Assembly (NCBI GenBank): GCA_945889195.1
Contig: CAMDBB010000006.1
Span: forward strand, 1-64,000
Length of the DNA: 64,000 nucleotides
From: Bifidobacterium breve
Lineage (GTDB): Bacteria > Actinomycetota > Actinomycetes > Nanopelagicales > Nanopelagicaceae
Direction of reading: 5' to 3'
A program made the translations under genes and the position numbers. Position 1 is the stretch's first letter. Every line of letters starts with the position of its first letter. This document shows positions 1-64,000 of the stretch, piece by piece. The notes under the pieces were generated by a model. That model made no database searches. It saw only the letters and a list, made by a program, of their open reading frames with translations, and was not told where the DNA came from.

Positions 1-25
1 AATCTGTCACAAAGGCATCCTCAAA

Positions 26-55
26 TTGGCATAAGTTGACCCAACTTGGCATAAT
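26..55 (+). promoter_or_regulatory. Putative promoter of tRNA-Lys
   Basis: A -35-like TTGGCA (26-31) and a -10-like CATAAT (50-55) are separated by 18 bp and lie upstream of the tRNA at 99. The 9-mer TTGGCATAA occurs twice (26-34 and 46-54), and AAGTTG-acc-CAACTT (33-47) forms an inverted repeat in the spacer. The promoter role is inferred from position and hexamer similarity only. Confidence 0.4.
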
Positions 56-98
56 TCAGATGCTTGATTAGTTAAAGATTCAAGCGTGTTACACAGTG

Positions 99-171
99 GG
101 GCCTATAGCTCAGTCGGTAGAGCAACGGACTTTTAATCCGTGGGTCGACAGTTCGAGCCTGTCTGGGCCCA
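99..171 (+). tRNA. tRNA-Lys (anticodon UUU)
   Basis: This is a 73-nt cloverleaf. The acceptor stem GGGCCTA (99-105) pairs with TGGGCCC (164-170), followed by discriminator A171. The D-arm is recognisable (AGCTCAGTCGGTAGAGC), as is the T-arm (GTTCGAGCC). The anticodon stem-loop ACGGA-CTTTTAA-TCCGT gives anticodon UUU, which reads AAA/AAG lysine codons. The 3' CCA is not encoded, so it must be added after transcription. No other RNA gene was recognised in the window. Confidence 0.97.
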
Positions 172-182
172 CTTTTATATCC

Positions 183-211
183 TTGATTCACCTGCAATCT
201 CTACATATGGT
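183..211 (+). promoter_or_regulatory. Leaderless promoter of the P450 gene
   Basis: TTGATT (183-188), a 17-bp spacer and TATGGT (206-211) are followed by exactly 6 nt and the ATG at 218. This geometry puts the transcription start on or next to the start codon, as in leaderless actinobacterial mRNAs. It supports the 218 start over an upstream ATG in the same frame (140) that lies inside the tRNA. Confidence 0.65.
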
Positions 212-217
212 GTCGCC

Positions 218-1294
218 ATGGCTGACACATTCTTAGGAATCACCAATGCCGTCAATGTTCCAGCTGCACACGAAATAACTGGACATAAATCTGTCCGTGA
301 AGCGCTTCGAAATACAGAGAAGTATTCATCGGATCTACAAGGCGATGCTGATGTCCGTGATTATCGACAGCTACCTCTTGAAGTAGATCCACCGCGACAT
401 CATCTCTATCGCACAGCGCTTACGCCTTACTTTGTAAAACCCACGATTGAGAAGAAGTCACCAGAGTTTAGAAAGAACTCTGCTGAACTGATTAGCCAGG
501 TTTTTGGTACTGATTCGGAAATCTCTCGTTCACTTTCGCTTCCACTGGTCATGAAGAATCTGGGAGTTATCTATAACCGCCCGCAAGATGTTGCCGAATG
601 GGTTTCTTGGGGAGAAAGTGTGTGGACTGCCGCAGGTGATGGGCGCAATGGCGATGTATTGCACCGCCACCTGGATGAAATTTATGAAGAGGCAATTACC
701 AATCCAAAACAAGATATCTGGGCCGAGATTGCGCGCCTTGAAATTGGCGGCAAGGTAATCTCGAAAGAGGAGTTCATAGGAATTTCTAGCGTCATGCTCG
801 CTGGCGGACGCGACACAGTCGTGAAGTTAATTACCGGAGCTATCTGGCACTTTGGAAGAGCGCCGGAAGATTTTGAATACCTACGTCAGAATCCAGATCG
901 AATCGATGTAGCAATCCAAGAGTTATTGAGATTTCTTACTCCAAATGCTGCAATGGTGCGAAGCACAGTGCCTGAGTCCACAGCAGAGACTCTGCCGGAA
1001 GATCGCTATGTTCAAATCAGTTTTATCTCAGGCAACTTCGATGAGACAGTCTTTGAAAACCCTTACAAGTTAGATATTCGCCGCGAACGTATTCCGCACG
1101 TCAGTTTTGGATTTGGGCCGCATACCTGCATAGGCAATCACGTCTCTGAAATCGAAGCGAAAGTCTTTATTGAGACGCTCCTTGAATCTGGTCTTAAGTG
1201 GGAAATCACCGAAAGTTCAAAGATCAAGTTTTATCCCGGTGCTATGGCAGAAGTTCCAGAACACTTCGAATCGCTCTATTTGAGATTACGATAA
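218..1294 (+). CDS. Cytochrome P450
   Basis: Heme-thiolate monooxygenase of 358 aa. Visible P450 hallmarks are the I-helix oxygen-activation motif AGGRDT (about residue 197), the K-helix ExxR as ELLR (about 232) and the heme-ligand loop FGFGPHTCIG with the proximal cysteine near residue 304. The protein begins at roughly the first beta strand and B helix, so about 30-40 N-terminal residues (A helix) usual for soluble bacterial P450s are absent. The leaderless promoter supports this short start. No ferredoxin or ferredoxin reductase is adjacent, so redox partners must come from elsewhere. The substrate is unknown. An SDR gene follows after 4 bp, so the two are probably co-transcribed and may act on the same compound. 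Confidence 0.9.
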   Translation: MADTFLGITNAVNVPAAHEITGHKSVREALRNTEKYSSDLQGDADVRDYRQLPLEVDPPRHHLYRTALTPYFVKPTIEKKSPEFRKNSAELISQVFGTDSEISRSLSLPLVMKNLGVIYNRPQDVAEWVSWGESVWTAAGDGRNGDVLHRHLDEIYEEAITNPKQDIWAEIARLEIGGKVISKEEFIGISSVMLAGGRDTVVKLITGAIWHFGRAPEDFEYLRQNPDRIDVAIQELLRFLTPNAAMVRSTVPESTAETLPEDRYVQISFISGNFDETVFENPYKLDIRRERIPHVSFGFGPHTCIGNHVSEIEAKVFIETLLESGLKWEITESSKIKFYPGAMAEVPEHFESLYLRLR

Positions 1295-1298
1295 CGCC

Positions 1299-2183
1299 AT
1301 GAAGATCGTGGTCACGGGTGCAACTGGCTTGCTTGGAAATGCCACGGCTAAACACTTAATTGCTAAGGGCCATGACGTGGTTCCGGTAGATCGCAGAGAT
1401 GGTGAAGTTGCACCCGGTGTCAAAGTAATTGTTGGTGATTTATCTAGCTTGGAATTTTGCGACAGCGTGATGGTTGGCGCTGAAGCTGTTATTCATCTCG
1501 CAGCGATTCCGAACCCAACTGATAAGCGTCAACATGAAGTCTTCTCAAATAACGTGGTCTCATCCTTTGCAGTCTTTAGCGCTGCAGCGCATGCAGGCGT
1601 ACGTATCGTTGCCTATGCCTCAAGTCTTTCTGCTTATGGTTTTCCATACTCTGAAAGCTGGACTTCTCCGAAGTATGTACCGGTAGATGAAGATCATCCG
1701 CTTGAGTATGAAGAAAGCTATGCACTTTCAAAAGAGGTAAATGAGTTATCTGCTCAGATGTGGTTCTCGCGTACTGGAATTAGTTTTGTCGGTATGCGTT
1801 TTCCTTGGACAAATCTGCCGGATAAAACATATGAGCTTGCTGCTCGTTCCAAAAATGAAGATACCTTGCCCCCAGATCCACGTTTCCCAAAGGGGATTGT
1901 GGCCAAGGTTCTCTGGTGTTACCTGGATCTGCGCGATGCTGCAGCTGCGCTAGAAGCAGTTGTCATGAGCGATTTCAAAGGTTCAGATACCTTTAACTTT
2001 GCAGCACCTGACACGATGTCAGATGAGCCAACAGTTGATCTCATGAAGAAGTTTCATCCCAAGAGCGAGATACGGGGTGACTTATCGGCAAATGCCGCCC
2101 CGTATTCGAGTGAGCGATTTATCAAGCGATTTGGATACAAGCCCCAATACTTACTTGATCGCGCCGAACTCAAGAAGTTATAG
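1299..2183 (+). CDS. NAD(P)-dependent epimerase/dehydratase (extended SDR)
   Basis: Extended short-chain dehydrogenase/reductase of 294 aa. The N-terminal Rossmann signature VTGATGLLG binds the dinucleotide, and the catalytic YxxxK is present as YALSK around residue 142, with a preceding serine in the ASSLSAYG stretch. Family members act on nucleotide sugars or other carbonyl/alcohol substrates, and the substrate cannot be read from the sequence. It starts 4 bp after the P450 stop and should share its promoter. Its 3' end overlaps the convergent RraA-family gene by 6 bp. Confidence 0.88.
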   Translation: MKIVVTGATGLLGNATAKHLIAKGHDVVPVDRRDGEVAPGVKVIVGDLSSLEFCDSVMVGAEAVIHLAAIPNPTDKRQHEVFSNNVVSSFAVFSAAAHAGVRIVAYASSLSAYGFPYSESWTSPKYVPVDEDHPLEYEESYALSKEVNELSAQMWFSRTGISFVGMRFPWTNLPDKTYELAARSKNEDTLPPDPRFPKGIVAKVLWCYLDLRDAAAALEAVVMSDFKGSDTFNFAAPDTMSDEPTVDLMKKFHPKSEIRGDLSANAAPYSSERFIKRFGYKPQYLLDRAELKKL

Positions 2184-2828
2184 AACTCCAAATTTAGCAA
2201 AGGCAGCCGATGGCGCCATGCCCTCTTTGACTGCCATTCTAAAGTTAGTTTCACCTGAATTCTTCTCAATGACGCGATTAACAACCTCATCGATTGCAGC
2301 TACGGGCACAATTGTTACGCCATCTACATCGCCGACGATGAGATCCCCTGGATTGATGGTTACGCCATCAATCACGCCAGGAACGTTATGGGCGACGACT
2401 TCGTAGCGTCCATTGATATCCACTGGCAGCGAACCAGTTCCAAAAATCTTAAATCCCATCGCGCGGGTGCGCGCTAGATCGCGTGATGGTCCATCACCGA
2501 GGGAACCAGCAACGCCTTTGAAGTTGCAGGCAGTAGATAGCAGCTCGCCCCATAAAGATGCCTTACCTGCGCGAGCTGTCGGAGTTACATAAACATGATC
2601 TTTTTGAATTGCATCCAGCGCCTTTAGTAGACCAACGTAAGGAACTTCTGGGAACGAATCCACGATTTCGATTTGAACTGGAAATGCATAGCCGAGCATC
2701 ACGCCTTCACCTGAGAGCATATGGATATCTTCACCAAGTACTTGTTTTCCGTAACCCATAGCATCAAGACAGTCAGATGCTAAGGCTGATGTGAAGATAG
2801 TTCTTAGCTGTGCCAGATCGTGTGACAT
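2178..2828 (-). CDS. RraA family protein (HMG/CHA aldolase-like)
   Basis: 216-aa RraA-like protein. The motif GDGPSRDLA near residue 110 contains the Gly-Asp and Arg-Asp pairs that bind the divalent metal and substrate carboxylate in 4-hydroxy-4-methyl-2-oxoglutarate / oxaloacetate-decarboxylating aldolases. The same fold also includes RraA, the inhibitor of RNase E, so an enzymatic role is likely but not proven. The reading frame is open 22 codons further upstream, but the ATG at 2828 is preceded by GGAAAATCA, a plausible ribosome binding site, and begins the conserved region. It is transcribed towards the SDR gene. Confidence 0.82.
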   Translation of the reverse strand: MSHDLAQLRTIFTSALASDCLDAMGYGKQVLGEDIHMLSGEGVMLGYAFPVQIEIVDSFPEVPYVGLLKALDAIQKDHVYVTPTARAGKASLWGELLSTACNFKGVAGSLGDGPSRDLARTRAMGFKIFGTGSLPVDINGRYEVVAHNVPGVIDGVTINPGDLIVGDVDGVTIVPVAAIDEVVNRVIEKNSGETNFRMAVKEGMAPSAAFAKFGVL

Positions 2829-2909
2829 TGATTTTCCATTCTCGGTTGCTGATTTGCTGTTGCGTAAACCTACAATATTTATTCGACATGGCATATACCT
2901 CGCCTCGCG

Positions 2910-2915
2910 TATGAT
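2910..2915 (+). promoter_or_regulatory. Leaderless -10 box (TATGAT) of the EamA transporter gene
   Basis: TATGAT is followed by 6 nt and the ATG at 2922. There is no ribosome binding site between them. No convincing -35 is visible at 17 bp. Confidence 0.55.
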
Positions 2916-2921
2916 TCCCAG

Positions 2922-3842
2922 ATGAGTGGGACCAGAGGAAAAACTTCAAGCAGCAGCTGGTTCCCTGCCTATTTGATCATTGGATTTGTCTGGGGTTGTT
3001 CATTTATCTTTATCAAACTTGGCCTTGAATTCCTGACTCCATTTGGCGTTGCCTTTGTCCGCTGCGCCCTGGGAGCGCTCACGCTTCTACTCATTGCAAA
3101 GTGGCGTGGATATTCGCTACCTAAAGATCCGATGGTCCGCTTTCACTTATGGGTTGTCGCAGTGCTGCTCAATGTCATTCCTGGAATTTTCTATGCCTGG
3201 GCTGAAACAGTTGTCACCTCAGTACTTGCCGGAATTATCAATGCAGTAACGCCTTTGATGACCTTGCTTGCAATCATGGCTGTTAACCGCCAAGAAAAAC
3301 CAAAGGCATTTCAGATTATTGGTCTCTTTATTGGTTTTCTGGGCGTGCTCACAGTTCTAGGTGCATGGAATGGCCTTGGCGATAATCCGTTGTGGGCAAT
3401 TGTTGTTCTGATGAGCGCTGTAACTTGTTACGGAATCTCATTTCCTTACACGCGCCGCTTTGTGATGCCTTATGGACTCAAATCTGAATCAATTGTTTCG
3501 ATGCAATTGTTGTTGGCCGCTGTAACGCTCTTACCTTTCTTTCTCTTCAACGGCGTTGAAAGATATGAGTACATGCCAGGTCCACTCCTTGCCATGTTGG
3601 CGCTCGGAGTCTTTGGAAGCGGGTTGGCCTATCTCTGGAACTTTAAGGTGATGGAGCTAGCTGGTAGCGCAATCGCAAGTAGCGTCACATTCTTAACGCC
3701 CGTTGTAGCAATCATTGTGGGCATTATCTTCTTAGGTGAAAAAGTCACCTGGTATGAACCTGTTGGCGGACTTATTGTCTTGCTAGGTGCTGCGATTGCC
3801 CAGGAGCGAATCTCGCTACGACAGCGAGAATCCGACGGGTAG
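2922..3842 (+). CDS. EamA/DMT family transporter
   Basis: 306-aa integral membrane protein with about ten hydrophobic segments arranged as two EamA repeats, the architecture of drug/metabolite-transporter superfamily exporters. Each half carries the usual small-residue-rich helices (for example FVWGCSFIFIKLGL near the N-terminus and GEKVTWYEPVGGLIVLLGA near the C-terminus). Substrates of this family range from amino acids to purines, and none can be assigned here. It has its own leaderless promoter, and its last 27 bp overlap the end of the convergent cbiO. Confidence 0.87.
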   Translation: MSGTRGKTSSSSWFPAYLIIGFVWGCSFIFIKLGLEFLTPFGVAFVRCALGALTLLLIAKWRGYSLPKDPMVRFHLWVVAVLLNVIPGIFYAWAETVVTSVLAGIINAVTPLMTLLAIMAVNRQEKPKAFQIIGLFIGFLGVLTVLGAWNGLGDNPLWAIVVLMSAVTCYGISFPYTRRFVMPYGLKSESIVSMQLLLAAVTLLPFFLFNGVERYEYMPGPLLAMLALGVFGSGLAYLWNFKVMELAGSAIASSVTFLTPVVAIIVGIIFLGEKVTWYEPVGGLIVLLGAAIAQERISLRQRESDG

Positions 3843-4565
3843 TTCTAGGCGATGAGATGCTAATAGCTGCGCATTGCTCAACACATCTCGCGTAGGAGCA
3901 TCGGCAACGATAATTCCACCCGACAAGATCACAGAACGCTCGCAGAGTTCGAGCGCATATGGCAGATCGTGGGTCACCATCACAATCGTGACATCAAGAG
4001 ATCGCACAATGTCAGCGAGTTCGCGGCGACTAGCAGGATCTAAGTTTGAAGATGGCTCATCCATCACCAGAATCTCTGGCTTCATCGCCAATACCGTTGC
4101 AACAGCTACGCGACGGCGTTGTCCAAATGAAAGGTGATGCGGCGGGCGATCTTTAAATTCAAGCATGCCCACTTGGGTGAGCGCTTCATCAACTACGCGG
4201 TTGAGCTCTTCGCCACGAAGCCCCATGTTGTATGGGCCGAAGGCGATATCTTCGCCAACAGTTGGCATAAAGAGTTGATCATCAGGATCTTGAAAGACTA
4301 TTCCCACCTTTGCACGAATCTGCTTAAGAGTCTCTTTGTTTTTGCTATCAACTACGACGCCAGCGATACGAACTTCACCTTGCATCGTTGGATGGATGCC
4401 ATTCATATGCATAACGAGCGTTGTCTTGCCCGCTCCATTTGGTCCAAGTAACGCAACGCGTTCGCCTTTGTTGATACTCAGATTGACTCCAAAGAGCGCC
4501 TGATTTCCATCGGGATATGCAAAGGCGAGCTCTTTAATCTGCAAGCTAGGTACGTTATTCATCAT
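3816..4565 (-). CDS. cbiO: Energy-coupling factor transporter ATPase CbiO
   Basis: 249-aa ATP-binding subunit of a group I ECF cobalt/nickel importer. Walker A GPNGAGKTT is at residues 41-49, the ABC signature is LSFGQ, Walker B ends in LVMDEPSSNLD, and the switch histidine lies in VMVTHD. Two tandem ATGs (4565 and 4562) could start it; the first overlaps the TAA stop of cbiQ by 1 nt, so translation is probably coupled. It is the last gene of cbiM-cbiN-cbiQ-cbiO. An upstream in-frame ATG at 4637 would extend it deep into cbiQ and is rejected. Confidence 0.93.
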   Translation of the reverse strand: MMNNVPSLQIKELAFAYPDGNQALFGVNLSINKGERVALLGPNGAGKTTLVMHMNGIHPTMQGEVRIAGVVVDSKNKETLKQIRAKVGIVFQDPDDQLFMPTVGEDIAFGPYNMGLRGEELNRVVDEALTQVGMLEFKDRPPHHLSFGQRRRVAVATVLAMKPEILVMDEPSSNLDPASRRELADIVRSLDVTIVMVTHDLPYALELCERSVILSGGIIVADAPTRDVLSNAQLLASHRLELPVGFSLS

Positions 4566-5383
4566 TACCAACCAATCACGAGGAAGAAGAGAGATAGAGA
4601 AAGGGCAAGACCTGGAAGTGAGAGCGCTGTCGCCCACTGGCGTTGTGTTGCCTTGTTGTTATCAAGTGATGGCAGGTTTCCATCAAAGCCGCGTGAAAGC
4701 ATCGCTAGGTGAACTCGCTCACCGCGTTCATATGATCGGATAAAGAGAGCCGCTGCAGAGGTCGCTAAAACTTTCCAGTGTTTGATGCCGGTTGCAACAA
4801 AACCACGTGACTCGCGCGCAACCTTCATGCGCTCCATCTCATCGCTAATCACATTTACATAGCGCAACATAAAGGAGGCAATCTGAACCATGATGGCAGG
4901 TAACTTAAGACGTTCTAGGCCGCGCAAAATTTCACGAGCAGTTGTTGTAGTTGAAAGAATCACTGCTGCAAGAACGCCGAGCGTTCCTTTCACAACAATT
5001 GAAGTTCCAGCCAGAAGTCCTTCTCGATAGAGCTCGATACCTGCAATTTCAAACTTCTCGCCTGTACCAAAGAAAGGCATCAAGATGGCGAAGAAGATGA
5101 AGGGAATTTCAATAAGCGCGCGCTTAAAGAGGAGCAGTAGCGGAATTTTGCTTGCTAGCGCTGCCGCTACCAAGAGAAGAAAGAAGGCTACAAAGGCAGG
5201 CCAACGAGTAATCGGCGTTGATACTGAGACAGAGATAAAGGCCAGAACAGTCATGATCTTTACATGCGCAGGAAGTGAGTGCGTAACTGAATGGCGATGG
5301 AGATAGAGACGCTCACCTACATCATGGCCGTGGTGGTGGCCATGCGAATGTACGAGGTTTAAATCTTGTGTGTGAGGCTTTAT
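4565..5383 (-). CDS. cbiQ: ECF transporter transmembrane protein CbiQ (non-canonical start)
   Basis: T-component of the cobalt/nickel ECF transporter, with several membrane segments and the coupling-helix region LERLKLPAIMV. The first ATG is at 5254 and gives 229 aa. In-frame conserved sequence continues upstream of it: a histidine-rich stretch HSHGHHHGHDVGERLYLH and then HSLPAHVKI, which resembles the usual N-terminus of actinobacterial CbiQ. No ATG, GTG or TTG exists in this frame between the ATG at 5254 and the TGA at 5389. The best candidate start is ATA at 5383, which overlaps the cbiN TAA as ATAA, just as ATGA would; that gives 272 aa. A -1 slip on the AAAAA run at the cbiN end is the alternative. 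The function is secure; the start is inferred. Confidence 0.85.
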   Translation of the reverse strand: MKPHTQDLNLVHSHGHHHGHDVGERLYLHRHSVTHSLPAHVKIMTVLAFISVSVSTPITRWPAFVAFFLLLVAAALASKIPLLLLFKRALIEIPFIFFAILMPFFGTGEKFEIAGIELYREGLLAGTSIVVKGTLGVLAAVILSTTTTAREILRGLERLKLPAIMVQIASFMLRYVNVISDEMERMKVARESRGFVATGIKHWKVLATSAAALFIRSYERGERVHLAMLSRGFDGNLPSLDNNKATQRQWATALSLPGLALSLSLFFLVIGW

Positions 5384-5682
5384 TTTTCAGACCCAGGCTT
5401 GCGGCGGACCAGCATAAATAGTCCAGTTGAGATAACTCCTGTGGCAATTACACCGATGACGCCTGCAGCTCCTACGGAAAGGCGTTCGTTATCTACGCCT
5501 TTAACGCCGTAGTCAGCAAGAACACCATCGGCATTTGTATTCTCCTTGGCGGTTTCAATAAAGCCAATATCTTCAGCAACCTTCTCCAGCCCATCTGGGT
5601 GAGAAGAGGCATAGAAGGAGACAACTCCTGCGAGAAAGAGGGAAGCAATAAAGCCTGAGATAAGAAAAGTTTTCTGCTTCAT
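5380..5682 (-). CDS. cbiN: CbiN-like PDGLE-domain protein
   Basis: 100-aa membrane protein. An N-terminal hydrophobic segment (about residues 7-25) is followed by SSHPDGLEKVAEDIGF, the PDGLE signature found in auxiliary subunits of cobalt/nickel ECF transporters, and a second membrane helix near the C-terminus (GVIGVIATGVISTGLFML) precedes a basic tail. It is thought to sit beside CbiM in the membrane. Its ATG overlaps the cbiM stop by 4 bp, and its own stop is embedded in the start region of cbiQ. Confidence 0.85.
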   Translation of the reverse strand: MKQKTFLISGFIASLFLAGVVSFYASSHPDGLEKVAEDIGFIETAKENTNADGVLADYGVKGVDNERLSVGAAGVIGVIATGVISTGLFMLVRRKPGSEK

Positions 5683-6356
5683 GCTGCGCTCCTAATTTCT
5701 AAAGATGACTTCTGATTCTTGTAACCGTAAACAAGATCTGAGCGGCTAGCTAAGACGGCGCCAACGGCAAAGACTGTGATGAGCGCTTCACCAATTCCAA
5801 TAAGAATGTGCGTACCAACCATCGCAGCCAATACAGATGAGACTGAGAAAGTTGCATTAGCGCCGATGGCATATTGCAATACAAAGCTAGCGGCAGCCGC
5901 TGGTACTGAAATCACTGCAGCAACTCCAGCGGCCGCTGTAACAGAAGATTTAGTCTTTGGAAGAATTTTCTTAACCAGAAGAAAGATTGCGTAACTAACC
6001 CAGACGGCGACGATAGACATATTAAATACGCTGAGTCCAAGCGCACTGAGCCCACCATCTGCAAAGAGCAGCGCTTGCAAGAGCAAGACGATGGTGATCG
6101 CAAGCGTTGCCGCATATGGTCCGACTAAGACCGTGGCAAGCGCTGCGCCAAGTAAGTGGCCACTTGTTCCTGCAGCAACTGGGAAGTTGAGCATCTGCAC
6201 TGCAAAGATAAATGTTGCGGTAAGTCCCGCAAGAGGAGCGGTCTTGTCATCGAGTGATGACTTAGCTCCCTTGAGCGAGACGGCGACGGCGCCTGCGGCG
6301 ATTGCGGCAAAGGCTGCTGAGGTTGGGATATCGATGAACCCATCAGGAATATGCAT
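5679..6356 (-). CDS. cbiM: ECF transporter substrate-binding permease CbiM (cobalt/nickel)
   Basis: 225-aa S-component that captures the metal ion. It begins MHIPDGFID: in structures of this family the free N-terminal amine and His2 are metal ligands, so the start must be exactly here. The leaderless -10 box 6 nt upstream agrees. The rest is a series of alanine/glycine-rich membrane helices, including the conserved GTSGHLLGAALA segment with another probable metal-ligand histidine. Whether the ion is Co2+ or Ni2+ cannot be read from the protein; the upstream palindrome hints at nickel. It is the first gene of the four-gene operon. Confidence 0.93.
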   Translation of the reverse strand: MHIPDGFIDIPTSAAFAAIAAGAVAVSLKGAKSSLDDKTAPLAGLTATFIFAVQMLNFPVAAGTSGHLLGAALATVLVGPYAATLAITIVLLLQALLFADGGLSALGLSVFNMSIVAVWVSYAIFLLVKKILPKTKSSVTAAAGVAAVISVPAAAASFVLQYAIGANATFSVSSVLAAMVGTHILIGIGEALITVFAVGAVLASRSDLVYGYKNQKSSLEIRSAA

Positions 6357-6362
6357 GGGAAA

Positions 6363-6368
6363 AGGTTA
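6363..6368 (-). promoter_or_regulatory. Leaderless -10 box (TAACCT) of cbiMNQO
   Basis: Read on the minus strand, TAACCT is followed by TTTCCC and the cbiM ATG, which matches the TANNNT-plus-6 rule seen at many genes here. No ribosome binding site is present. Confidence 0.55.
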
Positions 6369-6385
6369 ATGCAAATCGTTTGCAT
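6369..6385. promoter_or_regulatory. Palindromic operator, Nur/Fur-family-like, upstream of cbiM
   Basis: ATGCAAA-TCG-TTTGCAT is a perfect 7+3+7 inverted repeat lying directly next to the cbiM -10 box, inside the promoter spacer, which is a classic repressor position. It fits TGCAA-N5-TTGCA, the form reported for the nickel regulator Nur of Streptomyces. I infer metal-responsive repression of the transporter; the regulator itself is not in this window. No cobalamin riboswitch is seen upstream. Confidence 0.6.
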
Positions 6386-6502
6386 CTGCATCTCGAGGGC
6401 AAAAGGCACGAATTCTTCGCCTATTCACACGGAAATATCGGCCTGGGATGGGGCGTTAGGTCTAGAGTGCAGGAATCTTCAAGTGGAGCGGGAGGTCTTT
6501 AG

Positions 6503-7426
6503 ATGAGCGATGACGAAGGCCAGGACGAACTAGTAACTGAAGAAATGCTCTGGGATCGAATCCCTGAAGTTCAAGGCGAAGAGCGCGCCAATACATATTA
6601 CGAGCTAAGCGCTCGCATCTTTGCGCGCGGTCAATATGACGAAGCGCTTGCGCTCGCCGAAACCGCTCGAGATATCTTCTCTGAGTTAGGTGAATCTGCT
6701 CCAAAAGAAGGTTTAGCGCAGGCTTACTCTGCAATTGGTTACAACCTCAATCAACTTAAGCGTATGGATGAAGCAGCAACTGCGATGAGCCAAGCTGTTG
6801 CAATTCTGCGTGAGAACAAATCACCTATTGCACTTGAACTCGCCTGCACATTAGGTGAATGGTGGTACTCATCAAAGAATTATGAAAAAGTCATCGAGAC
6901 TATGTATGAATGTTCCCAAGAACATTTAGTCGATGGCAACACAATCGGTGCAGCTAACGATATGCACCTTATTGGTTGTGCCCAACGCGAACTGAAGAAT
7001 TACAACGAAGCAATTATCTGCTTCACTGAAGCGCGCAAGATGTTTAAATCAGAGAAAGAAGTTATTCATGTCGCACGTTGCGATCAGAAGATTGCTTCTT
7101 GCTACATCGAAATCGGCGAAGGCGAGAAAGCTTTAGAAGCTGCGCGCAAAGCGATTGATGTCTTTGAAACTGCACATGATCACCGCCGCGAAACTTTTGC
7201 GCTCTTTGAATACGGTAAGGCTGAGATTCTCTTAAATAAGCTCGAAGATGGGCTAGCTTCGCTCGATAATGTACTGCAGATAGTTGCCGATGATGAACCT
7301 AAAGACTTTGAGTTCATCATGGATGTCGAGACTCGTATGTCCACGGTGATGCGTCAGCTAGGCCGCATTGATGAAGCTAATGAAGTAGATCGTCGCTTGG
7401 CATCTGTTCGCGAGGTAATGGATTAA
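6503..7426 (+). CDS. Tetratricopeptide-repeat protein of unknown function
   Basis: 307-aa soluble, acidic protein made almost wholly of TPR-like helix pairs; repeats such as YDEALALAETARDIF, EGEKALEAARKAIDVFE and LNKLEDGLASLDNVL carry the small-residue and alanine pattern of the family. No catalytic domain, signal peptide or membrane segment is seen, so it is probably a protein-interaction scaffold. Unlike many neighbours it has a normal leader: GGGAGG lies about 8 nt before the ATG, and a -10-like TAGAGT sits at 6463-6468. It is divergent from cbiM, and its last 4 bp overlap the convergent methyltransferase gene. Confidence 0.8.
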   Translation: MSDDEGQDELVTEEMLWDRIPEVQGEERANTYYELSARIFARGQYDEALALAETARDIFSELGESAPKEGLAQAYSAIGYNLNQLKRMDEAATAMSQAVAILRENKSPIALELACTLGEWWYSSKNYEKVIETMYECSQEHLVDGNTIGAANDMHLIGCAQRELKNYNEAIICFTEARKMFKSEKEVIHVARCDQKIASCYIEIGEGEKALEAARKAIDVFETAHDHRRETFALFEYGKAEILLNKLEDGLASLDNVLQIVADDEPKDFEFIMDVETRMSTVMRQLGRIDEANEVDRRLASVREVMD

Positions 7427-8073
7427 AGCTGGCGAGGTAGATGTTGCAGCGCCCAGTGATACATCGCGATAGCGCCAGCCGCAGAGGCGTTCATTGATCG
7501 GGTAGAGCCATATTGTTCAATGGCATAGAGCACTTCGCAGGCAGCAATACCTTCATCTGACATACCGGCGCCCTCTTGACCAAAGAGCAGCACGCATTCT
7601 TCTGGTAGTTGCGCGCCCTCTAAATGCTTTGAAGATGGCACGTTATCGATTCCGATTACTGGAACTTTATGTTCGGCACACCACGTAGAAAAATCTGCAA
7701 TCGTTGGATGATGAATCACAGTGAGGTATCTATCGGTAACCATTGCGCCACGCTTATTCCAGTCGCGCTTACCGATGATGTGAACCGCTGAGACATTAAA
7801 TGCATTTGCAGTACGAACAACAGAACCAATATTGAGATCATGCTGCCAATTCTCAATAGCAATCTGTAATTTATGTCTCTTTGAGTTTAAATCTTCAACT
7901 ATCGCTGCAACGCTCCAGTATCGATAGTGATCGAGGACATTTCGTCGATCTCCATTTTCAAGTAGCTCTGGATCAAATTCAGGACCAGTAGGCCAAGGTT
8001 GTGGGTGAGGTCCGACCCCAACTACCGGGAAAAATTCACCTGGCCCAATGACTGCAGGTGTATTGATTTCCAT
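7423..8073 (-). CDS. TrmH/SpoU family RNA methyltransferase
   Basis: 216-aa SPOUT-class, SAM-dependent RNA 2'-O-methyltransferase. The three knot motifs are visible: NIGSVVRTANAF, LLFGQEGAGMS and SMNASAAGAIAMYHW, which form the deep trefoil knot that binds SAM. The target could be tRNA or rRNA and is not determinable from the sequence. About 60 N-terminal residues (proline-rich, PQPWPTGPEF) precede the domain. Translation starts at the ATG 8073, supported by a leaderless -10 box TAGAGT 6 nt upstream. Confidence 0.88.
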   Translation of the reverse strand: MEINTPAVIGPGEFFPVVGVGPHPQPWPTGPEFDPELLENGDRRNVLDHYRYWSVAAIVEDLNSKRHKLQIAIENWQHDLNIGSVVRTANAFNVSAVHIIGKRDWNKRGAMVTDRYLTVIHHPTIADFSTWCAEHKVPVIGIDNVPSSKHLEGAQLPEECVLLFGQEGAGMSDEGIAACEVLYAIEQYGSTRSMNASAAGAIAMYHWALQHLPRQL

Positions 8074-8079
8074 GGATGC

Positions 8080-8085
8080 ACTCTA
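8080..8085 (-). promoter_or_regulatory. Leaderless -10 box (TAGAGT) of the TrmH-type gene
   Basis: On the minus strand TAGAGT is followed by GCATCC and ATG (8073). On the plus strand the overlapping TAAACT (8084-8089) could serve the divergent gene at 8119, so two promoters appear interleaved. Confidence 0.55.
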
Positions 8086-8118
8086 AACTTAACTCAACGA
8101 TTTGACCAAGGAGTAACC

Positions 8119-8463
8119 ATGGAAATTATCTATCACATCGCTTTCGGCATTCATATGCTCTGCGTTCTCGCTATTTTGGCTCTGCTTATCCTGCAGATCA
8201 ATAAGAACCCAAAGAAGCTAAATCCAGGCGTTGTCCATGCAACTCTTACTGCCTTCGTTGCTGCGCTCATCATGGTGGGGCTATGGGATCAAGCCCATGA
8301 CGAAGAAATCAACCATATAAAGATTGGCGTGAAGACACTTGTACTCGGCGTTATCTTGGCTTTGGGATATAAGAATCTAAAGAAAGATTCAATCAAGAAT
8401 TCTGTTTGGGCAACCATGTTGAGCCTCACAGTTATCAATGTGCTTCTGGCATACCTCTGGTAA
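8119..8463 (+). CDS. Small four-helix membrane protein, unknown function
   Basis: 114-aa hydrophobic protein with about four membrane helices, for example HMLCVLAILALLILQI, VVHATLTAFVAALIMVGLW, VLGVILALGYKNL and a C-terminal LSLTVINVLLAYLW. I do not recognise a family. The start is fixed by AAGGAG (8108-8113), 5 nt before the ATG. In-frame sequence upstream (from 7999) runs through the divergent methyltransferase gene and is rejected. A DD-peptidase gene follows after only 7 bp, so the two are probably co-transcribed. Confidence 0.75.
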   Translation: MEIIYHIAFGIHMLCVLAILALLILQINKNPKKLNPGVVHATLTAFVAALIMVGLWDQAHDEEINHIKIGVKTLVLGVILALGYKNLKKDSIKNSVWATMLSLTVINVLLAYLW

Positions 8464-8470
8464 TTGACTC

Positions 8471-9688
8471 TTGCATTCATTGAGAAGGGTAAGTGCTGCA
8501 CTCTGCGCGGCCCTCATTCTTCCTGCACTTTTGGTACCGAGCGCACAATCACTTGAGCCAAATTCAGTAGCAGGCATATTTGAACGCTACATTTCAAAGA
8601 AAGAGTTAGCTAACCCTTCAGCAATCGTTATTGACCAGACAACAGGTGAAGTTGTCTTTGCTAAGAACTCCAATTCGCTACGCAAACCTGCATCTGTTCA
8701 AAAGATTCTTGCGGCAGTCTCCGCGCTTACCTATTTTGCGCCAACTGAGACATTTACAACCACCGTCTCATTAGGTCAGCAGACTCGCACCTTGGTCATT
8801 GAAGGCTCGCGAGATCCATGGATGAGCTTTAACCATAAAGAAGCGGTGCGCTTAGATAGGACTTCTCTGCCACGCATTGAGTACAACTCGCTCTCATCTT
8901 TGATTGAAGCGAATGAGGAACCTGTAACCAAGGCGACCATTTACTACACAAACCTCTACTCGCAAGAAGTCGCTCACATCAAAGCCTTCTATAAGAAGCA
9001 AGGAATTACCGCATCCTTAAAGCGGGTAAATGCTCGGCAAGCGCAAGAACTTAAAGGTGAAGAGATTCTTCAATCTAGTTCTCCAGAGTTACAGCGAATG
9101 CTGGCATTTTTCCTCACCTGGAGTGACAACGTTCTGACAGAGCGAATAGCACGCCTGGCAGCGCTCAAGGCTGGTGAACCATTTGATGAGGATGGCGTTG
9201 CCATTACCTTTGCGGGAATCCTTGAAACGTATGGAATTAACTCTTCATCGCTATTAGTCAAAGATGCCAGTGGTTTATCGCATAACAATCGCATCACAGC
9301 AGCTCAAGTTGGTTCGTTATTGGTGAAGATACGCAATGAACCTCAATTCGCACCAGTAGTAAATGGGTTACCTATTGGTGGAATTACCGGAACGCTTAAA
9401 GATCGCTTTACAAAGACAGCTCCAGAAGCAATTGGCTTAGTGAAGGCAAAGACAGGAACGCTTAATGGAACCACCAACCTGGCTGGTTACATTGAATCAG
9501 GCGATCGCGAATACGTATTTGTGATTATCTCCGATAAGCATCCACGTACTTATTCAGCTGCTAAACGAGCGCGTGCAACTGTCGATCGAATTCTTGGAAA
9601 GATTGCAGCACCGTTACTGCCACAGCCAGCGCCACAGATATCACCGGAGCCGGTAGCTACACCGGCAGAGATGGTGGCTAACTCTTAG
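8471..9688 (+). CDS. dacB: D-alanyl-D-alanine carboxypeptidase/endopeptidase (PBP4, S13 family)
   Basis: 405-aa exported penicillin-binding protein that trims or cleaves peptidoglycan cross-links. A signal peptide (ALCAALILPALLVPSAQS) is followed by the three active-site motifs: SxxK as SVQK at 75-78, SxN as SDN near 218, and KTG as KTGTLNG near 327. A short proline/alanine-rich tail (QPAPQISPEPVATPAE) ends the protein. No ATG is available at the signal peptide; TTG at 8471 or TTG at 8480 must start it, with no clear ribosome binding site, so coupling to the upstream gene is likely. Its TAG stop shares bases with the stop of the convergent gene. Confidence 0.9.
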   Translation: MHSLRRVSAALCAALILPALLVPSAQSLEPNSVAGIFERYISKKELANPSAIVIDQTTGEVVFAKNSNSLRKPASVQKILAAVSALTYFAPTETFTTTVSLGQQTRTLVIEGSRDPWMSFNHKEAVRLDRTSLPRIEYNSLSSLIEANEEPVTKATIYYTNLYSQEVAHIKAFYKKQGITASLKRVNARQAQELKGEEILQSSSPELQRMLAFFLTWSDNVLTERIARLAALKAGEPFDEDGVAITFAGILETYGINSSSLLVKDASGLSHNNRITAAQVGSLLVKIRNEPQFAPVVNGLPIGGITGTLKDRFTKTAPEAIGLVKAKTGTLNGTTNLAGYIESGDREYVFVIISDKHPRTYSAAKRARATVDRILGKIAAPLLPQPAPQISPEPVATPAEMVANS

Positions 9689-10119
9689 TCGTCATCATCG
9701 TCGTCATCGTCGTCATCGTCGTCATCATCGTGGCCACGACCACCGCGATGGTCGCCATCTTCATCATCATCGTCGTCATCGTCACCGCTAGAAATTCCTA
9801 CCACCGGTGCAATTGTTGGAACTCCAACTGAGTTCACAGCTGCCGCAGTAATGGAGGCAGTTTTTGACTGCACCGCGATAACGCTCTGAACTGATGGGCT
9901 TGAATCTGTAGTTGTATTGGCAGGCACAGTTTCGCCCACAGAGCTCGATGCGATATTTGAATCAGCGCTCTGATCTTGAGCGAATAAAGATCCACCAAAG
10001 AGAAGAGCACCCGCAACTAATAGCGCGCCGATAGGAAGTGTTTTATTCACTTTTCTTAACCCAGTGGCAGGTGTATCGCCCTCAGTCATTTCAAACCAAT
10101 CTGGCTTCTTTGGTGTCAT
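9685..10119 (-). CDS. Single-pass membrane protein with poly-aspartate C-terminus
   Basis: 144-aa protein of unknown function. A short cytosolic N-terminus with basic residues (GLRKVNK) precedes one membrane helix (LPIGALLVAGALLFGGSLFA), then a Ser/Thr/Val-rich spacer of about 60 residues. The tail is extremely acidic: a run of 7 Asp then Glu-Asp, a short GDHRGGRGH stretch, and a final run of 14 Asp that ends the protein. The charge pattern places the acidic tail outside the cell, where it could bind divalent cations. The coding DNA there is a near-tandem trinucleotide array (9688-9783). The promoter region is shared with ctaB, and AGGGA about 7 nt upstream may be the ribosome binding site. 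Confidence 0.72.
   Translation of the reverse strand: MTPKKPDWFEMTEGDTPATGLRKVNKTLPIGALLVAGALLFGGSLFAQDQSADSNIASSSVGETVPANTTTDSSPSVQSVIAVQSKTASITAAAVNSVGVPTIAPVVGISSGDDDDDDDEDGDHRGGRGHDDDDDDDDDDDDDD
9688..9783. repeat. GTC/ATC trinucleotide tract encoding poly-Asp
   Basis: Two blocks (9688-9730 and 9760-9783) of alternating gtc and atc triplets, which read as GAC and GAT aspartate codons on the minus strand, are separated by a short GC-rich linker. Mixed use of both Asp codons breaks perfect repetition. Such tracts can change length by slippage in whole-codon steps. Confidence 0.85.
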
Positions 10120-10223
10120 CTGGCATCCCTGCTTCCTGGTTTCTTCCTACTTGTGTGATGAAGGTAATTGCACATGCTTAGAGAGTGCTGAGAACTGACC
10201 TGAAGTTAGGTGTTAAAACTGGG

Positions 10224-10229
10224 TACCCT
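10224..10229 (+). promoter_or_regulatory. Leaderless -10 box (TACCCT) of ctaB
   Basis: TACCCT, 6 nt, then GTG at 10236. TGAAGT (10201-10206), 17 bp upstream, is a weak -35 candidate. This favours the GTG at 10236 over the GTG at 10185 as the real start. Confidence 0.55.
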
Positions 10230-10235
10230 AAGCGC

Positions 10236-11105
10236 GTGTCACTCATTCGCGCCTATGTAGATCTCATGAAATTGCGCGTAGTTGAGCTCTTAGTCATTAC
10301 AACTCTGCCCGCGATGGTTCTTGCAGAGAAAGGCCTTCCTTCATTTGGTTTAGTGGCCGCAACGCTTATTGGTGGCACGCTGGCAGCCGGTTCATCTAAT
10401 GCTTTTAATATGGTGATTGAAGCTGAGACAGATAAGTTGATGGCGCGAACATCTAAACGCCCGCTCGTTGTCGGAACTGTGTCGCATCGCCAAGCGTTGG
10501 TCTTTGCATCTGCAATCGGAGTTCTCTCACTCGCAATCTTCCAGATTTTTACAACTCCACTGGCAACTCTCTTAACCGCGCTCGCAATCTTTTATTACGT
10601 AGTCATTTACACAATTCTGCTCAAACCAAATACATCTCAGAACATTGTCTGGGGCGGGGCAGCAGGATGCATGCCAGTACTTATAGGCTGGGCCGCCGTT
10701 ACAGGTTCACTTACTTGGGTTCCAGTTGCATTCTTTATGGTGATCTTCTTCTGGACCCCACCGCACTTCTGGGCGCTGGCAATTAAATATAAAGATGACT
10801 ACTCAGCAGCAGGTATTCCGATGTTGCCATCTGTCTCTTCACAATCAGCAGTAATCGGGCAGATGTGGTTTCACACCATCGCCATGGTGATCTCATCAAC
10901 TGCCCTCATCCAACTCGCAGAACTTCCGGTCTGGGCGCTCTGCGCAACTGTTCTGCTGGGAGCGGTCTTTACCTTCCAGTTATTTGCACTCAAAGAGAGC
11001 TCTGAGAATTACGACAGAGTTGCTGCTGGAATATTCCACTGGTCAATTACTTATTTGAGTTTGCTCTCAGTGTTATTGGTAGTTGCTCAGCTATTAAGCG
11101 CTTGA
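10236..11105 (+). CDS. ctaB: Protoheme IX farnesyltransferase (heme O synthase)
   Basis: UbiA-family membrane prenyltransferase that adds farnesyl to heme b, the first step towards heme O/A for terminal oxidases. The prenyl-diphosphate/Mg site is seen as NAFNMVIEAETDKLM followed by ARTSKRPL, and a second conserved loop as PPHFWALAIKYKDDY. About eight membrane helices are present. The start at GTG 10236 gives 289 aa and matches the family's usual beginning; an upstream in-frame GTG (10185) would add 17 atypical residues. It ends overlapping the convergent metZ by 19 bp. Confidence 0.92.
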   Translation: MSLIRAYVDLMKLRVVELLVITTLPAMVLAEKGLPSFGLVAATLIGGTLAAGSSNAFNMVIEAETDKLMARTSKRPLVVGTVSHRQALVFASAIGVLSLAIFQIFTTPLATLLTALAIFYYVVIYTILLKPNTSQNIVWGGAAGCMPVLIGWAAVTGSLTWVPVAFFMVIFFWTPPHFWALAIKYKDDYSAAGIPMLPSVSSQSAVIGQMWFHTIAMVISSTALIQLAELPVWALCATVLLGAVFTFQLFALKESSENYDRVAAGIFHWSITYLSLLSVLLVVAQLLSA

Positions 11106-12310
11106 GTTATATCTTTTAGCAAGTCATCAATATGTTCTAGACCCACTGAAAGTCTCACTACTGAAGGCGTAATGCCCATCTCTGCCTGGATTGCAGGGGC
11201 AAGTCGGCGATGTGTAGTAGATGCAGGATGTGTAATCAGCGACTTGCTATCACCTAAGTTATTTGAGATATCGATAACTTTGAGCGAATCCATAAATTTG
11301 AAGGCATCCTTTTGTGAACCGGCAAATTCAATACCAATGGTGGTGCCGCCAGCCTTCATCTGCTTCTTGATGACAGCGCTATCTGGATGAGAGGCAAGAC
11401 CTGGATAGCGCACGCTCTTGATCTCTTTACGCCCTTCTAGAAATTCTGCAATCGCTTGTGCGTTCTCAGCCATACGCATAACGCGCATCTCCATAGTTTC
11501 TAGAGATTTGACGAGAACCCATGCGCTAAACGGACTAATTGTTGGCCCAGTATGGCGAACAAATGGAATCAACTTTTCGTGGATATAAGAGAAAGATCCA
11601 AGTAGGGCGCCGGCAACAACGCGACCTTGTCCATCAATATGTTTTGTCGCTGAATACATAACAACATCTGCGCCAAGTTCGAGTGGCTTCTGCAATACAG
11701 GTGATGCCATTACGTTATCGACGATAACTGTGGCTCCCACTTTATGGGCCAAATCGCTGACAAATCGAATATCAACAATCTCGAGGAGTGGATTGCTCGG
11801 TGTTTCAATAAAGACTGCCTTAGTTGGTCGCGACAACGCTTTCTCCCAAGCAGCTTTATCGTTTGCCTTGACGAGTTCGTAGGTAACGCCCCACTTTGGG
11901 AGAATTTCAGTGATGACAACATGGCACGAGCTAAACATCGCCGCCGAGGCCACAATGTGATCTCCAGCTTCGACAAGACAGGCAAGGGATGCGAACATAG
12001 CTGACATACCTGAACCAGTTGCAACACAGTGCTCAGCACCTTCGATAGCAGCCAAACGCTTTTCAAACATTGCAACCGTTGGGTTGTGAAAGCGGCTGTA
12101 CAGAAAGTGATCTGTCTCGTCGGTAAATGAATCTAAAGCTTCTTGAGCGGATGTATATGTAAATCCACTGGTGAGATAAAGCGCCTCAGATGTTTCACCG
12201 AAACCGGAGCGAGCAAGGCCTTCACGAACAGCGGCAGTTTGTGGATTGATTTCCCAATCTGGCTCGCCTCTCTTTGGGCGGTCCTGATACCCCCACACCT
12301 CTTTACTCAT
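11087..12310 (-). CDS. metZ: O-succinylhomoserine sulfhydrylase
   Basis: 407-aa PLP enzyme of the Cys/Met metabolism family, which makes homocysteine from an activated homoserine and sulfide in methionine synthesis. The PLP-binding lysine lies in YSATKHIDGQGRVVAGAL near residue 222. The GQGR wording after the lysine is characteristic of MetZ-type rather than MetB-type enzymes. YSRFHNPTVAMFEKRLAAIE is the usual active-site tyrosine/arginine region. The ATG at 12310 has a leaderless -10 box (TAAGAT) 6 nt upstream, and the start codon sits in the middle of a 12-bp palindrome. Confidence 0.9.
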   Translation of the reverse strand: MSKEVWGYQDRPKRGEPDWEINPQTAAVREGLARSGFGETSEALYLTSGFTYTSAQEALDSFTDETDHFLYSRFHNPTVAMFEKRLAAIEGAEHCVATGSGMSAMFASLACLVEAGDHIVASAAMFSSCHVVITEILPKWGVTYELVKANDKAAWEKALSRPTKAVFIETPSNPLLEIVDIRFVSDLAHKVGATVIVDNVMASPVLQKPLELGADVVMYSATKHIDGQGRVVAGALLGSFSYIHEKLIPFVRHTGPTISPFSAWVLVKSLETMEMRVMRMAENAQAIAEFLEGRKEIKSVRYPGLASHPDSAVIKKQMKAGGTTIGIEFAGSQKDAFKFMDSLKVIDISNNLGDSKSLITHPASTTHRRLAPAIQAEMGITPSVVRLSVGLEHIDDLLKDITQALNS

Positions 12311-12316
12311 ATGAGT

Positions 12317-12322
12317 ATCTTA
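12317..12322 (-). promoter_or_regulatory. Leaderless -10 box (TAAGAT) of metZ
   Basis: On the minus strand TAAGAT-ACTCAT-ATG gives the standard 6-nt gap to the start codon. Confidence 0.55.
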
Positions 12323-12334
12323 AGGTTTGCCCGC

Positions 12335-12340
12335 TATATT
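12335..12340 (+). promoter_or_regulatory. Leaderless -10 box (TATATT) of the ABC exporter operon
   Basis: TATATT-GCCCAC-ATG (12347). The whole divergent control region between metZ and this gene is only 36 bp, so each promoter's -35 region must lie over the other's start. Confidence 0.58.
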
Positions 12341-12346
12341 GCCCAC

Positions 12347-13255
12347 ATGACCTCCTTAGCAATATCGGTAAAAGACCTCAGTAAGAAATATGACTCAGGA
12401 TTTGCTGTTTCACACGCAAATTTTGAGGTTCCACTCGGAACTATCTGTGGATTTGTTGGTCCAAATGGTGCTGGCAAGACGACAACCATTCGCATGTTAC
12501 TTGGACTAATTTCACCGACTGGTGGCACTGCAGAAATCTTGGGCGAATCAATTTCGCATCCTGAAAAGTATCTTTCCAGCGTTGGAGCCATGATCGAAGG
12601 CCCAGCTTTTTATCCAGCGCTATCCGGTGAAGAAAATCTCAAGGTTTTAGCAACTCTCGGTGGATTCCCAATTGAGCGCGTAAATGAGTTGATTACAACT
12701 GTTGGCCTAGCAGGTCGTGGCGGATCTAAGTACAAGACCTACTCACTCGGCATGAAGCAGCGGTTAGGTATTGCAGCAGCGCTCCTGCCAAATCCAAAGA
12801 TTTTAATTCTCGACGAACCCACAAATGGTTTAGATCCTGAAGGTATTCAAGAGGTCCGTGACCTTCTGAAAAAACTCGCTAGCAGCGGCACAACTGTCTT
12901 TGTCTCTTCACACTTACTTTCAGAGCTCGAACTCATCAGCGAATACATCGTGATGCTTCGCAAGGGTGAAGTTGTCTTTGCTGGCGCCATGAAAGAACTT
13001 TTACTACAGCAGCAACCAGTAATTTTGGTCAAGACCGAAAATCTCGCTGATCTCAAGAAGATTGTTGAGATAGCCCAGGCAGATGGGCATCACGCAACCA
13101 TTCGTTCTGAAGTTGCTCATATTGAAGGCCCTGCCGAATGGGCCGGAACTCTCAATCGCAAGGCATTCGATGCGGGAATTACCTTGACGCAGTTAGCGCC
13201 GCAACTACCAAACCTCGAAGAGACATTCTTTGAGATGACAGGAGATCGCTCATGA
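12347..13255 (+). CDS. ABC transporter ATP-binding protein (ABC-2 exporter)
   Basis: 302-aa nucleotide-binding subunit. Walker A GPNGAGKTT is at 38-46, signature YSLGMKQRLGIA near 131, and Walker B ILILDEPTNGLD near 155, with HLLSELELI after the H-loop region. A C-terminal extension of about 80 residues is typical of CcmA/NatA-like exporter ATPases. The reading frame is open upstream to 12143, but that part overlaps metZ and is rejected. The permease gene follows with a 4-bp ATGA overlap. The substrate is unknown; related pairs export drugs, lantibiotics or sodium. Confidence 0.92.
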   Translation: MTSLAISVKDLSKKYDSGFAVSHANFEVPLGTICGFVGPNGAGKTTTIRMLLGLISPTGGTAEILGESISHPEKYLSSVGAMIEGPAFYPALSGEENLKVLATLGGFPIERVNELITTVGLAGRGGSKYKTYSLGMKQRLGIAAALLPNPKILILDEPTNGLDPEGIQEVRDLLKKLASSGTTVFVSSHLLSELELISEYIVMLRKGEVVFAGAMKELLLQQQPVILVKTENLADLKKIVEIAQADGHHATIRSEVAHIEGPAEWAGTLNRKAFDAGITLTQLAPQLPNLEETFFEMTGDRS

Positions 13256-14043
13256 TGCGCGTTGTCTTTGCTGAATGGCGCAAACTTCGTCGCCCAACAC
13301 TCTTCCTCGGAACTCTTGGGGCTGCACTCTTCTTTACTGGATTAACCAACACCTTCCTGTATCTCATGATTGATTCTGAAGACGGTAACGGTGATCGTGG
13401 CCGACAGATTGGCCGCGAAGTACTCAATCTTGCAGGTGGATCTGTTTATGGCTTCTCTTCAGTCGGTGGGTTACTTGGAATCATTGCGCTCTGCGTATTT
13501 GCAGCACAAACAGCCCAGGAGTACACCTACGGAACTCTTCGTAATCTTTTAGTGCGCCAGCCAGGCAGAGTTCGAATTCTGCTGGGCAAGTTAATTGCTA
13601 TGAAGATATTTGCTCTCATTCTTGTTGTCATCGCAGCACTTGTCAGTATTGGTATCTCGTACTTCCTCTCAGATCGCGCCAAGGTTTCGACCGAGCTGTG
13701 GTTTACATCTGAAGGGTTCCAAGAGATCGGCAAGACGCTACTGAATGTCAGCATCTCTGTTATCTACTTTGGAATTGTTGGTATGGTCCTTGGCTTGCTC
13801 TTGAGATCACCGATTTCGGCAATCTCTATCGGAGTTCTCTGGCTTTTAATCATTGAAAATCTAATTGGTGCAGTAAAACCAGTCACACTCGAGTGGATGC
13901 CGGGTAATCAGCTCTCAACGATTGCGCAAGGTGGTAGCCCAGAACTTGCATATTCACATGCGCTAATTCTGGGAAGTTCCTATGTATTTGTAGGAGCGAT
14001 TGTTGCAACTGTGCTTTTCTCCCGAAGAGATGTGGCTAACTAG
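13252..14043 (+). CDS. ABC-2 type transporter permease
   Basis: 263-aa membrane subunit partnered with the preceding ATPase. About six hydrophobic helices are visible, with a central AAQTAQEYTYGTLRNLLVRQPGR-type loop: the TYGTLRNLL motif after the second helix is typical of ABC-2 permeases and contacts the ATPase. It begins with two consecutive ATGs (13252 and 13255); the first overlaps the upstream TGA. The substrate is unknown. Confidence 0.87.
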   Translation: MMRVVFAEWRKLRRPTLFLGTLGAALFFTGLTNTFLYLMIDSEDGNGDRGRQIGREVLNLAGGSVYGFSSVGGLLGIIALCVFAAQTAQEYTYGTLRNLLVRQPGRVRILLGKLIAMKIFALILVVIAALVSIGISYFLSDRAKVSTELWFTSEGFQEIGKTLLNVSISVIYFGIVGMVLGLLLRSPISAISIGVLWLLIIENLIGAVKPVTLEWMPGNQLSTIAQGGSPELAYSHALILGSSYVFVGAIVATVLFSRRDVAN

Positions 14044-14085
14044 CGACACTAGCCAGATAGAACTGCAAAGCGCAGTGCACTGATT

Positions 14086-14091
14086 TATTCT
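14086..14091 (+). promoter_or_regulatory. Leaderless -10 box (TATTCT) of the NlpC/P60 gene
   Basis: TATTCT-TGAACA-GTG (14098). CTGCAA at 14063-14068 is a possible -35, with a 17-bp spacer. The spacing selects GTG 14098 rather than the ATG two codons later. Confidence 0.57.
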
Positions 14092-14097
14092 TGAACA

Positions 14098-15300
14098 GTG
14101 CGCATGAAAAGTCGGTTGTTGAGCCTTGCTCTCATTACTGGGTTAACCCTCGGTTCGACTCCTGCCATCGCAGCGCCAAAACCAACGCTCGCTGAAATTG
14201 AAGCAGCAAAGAAGGCAGAAGCTGCGCAGAGGAAGGTTGCAGATGCTGCCGCTAAGAAGTTAGCAGCTGCCAACCTAACGCTTCGCCAACTAACTGCTCG
14301 TGCAAATGAAGCCCGTGCGCTCTATCTAAAGGCGCAACGCGAACTTTCTGTAGCTACCGTAGCAGCAGTTGCCGCAGCAAAGTACGCAGCAGAAACTGCA
14401 GAAGCAGTTTCAGAAGCACATCGCACCATCGGACGGATGGCTGCAAATGCTTATATTCTTGGCGGAAGCATCAGTGATATTCAGCCACTTCTGAGCGCAA
14501 ATGGCCCGCAGGATTTAATGGATCAATTAAGCACCCTTGATAACTTAGGTACTAAGAACACAGTTGCCTTGCAGAGATATAAGGCAGCTGAAGTTATTGC
14601 AAAGGCTGCTAAGGAGAAGGCCGACGAAGCAAAGGCTGTTCAACAAGTTGCAACTGCCAAAGTGGCGCTTGCAAAGAAGATTGCTGATGATGTCCAGGCG
14701 TTGCAACAGAAGGAAGTAAATAAACTTCGCGCCGTTCAAGATAAGTTGATTAAGGATTTGGCGAAGTTACGAAATGTCCGCGTGACCCTTGAGCAGCAAC
14801 GACAACTTGCACTCCTTGAAGAGAGCCAAGCAAATACAGCAACGACCGTTATCAACCAGGCAAAGATCTGGCCAGATCGTGGCTTTAAGGGACGTTCTAC
14901 ATTTCGAACTTCTGAAGCACAACGCCTCACTGCGGTAGCTTTTGCTAAGAAGCAGGTGCAAGCGCGTAAGCCATACATTTGGGGATCTGAGGGCCCTAAC
15001 TCATTTGACTGTTCTGGACTCGTCTACGCTGCATATCGTTCTGCCGGTCTAGGTTGGCCAAATTGGGATCGCCTCAACTCTGCGCTCTACGCTGGTTATA
15101 CCTATCACGTTCCACTTACGGCGCTGCAGCCCGGAGATCTCCTCTTCTATTCCTATAAAGGAAATATCTCAACTATCCACCACATCACGATTTATGCAGG
15201 CGGCGGCATGATGTGGGAAGCCAATTCAAAGGATAAGGGCCTGCTCTACTCAAGTATCTATAGCGTTAAGGGGCTTATGCCATTTGGTGGTCGGGTCTAA
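14098..15300 (+). CDS. Exported NlpC/P60 cell-wall hydrolase with coiled-coil
   Basis: 400-aa secreted peptidoglycan endopeptidase, RipA-like in layout. A signal peptide (LLSLALITGLTLGSTPAIA) is followed by about 220 residues of alanine/lysine/glutamate-rich coiled-coil and then the C-terminal NlpC/P60 domain. The catalytic cysteine is in NSFDCSGLVYAAY (about residue 305) and the catalytic histidine in HHITIYAGGG (about 365). The coiled-coil probably keeps the enzyme inactive until a partner binds, as known for related divisome hydrolases. Translation starts at GTG 14098 on a leaderless transcript. tilS follows after 9 bp. Confidence 0.91.
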   Translation: MRMKSRLLSLALITGLTLGSTPAIAAPKPTLAEIEAAKKAEAAQRKVADAAAKKLAAANLTLRQLTARANEARALYLKAQRELSVATVAAVAAAKYAAETAEAVSEAHRTIGRMAANAYILGGSISDIQPLLSANGPQDLMDQLSTLDNLGTKNTVALQRYKAAEVIAKAAKEKADEAKAVQQVATAKVALAKKIADDVQALQQKEVNKLRAVQDKLIKDLAKLRNVRVTLEQQRQLALLEESQANTATTVINQAKIWPDRGFKGRSTFRTSEAQRLTAVAFAKKQVQARKPYIWGSEGPNSFDCSGLVYAAYRSAGLGWPNWDRLNSALYAGYTYHVPLTALQPGDLLFYSYKGNISTIHHITIYAGGGMMWEANSKDKGLLYSSIYSVKGLMPFGGRV

Positions 15301-15303
15301 CCT
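15298..15303 (+). promoter_or_regulatory. Leaderless -10 box (TAACCT) of tilS, overlapping the upstream stop codon
   Basis: TAACCT-TCACCT-ATG (15310). The first three bases are the TAA stop of the NlpC/P60 gene, so a promoter seems to be built into the end of the preceding gene. Confidence 0.5.
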
Positions 15304-15309
15304 TCACCT

Positions 15310-16281
15310 ATGACCCAAGCGCTCGTTGCTCTGCGCAACGCTGTTAAGCCTTCCCTTGCACAACTAGAAGCAGGCGATGTTGTCTTGGTTGCAGTTTCAG
15401 GTGGTGCAGATTCATTATCTCTTGCCTATGCGGTGTTAAAGGAAGCGACACCTTTAGCAATCACACCAGTGGCAATTACTATTGATCACCAACTTCAAGA
15501 GAATTCTGCAGCGCAAGCAGAAAAAGTATGTAGGCAATTAAAAGAGATGGGTTACGAGAATGTTCTTATTGAAAAAGTTGTGGTCACTACTGAGTCCGGC
15601 CTCGAAGCTGGCGCTCGCAGTGCACGCTATCAAGCTCTTGATTCGAGTGCTAAAAAAGAGAGCGCGGTAAAGATTTTTCTCGGCCACACTCGAGATGATC
15701 AAGCAGAGACAGTTCTCTTAGGTTTGGCTCGTGGTTCAGGTGCGCGTTCACTTTCTGGAATGGCAGCAGAGAATGGAAAGTATCTTCGCCCTTTCTTAAA
15801 TGTAACAAGGCAAGAGACAGAGGATGCATGTAAAGAGTTAGCTTTAGAAATTTGGAACGACCCACATAACTTCAACGCTGATTTCACTCGGGTAAAAGTT
15901 CGACGTGAAATTCTTCCTTTAATGGAGTCAAAACTTGGACCAGGAATTTCAGCAGCGTTGGCGCGCACAGCTGGCTTACTTCGAGATGATGCAGATGCGC
16001 TCGATGGCCTAGCCGCTGCCGAAATTTCTCACCTCAACATGGCGGATATCGATTGCGAATACTTAGCTGCGTTGCCTCGAGCCCTTCGGACTCGCGTCAT
16101 CAGGGCTGCGATCTACGCCTGCGGAGCCCCTGAAGGCTCAATTACTGCAGATCAAGTGGCAGCAGCCGAGGCGCTGGTCACATCGTGGCGCGGGCAGGGG
16201 CCCTTAAGCCTCCCAGGCGGTGTGAAGGTTGAGCGAATTTCAGGCAGACTTTCGCTCTTAGCCCAGCCCACACGACCATGA
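15310..16281 (+). CDS. tilS: tRNA(Ile)-lysidine synthase
   Basis: 323-aa N-type PP-loop ATPase that converts C34 of the CAU-anticodon tRNA-Ile to lysidine so that it reads AUA. The PP-loop SGGADSLSLA is near residue 32, and the conserved LGHTRDDQAETVLLGLARG is near 120. This is shorter than the E. coli enzyme, as in other actinobacteria, which lack the full C-terminal extension. The tilS-hpt-ftsH order is conserved in this phylum. AUA decoding by this enzyme does not itself explain the AUA start suggested for cbiQ. Confidence 0.93.
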   Translation: MTQALVALRNAVKPSLAQLEAGDVVLVAVSGGADSLSLAYAVLKEATPLAITPVAITIDHQLQENSAAQAEKVCRQLKEMGYENVLIEKVVVTTESGLEAGARSARYQALDSSAKKESAVKIFLGHTRDDQAETVLLGLARGSGARSLSGMAAENGKYLRPFLNVTRQETEDACKELALEIWNDPHNFNADFTRVKVRREILPLMESKLGPGISAALARTAGLLRDDADALDGLAAAEISHLNMADIDCEYLAALPRALRTRVIRAAIYACGAPEGSITADQVAAAEALVTSWRGQGPLSLPGGVKVERISGRLSLLAQPTRP

Positions 16282-16305
16282 CCGTTTGATCAAGGAGTAC
16301 ACAAG

Positions 16306-16857
16306 GTGGATCTAGCAACAGTCGGAACCGACGTTGAAAAGGTAATCGCAACAGAAGAGCAACTCAAGAACCGCATTGCAGAGTTAGCTGCTCAAGTAGA
16401 TGCAGATTACAAGGATAAGAACGTACTTCTTGTTGGCGTACTTAAGGGCGCAATCATGGCCATGGCAGATCTCACCCGCGCAATGCAATCTCATATTGAA
16501 ATGGATTGGATGGCTGTTTCTTCTTATGGCTCTGGAACAAAATCCAGTGGTGTTGTTCGTATCCTTAAAGATTTAGATCGAGATATAACAGGACGCCATG
16601 TTCTCATTGTTGAAGATATCGTCGATACAGGCCTAACACTTTCTTGGCTTACCGCGAATTTACTTTCACGTGGAGCTGCCAGCGTTGAGATTTTAACAAT
16701 CCTGCGTAAGCCAGAGGCTGCCAAAGTTGAAGTAAAAGTTAGGTATGTGGGCTTTGATATTCCTACAGAATTCGTAGTTGGCTACGGTTTAGATTTTGAT
16801 GAAAAGTATCGCAACCTCTCATTTATCGGTGTGCTTGCTAAGCACATGTACTCATAA
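16306..16857 (+). CDS. hpt: Hypoxanthine phosphoribosyltransferase
   Basis: 183-aa purine salvage enzyme that makes IMP/GMP from hypoxanthine/guanine and PRPP. The PRPP-binding motif VLIVEDIVDTGLTL lies near residue 103, and the flexible-loop region contains AVSSYGSGTKSSG. A GTG start is chosen because AAGGAG sits 8 nt upstream and because the protein then has family-typical length. It lies between tilS and ftsH on the same strand. Confidence 0.94.
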   Translation: MDLATVGTDVEKVIATEEQLKNRIAELAAQVDADYKDKNVLLVGVLKGAIMAMADLTRAMQSHIEMDWMAVSSYGSGTKSSGVVRILKDLDRDITGRHVLIVEDIVDTGLTLSWLTANLLSRGAASVEILTILRKPEAAKVEVKVRYVGFDIPTEFVVGYGLDFDEKYRNLSFIGVLAKHMYS

Positions 16858-16865
16858 GGAATTAG

Positions 16866-18911
16866 ATGAATTCCCAGACACCAATGCAGAAGCTAAAGAA
16901 GTCGGTGAAGCCTGCCAAAGATGGCGCTAAGAAGGCTCCGCAAACTCGTTCGCAGAAAATCTTACGAGGACCACTTTTCTGGATCATCGTTGCAATCATT
17001 GCTGTAACGGTCTTTGGCCAGATTACCAATGCTGCAAACCGTTACACCGAGATCAAAACTTCACAGGCGCTCGCTGCAATCTCGCAGTCGCAAGTTGAAT
17101 CTGCAGTCTTGGTCGATAAGTCGCAGAAGATTCGTCTTATTCTCTCTGGCGGAAATACCATCAAGGGTTCGACAAAAGTTGAATCTTCTTATGTTGCCCG
17201 CCAAGAACCAACGTTGGTTGATGCGTTAACGGCAAATCCACCTGCAAAGGGTTGGAGCGTTGAGGTTCCAAAGCAATCGTTCCTGACAACATTCTTCTTT
17301 ACCTTTGGCCCAATTTTAATTATCGGCTTCCTCTTCTTCCTGATGATGAGCCAAGCGCAAGGTGGCAACCGAGTATTTTCATTCGGAAAATCACGCGCAA
17401 AGTTACAGAATAATGATGTTCCACAAAATACCTTCGCTGATGTGGCGGGTGCAGATGAAGCAATCGCTGAGTTAGAAGAGATTAAAGACTTCTTAGCTGA
17501 CCCAGGTAAGTACGCACTTCTTGGCGCCAAGATTCCTAAGGGCGTTCTTCTCTATGGCCCTCCCGGAACAGGAAAGACACTCTTGGCTCGCGCAGTTGCT
17601 GGAGAAGCAAAGGTTCCCTTCTACTCAATCTCAGGCTCTGACTTTGTTGAAATGTTTGTTGGCGTTGGTGCAGCGCGCGTACGCGATCTCTTTACTCAAG
17701 CTAAGGCAAATGCACCGGCCATTATCTTTGTTGATGAAATTGATGCAGTGGGTCGCCAACGTGGCGCAGGTATGGGTGGTGGCCACGACGAACGTGAGCA
17801 GACACTTAACCAGTTGCTCGTTGAGATGGATGGCTTTGAAGCTAATGGTCAGGTAATTCTGATTGCTGCAACCAACCGTCCAGATGTTTTAGATCCTGCG
17901 CTACTGCGTCCAGGTCGCTTTGATCGCCAGATTCCGGTTGAACGACCTGACCTCAAGGGGCGCGAAGATATTCTTAAAGTTCACGCAAAAGATAAGCCAA
18001 TCTCTAAAGAGATTGAACTCATTGCCTATGCTCGTCGCACACCAGGCTTTACTGGTGCAGATCTTGCAAATGTACTCAATGAAGCAGCGCTCCTTACTGC
18101 GCGCGAAGGTTTGAAGACAATTTCTAACTCTCAATTAGATGAAGCAATAGACCGTGTTATGGCTGGCCCACAACGTAAATCAAGGCTGATGTCTGAAGAA
18201 GAACGTCGTGTGACTGCGTATCACGAGGCTGGACATGCGCTCGTTGCTCATGCACTTCCACATACTGATCCAGTTCACAAGATCACCATCATGCCGCGCG
18301 GTCGCGCCCTTGGTTACACAATGGTCTTGCCTGATGATGATAAGTACTCAACCACTCGTAATCAATTACTTGATCAACTTGCATACTCACTTGGTGGTCG
18401 CGCTGCTGAAGAACTCATCTTCCACGATCCATCAACAGGTGCCTCTAATGACATTGAAAAAGCGACTGCTCTTGCGCGCGCAATGGTTACTCAATATGGA
18501 ATGACTGAAGCGATTGGTGCAATAAAGTTAGGCGCAGATTCCTCTGCACCATTTATGGGCCGTGATTATGGACATCAACGCGATTACTCTGAAAACGTGG
18601 CTGCAGTAGTTGATGCAGAGATTCGCAAGCTCATCGAAAAGGCGCACCACGAGGCGTATGAAATCCTCGAAGCTAATCGCACCATTCTCGATGAAATGGT
18701 TCTGCAGCTTCTTGAGAAAGAGACTCTCAACAAGGAGGAGATTGCTGAAATCTTTGCAAAGGTAACGCCTTGGCCAAAGCGTCCAGCATGGACAGGATCG
18801 GCGATGCGAATTCCATCAACAAAACCTCCAGTTGATATTCCGGAGCGCGTTGTTGTAGAAGATGCGCCAAAGAAGCCACGTCGCGTGAAGAAATCCACTT
18901 CGAGTGAGTGA
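16866..18911 (+). CDS. ftsH: ATP-dependent zinc metalloprotease FtsH
   Basis: 681-aa membrane-anchored AAA+ protease for quality control and regulated proteolysis. Two N-terminal membrane helices (near residues 35-55 and 135-160) flank an extracytoplasmic domain. The AAA module has Walker A GPPGTGKT near 230, Walker [12 protein letters not shown] and the second region of homology [19 protein letters not shown]. The zinc protease motif HEAGH is near 453. A basic, lysine-rich tail ends the protein. AAGGA lies 6 nt before the ATG. Its last 8 bp overlap folE. Confidence 0.97.
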
Positions 18912-19515
18912 GATTTCCTCAGTCTCAATGGGGCCAGATGATGGGCGAGCATCACACCCATATGATCAAGAGCGCGCTGAAAAGGCTGTCCGCGAACTTC
19001 TCTTAGCACTTGGTGAAGATCCAGAACGTGAAGGGCTGCAAGATACGCCAGCGCGAGTAGCGCGTGCATTTAAAGAGAACTTTGAAGGGCTATGGCAACG
19101 TCCGCAAGATGTGCTGACCACAACCTTTGATATCGGCCATGAAGAGTTGGTCATTATTCGCGACATCGAAGTCTTTTCACATTGCGAACACCACCTGACG
19201 CCATTTCATGGCGTTGCACATGTTGGTTATATCCCAAGTGGAAAAATCACAGGGCTATCAAAAGTTGCTCGCTTAGTTGATCTATTCGCTCGCCGCCCAC
19301 AAGTGCAAGAGCGCCTTACGACACAGATCGCTGATGCTCTTGTAGAAATCTTGAATCCCATGGGCGTTATCGTAATTATTGATTGCGAACACCTATGTAT
19401 GTCGATGCGGGGCGTTCGTAAATCGCGAGCTCGCACTACAACTTCAGCAGTTCGCGGCGTACTACGTGATTCTGCAACTCGCGCTGAAGCAATTAGCCTT
19501 ATTACGAATCGATAG
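18904..19515 (+). CDS. folE: GTP cyclohydrolase I
   Basis: 203-aa enzyme opening the folate pathway (GTP to 7,8-dihydroneopterin triphosphate). Zinc ligands are seen in [11 protein letters not shown] (about residue 93) and in [11 protein letters not shown] (about 160); the substrate loop [20 protein letters not shown] is also clear. Translation starts at GTG 18904 inside the end of ftsH. An alternative ATG nine codons in (after SEISSVS) is possible and would not affect the domain. It is the first of four folate genes. Confidence 0.95.
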
Positions 19516-19520
19516 TCGCC

Positions 19521-20276
19521 ATGTTGGTCATGGGAATCCTCAACGTTACGCCTGATTCTTTTGCTGACGGCGGGCTGCACTACGACACTGATCTAGCTAC
19601 AGCTCGCGGATATGAGATGGTTGAAGAAGGGGTAGACATCATCGATGTCGGCGGTGAATCCACGCGTCCAGGAGCAGATCGAGTATCTGAACAAGAAGAA
19701 CAAGCTCGTGTACTGCCTGTCATTCGCGCACTTGCTCAAAGTAAAGTGGACATTAGCGTTGACACGATGCGGGCTAGTACTGCTCGGCTAGCTGTCGAAG
19801 CTGGTGCAACTATCGTCAATGATGTCAGCGGTGGGGCCGCGGATGCAGATATGTTTGCAACTGTGGCACAGCTTGGCTGCAAATACACATTGATGCATTG
19901 GCGCGGACACTCAAAAGATATGAATTCATTGGCAGTTTATGGTGATGTTGTCGCCGATGTGATTGAAGAAGTCACTATCCAACTCGATAAAGCACTCGCC
20001 GCAGGAATCAAGCGAGAGAACATCATTCTCGATCCCGGAATCGGATTTGCTAAAGATGCCGAACATAACTGGGAAATCCTTAATCGCATTGAAGAATTTG
20101 TTGCGCTCGGCTACCCGGTTCTGATCGGCCATTCACGTAAGCGCTTCTTAGGTGGCGATAACCCTGATGACCGCGAAGCGGCAACAGTCTCTGTAACCCA
20201 ATCTCTAGTTGGAAAGGGAATCTGGGCAGTGCGAGTACATGGTGTAAAAGCCAACGTTGAGGTGGTGAAGAAATGA
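19521..20276 (+). CDS. folP: Dihydropteroate synthase
   Basis: 251-aa TIM-barrel enzyme that condenses dihydropterin pyrophosphate with p-aminobenzoate; the sulfonamide target. Signature GILNVTPDSFADGG at the N-terminus, IDVGGESTRPGAD around residue 42 and the C-terminal IGHSRKRFLG are all present. It follows folE after 5 bp and overlaps folB by 4 bp. Confidence 0.96.
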   Translation: MLVMGILNVTPDSFADGGLHYDTDLATARGYEMVEEGVDIIDVGGESTRPGADRVSEQEEQARVLPVIRALAQSKVDISVDTMRASTARLAVEAGATIVNDVSGGAADADMFATVAQLGCKYTLMHWRGHSKDMNSLAVYGDVVADVIEEVTIQLDKALAAGIKRENIILDPGIGFAKDAEHNWEILNRIEEFVALGYPVLIGHSRKRFLGGDNPDDREAATVSVTQSLVGKGIWAVRVHGVKANVEVVKK

Positions 20277-20629
20277 GCGATCGCATCAGCCTTAAAGGAA
20301 TTTGGGGTTTTGGATATCACGGGGTCTTTGATCATGAAGCGAAGAATGGGCAAGATTTCTTTGTAGATCTTGAAATCACCTTGGATTTATCCAAGGCAAG
20401 TAGCACCGATGACTTGGCAGATACCATCGACTACGGAGCACTCACTGATTTAGTTGTCGAAGAGATTACCGGCGAGCGAGTTCAATTGATTGAAAGATTG
20501 GCGGGCAGAATTGCCGATCGCATCAAGGCGCAACACCCTGAAATAGATTGGATAGAGGTAACTGTTCACAAACCTAAGGCGCCTGTCTCATCAGAGGTTG
20601 CAGATATTTCGGTAACAATTACGCGATGA
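20273..20629 (+). CDS. folB: Dihydroneopterin aldolase
   Basis: 118-aa aldolase that releases glycolaldehyde from 7,8-dihydroneopterin. The conserved start RISLKGIWGFGYHGVF and the central region DTIDYGALTDLV with a downstream QLIERLAGRIAD match the family, including the Glu/Lys-bearing VTVHKPKAPV segment. ATGA overlaps join it to folP and folK, so translation is coupled. Confidence 0.95.
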   Translation: MSDRISLKGIWGFGYHGVFDHEAKNGQDFFVDLEITLDLSKASSTDDLADTIDYGALTDLVVEEITGERVQLIERLAGRIADRIKAQHPEIDWIEVTVHKPKAPVSSEVADISVTITR

Positions 20630-21072
20630 AGGCCGTTGTTGCACTCGGTGCCAATATTGGAAGCCCTCGCGAGCAGATGGATGTGGCGATAGCGCTGCTT
20701 CGTGAAGCAACTGAGGTTAAGGCTGTTTCCACTTACTTTGTAACAAAGCCTGTTGGCGGCCCTGAACAACCCGATTATTTAAATGCAGTGTGCATCCTGG
20801 AATCTGAATTACCAGCACTTGATTTACTTGCAGTATTGCAAGGTATTGAGAAGAGTTTAGGAAGAGAGCGCGACGTGCGCTGGGGTCCAAGAACAATTGA
20901 TCTAGACCTTATTCAATATGGCTCACTCTTAAGCGCTGCTGCTGAACTTGAACTTCCACACCCACGTGCTCACGAAAGACGTTTTGTCCTTAAGCCGTGG
21001 TGTGAGATTGAGCCAGATGCAATTCTGCTTACACACGGGAAGATTTCTGACCTTTTGGCGCAATTGCCGTAA
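20626..21072 (+). CDS. folK: HPPK: 6-hydroxymethyl-7,8-dihydropterin pyrophosphokinase
   Basis: 148-aa kinase providing dihydropterin pyrophosphate for folP. Visible motifs are ALGANIGSP at the N-terminus, the loop with KPVGGPEQPDYLNAV, and the signature RDVRWGPRTIDLDLI, whose two aspartates bind Mg-ATP. It overlaps folB by 4 bp and ends the folate block; panC follows after 50 bp. Confidence 0.96.
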   Translation: MKAVVALGANIGSPREQMDVAIALLREATEVKAVSTYFVTKPVGGPEQPDYLNAVCILESELPALDLLAVLQGIEKSLGRERDVRWGPRTIDLDLIQYGSLLSAAAELELPHPRAHERRFVLKPWCEIEPDAILLTHGKISDLLAQLP

Positions 21073-21122
21073 CGCCTTAGAATTAGCGCACTGCCTGCCC
21101 GGTACCTGAAAGGACTGGAGCC

Positions 21123-21893
21123 ATGAAAGTAGTAACAAAGGTGCAAGAGCTTCCTTCTGCCTGCGCATTTGTTCCGACTATGGGAGCGCTCCACGCAGGC
21201 CACGCATCCTTATTTACCTTAGCGAAGAGCTACTCAGAGAACGTTGTCGCAAGTATCTTTGTTAACCCACTGCAATTTGAGAGCGCACGAGATTTGGCGC
21301 TCTATCCGCGTACTCCAGAAGTTGATATTGAGATTGCCGAAGCAGCCGGCGTTACACATCTATGGCTACCGAACTTTCACGATATCTATCCAGAAGGTTT
21401 CACAACGTTATCTGCGGGTCCAATCGGTGATATCTATGAAGGCGCATCTCGTCCTGGACACTTTGATGGAGTAGTCACCGTTGTGCGTCGCTTCTTTGAT
21501 CTACTCAAACCTAAGTATGCAATCTTTGGTGAGAAAGATTTTCAACAGCTATTTCTTATCAAGACTATTGCTGCCGGCGTTGAGATTGTCACCGCTCCAA
21601 CATTTCGTGAACCAGATGGAATGGCCGCCTCTTCGCGCAACGCTCGTTTGACGCCAGAGGGAAGAGTGGCAGCAGCTGTAATTTTCAGCGCCCTCAATGG
21701 TGCAAGCTCAGAAGATCAGTTGCGCCAGATGTTGGCCACAGAGCCGCTCTTTCAACTCGACTATGCCGACTTTATTGATGAAGTTGATTTCACTCACGCT
21801 CACGGTGGCACTCAGAACGTTCGAGCCATCGTCGCTGGCTGGATTAATGGAGTCCGTTTGATTGACAATATGCGAATGGAATTACGCGCATGA
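21123..21893 (+). CDS. panC: Pantothenate synthetase
   Basis: 256-aa ligase that joins pantoate and beta-alanine. It belongs to the nucleotidyltransferase fold with FVPTMGALHAGHASL (HxGH) near residue 17 and the KMSKS-equivalent ASSRNARL near 176. Also visible are VNPLQF and the conserved FGEKDFQQL. GGAG lies 3 nt, and AAGGA about 9 nt, before the ATG. panB and panD are not adjacent. Confidence 0.95.
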   Translation: MKVVTKVQELPSACAFVPTMGALHAGHASLFTLAKSYSENVVASIFVNPLQFESARDLALYPRTPEVDIEIAEAAGVTHLWLPNFHDIYPEGFTTLSAGPIGDIYEGASRPGHFDGVVTVVRRFFDLLKPKYAIFGEKDFQQLFLIKTIAAGVEIVTAPTFREPDGMAASSRNARLTPEGRVAAAVIFSALNGASSEDQLRQMLATEPLFQLDYADFIDEVDFTHAHGGTQNVRAIVAGWINGVRLIDNMRMELRA

Positions 21894-23503
21894 AGCTTTT
21901 AGCTCCTTCACCAGGATGGACTGCGCGCGCTGACGTCATAGTCGTTGGTTCTGGAATTGCAGGTCTTACAACTGCGCTGCAATGTCGTACATATGGTTTA
22001 TCAGTTCTGCTTGTTACTAAAGCAAGCGTTGATGAAGGTTCCACAAAGTGGGCGCAAGGTGGCATCGCTGCAGCCCTTGGTGATGGAGATTCACCCGAGG
22101 CGCACGAGAAAGACACTCTGGTTGCAGGAGCAGGGCTCTGTGATGTTGATGCGGTGCGAGTACTTGTTACTGAAGGTCCTGAGGCAGTTCGCAAACTGAT
22201 TGAACGAGGCGCAATCTTTGATAAAGAGGCAAGTGGTGAGATTGCACTTACTCGCGAAGGCGGACACTTAAGAAACCGCATTCTCCATGCAGGTGGAGAT
22301 GCAACTGGCGCTGAGGTTTCACGCGCGCTATTGGCTGCAGTTCAAAATGATCCTGAAATTGAAGTAGTTGAACACGCACTTGTTCTCGATGCTCTTATGA
22401 ATGATATCGGCGAAGTCTGTGGCGTTACCTTGCACGTAATTGGTGCAGGAAGTCGTGATGGCGTTGGTCGCGCACTTTCTCGCGCCGTTGTCTTAGCAAC
22501 GGGTGGCTTGGGCCAGGTATTTGCGCAAACTACCAACCCATCTGTTTCTACGGGAGATGGTGTTGCACTTGCACTACGAGCTGGCGCCAAAGTTGCTGAT
22601 GTGGAGTTCATTCAATTCCACCCAACAGTTCTTTGGTTAGGTGATAACTCTGAAGGCCAACAACCGCTGATTAGCGAAGCAGTTCGTGGTGAAGGCGCCT
22701 ACTTGCTCGATCATGCTGGTGAGAGATTTATGAAGGATATTCATCCACTTGCAGAGTTAGCTCCACGCGATGTTGTTGCTATCTCAATTATGAGAGTAAT
22801 GAATAAGACCAAGAAGCATCACGTCTGGCTAGATGTCAGACATTTAGAGGGTTTCCAAGAGCGCTTCCCAACAATTTATGCATCCTGCATCTCACACGGT
22901 ATTAATCCACTGAAGGAGTTAATTCCTGTTGCGCCAGCTTCGCACTATGCATCAGGTGGCGTTCGCGTTGATCTCAATGGTCGTACAAGTGTGAGCGGGC
23001 TCTATGCCTGTGGTGAAACAGCATGTTCTGGAGTGCACGGCGCCAACCGTCTCGCCTCTAACTCACTACTAGAAGGTCTGGTCTTTAGTGCGCGTATCGC
23101 TGCAGATATTGCAGCGCACCTGCCAGAGCAGACAGAGCCAGTTGAGAATGTCTCTCCTGCAATTCTGCTCGACCCATCAGTTCGCCACGATATCCAAGTG
23201 AGTATGAGCCGAGGTGCTGGAGTATTGCGCTCTTCGGATTCACTTCTTAAAACAAGTTCAGATTTAACGCGTATCGAAGATAGGAAAAGTAACCAACCGT
23301 GCGTTGAAGCATGGGAGACGACCAACCTCTTTCAGTTGGCGCAAGCAATTCTTAAAGCAGCGTTGATTCGCCAAGAGACTCGTGGTTCACATTGGCGTGA
23401 AGATTTTCCTGAAGCAAGTGATTTATGGAAGAAGCGCATTGTGCAGCAGTTAGATCAGACGGGATATTGGACCAGCGGGTATCAGGAAGTAGGGAAGCCA
23501 TGA
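21890..23503 (+). CDS. nadB: L-aspartate oxidase
   Basis: 537-aa FAD enzyme that makes iminoaspartate, the first step of NAD synthesis. The Rossmann FAD motif VVGSGIAGLTTAL lies near residue 20, STKWAQGGIAAAL near 51, and the succinate-dehydrogenase-like catalytic region HYASGGVRVDLNGRTSVSGL near 352 is followed by SGVHGANRLASNSLLEG. It overlaps panC at ATGA and nadC at ATGA. nadA, needed for the next step, is not in this cluster. Confidence 0.95.
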   Translation: MKLLAPSPGWTARADVIVVGSGIAGLTTALQCRTYGLSVLLVTKASVDEGSTKWAQGGIAAALGDGDSPEAHEKDTLVAGAGLCDVDAVRVLVTEGPEAVRKLIERGAIFDKEASGEIALTREGGHLRNRILHAGGDATGAEVSRALLAAVQNDPEIEVVEHALVLDALMNDIGEVCGVTLHVIGAGSRDGVGRALSRAVVLATGGLGQVFAQTTNPSVSTGDGVALALRAGAKVADVEFIQFHPTVLWLGDNSEGQQPLISEAVRGEGAYLLDHAGERFMKDIHPLAELAPRDVVAISIMRVMNKTKKHHVWLDVRHLEGFQERFPTIYASCISHGINPLKELIPVAPASHYASGGVRVDLNGRTSVSGLYACGETACSGVHGANRLASNSLLEGLVFSARIAADIAAHLPEQTEPVENVSPAILLDPSVRHDIQVSMSRGAGVLRSSDSLLKTSSDLTRIEDRKSNQPCVEAWETTNLFQLAQAILKAALIRQETRGSHWREDFPEASDLWKKRIVQQLDQTGYWTSGYQEVGKP

Positions 23504-24324
23504 TTGATCAAGATTTGATTAAGCGCGCACTGGCTGAAGATCTTCAGGGCGGCGAAGACATCACCTCTGTGGCAACTGTGTCAGGGGCTGAAAAAGTTGT
23601 CGCTGATTTTGTGGCGCGCAAAGCTGGCGTTATCGCAGGAATTGAAATGGCCAAGGCGGTGCTGGTTGAAGTTGGTCTCACAGATATATCTGTACTGGTT
23701 CAAGATGGCGCACGCGTTGAAGTAGGTGCAGTTCTGCTGACTGTTCGCGGTGATACGCGCGCGATTCTGCTGGCAGAACGTACCGCCCTTAACTTCCTTG
23801 GACACTTAAGTGGAATAGCAACTCTGACTCGTCGCTGGGTAGATGAAGTTGCCGGAACTCAATGTTCGGTTCGCGATACCCGTAAGACAACTCCAGGAAT
23901 GCGACAGCTTGAAAAGTATGCAGTCCGTATGGGCGGCGGAACAAATCACCGAATGTCACTCAGTGATGCAGCGTTGATTAAAGATAATCACATAGCAGCA
24001 GCCGGTAGCGTAGTTGCTGCCTTCTCACAAGTGCGCGCAAAGTTTCCAAGTGCACCGATTGAGATTGAGGTCGATACCCTCGAACAGTTAAAGGAAGTTC
24101 TGCCTCTTAAACCTGACTTGGTTCTGCTCGACAATATGAGCCCACAGCAGTGTGCAGAAGCCGTGGCAATTGCCGCAGGCAGCTGCAAATTAGAAGCTTC
24201 CGGTGGAATTTCGTTAGAGAACGCAAAGTCATATGCGCTCTCTGGCGTTGATTACTTAGCAATTGGCGCGCTGACGCATAGCGCACCTGTACTTGATATT
24301 GGTCTAGATCTGAGAGTGGAGTAG
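23500..24324 (+). CDS. nadC: Nicotinate-nucleotide pyrophosphorylase (quinolinate phosphoribosyltransferase)
   Basis: 274-aa enzyme converting quinolinate and PRPP to nicotinate mononucleotide. Family motifs include ALAEDLQGGEDITS at the N-terminus, ERTALNFLGHLSGIAT, VRDTRKTTPGMRQLEKYAV and the C-terminal barrel strands EASGGISLENA. The ATG at 23500 overlaps the nadB TGA; the frame is open upstream to 23425, but that stretch belongs to nadB. coaX follows after 2 bp. Confidence 0.95.
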   Translation: MIDQDLIKRALAEDLQGGEDITSVATVSGAEKVVADFVARKAGVIAGIEMAKAVLVEVGLTDISVLVQDGARVEVGAVLLTVRGDTRAILLAERTALNFLGHLSGIATLTRRWVDEVAGTQCSVRDTRKTTPGMRQLEKYAVRMGGGTNHRMSLSDAALIKDNHIAAAGSVVAAFSQVRAKFPSAPIEIEVDTLEQLKEVLPLKPDLVLLDNMSPQQCAEAVAIAAGSCKLEASGGISLENAKSYALSGVDYLAIGALTHSAPVLDIGLDLRVE

Positions 24325-24326
24325 CA

Positions 24327-25094
24327 ATGCTGTTAACAATCGATGTCGGAAACACAAATACAGTCCTTGGAATCTTCGAAGGCAAAGATTTGGTGAAGTC
24401 ATGGCGAGTCAAAACTGACCCTCGTACAACCGCTGATGAGTTGTGGTTGCAATACAGCGCACTCACGAGTGGCTATTCTCTTACTGGACTCTCTATCTGC
24501 TCGACAGTTCCGGCAACTCTTCGTGAACTTCGCACAATGATGGCTGAGTATTTTCAACACATTCCAACAACAATTGTTGAACCAGGAACGAAGACTGGCG
24601 TGCAATTGCTCGTTGATAATCCAAAGGAGATTGGCGCAGATAGAATCGTCAACACGCTAGCTGCACACACCCTCTTTGGTGGCCCTGCCATCGTGGTCGA
24701 CTTTGGAACATCCACAAATCTTGATGTGGTCTCACCCAAGGGCGAATTCCTTGGGGGAGCGCTTGCGCCAGGTATTGAGATTTCAGTGGATGCGTTAGCT
24801 GCGCGTGCTGCTCAGCTACGTAAAGTTGAATTGGTGCGCCCTAAGAACGTCATTGGTAAGAACACTGTTGAAGCTCTGCAATCTGGAACTATCTTTGGAT
24901 TTGCTGGCCAAGTTGATGGATTAGTTGAGCGCATCATCGATGAATTAGCGCAGAGCTATGAAGGAACCCCCACAGTGATTGCAACAGGTGGTCTTGCACC
25001 GCTGATCATTGGCGTGGCCGAAACTATTGATGAACATGAGCCAGATTTGACGCTAATTGGACTTCGACTGATACACGAAAAGAACATCGCGTAG
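24327..25094 (+). CDS. coaX: Type III pantothenate kinase
   Basis: 255-aa kinase of the acetate kinase/Hsp70 fold, giving phosphopantothenate for CoA. Phosphate motif 1 is LLTIDVGNTNTVLGIF, GADRIVNTLAAHTLFG carries the catalytic aspartate, and VVDFGTSTNLDVVS is the second nucleotide motif. Position downstream of panC suits its role. GAG about 5 nt before the ATG is only a weak ribosome binding site, so translational coupling to nadC is likely. Confidence 0.95.
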   Translation: MLLTIDVGNTNTVLGIFEGKDLVKSWRVKTDPRTTADELWLQYSALTSGYSLTGLSICSTVPATLRELRTMMAEYFQHIPTTIVEPGTKTGVQLLVDNPKEIGADRIVNTLAAHTLFGGPAIVVDFGTSTNLDVVSPKGEFLGGALAPGIEISVDALAARAAQLRKVELVRPKNVIGKNTVEALQSGTIFGFAGQVDGLVERIIDELAQSYEGTPTVIATGGLAPLIIGVAETIDEHEPDLTLIGLRLIHEKNIA

Positions 25095-25120
25095 TCGCAC
25101 AGGGGTAGACTCAGCGCACT

Positions 25121-26629
25121 ATGACAGCTGAGAACACGCCTGCGCCTGAAGATGACCTACCCGAGCAACTTCGGATTCGTCGCGAGAAGCGCGCCAACCT
25201 TATTGAGCGTGGAATTGAGCCATATCCAGTCGCAGTAGCGCGCACTAAATCGCTGAAAGAGATCCGCGATAAGTATGTAAATCTTGAGGTCGATATCGCA
25301 ACAGGGGATACCGAAAGCCTTACTGGCCGAATCATCTTTAAGCGCGATACCGGCAAACTCTGTTTTGCAACGCTACGTGAAGGCGATGGCACAGAGCTAC
25401 AAGCGATGTTATCGCTCGACAAGGTAGGACAAGATTCACTCGATGCCTGGAAGTCAGATATTGACTTAGGTGACATCGTCTCTGTAACCGGTGAAATCAC
25501 TACCTCAAAGCGCGGCGAACTTTCAATTTTGGCAACTTCTTGGGCGCTTGCTTCAAAGTCGCTTCGCCCGCTGCCAAATGATCACAAGCCGATGTCTGAA
25601 GAGACTCGTGTTCGCATGCGTTATGTTGATTTGATTGTCCGCCCAGAGGCGCGCAGCGCCGCGCGTATGCGTCCGACTGTGATGCGTTCACTGCGCGATA
25701 CCTTTAATAACAAAGAGTTTATTGAGGTAGAAACGCCAATGCTGCAGGTGATGCATGGTGGAGCTGCGGCTCGCCCCTTTAAGACATTCAGCAACGCCTA
25801 TGACATGGATCTGTATATGCGCATCGCGCCAGAGCTCTTCCTTAAGAGATGCGTCGTCGGCGGTATCGAACGAGTATTTGAGATCAACCGTAACTTCCGA
25901 AATGAAGGCGCCGATTCATCACACTCACCAGAGTTTGCCATGGTTGAGTCATATATGGCCTATGGCGACTGGCGTTCGATTGCCGATGTCACTCGTTCAC
26001 TCATTCAAAACGCTGCGCTGGCGGTAGCCGGTTCACATGTTGTGACACATCACGACGGACGTCAGGCAGATCTTGGCGGCACCTGGAAAGAGATGTCGCT
26101 GTACGACGCAATTTCTGAGGGCGTTGGAGAGCAAGTAACAGCGCTTACTTCAATAGAAGATCTCAAGAAGATTGCGACAAAGCTCGGCATGAAGATTGAC
26201 CCAAAGTGGGTAACTGGCAAGCTCGCCGAAGAAATCTTTGAGCACGTTGCTCAAGATAAGTTAATCGAGCCAACCTTTGTCATGGGCTATCCAGTTGATA
26301 CCTCTCCACTTGTTCGCGCTCATCGCGATATTCCTGGAGTTGTTGAGAAATGGGATCTCTACATTGATGGCTTCGAGCTAGCAACCGGTTACTCAGAATT
26401 AGTTGATCCTGTCATTCAACGCGAGCGATTAATTGAACAAGCACAGCTTGGCGCGAAGGGTGATCTGGAGGCGATGCAGGTCGATGAAGATTTCTTACGC
26501 GCTATGGAATTTGGAATGCCGCCAATGGGTGGAATGGGAATGGGTGTTGATCGCTTGTTGATGGCCCTTACTGGTTTAGGTATTCGCGAAACAATTCTCT
26601 TCCCACTAGTAAAGCCTGAAGCTGATTAA
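25121..26629 (+). CDS. lysS: Lysyl-tRNA synthetase (class II)
   Basis: 502-aa class II synthetase. After an N-terminal extension, an OB-fold anticodon-binding domain (about 60-150) leads into the catalytic core: motif 2 in FEINRNFRNEGAD and motif 3 in PPMGGMGMGVDRLLMAL near the C-terminus. A -10-like TAGACT lies 9 nt before the ATG, so the transcript may be almost leaderless. The acetyltransferase gene follows after 2 bp. Confidence 0.96.
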   Translation: MTAENTPAPEDDLPEQLRIRREKRANLIERGIEPYPVAVARTKSLKEIRDKYVNLEVDIATGDTESLTGRIIFKRDTGKLCFATLREGDGTELQAMLSLDKVGQDSLDAWKSDIDLGDIVSVTGEITTSKRGELSILATSWALASKSLRPLPNDHKPMSEETRVRMRYVDLIVRPEARSAARMRPTVMRSLRDTFNNKEFIEVETPMLQVMHGGAAARPFKTFSNAYDMDLYMRIAPELFLKRCVVGGIERVFEINRNFRNEGADSSHSPEFAMVESYMAYGDWRSIADVTRSLIQNAALAVAGSHVVTHHDGRQADLGGTWKEMSLYDAISEGVGEQVTALTSIEDLKKIATKLGMKIDPKWVTGKLAEEIFEHVAQDKLIEPTFVMGYPVDTSPLVRAHRDIPGVVEKWDLYIDGFELATGYSELVDPVIQRERLIEQAQLGAKGDLEAMQVDEDFLRAMEFGMPPMGGMGMGVDRLLMALTGLGIRETILFPLVKPEAD

Positions 26630-26631
26630 CA

Positions 26632-27126
26632 ATGCTGGTTATTCGCCCTGCACGAACTTCTGACGTTAAAGCAATCCGCGAACTTGTAGATTCTTATGCA
26701 GCACCTGGACAGATGCTCGCCAAAGAGACAGTCACGCTCTTTGAAGGCGTTCAAGAATTTACAGTCGCTGAACTCGATGGAAAGGTCATCGGTTGCGGAG
26801 CGCTCCACATTCTTTGGGAAGATCTCGCTGAAGTTCGTACGGTTGCTGTTGAAAAAAGTTTGCATATGCAAGGAATTGGACATCAGATTTTGCAACGCAT
26901 CATTGAGCGTGCTCGCGAAATCGGTGTCTCACGAATTTTCTGCCTGACCTTCCAAACAGATTTCTTTGGAAAACATGGATTTGAAGCGATTGAAGGAACT
27001 CCAGTTGCACCTGATGTCTATGCCCAGCTCTTGCACTCATATGACGCTGGAACTGCAGAATTCTTGGATCTTGAGTCGGTGAAGCCCAATACCCTCGGCA
27101 ATACCCGCATGCTCCTCGCCCTGTAG
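26632..27126 (+). CDS. GNAT N-acetyltransferase, N-acetylglutamate synthase-like
   Basis: 164-aa stand-alone GNAT domain. The acetyl-CoA-binding V-x-x-x-x-Q/R-G-x-G/A region is seen as VAVEKSLHMQGIGHQIL around residues 66-82, followed by ARKGV-type helix AREIGVSRIFCLTFQTDFFGK split here by a short loop. The CLTFQTDFFGKHGF segment is typical of short ArgA-type amino-acid acetyltransferases of actinobacteria, which would make N-acetylglutamate for arginine synthesis. Exact substrate is inferred. It is co-transcribed with lysS (2-bp gap), and two hairpins follow its stop. Confidence 0.78.
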   Translation: MLVIRPARTSDVKAIRELVDSYAAPGQMLAKETVTLFEGVQEFTVAELDGKVIGCGALHILWEDLAEVRTVAVEKSLHMQGIGHQILQRIIERAREIGVSRIFCLTFQTDFFGKHGFEAIEGTPVAPDVYAQLLHSYDAGTAEFLDLESVKPNTLGNTRMLLAL

Positions 27127-27173
27127 CCCACAATCTGGGCACCTGCGGGAATACCAGCCCCATATCTGGGGTT
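27126..27173 (+). terminator. Tandem hairpins after the GNAT gene
   Basis: Two short stems follow one another: GCCCA-caatc-TGGGC (27126-27140) and AGCCCCA-tatc-TGGGGTT (27156-27173, one G-T pair). The second is followed by a pyrimidine-rich TTCTATCTCC rather than a T-run. Position between lysS/GNAT and clpC suggests a terminator of the U-poor actinobacterial kind. Confidence 0.45.
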
Positions 27174-27220
27174 CTATCTCCTACAAGCCCTTCACCTCGC
27201 AACTTCCCTACGCTGGGTTA

Positions 27221-27226
27221 TAGGCT
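27221..27226 (+). promoter_or_regulatory. Putative -10 box (TAGGCT) of clpC
   Basis: TAGGCT lies 46 nt before the clpC ATG, leaving a leader of about 40 nt that contains AGAAGGAG, a strong ribosome binding site, 6 nt before the ATG. No -35 is clear. Confidence 0.35.
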
Positions 27227-27272
27227 TACGACAGATTCACAGCACGTGCAGATCAAGTAGAAGGAGCTAGCC

Positions 27273-29771
27273 ATGTTTGAGCGCTTTACCGATCGAGCCA
27301 GACGAGTCGTTGTCTTAGCTCAAGAAGAAGCACGCATGCTCAATCACAACTACATCGGCACAGAGCACATCCTCCTTGGTCTTATCCATGAAGGTGAAGG
27401 CGTTGCCGCTAAAGGCCTTGAATCACTCGGCATCTCTCTTGAAGGCGTTCGCGCACAGGTTGAAGAGATCATCGGACAGGGACAGCAAGCCCCAAGCGGA
27501 CATATTCCATTTACTCCACGTGCAAAGAAAGTTCTTGAACTCTCACTTCGCGAAGCGTTGCAACTCGGCCACAACTACATCGGTACAGAGCACATCCTTC
27601 TTGGACTTATCCGTGAAGGTGAAGGCGTTGCCGCACAAGTTCTCGTTAAGTTAGGCGCCGATCTTAATCGCGTTCGCCAGCAAGTTATTCAACTTCTCTC
27701 TGGTTACCAGGGTAAGGAAGCTGTTTCACAAGGTGGACCAGCTGAAGGAACTCCATCAACTTCACTCGTTCTCGATCAATTTGGTCGTAACCTCACACAA
27801 GCAGCGCGCGAAGGAAAGCTCGACCCAGTAATTGGTCGCGATCTTGAAATCGAACGCGTGATGCAAATTCTGTCTCGCCGTACCAAGAACAACCCAGTTC
27901 TTATCGGTGAACCTGGCGTTGGTAAGACTGCAGTTGTTGAAGGCCTTGCCCAAGCAATTGCTAAGAACGATGTGCCTGAAACTTTGAAGGATAAGCAGCT
28001 CTACTCACTTGATCTTGGTGCGCTCGTTGCTGGCTCTCGTTACCGTGGTGACTTTGAAGAGCGCCTGAAGAAAGTTCTCAAAGAGATTAAAACTCGTGGA
28101 GACATCATTATCTTCATCGATGAAATTCACACGCTCGTTGGAGCAGGAGCAGCAGAAGGCGCTATCGATGCTGCCAGCATTCTTAAGCCGATGCTGGCAC
28201 GTGGTGAGCTCCAGACAATTGGTGCAACAACTCTTGATGAGTACCGCAAGCACATTGAAAAGGATGCAGCTCTTGAGCGTCGCTTCCAACCAATCCAGGT
28301 GAAAGAGCCATCAGTTGCTCACACCATTGAAATTCTTAAGGGTCTGCGCGATCGCTACGAAACCCACCACCGTGTATCAATTACCGATGGTGCGCTCGCA
28401 GCTGCTGCCAATATGGCAGATCGCTATATTTCAGATCGCTTCCTTCCAGATAAGGCGATCGACCTTATTGATGAAGCAGGTTCACGTCTTCGCATCAAGC
28501 GCATGACAGCGCCTGCAGAACTTCGCGAATTCGATGACAAAATCGCTGAAGCTCGTAAGGCGAAAGAGTCTGCAATTGATGGACAAGATTTTGAGGGAGC
28601 AGCAGCTCTTCGCGATAAAGAGAAGACTCTTATCCTTGAAAAGCAGGAAGCAGAAAAGAATTGGAAGGCAACTGATCTCGATAAGGTCACCGAAGTTGAT
28701 GAAGAACTCATCGCTCAGGTACTTTCAGCATCAACGGGCATTCCAGTATTTAAGTTGACTGAAGAAGAGACAGCGCGCCTCTTGCGTATGGAAGATGAAC
28801 TCCATCGCCGCGTTATTGGTCAAGATCAAGCGATTAAGGCGCTTTCGCAAGCAATCCGCCGTACTCGCGCCGGTCTTAAGGATCCAAAGCGCCCTGGTGG
28901 TTCATTTATCTTCGCTGGTCCATCCGGTGTTGGTAAGACAGAACTTTCACGCACACTCGCTTCATTCCTCTTCGGTGATGAATCAGCTTTAATTCAACTC
29001 GATATGTCTGAATACTCAGAGCGCCACACAGCATCACGTCTCTTTGGATCACCTCCGGGATACGTTGGCTATGACGAAGGTGGACAGCTCACTGAGAAGG
29101 TACGTCGTCGTCCGTTCTCAGTTGTTCTCTTCGATGAGATCGAAAAGGCTCACCCAGATATCTTCAACTCACTTCTTCAAGTTCTTGAAGATGGACGCCT
29201 TACCGATGCACAAGGTCGCACCGTTGACTTTAAGAACACGGTCATCATCATGACTACCAACCTCGGTACTCGCGATATCTCTAAGTCCCTTGGACTTGGC
29301 TTTGCTAACGCAGATGATGACCTCACAAATTACGATCGCATGAAGGGCAAGGTTCAGGACGAACTCAAGAACCACTTCCGCCCTGAATTCCTTAACCGTA
29401 TCGATGATGTCATCGTCTTCCACCAGCTCACCAGAGAACAGATCATTCACATCGTCGACCTCATGATTGCAAATCTCGATGAGCGCTTGAAGGCAAAAGA
29501 CATGGGAATCGAACTCACACAGGCTGCAAAGGATCTCTTGGCAGCGCGTGGATACGACCCACTACTTGGTGCTCGTCCACTCCGTCGCGTTATTCAACGT
29601 GAAATCGAAGATGCTCTCTCTGAGCGCATTCTCTTCGGTGAGCTCAAGGCTGGCGAAATCATTGTGGTTGATGCAGCAGGCGAAGGCGCAGATGCGACCT
29701 TTACCTTTGCAGGATCAGCCAAGGTTTCAACACCAGATTCACCTGAAGATCTTGCTGAGACAGCTCAATAG
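27273..29771 (+). CDS. clpC: ATP-dependent Clp protease ATP-binding subunit ClpC
   Basis: 832-aa Hsp100 unfoldase that feeds ClpP. The N-domain contains two Clp_N repeats, both reading [14 protein letters not shown] (near residues 24 and 99). AAA-1 has Walker A GEPGVGKT (about 213), AAA-2 has GPSGVGKT (about 549). Between them lies the UVR-like coiled region [19 protein letters not shown] typical of ClpC rather than ClpB. The C-terminal D2 small domain is complete ([19 protein letters not shown]). Leadered mRNA with AAGGAG. An SDR gene follows 7 bp later. Confidence 0.97.
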
Positions 29772-29778
29772 GTAACTC

Positions 29779-30813
29779 ATGAAGACGGTTTTACTTACAG
29801 GTGCCAGTGGTTACATCGGTAAGCACATCGCTCTGCAGTTACTCAATCAGGGATATTCTGTTCGCGCATCCGTAAGAAGCCTTTCGAAATCTGATGAAGT
29901 TCGTGGCGCTGTCTTGCCTCATCTAATTGATAAGACAAAGTTAGATTCTCGACTTACCTTTGTTGAGTTAGATCTTGAGAAAGATGCTGGATGGGATGCC
30001 GCGCTTAAAGGCGTTGATGTCTTGATGCATACTGCATCACCTTTTCCTATCGCTTCACCCAAAGATGAGAATGAACTTATTCGCCCTGCAGTAGATGGAA
30101 CTCTCAGAGCTCTTAAGGCAGCCCATAACGCTGGTGTGCATCGAGTAATTCTCACCTCTTCAATGGCAGCGATTTATGGTTGCAATCTTCCTGCAGGAAA
30201 AATTGAATACGATGAAACTCTCTGGACCGATGTTAGCCACCCAATTGGACGTGTTCCCTACACAAAATCAAAGACGCTGGCAGAGAAAGCAGCTTGGGAT
30301 TATGTAAAGAACTCCGCGCCAAAGATTGCGCTCACAACAATCAATCCAGTACTAGTTCTAGGTGCGCCTCTCGATAAGAACTTTGGTTCTTCGATTTCAG
30401 TAGTTGAGCGCATTCTTAAGGGTAAAGATCCCATGTTGCCTGACATTAGATTTGCAATCGTCGACGTAAAAGATGTTGCTTTGATGCATGTGGCAGCGAT
30501 AACAAATGATGCAACTAAGGGTGAGAGATTGCTAGCTAGCTCTGAGACATACTCATTTGTGCAGATTGCGAAGGTTCTCAAGTCGATTTATCCAAAGGGT
30601 AAGGTCAAGACTACGCAGGCGCCTTCACCTCTCATTAAATTCCTTTCGCTCTTCGATGCTGAAATCAAGGCTGTCTTGCCGCTACTTGGAAAGCCGATGG
30701 CTATCAGTGGCGCCAAGGCCAAGAGAGTGCTTGGAATCTCCTTTATTCCAGTGCAGGTTACGTTGCGCGATTCTGCTGACTATTTAGTTAAGAACGGCTT
30801 CATCAAGATCTAA
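29779..30813 (+). CDS. NAD(P)-dependent oxidoreductase, dihydroflavonol-reductase-like SDR
   Basis: 344-aa extended SDR. N-terminal dinucleotide motif TGASGYIGKHIA and the catalytic tyrosine/lysine pair YTKSK near residue 162 are visible, with the upstream catalytic serine in LTSSMAAIYG. The overall pattern (HTASPFPIASPKDENELIRPA) resembles the dihydroflavonol 4-reductase/cinnamoyl-CoA reductase-like group. Substrate unknown. It begins 7 bp after clpC with AGG 6 nt before the ATG, so it is probably read from the clpC transcript. Confidence 0.87.
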   Translation: MKTVLLTGASGYIGKHIALQLLNQGYSVRASVRSLSKSDEVRGAVLPHLIDKTKLDSRLTFVELDLEKDAGWDAALKGVDVLMHTASPFPIASPKDENELIRPAVDGTLRALKAAHNAGVHRVILTSSMAAIYGCNLPAGKIEYDETLWTDVSHPIGRVPYTKSKTLAEKAAWDYVKNSAPKIALTTINPVLVLGAPLDKNFGSSISVVERILKGKDPMLPDIRFAIVDVKDVALMHVAAITNDATKGERLLASSETYSFVQIAKVLKSIYPKGKVKTTQAPSPLIKFLSLFDAEIKAVLPLLGKPMAISGAKAKRVLGISFIPVQVTLRDSADYLVKNGFIKI

Positions 30814-30828
30814 AGATTGGCTCTTTAG
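30810..30828. terminator. Possible bidirectional terminator hairpin
   Basis: CTAAAGA-ttggc-TCTTTAG is a perfect 7-bp stem covering the SDR stop codon, in the 51-bp gap between two convergent genes. It is A/T-rich with no strong T-run, so terminator function is tentative. Confidence 0.35.
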
Positions 30829-30864
30829 CGATTTAGCTTAGGTGTTGCTCCAAAGACTTTAATT

Positions 30865-32220
30865 TCAGAGTGGAAACTTCTTGCCTGGGTTCAAGATTGA
30901 GTTGGGATCAAAGACGGCCTTGATGTTGCGCTGTAAGCCCATGACAGTTGGAGAGATTTCATCTGCAACTAAAGCTGACTTAATTGAGCCAATTCCATGT
31001 TCGCCACTTGCAGTACCGCCAAGTGCTTGGGCGATAGCAACTATCTCGCCAAAGACCTTCTGGGCAAGGGCGGCAGCTGCCGTATCGCCATGTTCGTGAA
31101 CGATTGTGGGATGCATATTGCCATCGCCAGCATGGCCAAAGATGCCAATAGTCAGGCCGCTACTAGCGCTAAGCGCTTCAACTTTTTCTACAAACTCTGC
31201 AATCTTGGTTATAGGAAGCGCCACATCATCAAGCAGTGTTGCACCCATTCGTTCGAGAGCCGGATAAGCCATCTTGCGCACGCGAATCAAATCAGCGGTA
31301 TCGGCAGGATCTTCAGAGAAGACTCCATCAATCAAATCAAAGTTCTTACATGCATCGAGCGCTTCTTGGCAGCGATGTAAGTTCTCATCAAGCTGCATAA
31401 TCAGAACTGAACCTGCAATTTCAAATCCCAATGGGTGCCAAGCTTCAACAGCCTTTAGCGTTGTCTGATCAACGATCTCGAGCATCGAGGGTTTAAAGCG
31501 CAGCAATTGAGCAGATGCTGCAGCAGCCTTGGCAACGCTTGGAAAGGTTGCAATCAGCGTTGCGGGGGATTGTGGGCGAATCTCTAAATTGAGAGTGAGC
31601 TCAGTAATGATGCCCAGCGTTCCTTCAGAGCCGATAAAGAGATGGAGTAAGTCATAGGTTGTTACCGACTTCTTTGTAGCTTTTCCGAGTTCAATGATTT
31701 CACCGCTAGCTAGAACTACTTGGGCTGCACGCACATGAGATGAGGTGACTCCATACTTAACACAGCACATTCCGCCAGCGTTGGTGGCAGCGTTTCCGCC
31801 GAGCGTTGACCAATCGCGGCTTGCAGGATCTGGCAGGTAGGCAAGACCTAAATCTTTTACTTTGGTATCTAAATCAAGATTGATAACACCAGCTTGCACA
31901 CGAGCAATCTGATTCTCTGCATCAATCGAAATAATCTGGTTCATCTTCTCAAGTGAGATCACTATTGAATCAGCGCTTGAGTTAGCACCTCCCGCTAGGC
32001 CGCTACCAGCGCCCCGCGTAACAACGGGAATTTTATGTTCGTTGGCATAGCGCAACGTTGTTGAAATCTGGTCTGCACTTCGGGCAAGTAAGACAGCAAG
32101 TGGTGGAGCTGATTGAGCAAAGGGAGCCTGGTCGCGCGAATAAGAGACGGTGATGTCAGGATCTGTAATCAGATGTGCAGCTGCGCCGAGCAGTGATTGC
32201 AACGCAGATATGTGGCTCAC
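30865..32220 (-). CDS. FAD-linked oxidase (glycolate/D-lactate dehydrogenase GlcD-like)
   Basis: 451-aa flavoprotein of the vanillyl-alcohol-oxidase fold. The FAD pyrophosphate loop is seen as TRGAGSGLAGGAN (about residue 67), with the second FAD stretch as LGGNAATNAGGMCCVKYG. The C-terminal substrate/metal part has GHAGDGNMHP and ASGEHGIGS. These are typical of GlcD or D-lactate dehydrogenases; no glcE/glcF partners are adjacent, so it may use a different acceptor. GTG start, with TAGAGT 7 nt upstream, suggesting a leaderless transcript. Confidence 0.9.
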   Translation of the reverse strand: MSHISALQSLLGAAAHLITDPDITVSYSRDQAPFAQSAPPLAVLLARSADQISTTLRYANEHKIPVVTRGAGSGLAGGANSSADSIVISLEKMNQIISIDAENQIARVQAGVINLDLDTKVKDLGLAYLPDPASRDWSTLGGNAATNAGGMCCVKYGVTSSHVRAAQVVLASGEIIELGKATKKSVTTYDLLHLFIGSEGTLGIITELTLNLEIRPQSPATLIATFPSVAKAAAASAQLLRFKPSMLEIVDQTTLKAVEAWHPLGFEIAGSVLIMQLDENLHRCQEALDACKNFDLIDGVFSEDPADTADLIRVRKMAYPALERMGATLLDDVALPITKIAEFVEKVEALSASSGLTIGIFGHAGDGNMHPTIVHEHGDTAAAALAQKVFGEIVAIAQALGGTASGEHGIGSIKSALVADEISPTVMGLQRNIKAVFDPNSILNPGKKFPL

Positions 32221-32227
32221 AACGTTA

Positions 32228-32233
32228 ACTCTA
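32228..32233 (-). promoter_or_regulatory. Leaderless -10 box (TAGAGT) of the FAD-linked oxidase gene
   Basis: Minus-strand TAGAGT, 7 nt, then GTG at 32220. It lies in the 18-bp gap after mutY, so the oxidase gene may be read both alone and with mutY. Confidence 0.45.
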
Positions 32234-32238
32234 TCTCG

Positions 32239-33084
32239 CTAGCGTGGAAGTGAGAACTTATTCTTGCCACGAGATTCGATGAGGCCATCATCGAGCAAGG
32301 TAAGTAGCGCTTTCTCTAGTTGCGATGGCACATCCCACAGCTGGGTTATCTGGCCCTTTGTCAGAACTTCATTTTCTCGAAGTGCTTGAACAATGGTGCC
32401 ACGGCATTGGCGATCGGTGCCGTGCCAGCTCTGTCGCCGCTTAACTACATCAGACTTTGGATAGTCCAAACTTCGCCAGGTGCAGACCTGTGCAACTGGG
32501 CAGGCTCCACATTTAGGCGATTGCGATGTGCAGATAACTGCGCCAAGTTCCATAGTGGCAGCAGCCCACAAATGCGGATCTTTCTTGGGAATCAACTCTT
32601 CATAGCGAGATTTTTCAACCTTCGTTGCAGTTTGTGTAGGAGTTTCAACTCCATCAAAGAGCCGTGCGAAGAGTCTGCGAATATTGATATCGAGAACTAG
32701 TGAACGTTTCTCAAAGGCAAAGGCTGTAATTGCAGCCGCTGTGTATTCGCCGATGCCAGGAAGTGCGCGAAGTTCGGCCTGACTTTCCGGAATCTTTCCC
32801 TTGAAGTTATGAGTAATCTCTTTGGCGCATTCATGCAGCCGTAAAGCACGTCGCGGGTATCCAAGCCGACCCCATGCAGTGATGACCTCCGCAGGAGTTG
32901 CCTTTGCAAGGGATGCAGCGGTGGGCCAACGTTTCATCCACGCTTCATAGACAGGCAGAACGCGGTTAACTGGAGTTTGTTGCAACATAAATTCTGAGAC
33001 TAGAACTCCCCAGGCATCAGTCTTGCGCCAGGGCAGATCACGTTTATTCTTCTTAAACCAGGAGGTGATCTCTTTCTCAAACAT
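32239..33084 (-). CDS. mutY: A/G-specific adenine glycosylase
   Basis: 281-aa base-excision glycosylase that removes adenine mispaired with 8-oxoguanine. The HhH motif LPGIGEYTAAAI (about residue 108) is followed by the catalytic aspartate in VLDINIRRLFARLF. The [4Fe-4S] ligands C-x6-C-x2-C-x5-C are seen in CTSQSPKCGACPVAQVC. The C-terminal 8-oxoG-recognition (NUDIX-like) domain is much reduced to about 70 residues, as in other actinobacterial MutY. ATG overlaps the radA stop by 1 nt (TAATG). Confidence 0.94.
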   Translation of the reverse strand: MFEKEITSWFKKNKRDLPWRKTDAWGVLVSEFMLQQTPVNRVLPVYEAWMKRWPTAASLAKATPAEVITAWGRLGYPRRALRLHECAKEITHNFKGKIPESQAELRALPGIGEYTAAAITAFAFEKRSLVLDINIRRLFARLFDGVETPTQTATKVEKSRYEELIPKKDPHLWAAATMELGAVICTSQSPKCGACPVAQVCTWRSLDYPKSDVVKRRQSWHGTDRQCRGTIVQALRENEVLTKGQITQLWDVPSQLEKALLTLLDDGLIESRGKNKFSLPR

Positions 33085-34451
33085 TAGTCACCAGTGATTT
33101 TGACGCGTTGCAGCGCTTGATCAAGGCGCGAGACTTCAACGATCTCCATGCCTGCGATGGTGACATCTGATCCAGTAGGAACAAGTGCGCGCTTAAATCC
33201 AAGTCGATAGGCCTCAGCTAAACGCCTAGATACACCGCTGACTTTACGGATTTCACCGGCAAGACCGACTTCACCAATCGCAACTAAATCTGCAGGTAGC
33301 GCCAAGCCTTTTGCAGCAGATGCAACCGCTAGCGCCAAGGCTAAATCTGCAGCAGGTTCTGACATCTTCATTCCACCCACAGTTGCGGCATATACATCGC
33401 GACCACCAACGCGCACATGAGCGCGGAGTTCAAGAACTGCAAGCGTCATTGAGGTGCGCGCTGAATCAAGTCCACTGGTAACGCGACGTGCATTTCCGAA
33501 GTCATTTTCGCGTCCGGCGCTTACCAGCGCTTGGATTTCAGCAAGAAGTGGGCGACGTCCTTCGAGAGTGACGGTGACACATGTGCCAGGAACAGGTTCA
33601 GCATGGCGCGATGTAAATAGCCCAGTGGGATCGAGAACGCTCTCGATACCGGTATCACTTAAATCAAAGCAACCGACCTCATCGCTAGCGCCAAAGCGAT
33701 TCTTAATTGCGCGGATAAGACGTAGACGCGAATGGCGTTCGCCCTCAAATTGCAGAACAACATCAACGATATGTTCAAGTAAGCGAGGACCTGCAATAGA
33801 TCCATCTTTAGTGACGTGTCCTACGAGAAGTAAGGTGATATCGCGATCTTTACAGATACGAATGAGTGCACCTGCAACCTCGCGCACCTGGGTAACACCC
33901 CCGGGTGAACCATCAGCTGTCGAAGAACCAATTGTCTGTACTGAGTCGATAATAAGAAGTTCTGGCTTTACAGCATCGATATGAGCAATTACTGCACCTA
34001 AATCTGTTTCAGAGGCGAGAAAGAGTTGTGGGTCAACGGCCTTGATGCGTTCGGCGCGAAGTCGAACTTGGGATGCAGACTCTTCACCTGAAATGTAGAG
34101 TGCAGGAATTCCCTTGGCAGCGCTTTGAGCCGCAACAGATAAGAGAAGCGTTGATTTTCCAACTCCTGGTTCGCCCGCAAGCAAGATGGCAGCGCCAGGA
34201 ACTAAACCGCCACCAAGTACGCGATCGAGTTCAGAGACCCCAGTTGCACGTGCATGCGCTGCGGAAAGATCAACATCGCCGATTGGAGTTGCTCTGGATG
34301 TCACAGAACCTGCAACGAGAGAAAGTTTCTTGGGAGCAGCTAACTCTTCAACAGATCCCCAGGCCTGACATTCGCCACAACGTCCGACCCATTTCTGCGA
34401 TGTCCATCCGCATTCAGAGCAACGGAAGGGATCCTTCTCAACCTTGGCCAT
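33084..34451 (-). CDS. radA: DNA repair protein RadA (Sms)
   Basis: 455-aa RecA-related helicase promoting branch migration. The N-terminal zinc finger is seen as CSECG near residue 11 and CGEC near 26, Walker A as GEPGVGKST near 92, and the RadA-specific KNRFGASDEVG near 250. The C-terminal part is the Lon-protease-like domain. disA, usually next to radA in actinobacteria, is absent and mutY follows directly. The ATG has a leaderless -10 box TAACCT 6 nt upstream. Confidence 0.96.
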   Translation of the reverse strand: MAKVEKDPFRCSECGWTSQKWVGRCGECQAWGSVEELAAPKKLSLVAGSVTSRATPIGDVDLSAAHARATGVSELDRVLGGGLVPGAAILLAGEPGVGKSTLLLSVAAQSAAKGIPALYISGEESASQVRLRAERIKAVDPQLFLASETDLGAVIAHIDAVKPELLIIDSVQTIGSSTADGSPGGVTQVREVAGALIRICKDRDITLLLVGHVTKDGSIAGPRLLEHIVDVVLQFEGERHSRLRLIRAIKNRFGASDEVGCFDLSDTGIESVLDPTGLFTSRHAEPVPGTCVTVTLEGRRPLLAEIQALVSAGRENDFGNARRVTSGLDSARTSMTLAVLELRAHVRVGGRDVYAATVGGMKMSEPAADLALALAVASAAKGLALPADLVAIGEVGLAGEIRKVSGVSRRLAEAYRLGFKRALVPTGSDVTIAGMEIVEVSRLDQALQRVKITGD

Positions 34452-34457
34452 AGACGT

Positions 34458-34463
34458 AGGTTA
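34458..34463 (-). promoter_or_regulatory. Leaderless -10 box (TAACCT) of radA-mutY
   Basis: Minus-strand TAACCT-ACGTCT-ATG (34451). Confidence 0.55.
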
Positions 34464-34477
34464 GGGGAGGGAACTGA

Positions 34478-35287
34478 CTATTTGCCGGCTGCGAGAGTGG
34501 CTGGGTGTTGGATAACAAAGAGTGGAAGTGAGCGCGCCTGCGCATCGCGAATACCTTGAACGCGGCGGTCACAGTGCTCGGCTAAGACAGCGTAGGCGGC
34601 CTCGCCCATCAACTTCTGTAGCTCTGCCTTATTGGAGATATAAACAGGTTCGCTACCGACGTGCGCATCAGTATTGCTAGTGCAGTACCAATCAAAGTCA
34701 TCGCCGCCATCGCCCCAACCAAGTCGTTCGTATTCACCAATAACTGTTACTGAATATTCGCGCTCGCCGACTTCGCGAGTTTCAAAACTTCTGCGAAGTG
34801 GAAGCTGCCAACAGACATCTGGCTTTGTATCTACAAAGTGCATACCGCGCTTCTGCGCTAAGTGGTGCAGAACGCAACCAAATGATCCGGTAAAGCCAGG
34901 TGCTTCGTGTCCTTTGCGATTAAGGAAGATGCAGGCATCGTTAACGGTGCGAGTCTTACGATCTTTATCTTCATCTAAATCTGTAATACGAAGTTGTCCG
35001 CCTGGCTTCTTAGGGCGGGCCTCTTCATAAAATTGCCACATCTCAGGGGTAAGAAATTCAGCTGCCTTACGTACGCGCTCTTCATCGTCCTCATCTGAGT
35101 ACATCGCACCTTCGGTGCAGCATCCATCGTTAGGGCGATCTTTAAAGACGCCTTTGCAACCATCGCCGTAGATACAGGTCCAGAAAGAGGTGAGCCAGGT
35201 CAAATCGCACTTAAAGATTTCTTCTTCATCATTGGGATCTGTGAATTCGACCCAGTCACGCGCGAAACCTGGCTTTATCTCTGACAT
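34478..35287 (-). CDS. Cysteine-cluster protein of unknown function
   Basis: 269-aa soluble protein rich in Cys and acidic residues. Cysteines near residue 27 (CDLTWLTSFWTC), GDGCKG and NDGCC form one group; a second group, DACIFL, GCVLHHLA and KPDVCWQLPLRR, resembles the C-x-FL...C...RP-x-C-x-x-P pattern of YkgJ/DUF3109-like putative zinc or iron-sulfur proteins. I infer a metal-binding role; the function is unknown. A -10-like TAGGCT lies 8 nt before the ATG, so the mRNA leader would be only about 2 nt. It is divergent from proC with 30 bp between the start codons. Confidence 0.72.
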   Translation of the reverse strand: MSEIKPGFARDWVEFTDPNDEEEIFKCDLTWLTSFWTCIYGDGCKGVFKDRPNDGCCTEGAMYSDEDDEERVRKAAEFLTPEMWQFYEEARPKKPGGQLRITDLDEDKDRKTRTVNDACIFLNRKGHEAPGFTGSFGCVLHHLAQKRGMHFVDTKPDVCWQLPLRRSFETREVGEREYSVTVIGEYERLGWGDGGDDFDWYCTSNTDAHVGSEPVYISNKAELQKLMGEAAYAVLAEHCDRRVQGIRDAQARSLPLFVIQHPATLAAGK

Positions 35288-35305
35288 AGTCGCAGAGCCT
35301 ACGCG

Positions 35306-35311
35306 TACTCT
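35306..35311 (+). promoter_or_regulatory. Leaderless -10 box (TACTCT) of proC
   Basis: TACTCT-TTCGCT-ATG (35318). TGACAT (35282-35287), 18 bp upstream, resembles a -35. Confidence 0.57.
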
Positions 35312-35317
35312 TTCGCT

Positions 35318-36133
35318 ATGGCTAATCAGGTAAGCGATATCAAAGTTGGCATCATCGGTGCCGGAACCATGGGAGAAGCATTTATTGCAGCTCTCATCCG
35401 ATCTGGTATCGCCCCAACATCTATTAGCGTTGTTGTAAGGCGCCCAGAACGCGGCGCTGAACTTGTAGAGCGTTACTCAATCGCTATCGAGCCGCTTGCA
35501 CAATCCTTGTCAACGAGCGATGTTGTGATTCTAGGTATAAAGCCACAAGGCTTAGCAGAGCTTCTGCCACAAGTAGCACCACATATAAAGCCTGACTCAC
35601 TCGTCATCTCACTACTTGCCGGAAAGACGATCTCTGCAATCGCAACAGGGCTATCTGGCCATAAAGCCATCGCTCGCGTGATGCCAAATACACCAACTTT
35701 GATCGGTAAAGGAATGGCGGGGTATTCACTCAGTAGCGGCGTCACTAATTCTCAGAGAACTTTCATAGAGAAGTTGCTGGCAGCAACCGGTAAAGCGATT
35801 GAGATACCTGAAGAATTGCAGAATGCACTTACTGGAACTAGCGGATCTGGACCTGCCTACTTCTTCCGCTTTGTTGAAGCGATGGTAGATGGCGCAGTTG
35901 AGATGGGTCTTAGCCGCGAAGATGCGACCACACTTACTATTCAAACCATTGTCGGAGCAGCAGCGCTGCTCGATGGTTCAGAAGATTCCCCAGCTCGCCT
36001 GCGTGAGAAGGTCACTAGCTTGAAGGGTGCGACCGCGGAAGCGTTGGCGGTCTTTGATGAAGCAGGAATCTCTGAGATTGTGGCAAAGGCGATGGCAGCA
36101 TCTGCAAGGCGCGCAGGAGAACTTGCTCAGTAA
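35318..36133 (+). CDS. proC: Pyrroline-5-carboxylate reductase
   Basis: 271-aa NAD(P)H enzyme for the last step of proline synthesis. The Rossmann motif VGIIGAGTMGEAFIAAL is at the N-terminus, VMPNTPTLIGKGM near residue 125, and the C-terminal dimerisation/substrate signature SGSGPAYFFRFVEAMVDGAVEMG near 173. Leaderless promoter. The TAA stop overlaps the next ATG by 1 nt. Confidence 0.95.
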   Translation: MANQVSDIKVGIIGAGTMGEAFIAALIRSGIAPTSISVVVRRPERGAELVERYSIAIEPLAQSLSTSDVVILGIKPQGLAELLPQVAPHIKPDSLVISLLAGKTISAIATGLSGHKAIARVMPNTPTLIGKGMAGYSLSSGVTNSQRTFIEKLLAATGKAIEIPEELQNALTGTSGSGPAYFFRFVEAMVDGAVEMGLSREDATTLTIQTIVGAAALLDGSEDSPARLREKVTSLKGATAEALAVFDEAGISEIVAKAMAASARRAGELAQ

Positions 36134-37323
36134 TGAAAAAACTTCTTCTCCTTATTCTTGCAGCATCACTTCTTTCACCATCTGCAAGCGCAGCCCCTAA
36201 AGCAGTTGCTGTTAAGAAGTTAGATATCGTCGCATCAGCCGTCAATGCTGAAGGGCTAGTGGCAACTGGAAAGACTCTTGTCACATACTCAAATACTGGC
36301 TCAACAAATTCAAATATTGCCTTAACTGGCCTTGATGTAACAGGTGTGCAGCAGTGGGTTCGCACCATTGATTCTGGAGTCGATGAAATCGCTACTGCAG
36401 CAACCGTTGATGCTGCTGGCAATATATGGCTAGCTGGTTCATCTGCTGCAGTAACAGTTACTGAAAGTGCAACCGCTGCAATTGCCGCAGAAAATCCCGA
36501 TGGCGTAGCTGCTGAAGAGCTACCTAAAGTGCGCTCTGATATGAATCAGATAACTATCTGGAAGCTATCTCCAGTAGGTGAGCCGCTCGCAATTTATCTT
36601 TCTCCCCAAACTAGCCCAGCCTTAGTTTCAGCGCTCTCTGTAAATTCCTCTGGAATCTCACTCGTTGGAGTTCTCGCTGAGCGACCATTTCTTATCTCGG
36701 CAACCCCCACTGGAGTATTTGCAAAGCCTCTCTTTATCGGCACCAATAAGAGCGCGCTGAATGCAGTAGTTCGCAGCCCAGATGGCTCAGTAAATCTCTT
36801 TGGCGAAAGTTCAGAAACCTTAGGCGGCAAGAAGCTTGCTGGGACTCGAGATGGAATCTTGGTCAAAGTTAGTAAAGCTGGAGCAGTCACTAGCGTTGTA
36901 CGTAGCTCAGCTATCAAGGCGCAGCGATCATGGTTGGTAGCTGATTCCACGTTGACTCTAACGGGATACGTAAAATCTGGAAAAGTTCTTGAGAGCGCCT
37001 TTACCAAATTTAACTCTTCCTTTGGACCAACATGGACGATGCGAATTCCATCAACTGGAAGCTCGACGGTATTAACAGCTGCTGGAACTACTTATGGTGC
37101 GCTCTCTTCAAACTCTGCAATCAAGGGTGTAAAAAGCTGGAAGCCAACTACTCCAACGCTCTTGCTTACTACCTTTACAAGTAAAGGTGTAATGACAGGG
37201 GCTTATGCAGATAGCCAACTCAGCGCCCCTATCTCTCTGGTTTACACCAAGGAGTTAGGGCTCTGTGGACTAGCCAAGGGCAGCGGAGAATCTATTTCAA
37301 TTTTCAGGTTAGCAACAAGATAA
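36133..37323 (+). CDS. Exported protein of unknown function
   Basis: 396-aa secreted protein. A clear signal peptide (LLLLILAASLLSPSASA) precedes repeated short beta-strand blocks such as IWLAGSSAAVTV, GISLVGVLAERPF, SVNLFGESSETLGG and TLTLTGYVKSGK; the spacing suggests a beta-propeller-like fold. No catalytic motif or membrane anchor is seen. Translation is coupled to proC at TAATG, an odd partner for an exported protein. It ends 19 bp before the convergent metalloprotease gene. Confidence 0.72.
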   Translation: MKKLLLLILAASLLSPSASAAPKAVAVKKLDIVASAVNAEGLVATGKTLVTYSNTGSTNSNIALTGLDVTGVQQWVRTIDSGVDEIATAATVDAAGNIWLAGSSAAVTVTESATAAIAAENPDGVAAEELPKVRSDMNQITIWKLSPVGEPLAIYLSPQTSPALVSALSVNSSGISLVGVLAERPFLISATPTGVFAKPLFIGTNKSALNAVVRSPDGSVNLFGESSETLGGKKLAGTRDGILVKVSKAGAVTSVVRSSAIKAQRSWLVADSTLTLTGYVKSGKVLESAFTKFNSSFGPTWTMRIPSTGSSTVLTAAGTTYGALSSNSAIKGVKSWKPTTPTLLLTTFTSKGVMTGAYADSQLSAPISLVYTKELGLCGLAKGSGESISIFRLATR

Positions 37324-37342
37324 CGCTGATTAATTCTTGCAA

Positions 37343-39721
37343 TTACTGAAAGCGGAACATTGATAGCTGGCCTTTAACGCCAGCGATTAAGTATTTAACA
37401 CGATTAACATTAACCCAGGCCGAAGCTATGCCGTCTGGGTTCTGTTCAGAAGTAACTAATTTGATAGTCGGAATTGCGCGAACGCTATCGAGGACACAGA
37501 GACGTTGCTGGCAGTTGAATGCGATATGAGATCCATCGGTATTGAGAAACTTACCTGGGGCGCCATAAAGTTCAGTACTCACAGAGTTCTGCAGCGCAGT
37601 TGTCTGTAGTGGGCTCCAACGGATTTTGCTTGGCGTAGTTGGTGAAGTTGGCACCGAGGTTAACCAGGTTGCTTGAACTCCCGTGAGCGTCTTGGCGATG
37701 GCTACATCAAAGCCCGTCATGGGTACAGCGCTGCCAGATGTATCAATGTTGTAATAACTCCAGGCAGATCCTGAAAGAGTGACGCGGGATGCAACGCGAA
37801 TTTCTCCAGATGTTGGCTGCTTCTTCTGATTGATGGTGAGCACTGAGTCGTAGACGACGTAAGTTCTCTTGCCATCAAAGAGAGCTTTAAGGTGGAAGCC
37901 AACATCTCCCATGGTTCGACCATCAGTCTTGCGATCGCCATCGACTAGTTCATAGCTCCACTTGGTTGCGCCCTTTACCTTTGTTGCACCGAGCAGAATT
38001 CCTTGGCTCTCATCACGATAGAAGACTTGTACTCCACCAGCAGTTGCAACGCACGCGCTTGAGATGCTGACATCGCTCCCGGTGCGCACTCGGACAGGAT
38101 CTTTATAGTCATTTACCTGAGGGCCATTTCCATCAACGACTTCATGGGTGAACTTCTTGCCATCGTATGTGGCATAACGTAGATCGCGATCATCGCTGTC
38201 AGAGTAGAAGATATGTAGCAACTGCTTGGTACCCGAACCATTGACGCAGAGCGAGACGGGGCTGGTGATCTTAAATCTTGTACGTTCTCCTGATCCGCCT
38301 GCGCCATCTACAGTTGCTTTACGCCAGATTTTGCCATCCCATGATGCAAGCCTCAGAACTCCACTCTTGCTATCGGTATATGCCACAAGTGGCTTTCCAT
38401 TGAAGTTGGTACTTGAAATACGGCGACCATCTGAATTTTGATCGATGACGAAGCGTTTCCAACCAGCCTGCGGAACCATCGGCGCTGTTATCACCGCATC
38501 GGAGGTGCCATTTGTATTGGATGCAACGATGCTAAAACTGTAACTTGTGCCGTTCTTTAACCCAGTAAATATCACAGGAGACTCTGTTGAGCTCTTTACT
38601 TGATTGGTAGTCAGGTTACGTACTGAATAACTAGTTACCTGTGCGCTACGTGCATTAGCCGGAGCATCGAAGGTGATAATTGCCGAACTATCTGCAATGA
38701 GCGCAGTCGCATTTCTGACTGGAAGTGGAATACCTACTGCCACACCTACAGGTGGCTTACGACGCAAGTCTTCAATCATCGCCAGCAATAACGAACCAGG
38801 TTCGCGAAAGACTTCACCCGCATCAAGGTTTGGAGTCATAATCGAATTTGCACCCAGATCTTTATAGGTCTCTTCATCGATATGGCTTACTGAAGAGCCA
38901 TCTTCATAGCGGGCGGGGGTGTAGAGAATGATTTTCTCGCCGCCATTGGCAGCGTTTCCGAACTGCCCTGTCCAGACCAACGTAGAGGTGAGCGCTTTAC
39001 CAAGTTCAATAGATGGAGATGGCAGATCTGATAGACGACGACCATCAGGTAACTGCGCGTAGGCGGCATATGGAGTTGGTTGTTCGATGGTTCCGTAACC
39101 GAAGAAAGAATCGTAGGAATCTGTTGAGAGAAAACCTAAGCCGTGGGCCATTTCATGTAAGAAGACAGAGGGCAAGTCATATTCAGTAGCGCTGGGAGTT
39201 CCATCGTTTCGAGTATTCCAATTGGCTAGCGAGTTAATCTGAATCACCATATCTGGATTATTTGGTTCAAGATCTTTACCTGCGAGTGCATTAGCTAGTG
39301 CCGAGGGATACCAGAGGCTCTGATCAGGTGCGCCATCAAAACCTGAGTAATAGTTTCCAGGTCGCGCGCTACCTAAAACTCCCCACGATGGCGCACGTCC
39401 CCACGATGCATCAATCGTGACAGGAGCTGCAGATGCAAAATTCGCTGCCCAGATATCGACCGCTGATTGAAAATCTTTCTTGGCCCAATCTGGAAAGTTC
39501 TTGTAATTAACTACAAACTTTGATTTCGCTTCAAGATTGAAAACTTTTGGTGGGGTAGTTGTTGGATTTCCAACAGCCTTACCTGCATAGGTATGTCCCC
39601 AGACCGTTGAAGGGGCAACTTTGAAATTAGAGAGCGCTTGTGTTGGCGCGGACAGAAGAGTTGTAAAGAGAAGTGAGAGAGCGAGAAAGAGCCCACCTTT
39701 TCGCAGCAATGGGCTCCTCAT
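37343..39721 (-). CDS. Secreted zinc metalloprotease with fibronectin III domain
   Basis: 792-aa exported protein. The signal peptide is LFLALSLLFTTLLSAPTQA. The zinc site FLHEMAHGLGFLS near residue 195 fits HExxHxxGF of the metzincin-like group. A fibronectin type III domain follows (about 335-420, with ATSYSV-type strands and GLKNGTSYSFSIVASN). The C-terminal ~350 residues are beta-rich with repeated R/L-x-x-A/S-x-W/D-G-K motifs such as LRLASWDGKIW and LRYATYDGKKF, suggesting a propeller. ATG at 39721 is preferred over a TTG three codons upstream, because TAGCGT lies 8 nt before it. Probably degrades extracellular protein. Confidence 0.85.
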   Translation of the reverse strand: MRSPLLRKGGLFLALSLLFTTLLSAPTQALSNFKVAPSTVWGHTYAGKAVGNPTTTPPKVFNLEAKSKFVVNYKNFPDWAKKDFQSAVDIWAANFASAAPVTIDASWGRAPSWGVLGSARPGNYYSGFDGAPDQSLWYPSALANALAGKDLEPNNPDMVIQINSLANWNTRNDGTPSATEYDLPSVFLHEMAHGLGFLSTDSYDSFFGYGTIEQPTPYAAYAQLPDGRRLSDLPSPSIELGKALTSTLVWTGQFGNAANGGEKIILYTPARYEDGSSVSHIDEETYKDLGANSIMTPNLDAGEVFREPGSLLLAMIEDLRRKPPVGVAVGIPLPVRNATALIADSSAIITFDAPANARSAQVTSYSVRNLTTNQVKSSTESPVIFTGLKNGTSYSFSIVASNTNGTSDAVITAPMVPQAGWKRFVIDQNSDGRRISSTNFNGKPLVAYTDSKSGVLRLASWDGKIWRKATVDGAGGSGERTRFKITSPVSLCVNGSGTKQLLHIFYSDSDDRDLRYATYDGKKFTHEVVDGNGPQVNDYKDPVRVRTGSDVSISSACVATAGGVQVFYRDESQGILLGATKVKGATKWSYELVDGDRKTDGRTMGDVGFHLKALFDGKRTYVVYDSVLTINQKKQPTSGEIRVASRVTLSGSAWSYYNIDTSGSAVPMTGFDVAIAKTLTGVQATWLTSVPTSPTTPSKIRWSPLQTTALQNSVSTELYGAPGKFLNTDGSHIAFNCQQRLCVLDSVRAIPTIKLVTSEQNPDGIASAWVNVNRVKYLIAGVKGQLSMFRFQ

Positions 39722-39756
39722 AGCGGGCAACGCTATCAGGGTGAGAGAATGCAGTC

Positions 39757-40002
39757 ATGGTTACCGTTTACTCTCGCCACGGCTGCCATCTCTGCGAAAA
39801 CGCTGTGAATACTCTTGAAGGAATGCGCGCAGAACTCAACTTCACAATCGACGTGATTTATATCGATGGAAGCCCTGAGTTAGAGAAGTTATATGGCCAC
39901 GAAGTTCCGGTAATTCATATCAATGGTGAACACCATGACTTCTTTAAGGTAGATCCAGAACGCTTTAGAACTTCCCTTGAAAAACATCGTCGGCATCAAT
40001 AA
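39757..40002 (+). CDS. Glutaredoxin-like protein (DUF836 type)
   Basis: 81-aa thioredoxin-fold protein. The active site CHLC lies at residues 10-13 in YSRHGCHLCENAV, and the cis-proline region is VPVIHINGEHHDFF. This short glutaredoxin-like family is common in actinobacteria; its redox partner is unknown. Its last 38 bp are antisense to the end of the convergent XPB helicase gene. GAGAAT, 6 nt before the ATG, is a weak leaderless -10. Confidence 0.85.
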   Translation: MVTVYSRHGCHLCENAVNTLEGMRAELNFTIDVIYIDGSPELEKLYGHEVPVIHINGEHHDFFKVDPERFRTSLEKHRRHQ

Positions 40003-41614
40003 TCCGATACGAATATCCCTGCTCTGCTAGAAAGCGCTGTCTATTCTGGGCAAAGTCTTGATCGATGGTGTCGCGAGAGACAACAGAGTAAAACTTTGCA
40101 CCTCGCCCATCTGATTTAGGTCGCAAGATTCGCCCAAGTCGTTGCGCCTCTTCTTGGCGTGATCCAAATGCGCCAGATACCTGAATAGCGATAGTGGCTT
40201 CAGGCAGGTCTACAGAGAAGTTAGCAACCTTAGATACAACGAGGCAGGTCACTTCACCGGTTCTAAATGCTGCAAAGAGTCGCTCACGTTCCTTTTGTGG
40301 CGTATCGCCCTTAATCAGCGGTACACCTAAAGTTTCAGATAAATCATCTAGTTGATCAATGTATTGACCAATAACAAGTATTTGCTCGCCAGCATGATGA
40401 GCAACTAGCTCTTCAACAACATTGCGCTTGGTGCGCGTGGTTGCGCAGTATCTGTAACGTTCTTCTGGCTCAGCAGTTGCGTATGAAAGTCGCTCTGCTT
40501 CAGTCAGATTCACGCGAACTTCAATACATTCAGCGGGAGCGATATATCCCTGCGCTTCAATCTCTTTCCAAGGCACATCAAAACGCTTGGGGCCGATAAG
40601 TGAAAATACTTCACCTTCCATGCCATCTTCGCGGACCAAAGTGGCGGTTAGCCCTAAGCGACGGCGCGATTGAATATCTGCCGTAAAGCGAAAAATCGGC
40701 GCTGGCAATAAATGAACTTCATCGTAAATAATCAAACCCCAGTCGTGGGTATCGAAGAGGTCAAGGTGGGCATAGACGCCATTCTTCTTCTTAGTCATCA
40801 CCTGATAGGTCGCAATAGTGACTGGGCGAATCTCTTTCTTCGCACCTGAATATTCGCCAATTTCATCTTCATTGAGCGTTGTGCGCTTAAGTAGCTCTTC
40901 ACGCCATTGGCGCGCTGCAATCGTATTTGTTACCAAAATCAAAGTTGTTGCTTTGACATGAGCCATCGCTGCAGCTCCAACAATTGTCTTACCTGCGCCA
41001 CATGGAAGAACGACTACACCGGATCCGCCATGCCAAAATCCTTCAGCTGCATGTTCTTGGTATTGACGAATCTTCCAGCCATCTTCTTTAAGCGCAATCT
41101 CGTGCGCTTGCCCATCGACGTAGCCAGCGAAATCTTCTGCAGGCCAACCTAAGCGAAGAAGTGATTGCTTAATCTGCCCGCGCTGGCTGGGATGAACAGC
41201 AATCGTCTCTTTATCAATGCGCACACCAAGCAGAGGCGCAATCTTCTTAGCGCGAATAACTTCTTCGAGAACTCCGGTATCTGTGGTGACAAGGATGAGG
41301 CCATGTACTGGATCTGCTTCAAGGCGCAATCTGCCGTAACGCGACATTGTCTCTGCAACATCAACGAGCAGTGAATGAGGAACTGCATATCGTGAATATT
41401 TAATAAGTGTGTCAATAACCTGCTCTGCATCATGTCCGGCAGCGCGGGCATTCCATAAACCGAGGTTGGTAAGGCGGTAGGTATGGATATGTTCAGGTGA
41501 TCTTTCTAGTTCAGCAAAGGGCGCAATAGCGCGACGGCATTCAGTTGAAAGAACGTGATCAACATCAAGGAGAAGTGTTTTATCGCTTTGGACGATTAGT
41601 GGTCCATCGGTCAT
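39965..41614 (-). CDS. XPB-type DNA repair helicase
   Basis: 549-aa superfamily 2 helicase related to archaeal/eukaryotic XPB (ERCC3). An N-terminal damage-recognition-like region of about 190 residues precedes motif I PCGAGKTIVGAA, motif II DEVHLL, motif III LGLTATLVRED and motif VI QEEAQRLGRILRPK. Expected role: DNA unwinding in repair. It is the last of three genes joined by 4-bp ATGA overlaps after the helicase-associated protein and the M20 peptidase. Confidence 0.93.
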   Translation of the reverse strand: MTDGPLIVQSDKTLLLDVDHVLSTECRRAIAPFAELERSPEHIHTYRLTNLGLWNARAAGHDAEQVIDTLIKYSRYAVPHSLLVDVAETMSRYGRLRLEADPVHGLILVTTDTGVLEEVIRAKKIAPLLGVRIDKETIAVHPSQRGQIKQSLLRLGWPAEDFAGYVDGQAHEIALKEDGWKIRQYQEHAAEGFWHGGSGVVVLPCGAGKTIVGAAAMAHVKATTLILVTNTIAARQWREELLKRTTLNEDEIGEYSGAKKEIRPVTIATYQVMTKKKNGVYAHLDLFDTHDWGLIIYDEVHLLPAPIFRFTADIQSRRRLGLTATLVREDGMEGEVFSLIGPKRFDVPWKEIEAQGYIAPAECIEVRVNLTEAERLSYATAEPEERYRYCATTRTKRNVVEELVAHHAGEQILVIGQYIDQLDDLSETLGVPLIKGDTPQKERERLFAAFRTGEVTCLVVSKVANFSVDLPEATIAIQVSGAFGSRQEEAQRLGRILRPKSDGRGAKFYSVVSRDTIDQDFAQNRQRFLAEQGYSYRIIDADDVFQGKF

Positions 41615-42711
41615 GAGAGGAGATCCTTAATCAACGCGTGCAGAAAATCGCTGCGTACTTGCATAGAAGAGATACTCACCCATTCGGATGGAGCATGTGC
41701 ACCGCCACCAACTGCGCCAAGTCCATCGAGTACTTGCGCACCCGCTGCCGCAGCAAAGTTTCCATCGCTTGCTCCACCAACTTCTGCACACCCAAGTGGC
41801 TTCATGCCAATTGCTGCAGCAACCTTTTCAGCGCGCTCATATAACGCCTTCGTTGATGAGGGCTGCAGTGGTGGTCGATTGAGACCGCCAGTGATTTCAA
41901 GTCGCGCCACAGGATTTACCGCTTTAAGTGCTTTGATTTCGCGATCAATGCGTTCGAGTTCAGCTTGAGAAAATGAGCGAGCATCAATATCTAATACTGC
42001 AAGATCAGGAACAGTGTTGGTGGTATTTCCTGAGCGTAGAAGGGTTGGCACAACAGTTGTTCCGTGCTCAGAGTTCTCTAATTTACCGAGCGCCAAAATT
42101 GCATGAGCAATCTCTGTTGTGGCGTTGACACCTTTCTCGGGATCAAGGCCGGCATGAGATGCCAGACCAATTACCTTGATTTGGTACATCGCAGTTCCCT
42201 TACGACCAGTCTTTACCTTGCCATTAAGTGATGCCTCTAAAACGAGGACTGCCTTTGCACTTGCCGAAAGTTCTTGAATCAGCGCCTTTGATGCGCGGCT
42301 ACCGGTCTCTTCATCTGTAGTTGCAACGAGTGCAACTGGCCCTTCAATTCCTTTGAGCGCATAGAGAGCTTGAATAAATCCAGCTTTCATATCGAATGTT
42401 CCGGGGCCACGGAGAACATCTCCTTGAATATCCCATACTGGTTGAAATGATCCATGCGGCCAGACTGTGTCGAGGTGAGCAAGCACGAGTACTTCTGGTT
42501 TTTCAGATCCCCACCAGAAGACCGGGCGACCTTCAATAGTTTTTATCTGCGCAGGAACACCTAAGACGCGAGTTGCGATATCGCTCGCTAATCGAACAAC
42601 TTCAGTGCAGGCCTCTAAATCTTCACTAGGTGATTCGCAACGAACCAACGCTTCGAGGGCTGCCAACATAGGCTCAAGTCTGCCGTATTCGGTGGATTTC
42701 TCGCTCGTCAT
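41611..42711 (-). CDS. M20 family zinc metallopeptidase
   Basis: 366-aa di-zinc hydrolase of the ArgE/DapE/carboxypeptidase G2 group. Zinc ligands are seen in VLAHLDTVWPHGSF (HxD) and TTDEETGSRAS, with a dimerisation domain between (ASHAGLDPEKGVNATTEIA) and a final zinc histidine in GGGAHAPSEWV. The GSRAS and GRKGTAMYQIKV segments resemble glutamate carboxypeptidases. Substrate unknown. It lies unexpectedly inside a repair-helicase operon, overlapping both neighbours by 4 bp. Confidence 0.88.
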   Translation of the reverse strand: MTSEKSTEYGRLEPMLAALEALVRCESPSEDLEACTEVVRLASDIATRVLGVPAQIKTIEGRPVFWWGSEKPEVLVLAHLDTVWPHGSFQPVWDIQGDVLRGPGTFDMKAGFIQALYALKGIEGPVALVATTDEETGSRASKALIQELSASAKAVLVLEASLNGKVKTGRKGTAMYQIKVIGLASHAGLDPEKGVNATTEIAHAILALGKLENSEHGTTVVPTLLRSGNTTNTVPDLAVLDIDARSFSQAELERIDREIKALKAVNPVARLEITGGLNRPPLQPSSTKALYERAEKVAAAIGMKPLGCAEVGGASDGNFAAAAGAQVLDGLGAVGGGAHAPSEWVSISSMQVRSDFLHALIKDLLS

Positions 42712-44909
42712 AACGCTGCCACCCCTGTAATTCGCGCGATTCTAAAGGTCTGCACTTCACCTGTTGCATGGTCGCGCGCAAGGAGTGAACCTGCAGATAA
42801 CTTCAGCGGATCAATGATGCGATGCGATACCAAGCCATTGTTATCGGCATATCCAATGGATAATGATTTATTCGGCTGATTTTGTAGGTAATCACTGAGC
42901 AGCTCGAGAGTCTCATTTGCTGTCGTGCGCGGAAGAGAGCCAAGAGCTTCGGTTGCAATATTGCGCATGGTGCTCTGCTTGCGACTAGATTTTTCACCTG
43001 TACGTAGCGCTCGCAGCGCGTTCTGAATCAACAGTTCATCAGGTTTTTCATACTCACCAATAATTCTGGGCGGACGAGCTCTTCCTTGAGCGCGCAGCAC
43101 GCGCGGACCACTGAGTAAGAGCCCCTTGGCATCTTCGCCAGCTGGAAGATATCCGTAGCTACGAAGAATATGCATCGCCTCTGCTGCATCAAAAGTTGAG
43201 ATGAGAACTTCTGGTGCGATGCGACGAAGACCCAAGATTTCAAGGCGCTTATCACCGATGATTTGGGCAATCAGCGCCGGATCTTCGCAGCGAATAAAAG
43301 ATGCGGTATTTCCAACGCGCAATTTGCCATGCTTCTTTGCAACATCTGCAATCAAATATTCCAAAGGTTGTGGCATTGGAGTCTTAGAAGTTTTCGCTAA
43401 GAACTTGGCAATCTCATCACCAGTGCGCCCATGATCTAGCCCGCGGCGGATAGAACCTTCAGAGAATCTAAAGACCGTCGCACCACCGCGAGATTCAACA
43501 TCTGCAATGAGAGCGAGCTCTTGTGCAACTTCATGTTCGAGCGGCCCTGGAGCGATTGCTGTGTTATCACTTTGAATCAAGATGTGATCTACCGCTTTAG
43601 GTAGGTCGCTATCGATTGCTGAACAATCTGCACCATCAAGAAAATCAATTCCGTATTGAGAAATTACACCTTGGCCAGTGATTCCTAGCCATTCACATTC
43701 ACGAATGTTCCAAAGCAGATAATCCTTCTGAAGCCCACCGGAACGCTTACTTGGAGAAAGCCAGAGCGCTGCTTCGTAAAGTGATTGCGCATCTACTGCC
43801 ACGCCCCTGTTCTCATTGAGCAGGTTAAGTACCAGCCTTCTGGTGCTGGCAGCGCTAGCACGATCGAGTTCAGGGCCCAGTGGTGCGACGTTCTTACTTC
43901 CCTCTTTTCCAACTAACCCAGGAAGACGTGAAGAGATTAACCAGGCAGATGTCAGCGCTTGCCAACGAGCAGAGGCGCTCTGCATCAACCAGATATCAAA
44001 TTGTGTTGTCGGAAGTATCTTGTCATCTGCTTCGATGGTCAGAAGTCCAGCGACATATGCAACTTCTGCAATAAAGGCAGCGCATACTTCATCAACACCT
44101 AAATGCAGTGAGAGCTCTTTTAATTCGCGGACACCGAGACCTCCGGAACGAAGAGCGCTGGCTGGCTCTTGCGCCCAGTAGTTAAGAACTTCTTCAGTCC
44201 AGCGGAGGAAGGTTGTGATGTTGGCAATTGCTGCTAACTGCACACTTCGTTCATCACGCTTACTAGATGTGATTGCAGGTTGCGCAACTTCGAGTTGGCG
44301 ATGCACCTTGTTGCCACGCAGATAGATGGCAACTTCACGAGGTAAGACCACAGTCTGTTGATTGAATGGAACAAGGAAACCTTCTTCAAGTAGCCAAGCC
44401 ACACCCGCTGATGGTTTCTTGATATCTGTAATTGTCCCGCGTGGAGGACCCCAGACCATTGCTTCAAGAACTTTCTTGGCTGCAGCAGGAGCTTCATCTA
44501 GCTTCTTTAACTTTAACTTCGCCATAGATGCCGGCCCAAGCCCAGCGATCTCATTTCCTAATACCTCTTTGAGATTTGTGGGAGTGCGCATTCCATCTTT
44601 ATCTACATATAACAAGCCACGTTCAATCAAGCCAGGAAGAATAAAGAGCGCTGACTTTTCGGTGAGCGCAGTGACTTCTTTTTCGGTAAAGGGTTCATCT
44701 AAAATCGCACAGACTTCAAGTATTTGCAGCTGCCACTTGTTGAGCGCATCAACTGCGCGGGCCAAGCTGGGTGCAGACGATGCGCGAACCGCCAAACTGG
44801 CGACATCTGGCGGTACGGGGGTTACTAGATCGGGCCTGTGAGTAAACATGGAAATAAGCGCGGCATCATCGAGTGCGCGTAAATAATCTGCATAAGAGCG
44901 AATTTCCAT
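42708..44909 (-). CDS. Helicase-associated domain protein (actinobacterial XPB partner)
   Basis: 733-aa protein without Walker motifs. Its C-terminal half resembles the XPB/Ssl2-type helicase-associated domain found in actinobacterial proteins encoded next to the XPB helicase (as with Rv0862c beside ercc3 in M. tuberculosis). The N-terminal half is rich in winged-helix-like segments (LQILEVCAILDEPFTEKEV). I infer a DNA-binding accessory of the helicase. First gene of a three-gene operon; TATCGT lies 9 nt before the ATG, so the leader would be only a few nt. Confidence 0.85.
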   Translation of the reverse strand: MEIRSYADYLRALDDAALISMFTHRPDLVTPVPPDVASLAVRASSAPSLARAVDALNKWQLQILEVCAILDEPFTEKEVTALTEKSALFILPGLIERGLLYVDKDGMRTPTNLKEVLGNEIAGLGPASMAKLKLKKLDEAPAAAKKVLEAMVWGPPRGTITDIKKPSAGVAWLLEEGFLVPFNQQTVVLPREVAIYLRGNKVHRQLEVAQPAITSSKRDERSVQLAAIANITTFLRWTEEVLNYWAQEPASALRSGGLGVRELKELSLHLGVDEVCAAFIAEVAYVAGLLTIEADDKILPTTQFDIWLMQSASARWQALTSAWLISSRLPGLVGKEGSKNVAPLGPELDRASAASTRRLVLNLLNENRGVAVDAQSLYEAALWLSPSKRSGGLQKDYLLWNIRECEWLGITGQGVISQYGIDFLDGADCSAIDSDLPKAVDHILIQSDNTAIAPGPLEHEVAQELALIADVESRGGATVFRFSEGSIRRGLDHGRTGDEIAKFLAKTSKTPMPQPLEYLIADVAKKHGKLRVGNTASFIRCEDPALIAQIIGDKRLEILGLRRIAPEVLISTFDAAEAMHILRSYGYLPAGEDAKGLLLSGPRVLRAQGRARPPRIIGEYEKPDELLIQNALRALRTGEKSSRKQSTMRNIATEALGSLPRTTANETLELLSDYLQNQPNKSLSIGYADNNGLVSHRIIDPLKLSAGSLLARDHATGEVQTFRIARITGVAAL

Positions 44910-44963
44910 AACCTGCCAACGATAGCCGTTAGTTGGGTGTGGGCGCTAATTGAGGTGTAAGAG

Positions 44964-45725
44964 TTAGCGCTTTCTAGGAGTAAGCCAGGCAGCAATTGCG
45001 GCAAAGCGGCTGACCATCGGCCCTAGCAATCGATTGAGAAAACGTGCACGACGGAAGTCGTGAATTGGCCAACCTTCAGCAAGTGCGCGGATTCGCAAGA
45101 TTGCATCTGGATTAATTGCACAGGGATGCCCAACTGCCTGAAGCAGCGGAATGTCATTATGGCTATCTGAATAGGAGTAGCACTCTTTCAATTCAAATCC
45201 ATGGGCCTTTGCTAGCTCTTGAATGGCAATTGCCTTTTCAGCGCCGTGAAGAAGTTTTCCATCCAATGAACCGGTGTAAATGCCATTCTCAATTCGTGCT
45301 TTGCTGCCAAGTGCGCCTGTGAGCCCTAGACGTTGCGCAATGATATTTGCCATATCTTGTGGAGCGGCAGTTACAAGCCAGACGTCTTCACCTTTATCTA
45401 AATGTGACTTTGCAATTTCGAATGTTCCCTGCCAAATTTTAGGTGAGACGAATTCATCGTAGATCTCTTCGCCGATCTTCTTAATATCTTCGACTGCATG
45501 GCCGCCAATAAAATCGGTAGCGGCATTTTGAAATTTCTCGATAACCTCTTTTTTCTCTGTGCCTGTCATGCGAAAGCGAATATTGGCTACAACGAATCGA
45601 GAGATATCAGCCTTTGTGAAAAATCCACGCTGATACATACCTCGTCCGAGAAAGTAGAGTGTGGACCCTCTCACGAGGGTGTTATCTACATCGAAAAAGG
45701 CAGCTCTTTGAGAGGTGAGTGCCAT
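44964..45725 (-). CDS. HAD-IB family phosphatase
   Basis: 253-aa haloacid-dehalogenase hydrolase of the SerB-like IB subfamily. Motif I is FFDVDNTLVRGST (nucleophile Asp near residue 12), motif II TAAPQDM, and motif III YSYSDSHNDIPLL. These proteins dephosphorylate phosphoserine-like or lysolipid substrates; the substrate is not clear here. The C-terminal tail is basic and hydrophobic and may touch the membrane. Leaderless -10 TAGGGT lies 6 nt before the ATG. Confidence 0.88.
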   Translation of the reverse strand: MALTSQRAAFFDVDNTLVRGSTLYFLGRGMYQRGFFTKADISRFVVANIRFRMTGTEKKEVIEKFQNAATDFIGGHAVEDIKKIGEEIYDEFVSPKIWQGTFEIAKSHLDKGEDVWLVTAAPQDMANIIAQRLGLTGALGSKARIENGIYTGSLDGKLLHGAEKAIAIQELAKAHGFELKECYSYSDSHNDIPLLQAVGHPCAINPDAILRIRALAEGWPIHDFRRARFLNRLLGPMVSRFAAIAAWLTPRKR

Positions 45726-45731
45726 GTCACT

Positions 45732-45737
45732 ACCCTA
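45732..45737 (-). promoter_or_regulatory. Leaderless -10 box (TAGGGT) of the HAD-IB gene
   Basis: Minus-strand TAGGGT-AGTGAC-ATG (45725). The divergent gene at 45777 has its own box 27 bp away. Confidence 0.55.
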
Positions 45738-45763
45738 GCGAAGAGGGCCCTTTATCGACGCTT

Positions 45764-45769
45764 TATGCT
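45764..45769 (+). promoter_or_regulatory. Leaderless -10 box (TATGCT) of the histidine phosphatase/cytochrome c operon
   Basis: TATGCT, 7 nt, then ATG at 45777. It would drive the five-gene run up to ccsB. Confidence 0.52.
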
Positions 45770-45776
45770 TAGCGCT

Positions 45777-46397
45777 ATGAGTTCCACTGTTTATGTCGTT
45801 CGCCATGGCGAGGTAGAGAATCCGCAAAAAATTCTCTATGGACGTCAGCCTGGCTGGAGACTGTCACAGCGTGGACAAGAAATGGCGAAGGCTGTTGGTG
45901 AGTGGTCTAAAGAGTTAGATCTTGGCGCGCTCCATGTTTCTCCTTTACAGCGCGCACAAGAAACAGCCGCCCCAATTGCAAGTGCGCACTCGCTCAAGAT
46001 TCATACTGATGAGCGTCTGATTGAAGCTGCAAATATCTTTGAAGGAAAGTCATTTGAGCTAGGTAGCGGAGTTCTAAAACATCCCTCTTCTTGGCGACAC
46101 CTATACAACCCATGGAAGCCATCATGGGGTGAACCATATGAAGAGCAGATTTCTCGAATGCTCGCTGCAATCTTTGATGCCAAGAAAGCTGCTGCAGGAA
46201 AAGATGCCATCGTAGTTTCGCATCAGCTACCTATCTGGATTCTGCGCAGCGCTGTCGAAGGACGCAAACTTCTACATGATCCACGTAAGCGTGAGTGCAC
46301 CTTGGCCTCCGTTACCGGAATTCATTTTGATAACGACGGCATGATTTCTGGAACTTCATATCTAGAACCCGCAAAACATTTGTTACCGAATAAATAA
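45777..46397 (+). CDS. Histidine phosphatase family protein
   Basis: 206-aa phosphoglycerate-mutase-like phosphatase. The catalytic RHG motif is VVRHGEVE near residue 9 and the second histidine lies in VVSHQLPIWILRSAV near 145. Substrate unknown. The frame is open upstream to 45498, but that region is antisense to the HAD gene; the start at 45777 is set by the motif and by the leaderless promoter. A phosphatase of this type is also found before the cytochrome c maturation genes in mycobacteria, so the linkage is old. tlpA starts 2 bp after its stop. Confidence 0.9.
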   Translation: MSSTVYVVRHGEVENPQKILYGRQPGWRLSQRGQEMAKAVGEWSKELDLGALHVSPLQRAQETAAPIASAHSLKIHTDERLIEAANIFEGKSFELGSGVLKHPSSWRHLYNPWKPSWGEPYEEQISRMLAAIFDAKKAAAGKDAIVVSHQLPIWILRSAVEGRKLLHDPRKRECTLASVTGIHFDNDGMISGTSYLEPAKHLLPNK

Positions 46398-46398
46398 G

Positions 46399-46935
46399 AT
46401 GAAGAGATATCTGCCCATTCTGATTTCAGCTCTTGTGCTGACTGGATGTGGAACAAGTGGTACTTCACAAGCAGAAGAGAGCTTTATCGCCGGCAGTGGC
46501 GCAGTCACAACCATCAAAGAAGGTTCTCGCCAGAAAGCGCCTGCAATTTCAGGTATGACGTTAAGCGGTGAAAACTATTCATTTGCTGGGGGACAGGTCG
46601 CAGTTGTCAATGTGTGGGCATCATGGTGTTCACCATGTCGCGCAGAAGAACCAGCTCTTTCTGCGTTAGCTAAGAAGTACACCGATGTTGCTTTCATTGG
46701 AATATTGACGCGTGATAACCCCGTCAACGCTGAGGCATTTGCGCGCAACCGTGGAATCCCTTACCCAACGCTCATTGATGATTCAATTCTGGTGGGCTTT
46801 AGCAAGTCGCTGCCAGCAAATGCAATTCCAACGACTCTAGTCATTGATCGCAACGGCGGCGTTGCAGCGCGAGTTTCAGGGGCTGTCACCGTTGCCTCGC
46901 TCACCAAACTTATTGAGGATGTGAGTGCGGAATGA
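46399..46935 (+). CDS. TlpA/ResA-like thioredoxin lipoprotein
   Basis: 178-aa membrane-anchored thiol oxidoreductase. Lipoprotein signal ends in the lipobox LTGC (residues 14-17). The thioredoxin active site is CSPC in VNVWASWCSPCRAEEP, followed by the cis-Pro segment NAIPTTLVIDRNG. It is expected to reduce the CXXCH cysteines of apocytochrome c for heme attachment, using electrons passed by CcdA, encoded next with a 4-bp overlap. Confidence 0.91.
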   Translation: MKRYLPILISALVLTGCGTSGTSQAEESFIAGSGAVTTIKEGSRQKAPAISGMTLSGENYSFAGGQVAVVNVWASWCSPCRAEEPALSALAKKYTDVAFIGILTRDNPVNAEAFARNRGIPYPTLIDDSILVGFSKSLPANAIPTTLVIDRNGGVAARVSGAVTVASLTKLIEDVSAE

Positions 46936-47657
46936 GAGATTTCGTAGTCAACCATCTTCTAGATGGCTTCTTACTTACCGCCTTCCCCATCGCAGTTCTT
47001 GCCGGAGTTATCTCATTTGTATCTCCATGCGTTCTGCCCTTAGTTCCTGGATATCTCTCATTTGCAGCCGGCTTTTCACAAGCGCGTGGAAGAGTCTTCC
47101 TTGGCTCGCTTCTCTTCGTTGCAGGATTTAGCGCGCTCTTTATCTCTTATGGCGCGCTCTTCGGTGAACTTGGTTCGCGAATTGCAACCAACGAAGAGAG
47201 CATCACACGAGTATTGGGTGCTCTGACAATTTTGATGGGCGTTATCTTCATTGGAGCTTTTCCACTGATGCCAACGATTAAGCCACGGATTTCAACTACT
47301 GGTGGGCTCATCGGTGCACCACTGCTTGGTTTCCTCTTTGGAGTTGGTTGGACGCCATGTATTGGACCGGCACTTGCAAGTGTGCAGGCGCTAGCTTTTC
47401 AAGAATCCAGTGCAGTGCGCGGATCGATTCTCTCTTTAGGTTATTGCATCGGCTTAGGTGCGCCATTTATTGCGACCGGCCTCTTTCTCGATAAGTCAGA
47501 GAAGATTCGCAAGGTCGCGCTGAAGAGCGGCGGCGTAGTTTCTAAAGTCGGTGGAGTCTTCTTGATCATCATTGGAATCTTGCAACTGACTGGTCTCTGG
47601 ACTGATTTGATGATTGAGATGCGTTCCTGGATTTCAGATTTTGTGCCGGTGATCTAA
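46932..47657 (+). CDS. ccdA: Cytochrome c biogenesis protein CcdA
   Basis: 241-aa membrane protein with six helices that carries reducing power across the membrane. The two conserved cysteines are in SFVSPCVLPLVPGYLSF (near residue 36) and in VGWTPCIGPALASV (near 142). It overlaps tlpA at ATGA and resB at TAATG, so the three are translated together. Confidence 0.93.
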   Translation: MRDFVVNHLLDGFLLTAFPIAVLAGVISFVSPCVLPLVPGYLSFAAGFSQARGRVFLGSLLFVAGFSALFISYGALFGELGSRIATNEESITRVLGALTILMGVIFIGAFPLMPTIKPRISTTGGLIGAPLLGFLFGVGWTPCIGPALASVQALAFQESSAVRGSILSLGYCIGLGAPFIATGLFLDKSEKIRKVALKSGGVVSKVGGVFLIIIGILQLTGLWTDLMIEMRSWISDFVPVI

Positions 47658-49123
47658 TGAGCCAGAAGGTAGAAGTTCCAGAAATCGGATTTATTGCGCT
47701 GCTGCGATATGGCTGGCGTCAATTAACAAGTATGCGCACTGCGCTCATTCTCTTGATGCTCTTAGGAATTGCTGCAATCCCTGGCTCTTTAATCCCACAG
47801 AGAATCACCAACCCCATTGCTGTGCGTGATTTCTATATCAACAGTCCCAGCGAGGCTCGCTGGTATGACCGCTTCTATCTCTTTGATGTCTATGGGTCTC
47901 CTTGGTTTAGCGCTATCTACATACTTCTCTTTATCTCCTTGGCTGGTTGTGTTCTACCGCGTAGCGTCGAGCATTACAAAGCGATGCGCGCACAACCACC
48001 CGCAACTCCACGTAACTTATCTCGCTTGGAATTTCACCAAGAGTTTGCAACTTCTGCTGGCGCCTTAGATCGCGCCGATGCTTGGTTTAGTAAGAATCGC
48101 TTCCGCGTCAGGCGAGAAGGCAATTCGCTCTCCGCTGAAAAGGGTTATCTGCGCGAGACGGGAAATCTACTTTTTCACTTATCGCTCATTCTCATTCTGG
48201 TCGGCGTTAGCTTTGGCGCGCTCTTTGGTATGCGCGGTGAAGCAATCATCAACGTCGGAGAACGCTTCATCAACGTTCCTACTACCTATGACTCGTTAGC
48301 CCTAGGCAAGCTCACCAATGAAAAATCGCTATCCCCATTTGAAATTAAGTTAGATCGCTTTGCTGCGCAGTACGACCCTAGAACAAATCAAGCACTTGAT
48401 TACACCGCCTGGGTAACAATCACAGAAAATGACAAGAGCGAGAAGAAGGTATTAAAGGTTAATAAGCCGCTGACTTTTGGTAACTCCCGCGTCTACCTAC
48501 AAGCAAATGGTTACAGCCCAGTTGTTACTGTGCGAGATTTGCAAGGCAACGTTGCGCTACAAGGTCCAGTGCCATTCCTGCCACAAGATGGAAACCTTCG
48601 CTCGATTGGCGCAATCAAAGTTCCTGATGCAAATCCTCCAGTTGGATTTGTCGGAAACTTTCTGCCAACAAATCAACGCCTTGAAGGCCAAGGCTCTATC
48701 TCAATCTTTCCTGAACTCTTAGACCCTAAGTTGCTCTTCTCTATTTGGAAGGGTGACATGGGGCTCGATTCAGGCGTTCCACAATCTGTCTATCGCTTAG
48801 ATACGCAAACCCTTGAGAAAATTGGCTTAGGTTCAGTTAAACCTGGTGAGACTTATACCTACCCTGAGGGCTCCATCACACTTGAAACAGTTGTGCCTTG
48901 GGTCAATCTGCAGATCGTGAAAGATCCCGGAAAGAACTATGCGCTCCTTGGAGGTATTGTTGCGGTTCTTGGATTACTTTCATCTTTATATGGTCGCCGC
49001 AGAAGAATTTGGATTCGCGAGACAAGTACAGGTGTTGAAGTAGCTGGCTTATCAAAAAATGATGCGCCGGGACTTGAAACAGAGATAGATAACTTTATTC
49101 AAGCTGTAAAGGAAGGTAAGTAG
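47657..49123 (+). CDS. resB: Cytochrome c biogenesis protein ResB
   Basis: 488-aa system II component (Ccs1). Membrane helices lie near residues 24-44 (ALILLMLLGIAAIPGSLIP), 75-95 and 160-185, with a large extracytoplasmic domain in between the third helix and a final one near residue 430 (YALLGGIVAVLGLLSSLY). With CcsB it forms the heme exporter and cytochrome c synthase. Overlaps ccdA by 1 nt; ccsB follows 2 bp later. Confidence 0.92.
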   Translation: MSQKVEVPEIGFIALLRYGWRQLTSMRTALILLMLLGIAAIPGSLIPQRITNPIAVRDFYINSPSEARWYDRFYLFDVYGSPWFSAIYILLFISLAGCVLPRSVEHYKAMRAQPPATPRNLSRLEFHQEFATSAGALDRADAWFSKNRFRVRREGNSLSAEKGYLRETGNLLFHLSLILILVGVSFGALFGMRGEAIINVGERFINVPTTYDSLALGKLTNEKSLSPFEIKLDRFAAQYDPRTNQALDYTAWVTITENDKSEKKVLKVNKPLTFGNSRVYLQANGYSPVVTVRDLQGNVALQGPVPFLPQDGNLRSIGAIKVPDANPPVGFVGNFLPTNQRLEGQGSISIFPELLDPKLLFSIWKGDMGLDSGVPQSVYRLDTQTLEKIGLGSVKPGETYTYPEGSITLETVVPWVNLQIVKDPGKNYALLGGIVAVLGLLSSLYGRRRRIWIRETSTGVEVAGLSKNDAPGLETEIDNFIQAVKEGK

Positions 49124-49125
49124 CA

Positions 49126-50037
49126 ATGACAGAGTGGGCCTATATCTCCAATAACCTGATTTACGCTGCCATGGCTGTCTTTGCTCTCTCCTTTGTAGCT
49201 CACGCCTTTGAAACTGCCTTCGCAGTGCGCACTCCTGAATCTAAAGATGCCACCACAGGAAGTAAGTTGGTACAGACCCTTGATTACAAGCGCACTGAGA
49301 AAGCTGCGCGCATCGCCACAACTTTGATGGCCCTTGGATTTATCCTCCTTTTCGGAGGAGTCATTGCCCGTGGAATCTCGAATCAGCATGTTCCCTGGAG
49401 CAATATGTATGAGTTCTCAATAACTGGAGCTCTCTCATTTACTGGCGCCTATTTAGCTGCGCTTCGTAAATATGATCTACGTTGGCTAGGGCTATTTGTA
49501 TCTCTTGCTGCGCTTTTGACTCTAGGAACTGCCATCACTTTGCTCTATCGCGATAGCGCCCCACTTGTTCCTGCACTTAAATCAACGTGGTTAGTTATTC
49601 ATGTTATTGCAGCAATCATCTCCGGTGGCGTCTTCCTCTTTGCAAATATCGTCGCTGGTGCTTATCTCTATCTAGAGCGACTTGAATCTCGCGGTGGTCG
49701 CCCAGCATGGCTACAACGCGTGCCAACTATTGAAGTACTTGATCAACTTTCTTATCGCCTCGTGGCATTTGTCTTTCCACTCTGGACTTTCTCAGTCATC
49801 GCTGGCGCTATTTGGGCCGAAAGCGCTTGGGGACGTTACTGGGGATGGGATCCAAAAGAGACGTGGGCATTTATCACCTGGGTTGCATACGCTGCTTATC
49901 TCCATGCACGTGTAACTGTTGGTTGGCGTGGTCGTCGCGCGGCATGGCTCTGCATATTTGCAGGTTCAACATTCTTATTTAACTATGTATATGTAAATGT
50001 CTGGGGAACAGGTAAGCACACCTATTCAGGGCTCTAA
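49126..50037 (+). CDS. ccsB: Cytochrome c biogenesis protein CcsB/CcsA (heme handling)
   Basis: 303-aa multi-span partner of ResB. The tryptophan-rich heme-binding WWD-like segment is WGWDPKETWAFITW near residue 240, and conserved histidines flank it (VIHVIAAIISGG, YLHARVTVGWRG). About eight helices. Last gene of the histidine phosphatase-tlpA-ccdA-resB-ccsB run, ending 4 bp before a convergent gene. Confidence 0.93.
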   Translation: MTEWAYISNNLIYAAMAVFALSFVAHAFETAFAVRTPESKDATTGSKLVQTLDYKRTEKAARIATTLMALGFILLFGGVIARGISNQHVPWSNMYEFSITGALSFTGAYLAALRKYDLRWLGLFVSLAALLTLGTAITLLYRDSAPLVPALKSTWLVIHVIAAIISGGVFLFANIVAGAYLYLERLESRGGRPAWLQRVPTIEVLDQLSYRLVAFVFPLWTFSVIAGAIWAESAWGRYWGWDPKETWAFITWVAYAAYLHARVTVGWRGRRAAWLCIFAGSTFLFNYVYVNVWGTGKHTYSGL

Positions 50038-50041
50038 TTAA

Positions 50042-50296
50042 TTAGATACTGCGTAAGAAATCAGGATCATCATCAGGCGGAAGAATTCTCTTCTTGCCTG
50101 GCTTTGGACCTCGTGGACGGCGAACGCGACCAATTACTAGGTAAACGATTCCTCCGATTGGTTGCAGGAAGAGAATTACCAAGAGCCAACCCCACTTAGG
50201 AATCTTCTTGATTTGTGAATCATCGCGCATTGCGCACTCAACAAAGGTGTAGAGAGTAAGTGCCAGGGGCAAGAGAATTACTAGCGCACGAACCAT
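50042..50296 (-). CDS. PLDc_N domain small membrane protein
   Basis: 84-aa protein with two membrane helices (LVILLPLALTLYTFVECAM and WGWLLVILFLQPIGGIVYLVIG) and a basic, proline-rich tail ending in acidic residues. The KWGWLLVILFLQPIGGIVYL pattern is that of phospholipase D-nuclease N-terminal (PLDc_N) proteins, which have no enzymatic part. Related genes often sit beside the menaquinone cluster in actinobacteria. Leaderless -10 TAGAAT 6 nt before the ATG. Confidence 0.85.
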   Translation of the reverse strand: MVRALVILLPLALTLYTFVECAMRDDSQIKKIPKWGWLLVILFLQPIGGIVYLVIGRVRRPRGPKPGKKRILPPDDDPDFLRSI

Positions 50297-50302
50297 AGTG
50301 AG

Positions 50303-50308
50303 ATTCTA
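50303..50308 (-). promoter_or_regulatory. Leaderless -10 box (TAGAAT) of the PLDc_N gene
   Basis: Minus-strand TAGAAT-CTCACT-ATG (50296). Confidence 0.57.
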
Positions 50309-50336
50309 ATACCTTCTACTTAACTTCGCTTACCGA

Positions 50337-51182
50337 CTAGAAGGAGAGCGCAATGGCGAATGTGAGAGAGAAGTGCAGTTGCAATTGACCCGTTCTCCCA
50401 AGCAAAGGAATCAAACTTTCACCAGTTGCGCCAGCACGAACTTCGCGAGCAATCGCAAGGGCATGTGGGGCAGAGGCAAGTGTGAGAAAAGCTAGCGGAT
50501 TTCCTGTGAGTGGGGCGAAGATGTAAGGCAAGGCTAAGAGTGCGATAAAGAAGCGGCGAGCGTTTTCATCTCCCAATCGCACCGCCAAAGTCTTCTTACC
50601 AACCTGCGCATCTTGAGCTCGATCTCTAATGTTATTGATCGCTAAGAGCGCACAGGAAAGGGAACCCATTGATACTGATGCCGCAAAAGCTGCAGCTGAG
50701 AATTCAAGAGTTTGCACGTAGTAAGTACCTACCGTTGCAACAACTCCAAAGAAGGTAAAGACAGAGAGTTCACCAAAGCCTAAATATCCGTAAGGGGCAT
50801 GGCCTCCGGTATATCCCCAAGCAGCTAGAACTGAAATCACTCCGACTATCAAGATCCACCAGGAAGAAGTCGCTGCCAGCGCTAGCCCTGCTACACAGGC
50901 AACAGCAAATGAGATAAACGCTGCACGCTTTACCGCTTTAGCCGAAGCTAAACCAGATGCAGTGAGGCGAATTGGTCCAACGCGAACATCATCTGTTCCG
51001 CGGATTCCATCAGAGTAATCATTGGAGTAATTCACTGCGATTTGCAGAGCAAGAGCGACAATCAACGCAAGGAAGGCTTGCAACGGGCGCCATGCGCTAC
51101 CTGCCAGAACTGTTGCAACAAGAACAGGTCCAATCGCAGCTGGAAGTGTGCGCGGGCGGGCACCTTGAATCCAAATATTAAT
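50337..51182 (-). CDS. menA: 1,4-dihydroxy-2-naphthoate polyprenyltransferase MenA (probable AUU start)
   Basis: UbiA-family membrane prenyltransferase that attaches the isoprenoid tail in menaquinone synthesis. The active-site Asp-rich motif is NYSNDYSDGIRGTDD and the second site NNIRDRAQDAQVGKKTLAV. The first ordinary start in frame is TTG 51083 (248 aa), but conserved N-terminal sequence WIQGARPRTLPAAIGPVLV lies upstream of it, and the frame there holds no ATG, GTG or TTG before the stop at 51197. ATT at 51182 is preceded by GGAGG with 6-nt spacing and overlaps the menE TAA; it gives 281 aa, normal for MenA. The function is firm; the AUU start is inferred. Confidence 0.9.
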   Translation of the reverse strand: MNIWIQGARPRTLPAAIGPVLVATVLAGSAWRPLQAFLALIVALALQIAVNYSNDYSDGIRGTDDVRVGPIRLTASGLASAKAVKRAAFISFAVACVAGLALAATSSWWILIVGVISVLAAWGYTGGHAPYGYLGFGELSVFTFFGVVATVGTYYVQTLEFSAAAFAASVSMGSLSCALLAINNIRDRAQDAQVGKKTLAVRLGDENARRFFIALLALPYIFAPLTGNPLAFLTLASAPHALAIAREVRAGATGESLIPLLGRTGQLQLHFSLTFAIALSF

Positions 51183-52272
51183 TTGGCGCCTCCATTAATA
51201 GTTCTTGTAACTTCTTTCGATCTACCTTACCGATACCGATAAGAGGTAGTTCAGGCAGATAAAGGTATCCCTTTGGTTTGGAAGGTGCACCAAATTTCTC
51301 AACCAGATAATCGTTTAGCTCGTTCTCTGAAGGGAAGCCATCACCGGCAACTGCCACATGCAGCGCATCGCCCCATTGTGGATCCTTAATCGCAAAAGCT
51401 GCAAAAGATTTGTGTGGGAAGTGGGCATGGAGTGAACCTTCAATTGCTGACAGAGAAATGTTTTCGCCGCCAGAGATAATCACATCATCAACCCGACCTT
51501 CAACAATCAACTTTTCATTCTCAATACGACCGCTATCGCTTGTAATCAACCAACCGCCTTGGAAACTTGTATCCCAGAGCGTCTGCGCACCTAAATAAGT
51601 TGTTGCTAGTACCGCACCTTTCAGAGCAATCTTCTTTTCAGGGGTAATCGAAACTTCTACACCATCAAGTGGCGTTCCGTTGTACACACAGCCGCCAGCA
51701 GTTTCAGAGGAGCCGTATGACGTGATGACATTTATCTGCGCCGCCGTTGCCTGCATTTGTACTTCAGGTGCAAGAGCTGCCCCACCTACAAGTACAGCTT
51801 TGGCAGCCTGTAAATGGCTGAGCAATCGATCATCGCCATTGAGCGCACGAAATAGTTGCGTAGGAACAATTGCAGTGAAATCTGCGTGTGGATATTCACC
51901 GTCGTAATTGCGAAGATCAATTGGTTCAGTGCCTAGCTCAAGAGAACGAATAAGAACATTGATGCCTGCAATATGAGTCAGCGGCAGTAAGAGCGACCAG
52001 GTATTTCCAAACTCTGCTCCAAGAAATTTATGTGAGGCCTTCGCTGATGTAAGTAACGCTGCGCTAGATAGCCCAACTTCTTTCGCTACTCCCGAGCTAC
52101 CTGTGGTCTTGACCACGATGCTGATTCTTGGAGGGACGTTGGTAAATGATGTGGAGGCGAAGGCCAGGGCTGGTCCATCAGAGACCAAGGCCTTAGCGAT
52201 ACGAGCCATCAATTCGCTGAGCGTCCATTCGGGACTGACTTCGCGAAGTTCTCGTTGTGCGTTCTGCTCCAT
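51178..52272 (-). CDS. menE: o-Succinylbenzoate-CoA ligase
   Basis: 364-aa adenylate-forming enzyme that activates o-succinylbenzoate. The P-loop appears as KTTGSSGVAKEVGLS (near residue 55), with the family's TSYGSSETAGGCVYNG, GRVDDVIISGGENIS hinge, and a C-terminal lysine in IGIGKVDRKKLQ. The short N-terminal domain is usual for actinobacterial MenE. Start at ATG 52272, with TAGCCT 9 nt upstream. It is upstream of menA and divergent from menB. Confidence 0.93.
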   Translation of the reverse strand: MEQNAQRELREVSPEWTLSELMARIAKALVSDGPALAFASTSFTNVPPRISIVVKTTGSSGVAKEVGLSSAALLTSAKASHKFLGAEFGNTWSLLLPLTHIAGINVLIRSLELGTEPIDLRNYDGEYPHADFTAIVPTQLFRALNGDDRLLSHLQAAKAVLVGGAALAPEVQMQATAAQINVITSYGSSETAGGCVYNGTPLDGVEVSITPEKKIALKGAVLATTYLGAQTLWDTSFQGGWLITSDSGRIENEKLIVEGRVDDVIISGGENISLSAIEGSLHAHFPHKSFAAFAIKDPQWGDALHVAVAGDGFPSENELNDYLVEKFGAPSKPKGYLYLPELPLIGIGKVDRKKLQELLMEAPN

Positions 52273-52313
52273 TGCCCGCGTAGGCTATCGCTCGTAGACC
52301 AATTGGAGGAATC

Positions 52314-53192
52314 GTGAGCAAGCCGATAAAGCGTGATTTTGGTGACCGAACCATCCCTACATGGGTGACCGGTCCGGGTGGGCAGTCCTTTACTGACATC
52401 AAATATGAAATCGGTGACGGCATTGCAAAGATCACGATTAATCGCCCAGAGGTACGAAATGCATTTCGTCCACAAACAATTATTGAATTAAAAGCTGCCT
52501 TTGATTTAGCGCGCGATAACGCAGAAGTTGGCGTCATTATCTTGACTGGCCAAGGCGATGAAGCATTCTGCTCAGGCGGCGATATCAGCGTTCGCGGTGA
52601 TGATGGTTACCTCGGAGATGACACGCTTTCACAGCAAGGCGTTGGTCGCCTCAATGTTCTAGACCTGCAAGTTCAAATTCGTCGCACACCAAAACCAGTT
52701 GTTGCGATGATTGCAGGTTGGGCTATTGGTGGAGGACATGTTCTTCACGTTGTCTGCGATCTTTCGATTGCTGCCGAGAATGCAAAGTTTGGTCAGACCG
52801 GACCAATGGTTGGTTCATTTGATGGTGGATATGGTTCAGGACTACTTGCCGCAAGTGTTGGCCAGAAGAAGGCTCGTGAAATCTGGTTCTTAACGCGTCA
52901 ATATGATGCGCAAGAAGCTCTCTCAATGGGACTTGTTAACACTGTCGTACCTCTTAAAGAGTTAGAGGCAGAGACAGTTTCATGGTGCCGCGAGATGTTG
53001 CAGAACTCTCCAATGGCCCTTCGCCTACTCAAGGCTTCTATGAATGCAGCAGATGATGGCCTTGCCGGAATTCAGCAGCTCGCAGGGGATGCCACCCTTC
53101 TCTTCTACTTAAGCGAGGAAGGCCAAGAAGGTCGCGATGCTTACAAGGAAAAGCGCAAACCTGATTTCGGAAAGTTTCCGCGACGCCCCTAA
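52314..53192 (+). CDS. menB: 1,4-dihydroxy-2-naphthoyl-CoA synthase
   Basis: 292-aa crotonase-fold enzyme that closes the naphthoate ring. Visible are [16 protein letters not shown], the oxyanion-hole region [11 protein letters not shown] and [15 protein letters not shown], and a C-terminal [12 protein letters not shown], all typical of MenB. GTG start with GGAGG 4 nt upstream. menC follows after 4 bp. Confidence 0.95.
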
Positions 53193-53196
53193 TTAC

Positions 53197-54141
53197 ATGG
53201 ATCTCTCTCTGCTCGAAAGTATGCGCGTCATTGCGCTGCCTACTAAGACAAATTTTCGTGGCATTACCGTTCGTGAAGTAGCGCTCTTTCAAGGCGAATA
53301 CGGGTGGGGCGAATTCTCACCATTTCTTGAGTATGACTATCAAGAGTGCGCACCTTGGCTGATGTGCGCAATAGAGGCTGCTACCAAGCCTCGCCCAAAG
53401 CTCTATCGCAGCTCTGTAAGAGTAAATGGAACCATTCCAGCAACAAACGATAAGAGCGTTATTAAGTCACTCATAGAGACATATCAAGGCGTCAAAACAT
53501 TTAAGGTCAAGGTCGGAGATAACTTAGGTGAAGACATTGTGCGTCTGGCACAGATTCGCTCTCTTGGTCGAGAAATCAAAATTCGTATTGATGTCAACGG
53601 ACTCTGGAGCGTTAAAGATGCCCTCACCAATCTCTACGCCTTCTATGAAGAAGTTGGTCCATTTGAATATGTTGAGCAACCATGTGCAACTCTGGAAGAG
53701 CTATGTGAGTTAAAGTCCAGTATCCGTATCCCTCTCAAGATTGCTGTTGATGAAGTTCTTCGCAAAGCAAAAGATCCCTTTGACATTGATCTCAGCGGTG
53801 CCGCGGATTTTGTGATGCTTAAGGTTCAACCACTTGGTGGAATTGCACGTGCACATCAATTAGCTGAACACCACAAGCTGCCTGTGGTTGTATCAAGTGC
53901 GTTAGAAAGTGCTGTAGGAATCAATTACGGGCTACAACTTGCTGCATCATTTCCAGAGATGAACTTTGATTGTGGCTTAGGCACAGGCTCACTTCTTGGC
54001 GCCGATGTCGCATCTCTGCCTATCGTGAATGGTGAAATTGAAATTACTGATGTTGAGCCTGACTTCAACGGATATGAAGTGGCGCCTGAGCGCTACGAAT
54101 GGTGGAAGAATCGCGTTATGAAGACAGCGGAGCTCCTGTGA
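53197..54141 (+). CDS. menC: o-Succinylbenzoate synthase
   Basis: 314-aa enolase-superfamily dehydratase. Catalytic lysine pair is in TFKVKVGDN (KxK), metal ligands in RIDVNGLWS, YVEQPC and AVDEVLRKA, and a second catalytic lysine in FVMLKVQPLGG. The frame is open upstream into menB, but the ATG at 53197 directly after the menB stop is chosen. Its TGA overlaps the menD GTG start as GTGA. Confidence 0.92.
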   Translation: MDLSLLESMRVIALPTKTNFRGITVREVALFQGEYGWGEFSPFLEYDYQECAPWLMCAIEAATKPRPKLYRSSVRVNGTIPATNDKSVIKSLIETYQGVKTFKVKVGDNLGEDIVRLAQIRSLGREIKIRIDVNGLWSVKDALTNLYAFYEEVGPFEYVEQPCATLEELCELKSSIRIPLKIAVDEVLRKAKDPFDIDLSGAADFVMLKVQPLGGIARAHQLAEHHKLPVVVSSALESAVGINYGLQLAASFPEMNFDCGLGTGSLLGADVASLPIVNGEIEITDVEPDFNGYEVAPERYEWWKNRVMKTAELL

Positions 54142-55715
54142 TTAATCCATCCACTCTGCTTGCTCGCGTCATTGTTCGCCAGATCGTTGAAGCTGGGATT
54201 ACCGATGTAGTGATTTCACCGGGGTCTCGTAATGCTCCGCTCTCCATCGCTTTTCACCAGGCGAGTGTTAAAGGCCTGATCAAACTTCATGTTCGTATTG
54301 ATGAACGAACTGCCGCATTCTTTGCACTCGGTATAGCTAAAGCATCAGGACGTCCTGTGCCAATCGTCTGCACCAGCGGAACGGCAGTGGCTAATTACCA
54401 TCCAGCTGTTCTTGAAGCATCACATACAAACCTTCCACTTCTCGTTCTTACCGCAGACCGCCCAGCATCTCTACGTAAGACAGGTGCCAACCAGACAACC
54501 GAACAAGCGCGCATCTTTGGAAAAGCCGTGCGTTACTTTGCGGATGTTTCAGGAAGCGTCTATCCGATGGAGCTTCCCCTTAATTCGCTGCAGAGCGGTC
54601 CGGTACATCTCAACATTCAATTTGAAGAGCCACTTATTGGCGATAAGAGCGATAACTGGCTTAACGATTTAACAATTTCTTCGCCCAAAATCTTTGATCG
54701 CAAAACTCCCGGAACTTTCTATACAAAATCAACCCGCGGAGTTTTAGTCATCGGACATGACCGGGGAGGCCTTTCTGTAGATGCAGTCAGAGATTTTGCA
54801 GACGCGCTTGGCTGGCCGGTAATTGCAGAAGACCCACTGACTTTTGAGAGCGCAATTTCACATGCCAGCGTCTTTCTGACATCTCGCGCGGTTGCAGATG
54901 ACCTAGCCCCACATACCGTCGTGGTCATTGGTCGCACAACCCTGTCTCGCTCAATTAACGCGCTCATCAAGATGGCACGGAAAGAGATTGTGATTGACCC
55001 ACGTATGGCAACAGTGGATTCAGATCGCATGGCAAACCAGAAATTCCTACAACTGCCCAAGGTGGAAGTGCAGCCAGCTGACTCTGAGTATGCAGAGAAG
55101 TGGCAGAAATATTCACAGCGCGCAGCCAAGATGGTTAGCGACATTTCACAATGGTCTGAAGCCCTGATTGCTCGTGAGATTGGTGCCGCGATTCCGACCG
55201 GAACTTCGCTCTTTATTTCATCATCAAGGCCAATCAGAGATCTGGAAGGTTTTGCATCTGCTCGCACCGGCGTTGAAACCTTTGCCAACCGTGGGTTAGC
55301 GGGCATTGATGGCAATATCTCTACAGCGCTCGGTATTGCATCCAAGCGTAAAGAGACCATTGCAGTACTTGGTGACCTTGGTTTCTTACATGATCTAACT
55401 GGCTTAATTCATAACGAAGATATCAATTTGAAGATACTGGTCATCAATAACGATGGCGGGGGAATCTTCTCAACGCTTTCACAGCGCGGAGTCGCAGGAT
55501 TTGAAGAGGTCTTTGGAACTCCTCATGGCAAAGATTTAGCAGCCATCGCTAGCGCTATTGGAGTTCCTGCAAAGACCATCTCTACGCAAGCAGAGTTGAA
55601 GAGCGAATTAGCGGCGCCAATTAAGGGTGTGAGCGTTGTGGTTATTACAGCTCCAGATCGTGAAGCGAACGCTGATTTCTTAAAGAAGGTTTATTCTCAA
55701 GTAGATTCAATGTAG
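54138..55715 (+). CDS. menD: SEPHCHC synthase MenD
   Basis: 525-aa thiamine-diphosphate enzyme that joins isochorismate and 2-oxoglutarate. The N-terminal VISPGSRNAPLSIAFHQA and RIDERTAAFFALGIAK (catalytic Glu) and the C-terminal ThDP/Mg motif LGDLGFLHDLTGL with NNDGGGIFSTL are present. GTG start at 54138 overlaps the menC stop; upstream ATGs in the frame fall inside menC. Ends overlapping convergent menF by 9 bp. Confidence 0.95.
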   Translation: MINPSTLLARVIVRQIVEAGITDVVISPGSRNAPLSIAFHQASVKGLIKLHVRIDERTAAFFALGIAKASGRPVPIVCTSGTAVANYHPAVLEASHTNLPLLVLTADRPASLRKTGANQTTEQARIFGKAVRYFADVSGSVYPMELPLNSLQSGPVHLNIQFEEPLIGDKSDNWLNDLTISSPKIFDRKTPGTFYTKSTRGVLVIGHDRGGLSVDAVRDFADALGWPVIAEDPLTFESAISHASVFLTSRAVADDLAPHTVVVIGRTTLSRSINALIKMARKEIVIDPRMATVDSDRMANQKFLQLPKVEVQPADSEYAEKWQKYSQRAAKMVSDISQWSEALIAREIGAAIPTGTSLFISSSRPIRDLEGFASARTGVETFANRGLAGIDGNISTALGIASKRKETIAVLGDLGFLHDLTGLIHNEDINLKILVINNDGGGIFSTLSQRGVAGFEEVFGTPHGKDLAAIASAIGVPAKTISTQAELKSELAAPIKGVSVVVITAPDREANADFLKKVYSQVDSM

Positions 55716-56927
55716 CGCAGACCGCATTGCGATCATCTTGGCGTTACTTTCTTCCAACTCTTTCTCTGGATTAGAGCCGGCAACGATTCCGCAGCCTGCA
55801 AAGATTCTGATCTCGCGATCTGTGATCTGACCAGAGCGAAGTGCGATGCCGAGTTCGCCATCTCCGCTGGCATCAATCCAACCCACAGGTCCGGCATAAC
55901 GTCCACGGTTCATACCTTCCACTTCAGTAATGATGTCGAAGGCGATGTTGCGAGGTGTGCCGCAGACTGCTGCAGATGGGTGAAGACTCTGCAACAACGA
56001 GAAGGCATCAACTCGTTGCTTTGATTCAATGAGCGCACCAGTTACATCAGTGGCTAAATGCATAACATTTGCTAAGTGCAGAACAAAAGGAGATTCAGGA
56101 ACGTTCGTTGATGAACAGAATGGCTCGAGGGCATCTGCCACAGAACGCACTGCGTACTCGTGCTCTTCTAAATCTTTAGAGGAACGAGCAAGGGATGCGG
56201 CAAGTGCCAAATCTTTCTCATCATTTCCTGTCTTAGGAATTGTTCCTGCGAGAACTCGGGATGTAACCATTCCGCGAGAAAGTCTTAAGAGAAGTTCAGG
56301 GGTTGCTCCAACTAGCCCGTCGACTGCGAATGTCCAGGTTGATGGATATTCAGCAGCTAGCTTCTTTAAAATAGGAATTGTTTGAATACCTGTAGTTGAT
56401 GTTGCAACGAGATCGCGCGCAAGAACGACCTTGTCTACTTGTGAAGAATCAACGCGCTTAATTGCTTCTGCTACGCGCTCTTTCCAGGCGGAAGTGCTGA
56501 TGCTTCCGTCACCGAATGCAAATCTGCCTTGTGAATACTGTGCGGGGGATTCAGGAAGAACAGGCTGTGGCGTATCGCAAACCCAGGTAATCCATGATTG
56601 CGCACCCTTTTGGCCGACAATCACTTTAGGAATAACAAGGACTGACTCTTCATTGCGATCGAATGAGAAGGAGGTAAAGAGCACTGGGCCTGTGCCACTG
56701 CCGTGTACTGAATTAGCAACAGCAAAAGTTTCTAGTTGGTGATGCCACCACTGGCGCGCTTTTTCAAAGCGGTCTTTGCCAGAGACGGTAGTTGTTGCAT
56801 GAACTCCCCATCCCACAAGGCCTTCACCATTGCGCACCCACGATAAAGGGGCATCGGTATTGAGAAGGTCCAGCAGCGGAAGGTGATCACCAATACGAGT
56901 TGTGGTGACGGGGATAAGGGAAGCCAT
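55707..56927 (-). CDS. menF: Isochorismate synthase
   Basis: 406-aa chorismate-utilising enzyme that starts the menaquinone branch. C-terminal signature FDIITEVEGMNRGRYAGPVG is followed by GELGIALRSGQI and a final FAGCGIVAGSNPEKELEE with Mg ligands. A lysine in KVVLARDLVA provides the base. The ATG follows the bioY stop immediately (TAAATG), so the two form an operon. Menaquinone-specific role is inferred from the cluster; entC-like proteins for siderophores look similar. Confidence 0.9.
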   Translation of the reverse strand: MASLIPVTTTRIGDHLPLLDLLNTDAPLSWVRNGEGLVGWGVHATTTVSGKDRFEKARQWWHHQLETFAVANSVHGSGTGPVLFTSFSFDRNEESVLVIPKVIVGQKGAQSWITWVCDTPQPVLPESPAQYSQGRFAFGDGSISTSAWKERVAEAIKRVDSSQVDKVVLARDLVATSTTGIQTIPILKKLAAEYPSTWTFAVDGLVGATPELLLRLSRGMVTSRVLAGTIPKTGNDEKDLALAASLARSSKDLEEHEYAVRSVADALEPFCSSTNVPESPFVLHLANVMHLATDVTGALIESKQRVDAFSLLQSLHPSAAVCGTPRNIAFDIITEVEGMNRGRYAGPVGWIDASGDGELGIALRSGQITDREIRIFAGCGIVAGSNPEKELEESNAKMIAMRSALH

Positions 56928-57515
56928 TTATCTTTGAAGAGTTCGAGAAATCCTGCGCCAGACAAGTGGAAGAGATGTTGCAGTAATTGCAATCTTAAGA
57001 ACTTCACCGAGAATAAAGGGAGTTAGACCAGCAGCAATCGTTGCTGACCATGAAAGGCCAAGGGAGGCTTGTAGCCAGAGAAGTCCGAAGGTAAAGATGA
57101 TGACATCACCGAGAATGAGCGCAGGAAAAGAGGTAACAAATTTCTGATCAGCTTTTCGATCGGCGAGATATCCGAGTACGAAAGATGCAATCAACATTCC
57201 AACCAAATAACCGCCGGTTGCACCGTTTACCTTCTCAATTCCGTGGGTAGATCCAGCAAAGATGGGCGCTCCAGCGATTCCAGCGAGCATGTAGGTAGAG
57301 AAGGTAATGAAACCTAGGCGAGCGCCATATGTAGTGCCGATTAAAAGTGCGGCGAGAGTCTGGCCAGTCACAGGAACAGGAGAACCTGGAACTGGAATGG
57401 CAATCTGAGCAAGGGCTGCGATAAATCCAACGCCGCCAACAACAAAGAGCGCTTGTGTAAGTGCAGTACTGCGTGGAAAGACTGTGGCACGAAGTGAACT
57501 TGAGTGAAGTGACAT
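56928..57515 (-). CDS. bioY: Biotin ECF transporter S component BioY
   Basis: 195-aa membrane protein with about six helices that captures biotin. The signature region includes [20 protein letters not shown] near residue 45, a second helix [20 protein letters not shown] and the C-terminal FILGEVLKI. No bioM/bioN genes are adjacent; the cbi genes supply their own ATPase, so BioY may act alone or with shared subunits. AAAGG lies about 9 nt before the ATG. menF directly follows. Confidence 0.93.
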
Positions 57516-57581
57516 CGCATCGACCTTTCTGGAGCGCTCTATAAGTTGTGCGCGAAGCCTACCTTCAGGGAGAATAAGCGC

Positions 57582-58274
57582 ATGTCCCGCGCCAATATGG
57601 ATAAGAATCCTGATGAAGTAGCCGCCATGTTCGATGGCGTGGCAAAGCGCTATGACCTCGTCAACGATTTATTGAGCCTGGGCCGCACCAAAGCGTGGCG
57701 TAAGGCGACGACCAAATTGATCCAACCTCGCCCCGGGATGAAGATTCTCGATCTGGCAGCCGGAACCGGCTCAAGCTCAGAGCCCCTGGCTGCAGCTGGC
57801 GCAGATGTGATCCCCGCTGATTTCAGCGAGGGGATGCTGGCAGCTGGGCGTAAAGCCCGCCCGCACCTGCCCTTTACCAAGGCCGATGCCCTCAATCTCC
57901 CCTTTGCCGATGGCGAATTCGATGTAGCGACCATCTCCTTTGGGCTGCGCAACACCCAGAAGACCGCCAAGGCGCTCGCCGAGATGTATCGAGTGGTCAA
58001 GCCTGGGGGCCTCTTGGTGGTCACTGAATTCTCCAGCCCGACCTTCGCCCCCTTTCGCACCATTTATACCAATTACCTCATGAGGGCCCTTCCGGCGATC
58101 GCCCGTAAGACCTCATCCAATCCCGATGCCTATATCTACCTCGCTGAATCGATTAGAGCTTGGCCGGACCAGAAGGGTTTAGCCGCTGAAATCAGCGCCG
58201 CTGGCTGGGTTGATGTCACTTGGAAGAATCTCACCGGCGGAGTTGTCGCAGTTCACAAGGCCCGCAAGCCATAA
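57582..58274 (+). CDS. menG: Demethylmenaquinone methyltransferase
   Basis: 230-aa class I SAM methyltransferase for the last step of menaquinone synthesis. [21 protein letters not shown], the SAM-binding [15 protein letters not shown], and the MenG/UbiE signatures [31 protein letters not shown] are all clear. The start at 57582 follows GGGAG, about 9 nt upstream; codons further upstream in frame are not conserved. Base composition is about 60% GC by eye, higher than most neighbours, with many GCC/CCC codons. Confidence 0.94.
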
Positions 58275-58278
58275 CGGT

Positions 58279-58306
58279 TTGAATGACTTGGCTGAACGCT
58301 TAGGAT
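58279..58306 (+). promoter_or_regulatory. Promoter of the nuo operon (leaderless)
   Basis: TTGAAT (58279-58284), 16-bp spacer and TAGGAT (58301-58306), followed by 7 nt and GTG 58314 (nuoA). It lies in the 39-bp gap after menG. Confidence 0.6.
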
Positions 58307-58313
58307 TTCGCTC

Positions 58314-58679
58314 GTGAGCGCGAATCCATATATCCCAATTCTGGTTATTTTTGCCATTGGTCTTGGATTTGCAGTCTTTTCAGTAGCGATTGCATCCGTC
58401 ACTGGCCCGGCTCGCTACAACCGCGCCAAGCTTGAAGCCTACGAATGCGGAATCGAACCATCACCGCAAGCGCTCGAAGGCGGACGTTTTCCGGTGAAGT
58501 ACTTCCTCACCGCAATGCTCTTTATTGTTTTTGATATTGAAATCGTTTTCCTTTATCCATGGGCAGTCACCTTTGATCAACTTGGATTATTTGGACTTGT
58601 TGAAATGGCAATTTTTATCGGAACAGTCTTCGTCGCATTTGCATATGTGTGGCGTCGCGGTGGCTTGGAATGGGATTAA
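58314..58679 (+). CDS. nuoA: NADH-quinone oxidoreductase subunit A
   Basis: 121-aa membrane subunit of complex I with three helices. The conserved segment [20 protein letters not shown] contains the loop cysteine, and [19 protein letters not shown] is the characteristic second helix. Leaderless GTG start. It opens the nuo operon, which runs off the window in nuoG. Confidence 0.95.
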
Positions 58680-58716
58680 TTGTGATGGAGCTGAAAGCGT
58701 TGAAGGGATTTATCTA

Positions 58717-59289
58717 GTGGGCCTAGAAGATAAGTTACCGAGTGGAGTCCTGCTCTCAACAGTCGAAGGTTTGGCTGGTTACATGCGTAAGAGCTCTGTC
58801 TGGCCAGCAACTTTCGGTCTGGCATGTTGCGCAATTGAAATGATGGCGCTCGGTTCTGCGCCAAAGCACGATATTTCCCGTTTCGGAATGGAGCGTTTCT
58901 CTGCATCTCCTCGTCAAGCAGATCTCATGATTGTTGCTGGTCGCGTTTCACAGAAGATGGCTCCAGTGCTTCGCCAAATTTATGATCAGATGACAGCACC
59001 AAAGTGGGTTATCTCAATGGGCGCATGTGCATCTTCTGGCGGAATGTTTAACAACTACGCAATCGTTCAAGGTGTTGACCACATTGTTCCGGTCGACATC
59101 TATCTTCCTGGTTGCCCACCGCGTCCAGAACAGTTGATGGATGCAATCATCAAGCTCCACGTACTTATTAGCGATACCAAGCTCGGTCCAAATCGCGAAG
59201 CGATCATCAAAGAAGTTGAACTTGCAGCGTTAAACGCGCTACCTACCCATCAATTAGGCAACTTTGAAACGAAGGGGTTGCTGGCGTAA
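58717..59289 (+). CDS. nuoB: NADH-quinone oxidoreductase subunit B
   Basis: 190-aa peripheral-arm subunit that holds cluster N2, the last [4Fe-4S] before quinone. The paired cysteines of [12 protein letters not shown] and the ligands in [12 protein letters not shown] and [15 protein letters not shown] are all present. The GTG at 58717 gives the usual [10 protein letters not shown]-type start, with GAAGGG about 9 nt upstream; 37 bp separate it from nuoA. Confidence 0.96.
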
Positions 59290-59925
59290 ATGACTCACGA
59301 TCAGAGCGGTATGTTCGGCGCTGCAGGGACCGGAGATACCTCAGGTTATGGCGGCCTGGTTCGCCAAGCGGTCTCCTTTGGATCAACCGAGCGCCCATAT
59401 GGCAGCTACTTCGATGAAGTTGCCGATGATCTTGAGCGCGCATATCCAGATTTTTCAGATGCCATCACACGTGTTGTTGTCGATCGCGGCGAACTCACAC
59501 TTCATATTAAGAAAGAGCGACTTGCAGAAGTCGCTTTGATTTTGCGAGATAAGTTGAAGTTTGAAATGTGCATGGGAGTCTCTGGCGTTCACTACCCAGA
59601 ACGCACTGGCGCAGAACTTGTTGCTCTCTACCCACTTCTTTCCATGACAAAGAACCAACGCGTTCGCCTGGAAGTTGCAACATCAGAACTTGATCCACAT
59701 ATTCCATCTCTCGTTGAAGTCTGGGCCGGAAATAACTGGCATGAGCGCGAAGTCTTCGACATGTTTGGAGTCATCTTTGATGGCCACCCAGGTCTTACTC
59801 GCATCTTGATGCCAGATGACTGGGATGGACATCCACAACGTAAGGATTACCCACTCGGTGGAATCGCAGTTGAATACAAGGGCGCAACAACACCTGCACC
59901 TTCTAATCGCAGGAGCTACCAGTGA
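59290..59925 (+). CDS. nuoC: NADH-quinone oxidoreductase subunit C
   Basis: 211-aa peripheral-arm subunit. The signature ERETWDMFGV-type region appears here as [17 protein letters not shown] followed by [18 protein letters not shown] (the first residue is M rather than P). The N-terminal ~30 residues (glycine-rich) are not conserved in the family. It begins directly after the nuoB stop and overlaps nuoD by 4 bp. Confidence 0.95.
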
Positions 59926-61259
59926 CCACCTTTGATCCATACGCATCTTCACGCGAAACCACCGAAGGCACTGTCTTCTCTGTTACTGGCGGAGACTGGG
60001 ATTCACTCGTCTCTGAAATTGGTGAATCTAAAGAAGAGCGCATCATCGTCAATATGGGGCCACAGCACCCATCTACCCACGGTGTATTGCGTTTAGTTCT
60101 CGAACTCGAAGGTGAAACTGTTACTGAAGTACGTACTGGTATTGGTTATTTGCACACAGGTATTGAGAAGAACATCGAGTTCCGCAACTGGACTCAAGCG
60201 GTCACCTTTGTAACCCGCATGGATTACCTAGCGCCAATCTTTAATGAGACCGCATACTGCCTCGCAGTTGAAAAGTTACTTGGAATTACCAACGATGTTC
60301 CAGAGCGCGCATCAGTTATTCGCGTCTTGATGATGGAGCTCAATCGCATCTCATCTCACATGGTTGCCCTCGGTACCGGAGCTCTCGAACTAGGCGCAAT
60401 GGGACCGATGTTCTTCGCCTTCCGTGAGCGCGAAGCAGTCCTTGATGCCTTCGAGGAAATCAGCGGTTTGCGCATGAATATGGCTTATGTGCGCCCAGGT
60501 GGAGTTTCACAGGATCTGCCACCAGGAATGAATCTCAAGCTCCGCGAATTGGTCAAGACGCTACGTAAGAACTTTAAAGATAATGCAACGCTTCTTATCG
60601 GTAACACAATTTGGATGAAGCGCACTGAAGGAATTGGTTATCTTGATCTTGCTGGTTGCACAACACTTGGAATTACCGGACCAGTTCTACGTTCTACCGG
60701 TCTTCCTTGGGACTTGCGCAAGATGCAGCCTTACTGCGGATATGAAAACTACGAATTTGATGTTGTTACAGCTGACACTGCAGATGTTTACGGCCGCTTC
60801 TTATGTCGCATGAACGAACTTGAGCAATCACTTCGCATCATCGAACAAGCAATTGATAAGCTCGACAAACTCGAAGGCCAGCCAGTGATGGTTGCAGATA
60901 AGAAGATTGCATGGCCGGCGCAGTTGGCACTTGGCGCAGATGGACTTGGAAACTCACTTGATCACATCCGCCAAATCATGGGAACCTCTATGGAATCACT
61001 TATTCACCACTTCAAGTTGGTAACAGAAGGTTTCCGCGTTCCAGCAGGTCAGGCATATGCAGCAGTTGAATCCCCACGTGGAGAGCTAGCAGCGCATGTT
61101 GTCTCAGACGGTGGCACTCGTCCATACCGCGTTCACTTCCGCGAACCATCCTTTAATAACTTGCAATCAATTTCAGCAATGAGCGAAGGTGGAATGGTGG
61201 CTGACATCGTCGGCGCTGTTGCATCTATCGATCCTGTTATGGGAGGAGTGGACCGCTAA
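59922..61259 (+). CDS. nuoD: NADH-quinone oxidoreductase subunit D
   Basis: 445-aa subunit forming the quinone pocket with NuoB. The start of the conserved domain [22 protein letters not shown] contains the quinone-binding histidine, and [15 protein letters not shown] and RTYDVQ-equivalent region [14 protein letters not shown] follow; the end is MGGVDR. GTG start overlaps the nuoC TGA (GTGA). Ends overlapping nuoE by 1 nt. Confidence 0.96.
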
Positions 61260-61876
61260 TGACTCTTGATCGCGAACTTATGCAGACAATTATCAAGCGC
61301 TACCCACGTAGCCGCTCTGCCATCATGCCTTTGCTTCATTACGTGCAATCAGTATCTGGCTATGTCACCAATGAAGGAATCGAAACAATCTCAGAAATTC
61401 TAGAAATCGAAACTGCTGAAGTTTCTGCAGTCGCAACTTTCTATACCCAATACAAGCGCAAGCCAGTAGGCGAGTACCACGTGGGCGTTTGCACAAATAC
61501 TTTATGTGCAGTTATGGGTGGAGATGCCATCTTCGCATCCCTGAAAGACCATCTCGGTATTGAAAATGATGGCGTTACAGCCGATGGCAAAGTTTCGCTT
61601 GAACATATTGAATGTAACGCAGCTTGCGATTACGCACCTGTAGTGATGGCTAACTGGGAGTTCTACGACAACCAGACAGTTGAATCTGCAAAGGCGCTCG
61701 TTGATGGCGCGCGCGCAGGAAATCCACCAGCTCCAACACGTGGACCAAACCGACTTGTTACCTATAAAGAAGCTTCTGCAGTTCTTGCCGGTCTCGATGA
61801 CGGACTTGCGCGCGAAGGCGTGCAAGCGGGCGAGCCAACTCTGCTTGGTCTCAAGCTCTCAAAGGAAGGTAAGTAA
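61259..61876 (+). CDS. nuoE: NADH-quinone oxidoreductase subunit E
   Basis: 205-aa thioredoxin-like [2Fe-2S] subunit. Cluster ligands are seen as VCTNTLCAVMGG (C-x4-C) and ECNAACDYAPVV (C-x3-C). The N-terminal helical part LLHYVQSVSGYVTNEGIE is typical. About 45 residues after the domain are variable. Overlaps nuoD and nuoF by 1 nt each. Confidence 0.95.
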   Translation: MTLDRELMQTIIKRYPRSRSAIMPLLHYVQSVSGYVTNEGIETISEILEIETAEVSAVATFYTQYKRKPVGEYHVGVCTNTLCAVMGGDAIFASLKDHLGIENDGVTADGKVSLEHIECNAACDYAPVVMANWEFYDNQTVESAKALVDGARAGNPPAPTRGPNRLVTYKEASAVLAGLDDGLAREGVQAGEPTLLGLKLSKEGK

Positions 61877-63156
61877 TGTCAAAGTTAACTCCTGTCCTTT
61901 CTGCACATTGGGACGAGAAAGATTCATTCACTATCGAGGCATATACACGCCATGGTGGTTACGGCGCTTCTAAGAAAGCCCTCGCTATGGATCCTGATGC
62001 AGTCATCCAAATGGTGAAAGATTCTGGTCTACGCGGTCGCGGTGGAGCAGGCTTCCCAACAGGAATGAAATGGGGCTTTATCCCACAAGGTGACGATAAA
62101 GATCACTATCTCGTTGTTAACGCTGATGAATCAGAACCTGGAACATGTAAAGACACACCACTTTTGATGGCGAACCCACATGTATTAATTGAAGGCTGCA
62201 TCATCGCCTGTCATGCAATTCGTGCCAAGCGCGCATTTATCTATATTCGTGGCGAAGTAACGCACGTTGTTCGCCGCGTTAATGCCGCTATCGCTGATGC
62301 ATATAAGGCTGGCCATCTTGGTAATGGAATTGATGTCACTTTGCACATCGGTGCAGGTGCATACATCTGCGGTGAAGAAACAGCGCTCCTAGATTCACTT
62401 GAAGGATTCCGTGGGCAACCACGTCTTCGCCCACCGTTCCCAGCAATCGCTGGCCTCTATGCGCGCCCAACTGTTGTTAACAACGTTGAATCAATTTCAT
62501 CTGTTCCAGCAATCATTGCAAATGGTGCAGAGTGGTACCAATCAATGGGTACTGAAAAGTCAAAGGGAGCAACTCTCTATTCGCTCTCAGGACATGTAAA
62601 TAACCCGGGACAATTTGAAGCGCCCCTTGGAATTACCTTGCGCGAAATCCTTGAAATCGCAGGCGGAGTTCGCACCGGACATCAGCTCAAGTTCTGGACA
62701 CCTGGTGGATCTTCAACTCCGCTCTTCACTGATGCGCACCTAGATATTCCACTTGATTACGAAGGCGTTGCAGCTGCCGGCTCAATGCTCGGCACCAAAG
62801 CGCTTCAAATCTTTGATGAAACAACTTGCGTTGTTCGCGCAGTTCTTCGTTGGACAGAGTTCTACAAGCATGAATCTTGCGGAAAGTGCACACCGTGCCG
62901 TGAAGGAACTTGGTGGTTGGTACAGATCCTTCGTGATCTTGAAAACGGAACTGGTACAGAGGCAGATCTTGAGAAGTTGCTTGATCTCTGCGACAACATC
63001 ATGGGCCGCTCATTCTGCGCACTCGGTGATGGTGCAACGAGCCCAATTACTTCATCGATCAAGTACTTCCGCGACGAATACATCGCTCACCTCACAAATG
63101 GTGCTTGCCCATTCGATCCTGTGAAATCAACTCTCTTTACTGGGGCGGTGAGTTAA
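61876..63156 (+). CDS. nuoF: NADH-quinone oxidoreductase subunit F
   Basis: 426-aa NADH/FMN-binding subunit. The dinucleotide-binding [13 protein letters not shown] is near residue 55, the FMN region [19 protein letters not shown] near 160, and the [4Fe-4S] site [15 protein letters not shown] near 335, with the fourth cysteine in [11 protein letters not shown]. Its TAA stop overlaps the nuoG ATG by 1 nt. Confidence 0.96.
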
Positions 63157-64000
63157 TGACTACAACACAAGGCTCTGCAGTTGCAGTTGAGTTAATTACC
63201 GTCGTCATCGATGGCTTTGAAGTTTCAGTACCAAAGGGAACCTTGGTAATTCGCGCAGCAGAGAAGCTAGGAATTCAGATTCCACGTTTCTGCGACCACC
63301 CACTTCTTGATCCAGTTGGCGCTTGCCGCCAATGTTTGGTTGATATCGAAATCAATGGCCGCGCATTTCCAAAGCCACAGGCATCATGCACAATTCCAGT
63401 TGAGCCAAATATGATTGTAAAGACTCAATTAACTTCACCTGTTGCTGATAAAGCACAACAAGGTGTCATGGAGCTTCTTCTCGGTAACCACCCACTTGAT
63501 TGCCCAGTCTGCGATAAGGGTGGCGAATGTCCGCTCCAGAACCAGGCGATGAGCAATGGTCGCGCCGATGCTCGCCTCGATGGCTACAAGCGCGTATTTG
63601 AGAAGCCAATTGCAATCTCATCTTCAGTCTTGCTCGATCGCGAACGTTGCGTTCTCTGTGCTCGTTGCACACGCTTCTCTGCGCAGATTGCCTCAGATCC
63701 ATTTATTACTTTAAATGAACGTGGAGCTCTACAGCAGGTAGGTATCTACGAGAACGATCCATTTAAGTCTTACTTCTCTGGCAATACTGTGCAGATCTGC
63801 CCAGTAGGTGCGCTCACTGGTACTTCTTATCGATTCCGCGCACGTCCATTCGATTTAGTTTCAACACCATCTGCCTGCGAACACTGTGCATCAGGTTGCG
63901 ATATGCGCACCGATGTTCGTCGTGGCAAAACGCTACGACGCCTTGCTGGAGATGACCCATCCGTCAACGAAGAATGGAACTGCGACAAGGGTCGTTGGGC
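63156..64000 (+). CDS. nuoG: NADH-quinone oxidoreductase subunit G (3' end beyond the window)
   Basis: First 281 residues of the large iron-sulfur subunit; open at the window edge. The N-terminal [2Fe-2S] ligands are in [20 protein letters not shown], the histidine-coordinated cluster in [17 protein letters not shown], and the next [4Fe-4S] in [11 protein letters not shown] with the later QICPVGAL. The molybdopterin-type domain starts at the edge with [15 protein letters not shown]. The ATG overlaps the nuoF stop as TAATG. Confidence 0.95.

Follow-up and report, generated by a model that had tools for sequence, protein, structure and literature searches.

How is a gene translated when its conserved N-terminal coding sequence holds no ATG, GTG or TTG on which a ribosome could begin? 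The question is raised by cbiQ in a 64,000-nucleotide stretch of DNA, referred to throughout as the window, whose source assembly amounts to 1.43 Mb in 19 contigs. The window genome and its congeners are Candidatus Planktophila of the family Nanopelagicaceae, whose very common members include some of the most abundant bacteria of fresh water, and few bacterial genes are known to use a non-AUG start. An original prediction, made from the letters of the window, had proposed that cbiQ begins at an ATA overlapping the stop of cbiN or else is reached by a ribosomal slip at that stop, and that relaxed initiation may be a feature of this genome.

The cbiQ locus and its missing canonical start

The features of the locus are as follows.
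3816..4565, minus strand: cbiO-like ATPase gene, whose ordinary start ATG 4565-4563 overlaps the cbiQ stop as TAATG
4565..5383, minus strand: cbiQ, 272 aa from ATA, T component of a cobalt ECF transporter, with profile matches
5252..5254, minus strand: first canonical codon (ATG) of the cbiQ frame, not likely the start
5380..5382, minus strand: stop codon TAA of cbiN
5381..5383, minus strand: proposed start codon ATA of cbiQ, with a 4-nt overlap with the cbiN stop (ATAA); relatives have ATA, GTA or ATG at the same place
5387..5389, minus strand: in-frame TGA of the cbiQ frame, which closes the frame upstream of ATA
5380..5682, minus strand: cbiN, 100 aa, PDGLE/CbiN
5679..6356, minus strand: cbiM, joined to cbiN by an ordinary ATGA overlap of its stop with the cbiN start

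The cbiQ product lies above the curated cut-offs of both family profiles, scoring 149.5 bits with TIGR02454 (cut-off 111.8) and, with its N-terminal extension, 125.1 bits with PF02361 (cut-off 25), against 116.7 bits for the form that begins at ATG 5254. It also matches the solved CbiQ 5x41_Q (3e-14) over residues 12-255, an alignment that carries little meaning in its first part, where a His-rich, tag-like stretch is paired. CbiM and CbiN score above their Pfam and below their NCBIfam cut-offs. With the ATPase gene, which we take to be cbiO from its ABC ATPase sequence, cbiM, cbiN, cbiQ and cbiO stand adjacent, as expected of a CbiMNQO transporter. A search for RNA elements in positions 3500-7500 of the window gave zero Rfam matches.

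On the minus strand, the 3' end of cbiN is GGG TCT GAA AAA TAA, and the cbiQ frame across the junction runs GTC TGA AAA ATA AAG CCT CAC ... GTA AAG ATC ATG. This bears out what had been claimed of the junction, namely the run of five A, the overlap of ATA with the cbiN stop as ATAA, and the 43 cbiQ-frame codons upstream of ATG 5254 (ATA counted), which include zero ATG, GTG or TTG. Since the cbiQ-frame TGA at 5389-5387 lies two codons ahead of ATA, a start farther upstream is impossible.

Coding evidence for the N-terminus

The simplest reading of such a frame would be that translation begins at ATG 5254, its first canonical start, which yields a 229-aa open frame and would leave the conserved N-terminus untranslated. 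However, pN/pS over the 42 codons after ATA is 0.08-0.32 against 14 congeners, similar to the 0.08-0.22 of the cbiQ body (the next 180 codons), and the N-terminal segment HHHGHDVGERLYLHRHS is retained throughout the Nanopelagicaceae with small changes. Moreover, ATG 5254 is not conserved, the first canonical codon of relatives lying at varying places, and the Pfam score falls once the segment is removed. A start at ATG 5254 is therefore very improbable, and an internal ATG start for cbiQ was rejected on conservation. As judged from the sequence, the cbiQ frame upstream of ATG 5254 is true coding sequence; the low pN/pS and the rise of the PF02361 score with the extension agree with the original prediction of a real CbiQ N-terminus there.

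Absence of a canonical start across the Nanopelagicaceae

The distribution of cbiQ is patchy among congeners (present in 46 of 135), and 91 of 296 family genomes have it; six of these 91 matches, being partial or weak, were left unread (G207, G211, G226, G272, G316 and G320). With duplicates collapsed beforehand there were 90 distinct rows, from which L055, a fragment without the N-terminus, and the Streptomycetaceae outgroups L105 and L107-L110 were dropped to leave 84. Canonical starts were sought from the in-frame stop (or from 45 nt before the cbiN stop) to the conserved HGHD-type motif. Sixty of the 84 distinct Nanopelagicaceae sequences have no canonical start at all, among them those of P. 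lacus (NZ_CP016769) and P. versatilis (NZ_CP016774), whose genomes are complete. In 11 the only candidates are TTG or GTG codons that lie within cbiN, 29 nt or more upstream, and the remaining 13 offer a possible canonical start. Because of common descent, these counts are not independent. Of the 58 sequences that lack a canonical codon and whose cbiN stop was located, 44 have a cbiQ-frame stop at most 45 nt upstream.

A sequencing error, a mis-assembly or a decayed gene might be suspected, the window genome being split into 19 contigs. Yet the missing start recurs across the family, complete genomes included, and dozens of independent genomes share it (NZ_CP016769 and NZ_CP016774 among them), which argues that it is no error; decay is contradicted by a cbiQ frame that is intact and under purifying selection. 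The chance that any of these accounts for the missing start is vanishingly small.

Frame relations at the cbiN-cbiQ junction

Three frame relations between cbiN and cbiQ are found among the 82 junctions with a located cbiN stop. In 45 the relation is -1, with a 4-nt overlap (ATA 23, GTA 8, CTG 5, TTA 4, CTA 3, ATG 2); in 32 it is the other shift, with a 5-nt overlap (ATT 15, AAT 7, GTT 6, others 4); and in five both genes share the same frame.

These relations bear on the second proposal, that a ribosomal frameshift at the cbiN stop yields a CbiN-CbiQ fusion and makes a start codon for cbiQ unnecessary. The window's GAA AAA TAA could indeed permit tRNA-Lys to slip by -1 in the P site at the stop, and the topology of such a fusion would suit it, both termini lying in the cytoplasm. 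But because the frame relation varies by species, one shared -1 slippage is excluded. Many species have a non-slippery last codon in cbiN (CCA, TCG or AAT, for example), in L005 and L036 a stop in the cbiQ frame immediately precedes ATA, and relatives with ATGA or TAA-TTG junctions require no shift. Folding of the junction RNA, in the window sequence only, is no better than that of shuffles (z 0.05). Neither a conserved slippery site or frame relation nor, in the window fold, a stimulatory structure of programmed -1 frameshifting is thus found; slippage on the AAAAA run is not supported as an account of cbiQ, and frameshifting at this stop is improbable.

Homology of the ATA position with ATG

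The position of the window's ATA is homologous to that of an ATG in relatives. The junction is ATGA in L009 and L039 and ATAG in L016, their sister in the CbiQ tree, while ATAA (L010, L041, L042, L043, L045) and GTAA (L011, L079, L080) occur at the same distance from the motif as in L009 and L039. With ATGA and ATAA aligned, a single base change from one to the other, in either direction, switches stop and start together. An ATG here in a related genome had been named in advance as grounds for abandoning the idea; such an ATG does exist in L009 and L039, but it marks the start position and does not refute the idea, because the sister L016 has ATAG. Among 13 sequences of outgroup actinomycetes, at least 8 show a methionine at the corresponding position. 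When the 11 loci with only a far TTG or GTG are scored as non-canonical, the canonical/non-canonical label changes at minimum 9 times on the CbiQ tree, at least 7 of these on well-supported branches, compared with about 15 for shuffled labels.

In a 4-nt overlap bases 2 and 3 are dictated by the stop, and base 1 alone is informative; in the whole family it is A in 25, G in 8, C in 8 and T in 4 (n=45). In genus g1 (44 sequences) the 4-nt overlaps are ATA 20, GTA 3, ATG 2 and TTA 1, with A or G at base 1 in 25 of 26, and the 5-nt overlaps, where bases 1 and 2 are free, are ATT 11, GTT 5 and ACT 1, with RT in 16 of 17; one further sequence is in frame 0. Five cbiQ loci of another genus, g43 (L269-L273), carry CTG on the cbiN stop as CTGA, and L040 has ACT at the overlap and an ATG 6 nt upstream. 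A g44-type clade (L092, L096, L097, L223, L226, L227) has AAT on the stop and an invariant ATC directly before it, an ATC also present in L088 and L098.

It could be argued that the overlap is incidental and that the start is given by something else in the 5' region, be it an ATT or ATC located two codons later or an unknown signal. TTA or CTA, which would be very poor starts, stand at the overlap in seven loci, and all seven have ATT or ATC two codons downstream, so that the start may have moved there; the ATC of g44-type loci, just before the stop-overlap codon, points the same way. Against this, ATA in the window species is not followed by another such codon until GTA, ten codons later, the ATG of L009 and L039 falls exactly in the ATA column of their relatives, and 16 of 17 5-nt overlaps in g1 are RTT. 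A start elsewhere in the 5' region is hence unlikely. For a start at the overlap codon itself, GTA, GTT, CTG and above all TTA/CTA fit a simple picture worse.

The proposed non-AUG start of menA and the ATC start of infC

The vitamin K2 gene menA had been offered as a second case, and it proves a cleaner one than cbiQ, with an apparent AUU start behind a strong Shine-Dalgarno.
50337..51182, minus strand: menA, 281 aa from ATT; its first canonical codon is an internal TTG at 51083
51180..51182, minus strand: proposed start codon ATT of menA, with a 5-nt overlap with the upstream stop (ATTAA)
51189..51193, minus strand: menA Shine-Dalgarno GGAGG, 6 nt before ATT, anti-SD duplex -9.3 kcal/mol

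Fifty congener loci were read, drawn from 126 matching genomes. In 22 of them menA begins ATT AAN ATY TGG, with GGAGG 6 nt ahead and the ATTAA overlap; the other 28 have ATG, GTG or TTG at the aligned codon or at most 5 codons away, and L205 reads ATG AAC ATT TGG. As in cbiQ, a near-cognate codon thus stands at a place homologous to ATG.

The start of infC is ATC behind a Shine-Dalgarno (GGAG) in all eight actinomycete genomes read (loci L158-L165), and in L161 and L162 there is zero canonical codon in frame. The lineage therefore initiates at AUH elsewhere, and the non-AUG start of infC is not peculiar to the window genome. Gene finders probably misplace the infC start.

Shine-Dalgarno strength, translation machinery and generality

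The anti-SD duplex of cbiQ is weak (-3.1 kcal/mol) next to the -9.3 of menA, and for reference, 38 ATG genes from the window average -3.8 and 500 random stretches -1.8. The anti-SD GGATCACCTCCTTTCT was found in four of five genomes and not in G000, a 19-contig assembly. An altered initiator tRNA was ruled out by its anticodon arm GGGCTCATAACCC, which is present in the usual form. With the gene for IF3 also present in 8 of 8 genomes, the machinery looks ordinary, and the non-AUG starts belong to particular genes.

Surveys for further genes with missing starts point to the same conclusion. Among 655 ORF-genome units (168-170 kb of four complete congeners and the window, which supplied 61), only cbiQ and menA stood out, and a second method, applied to 168 kb of the congener G039 with its roughly 154 ORF families, gave the same two as the only clear cases; there, 56 flagged groups were judged by eye, several being paralogue mismatches that allowed no decision. 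The survey is blind to a start masked by an upstream in-frame TTG, as with menA in G039. These stricter surveys supersede a looser one that flagged 102 of 179 ORFs, mostly for overlap with neighbouring genes. Since only cbiQ and menA stood out, the phenomenon is gene-specific, and genome-wide relaxed initiation was rejected on these surveys of the window and its congeners. The broad suggestion that relaxed initiation marks this genome also sits badly with the non-AUG infC of all eight actinomycetes.

A proposed mechanism of initiation

It is quite likely, on the comparative evidence, that cbiQ is translated from AUA 5383-5381 by the ordinary initiator tRNA, in a termination-coupled and inefficient manner that is probably limited by IF3, and that menA is translated likewise from AUU. 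Both proposed starts lie within a few nucleotides of an upstream stop, which they overlap by 4 nt (cbiQ) and 5 nt (menA). Ribosomes ending at the cbiN UAA would sit 1 nt from AUA and could re-initiate there, and given the weak Shine-Dalgarno, coupling probably supplies most initiation. The initiator tRNA would read AUA at low efficiency, and IF3, whose own gene is non-AUG here, would probably hold the yield down; with an inefficient codon so restrained, CbiQ would be made at a low, cbiN-dependent rate. The AUU of menA would be used in the same mode, but with a strong Shine-Dalgarno. One might speculate that low, cbiN-dependent CbiQ keeps the T component from exceeding its partners. Among the observations that weigh against the AUA start are the weakness of the Shine-Dalgarno before cbiQ (-3.1 kcal/mol) and the TTG or GTG inside cbiN that could serve in 11 loci.

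More tentatively, the family may have retained a weak start in a single operon gene over a very long period, with the codon turning over (ATA, GTA, ATT, GTT, ATC, CTG, perhaps TTA/CTA) and a canonical one rarely returning, and with the upstream stop, more than codon-anticodon pairing, placing the ribosome. If so, -5 nt overlaps (NTTAA) would be real and regularly used coupled starts.

Relation to known systems

IF3 is reported to tolerate only Watson-Crick pairs at bases 1 and 2 of the start codon (PMC10158994), a demand that fits AUA and AUU and does not fit GUA, GUU or CUG. The closest experimental precedent is Streptomyces sigR (PMC5472188), which is IF3-repressed and starts at GTC in 32 and GTT in 2 of 34 species, and giving it a canonical start raises SigR above its partner. 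Like the proposed start of cbiQ, that of sigR is a conserved non-AUG codon, which there keeps one partner of a complex low; unlike cbiQ, whose Shine-Dalgarno is weak, sigR has an extensive RBS (AGGAGGTG) and experimental proof (PMC5472188). The proposed cbiQ start differs further in overlapping the previous stop and in varying over ATA, GTA, ATT, GTT and CTG.

The infC start is given as AUU in E. coli and ATC in Streptomyces (PMC5472188). The non-AUG start of infC, which has a Shine-Dalgarno, resembles those of menA and cbiQ, but infC is autoregulated by IF3, whereas neither cbiQ nor menA has any link to the translation machinery. In PMC13009471, the starts of S. aureus ccpN (AUA) and cvfC1 (AUU) are conserved among relatives, and AUA/AUU reporters (including citZ) reach about 10% of AUG, ccpN up to 30% in rich medium; these cases rely on extended SD motifs, which menA resembles and cbiQ does not. 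E. coli pcnB, to which PMC13009471 refers, is a single-gene case, an enzyme gene limited by its AUU start. The conserved coding N-terminus without ATG, GTG or TTG, found in the 60 of 84 cbiQ sequences, is a trait that cbiQ shares with genes of the infC, pcnB and sigR type.

As for the overlaps, PMC10666635 and PMC3887535 describe -4 nt overlaps as typical of coupled gene pairs; -5 nt overlaps are seemingly ruled out in the former and would need an extremely rare ATT start in the latter. Unlike the surveyed pairs, cbiQ (ATTAA, ATTAG, GTTAA) and menA (ATTAA) appear to be natural cases of -5 overlap that have been conserved. In literature searches on cbiQ, Nanopelagicales, Planktophila and acI start codons, no published account was found of a family-wide non-AUG cbiQ start or of conserved 5-nt overlaps; non-AUG starts being already known, these two would be the new part. 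What cbiQ offers is a family-kept non-AUG start with codon turnover and internal controls (ATGA in sister species), and, with it, natural 5-nt stop-start overlaps, a type regarded in surveys of overlapping genes as very rare or excluded. In practical terms, the CbiQ and MenA proteins called by gene finders are probably too short in these bacteria.

Additional observations

Seven public MAG contigs (L056, L066, L074, L078, L084, L085, L087) carry a Nanopelagicaceae cbiQ and are titled Bifidobacterium breve or, in other cases, Streptomycetaceae, apparently mislabelled. Elsewhere in the window, positions 9685-10119 of the minus strand encode a small protein with a long C-terminal run of Asp and GDHRGGRGH inside.
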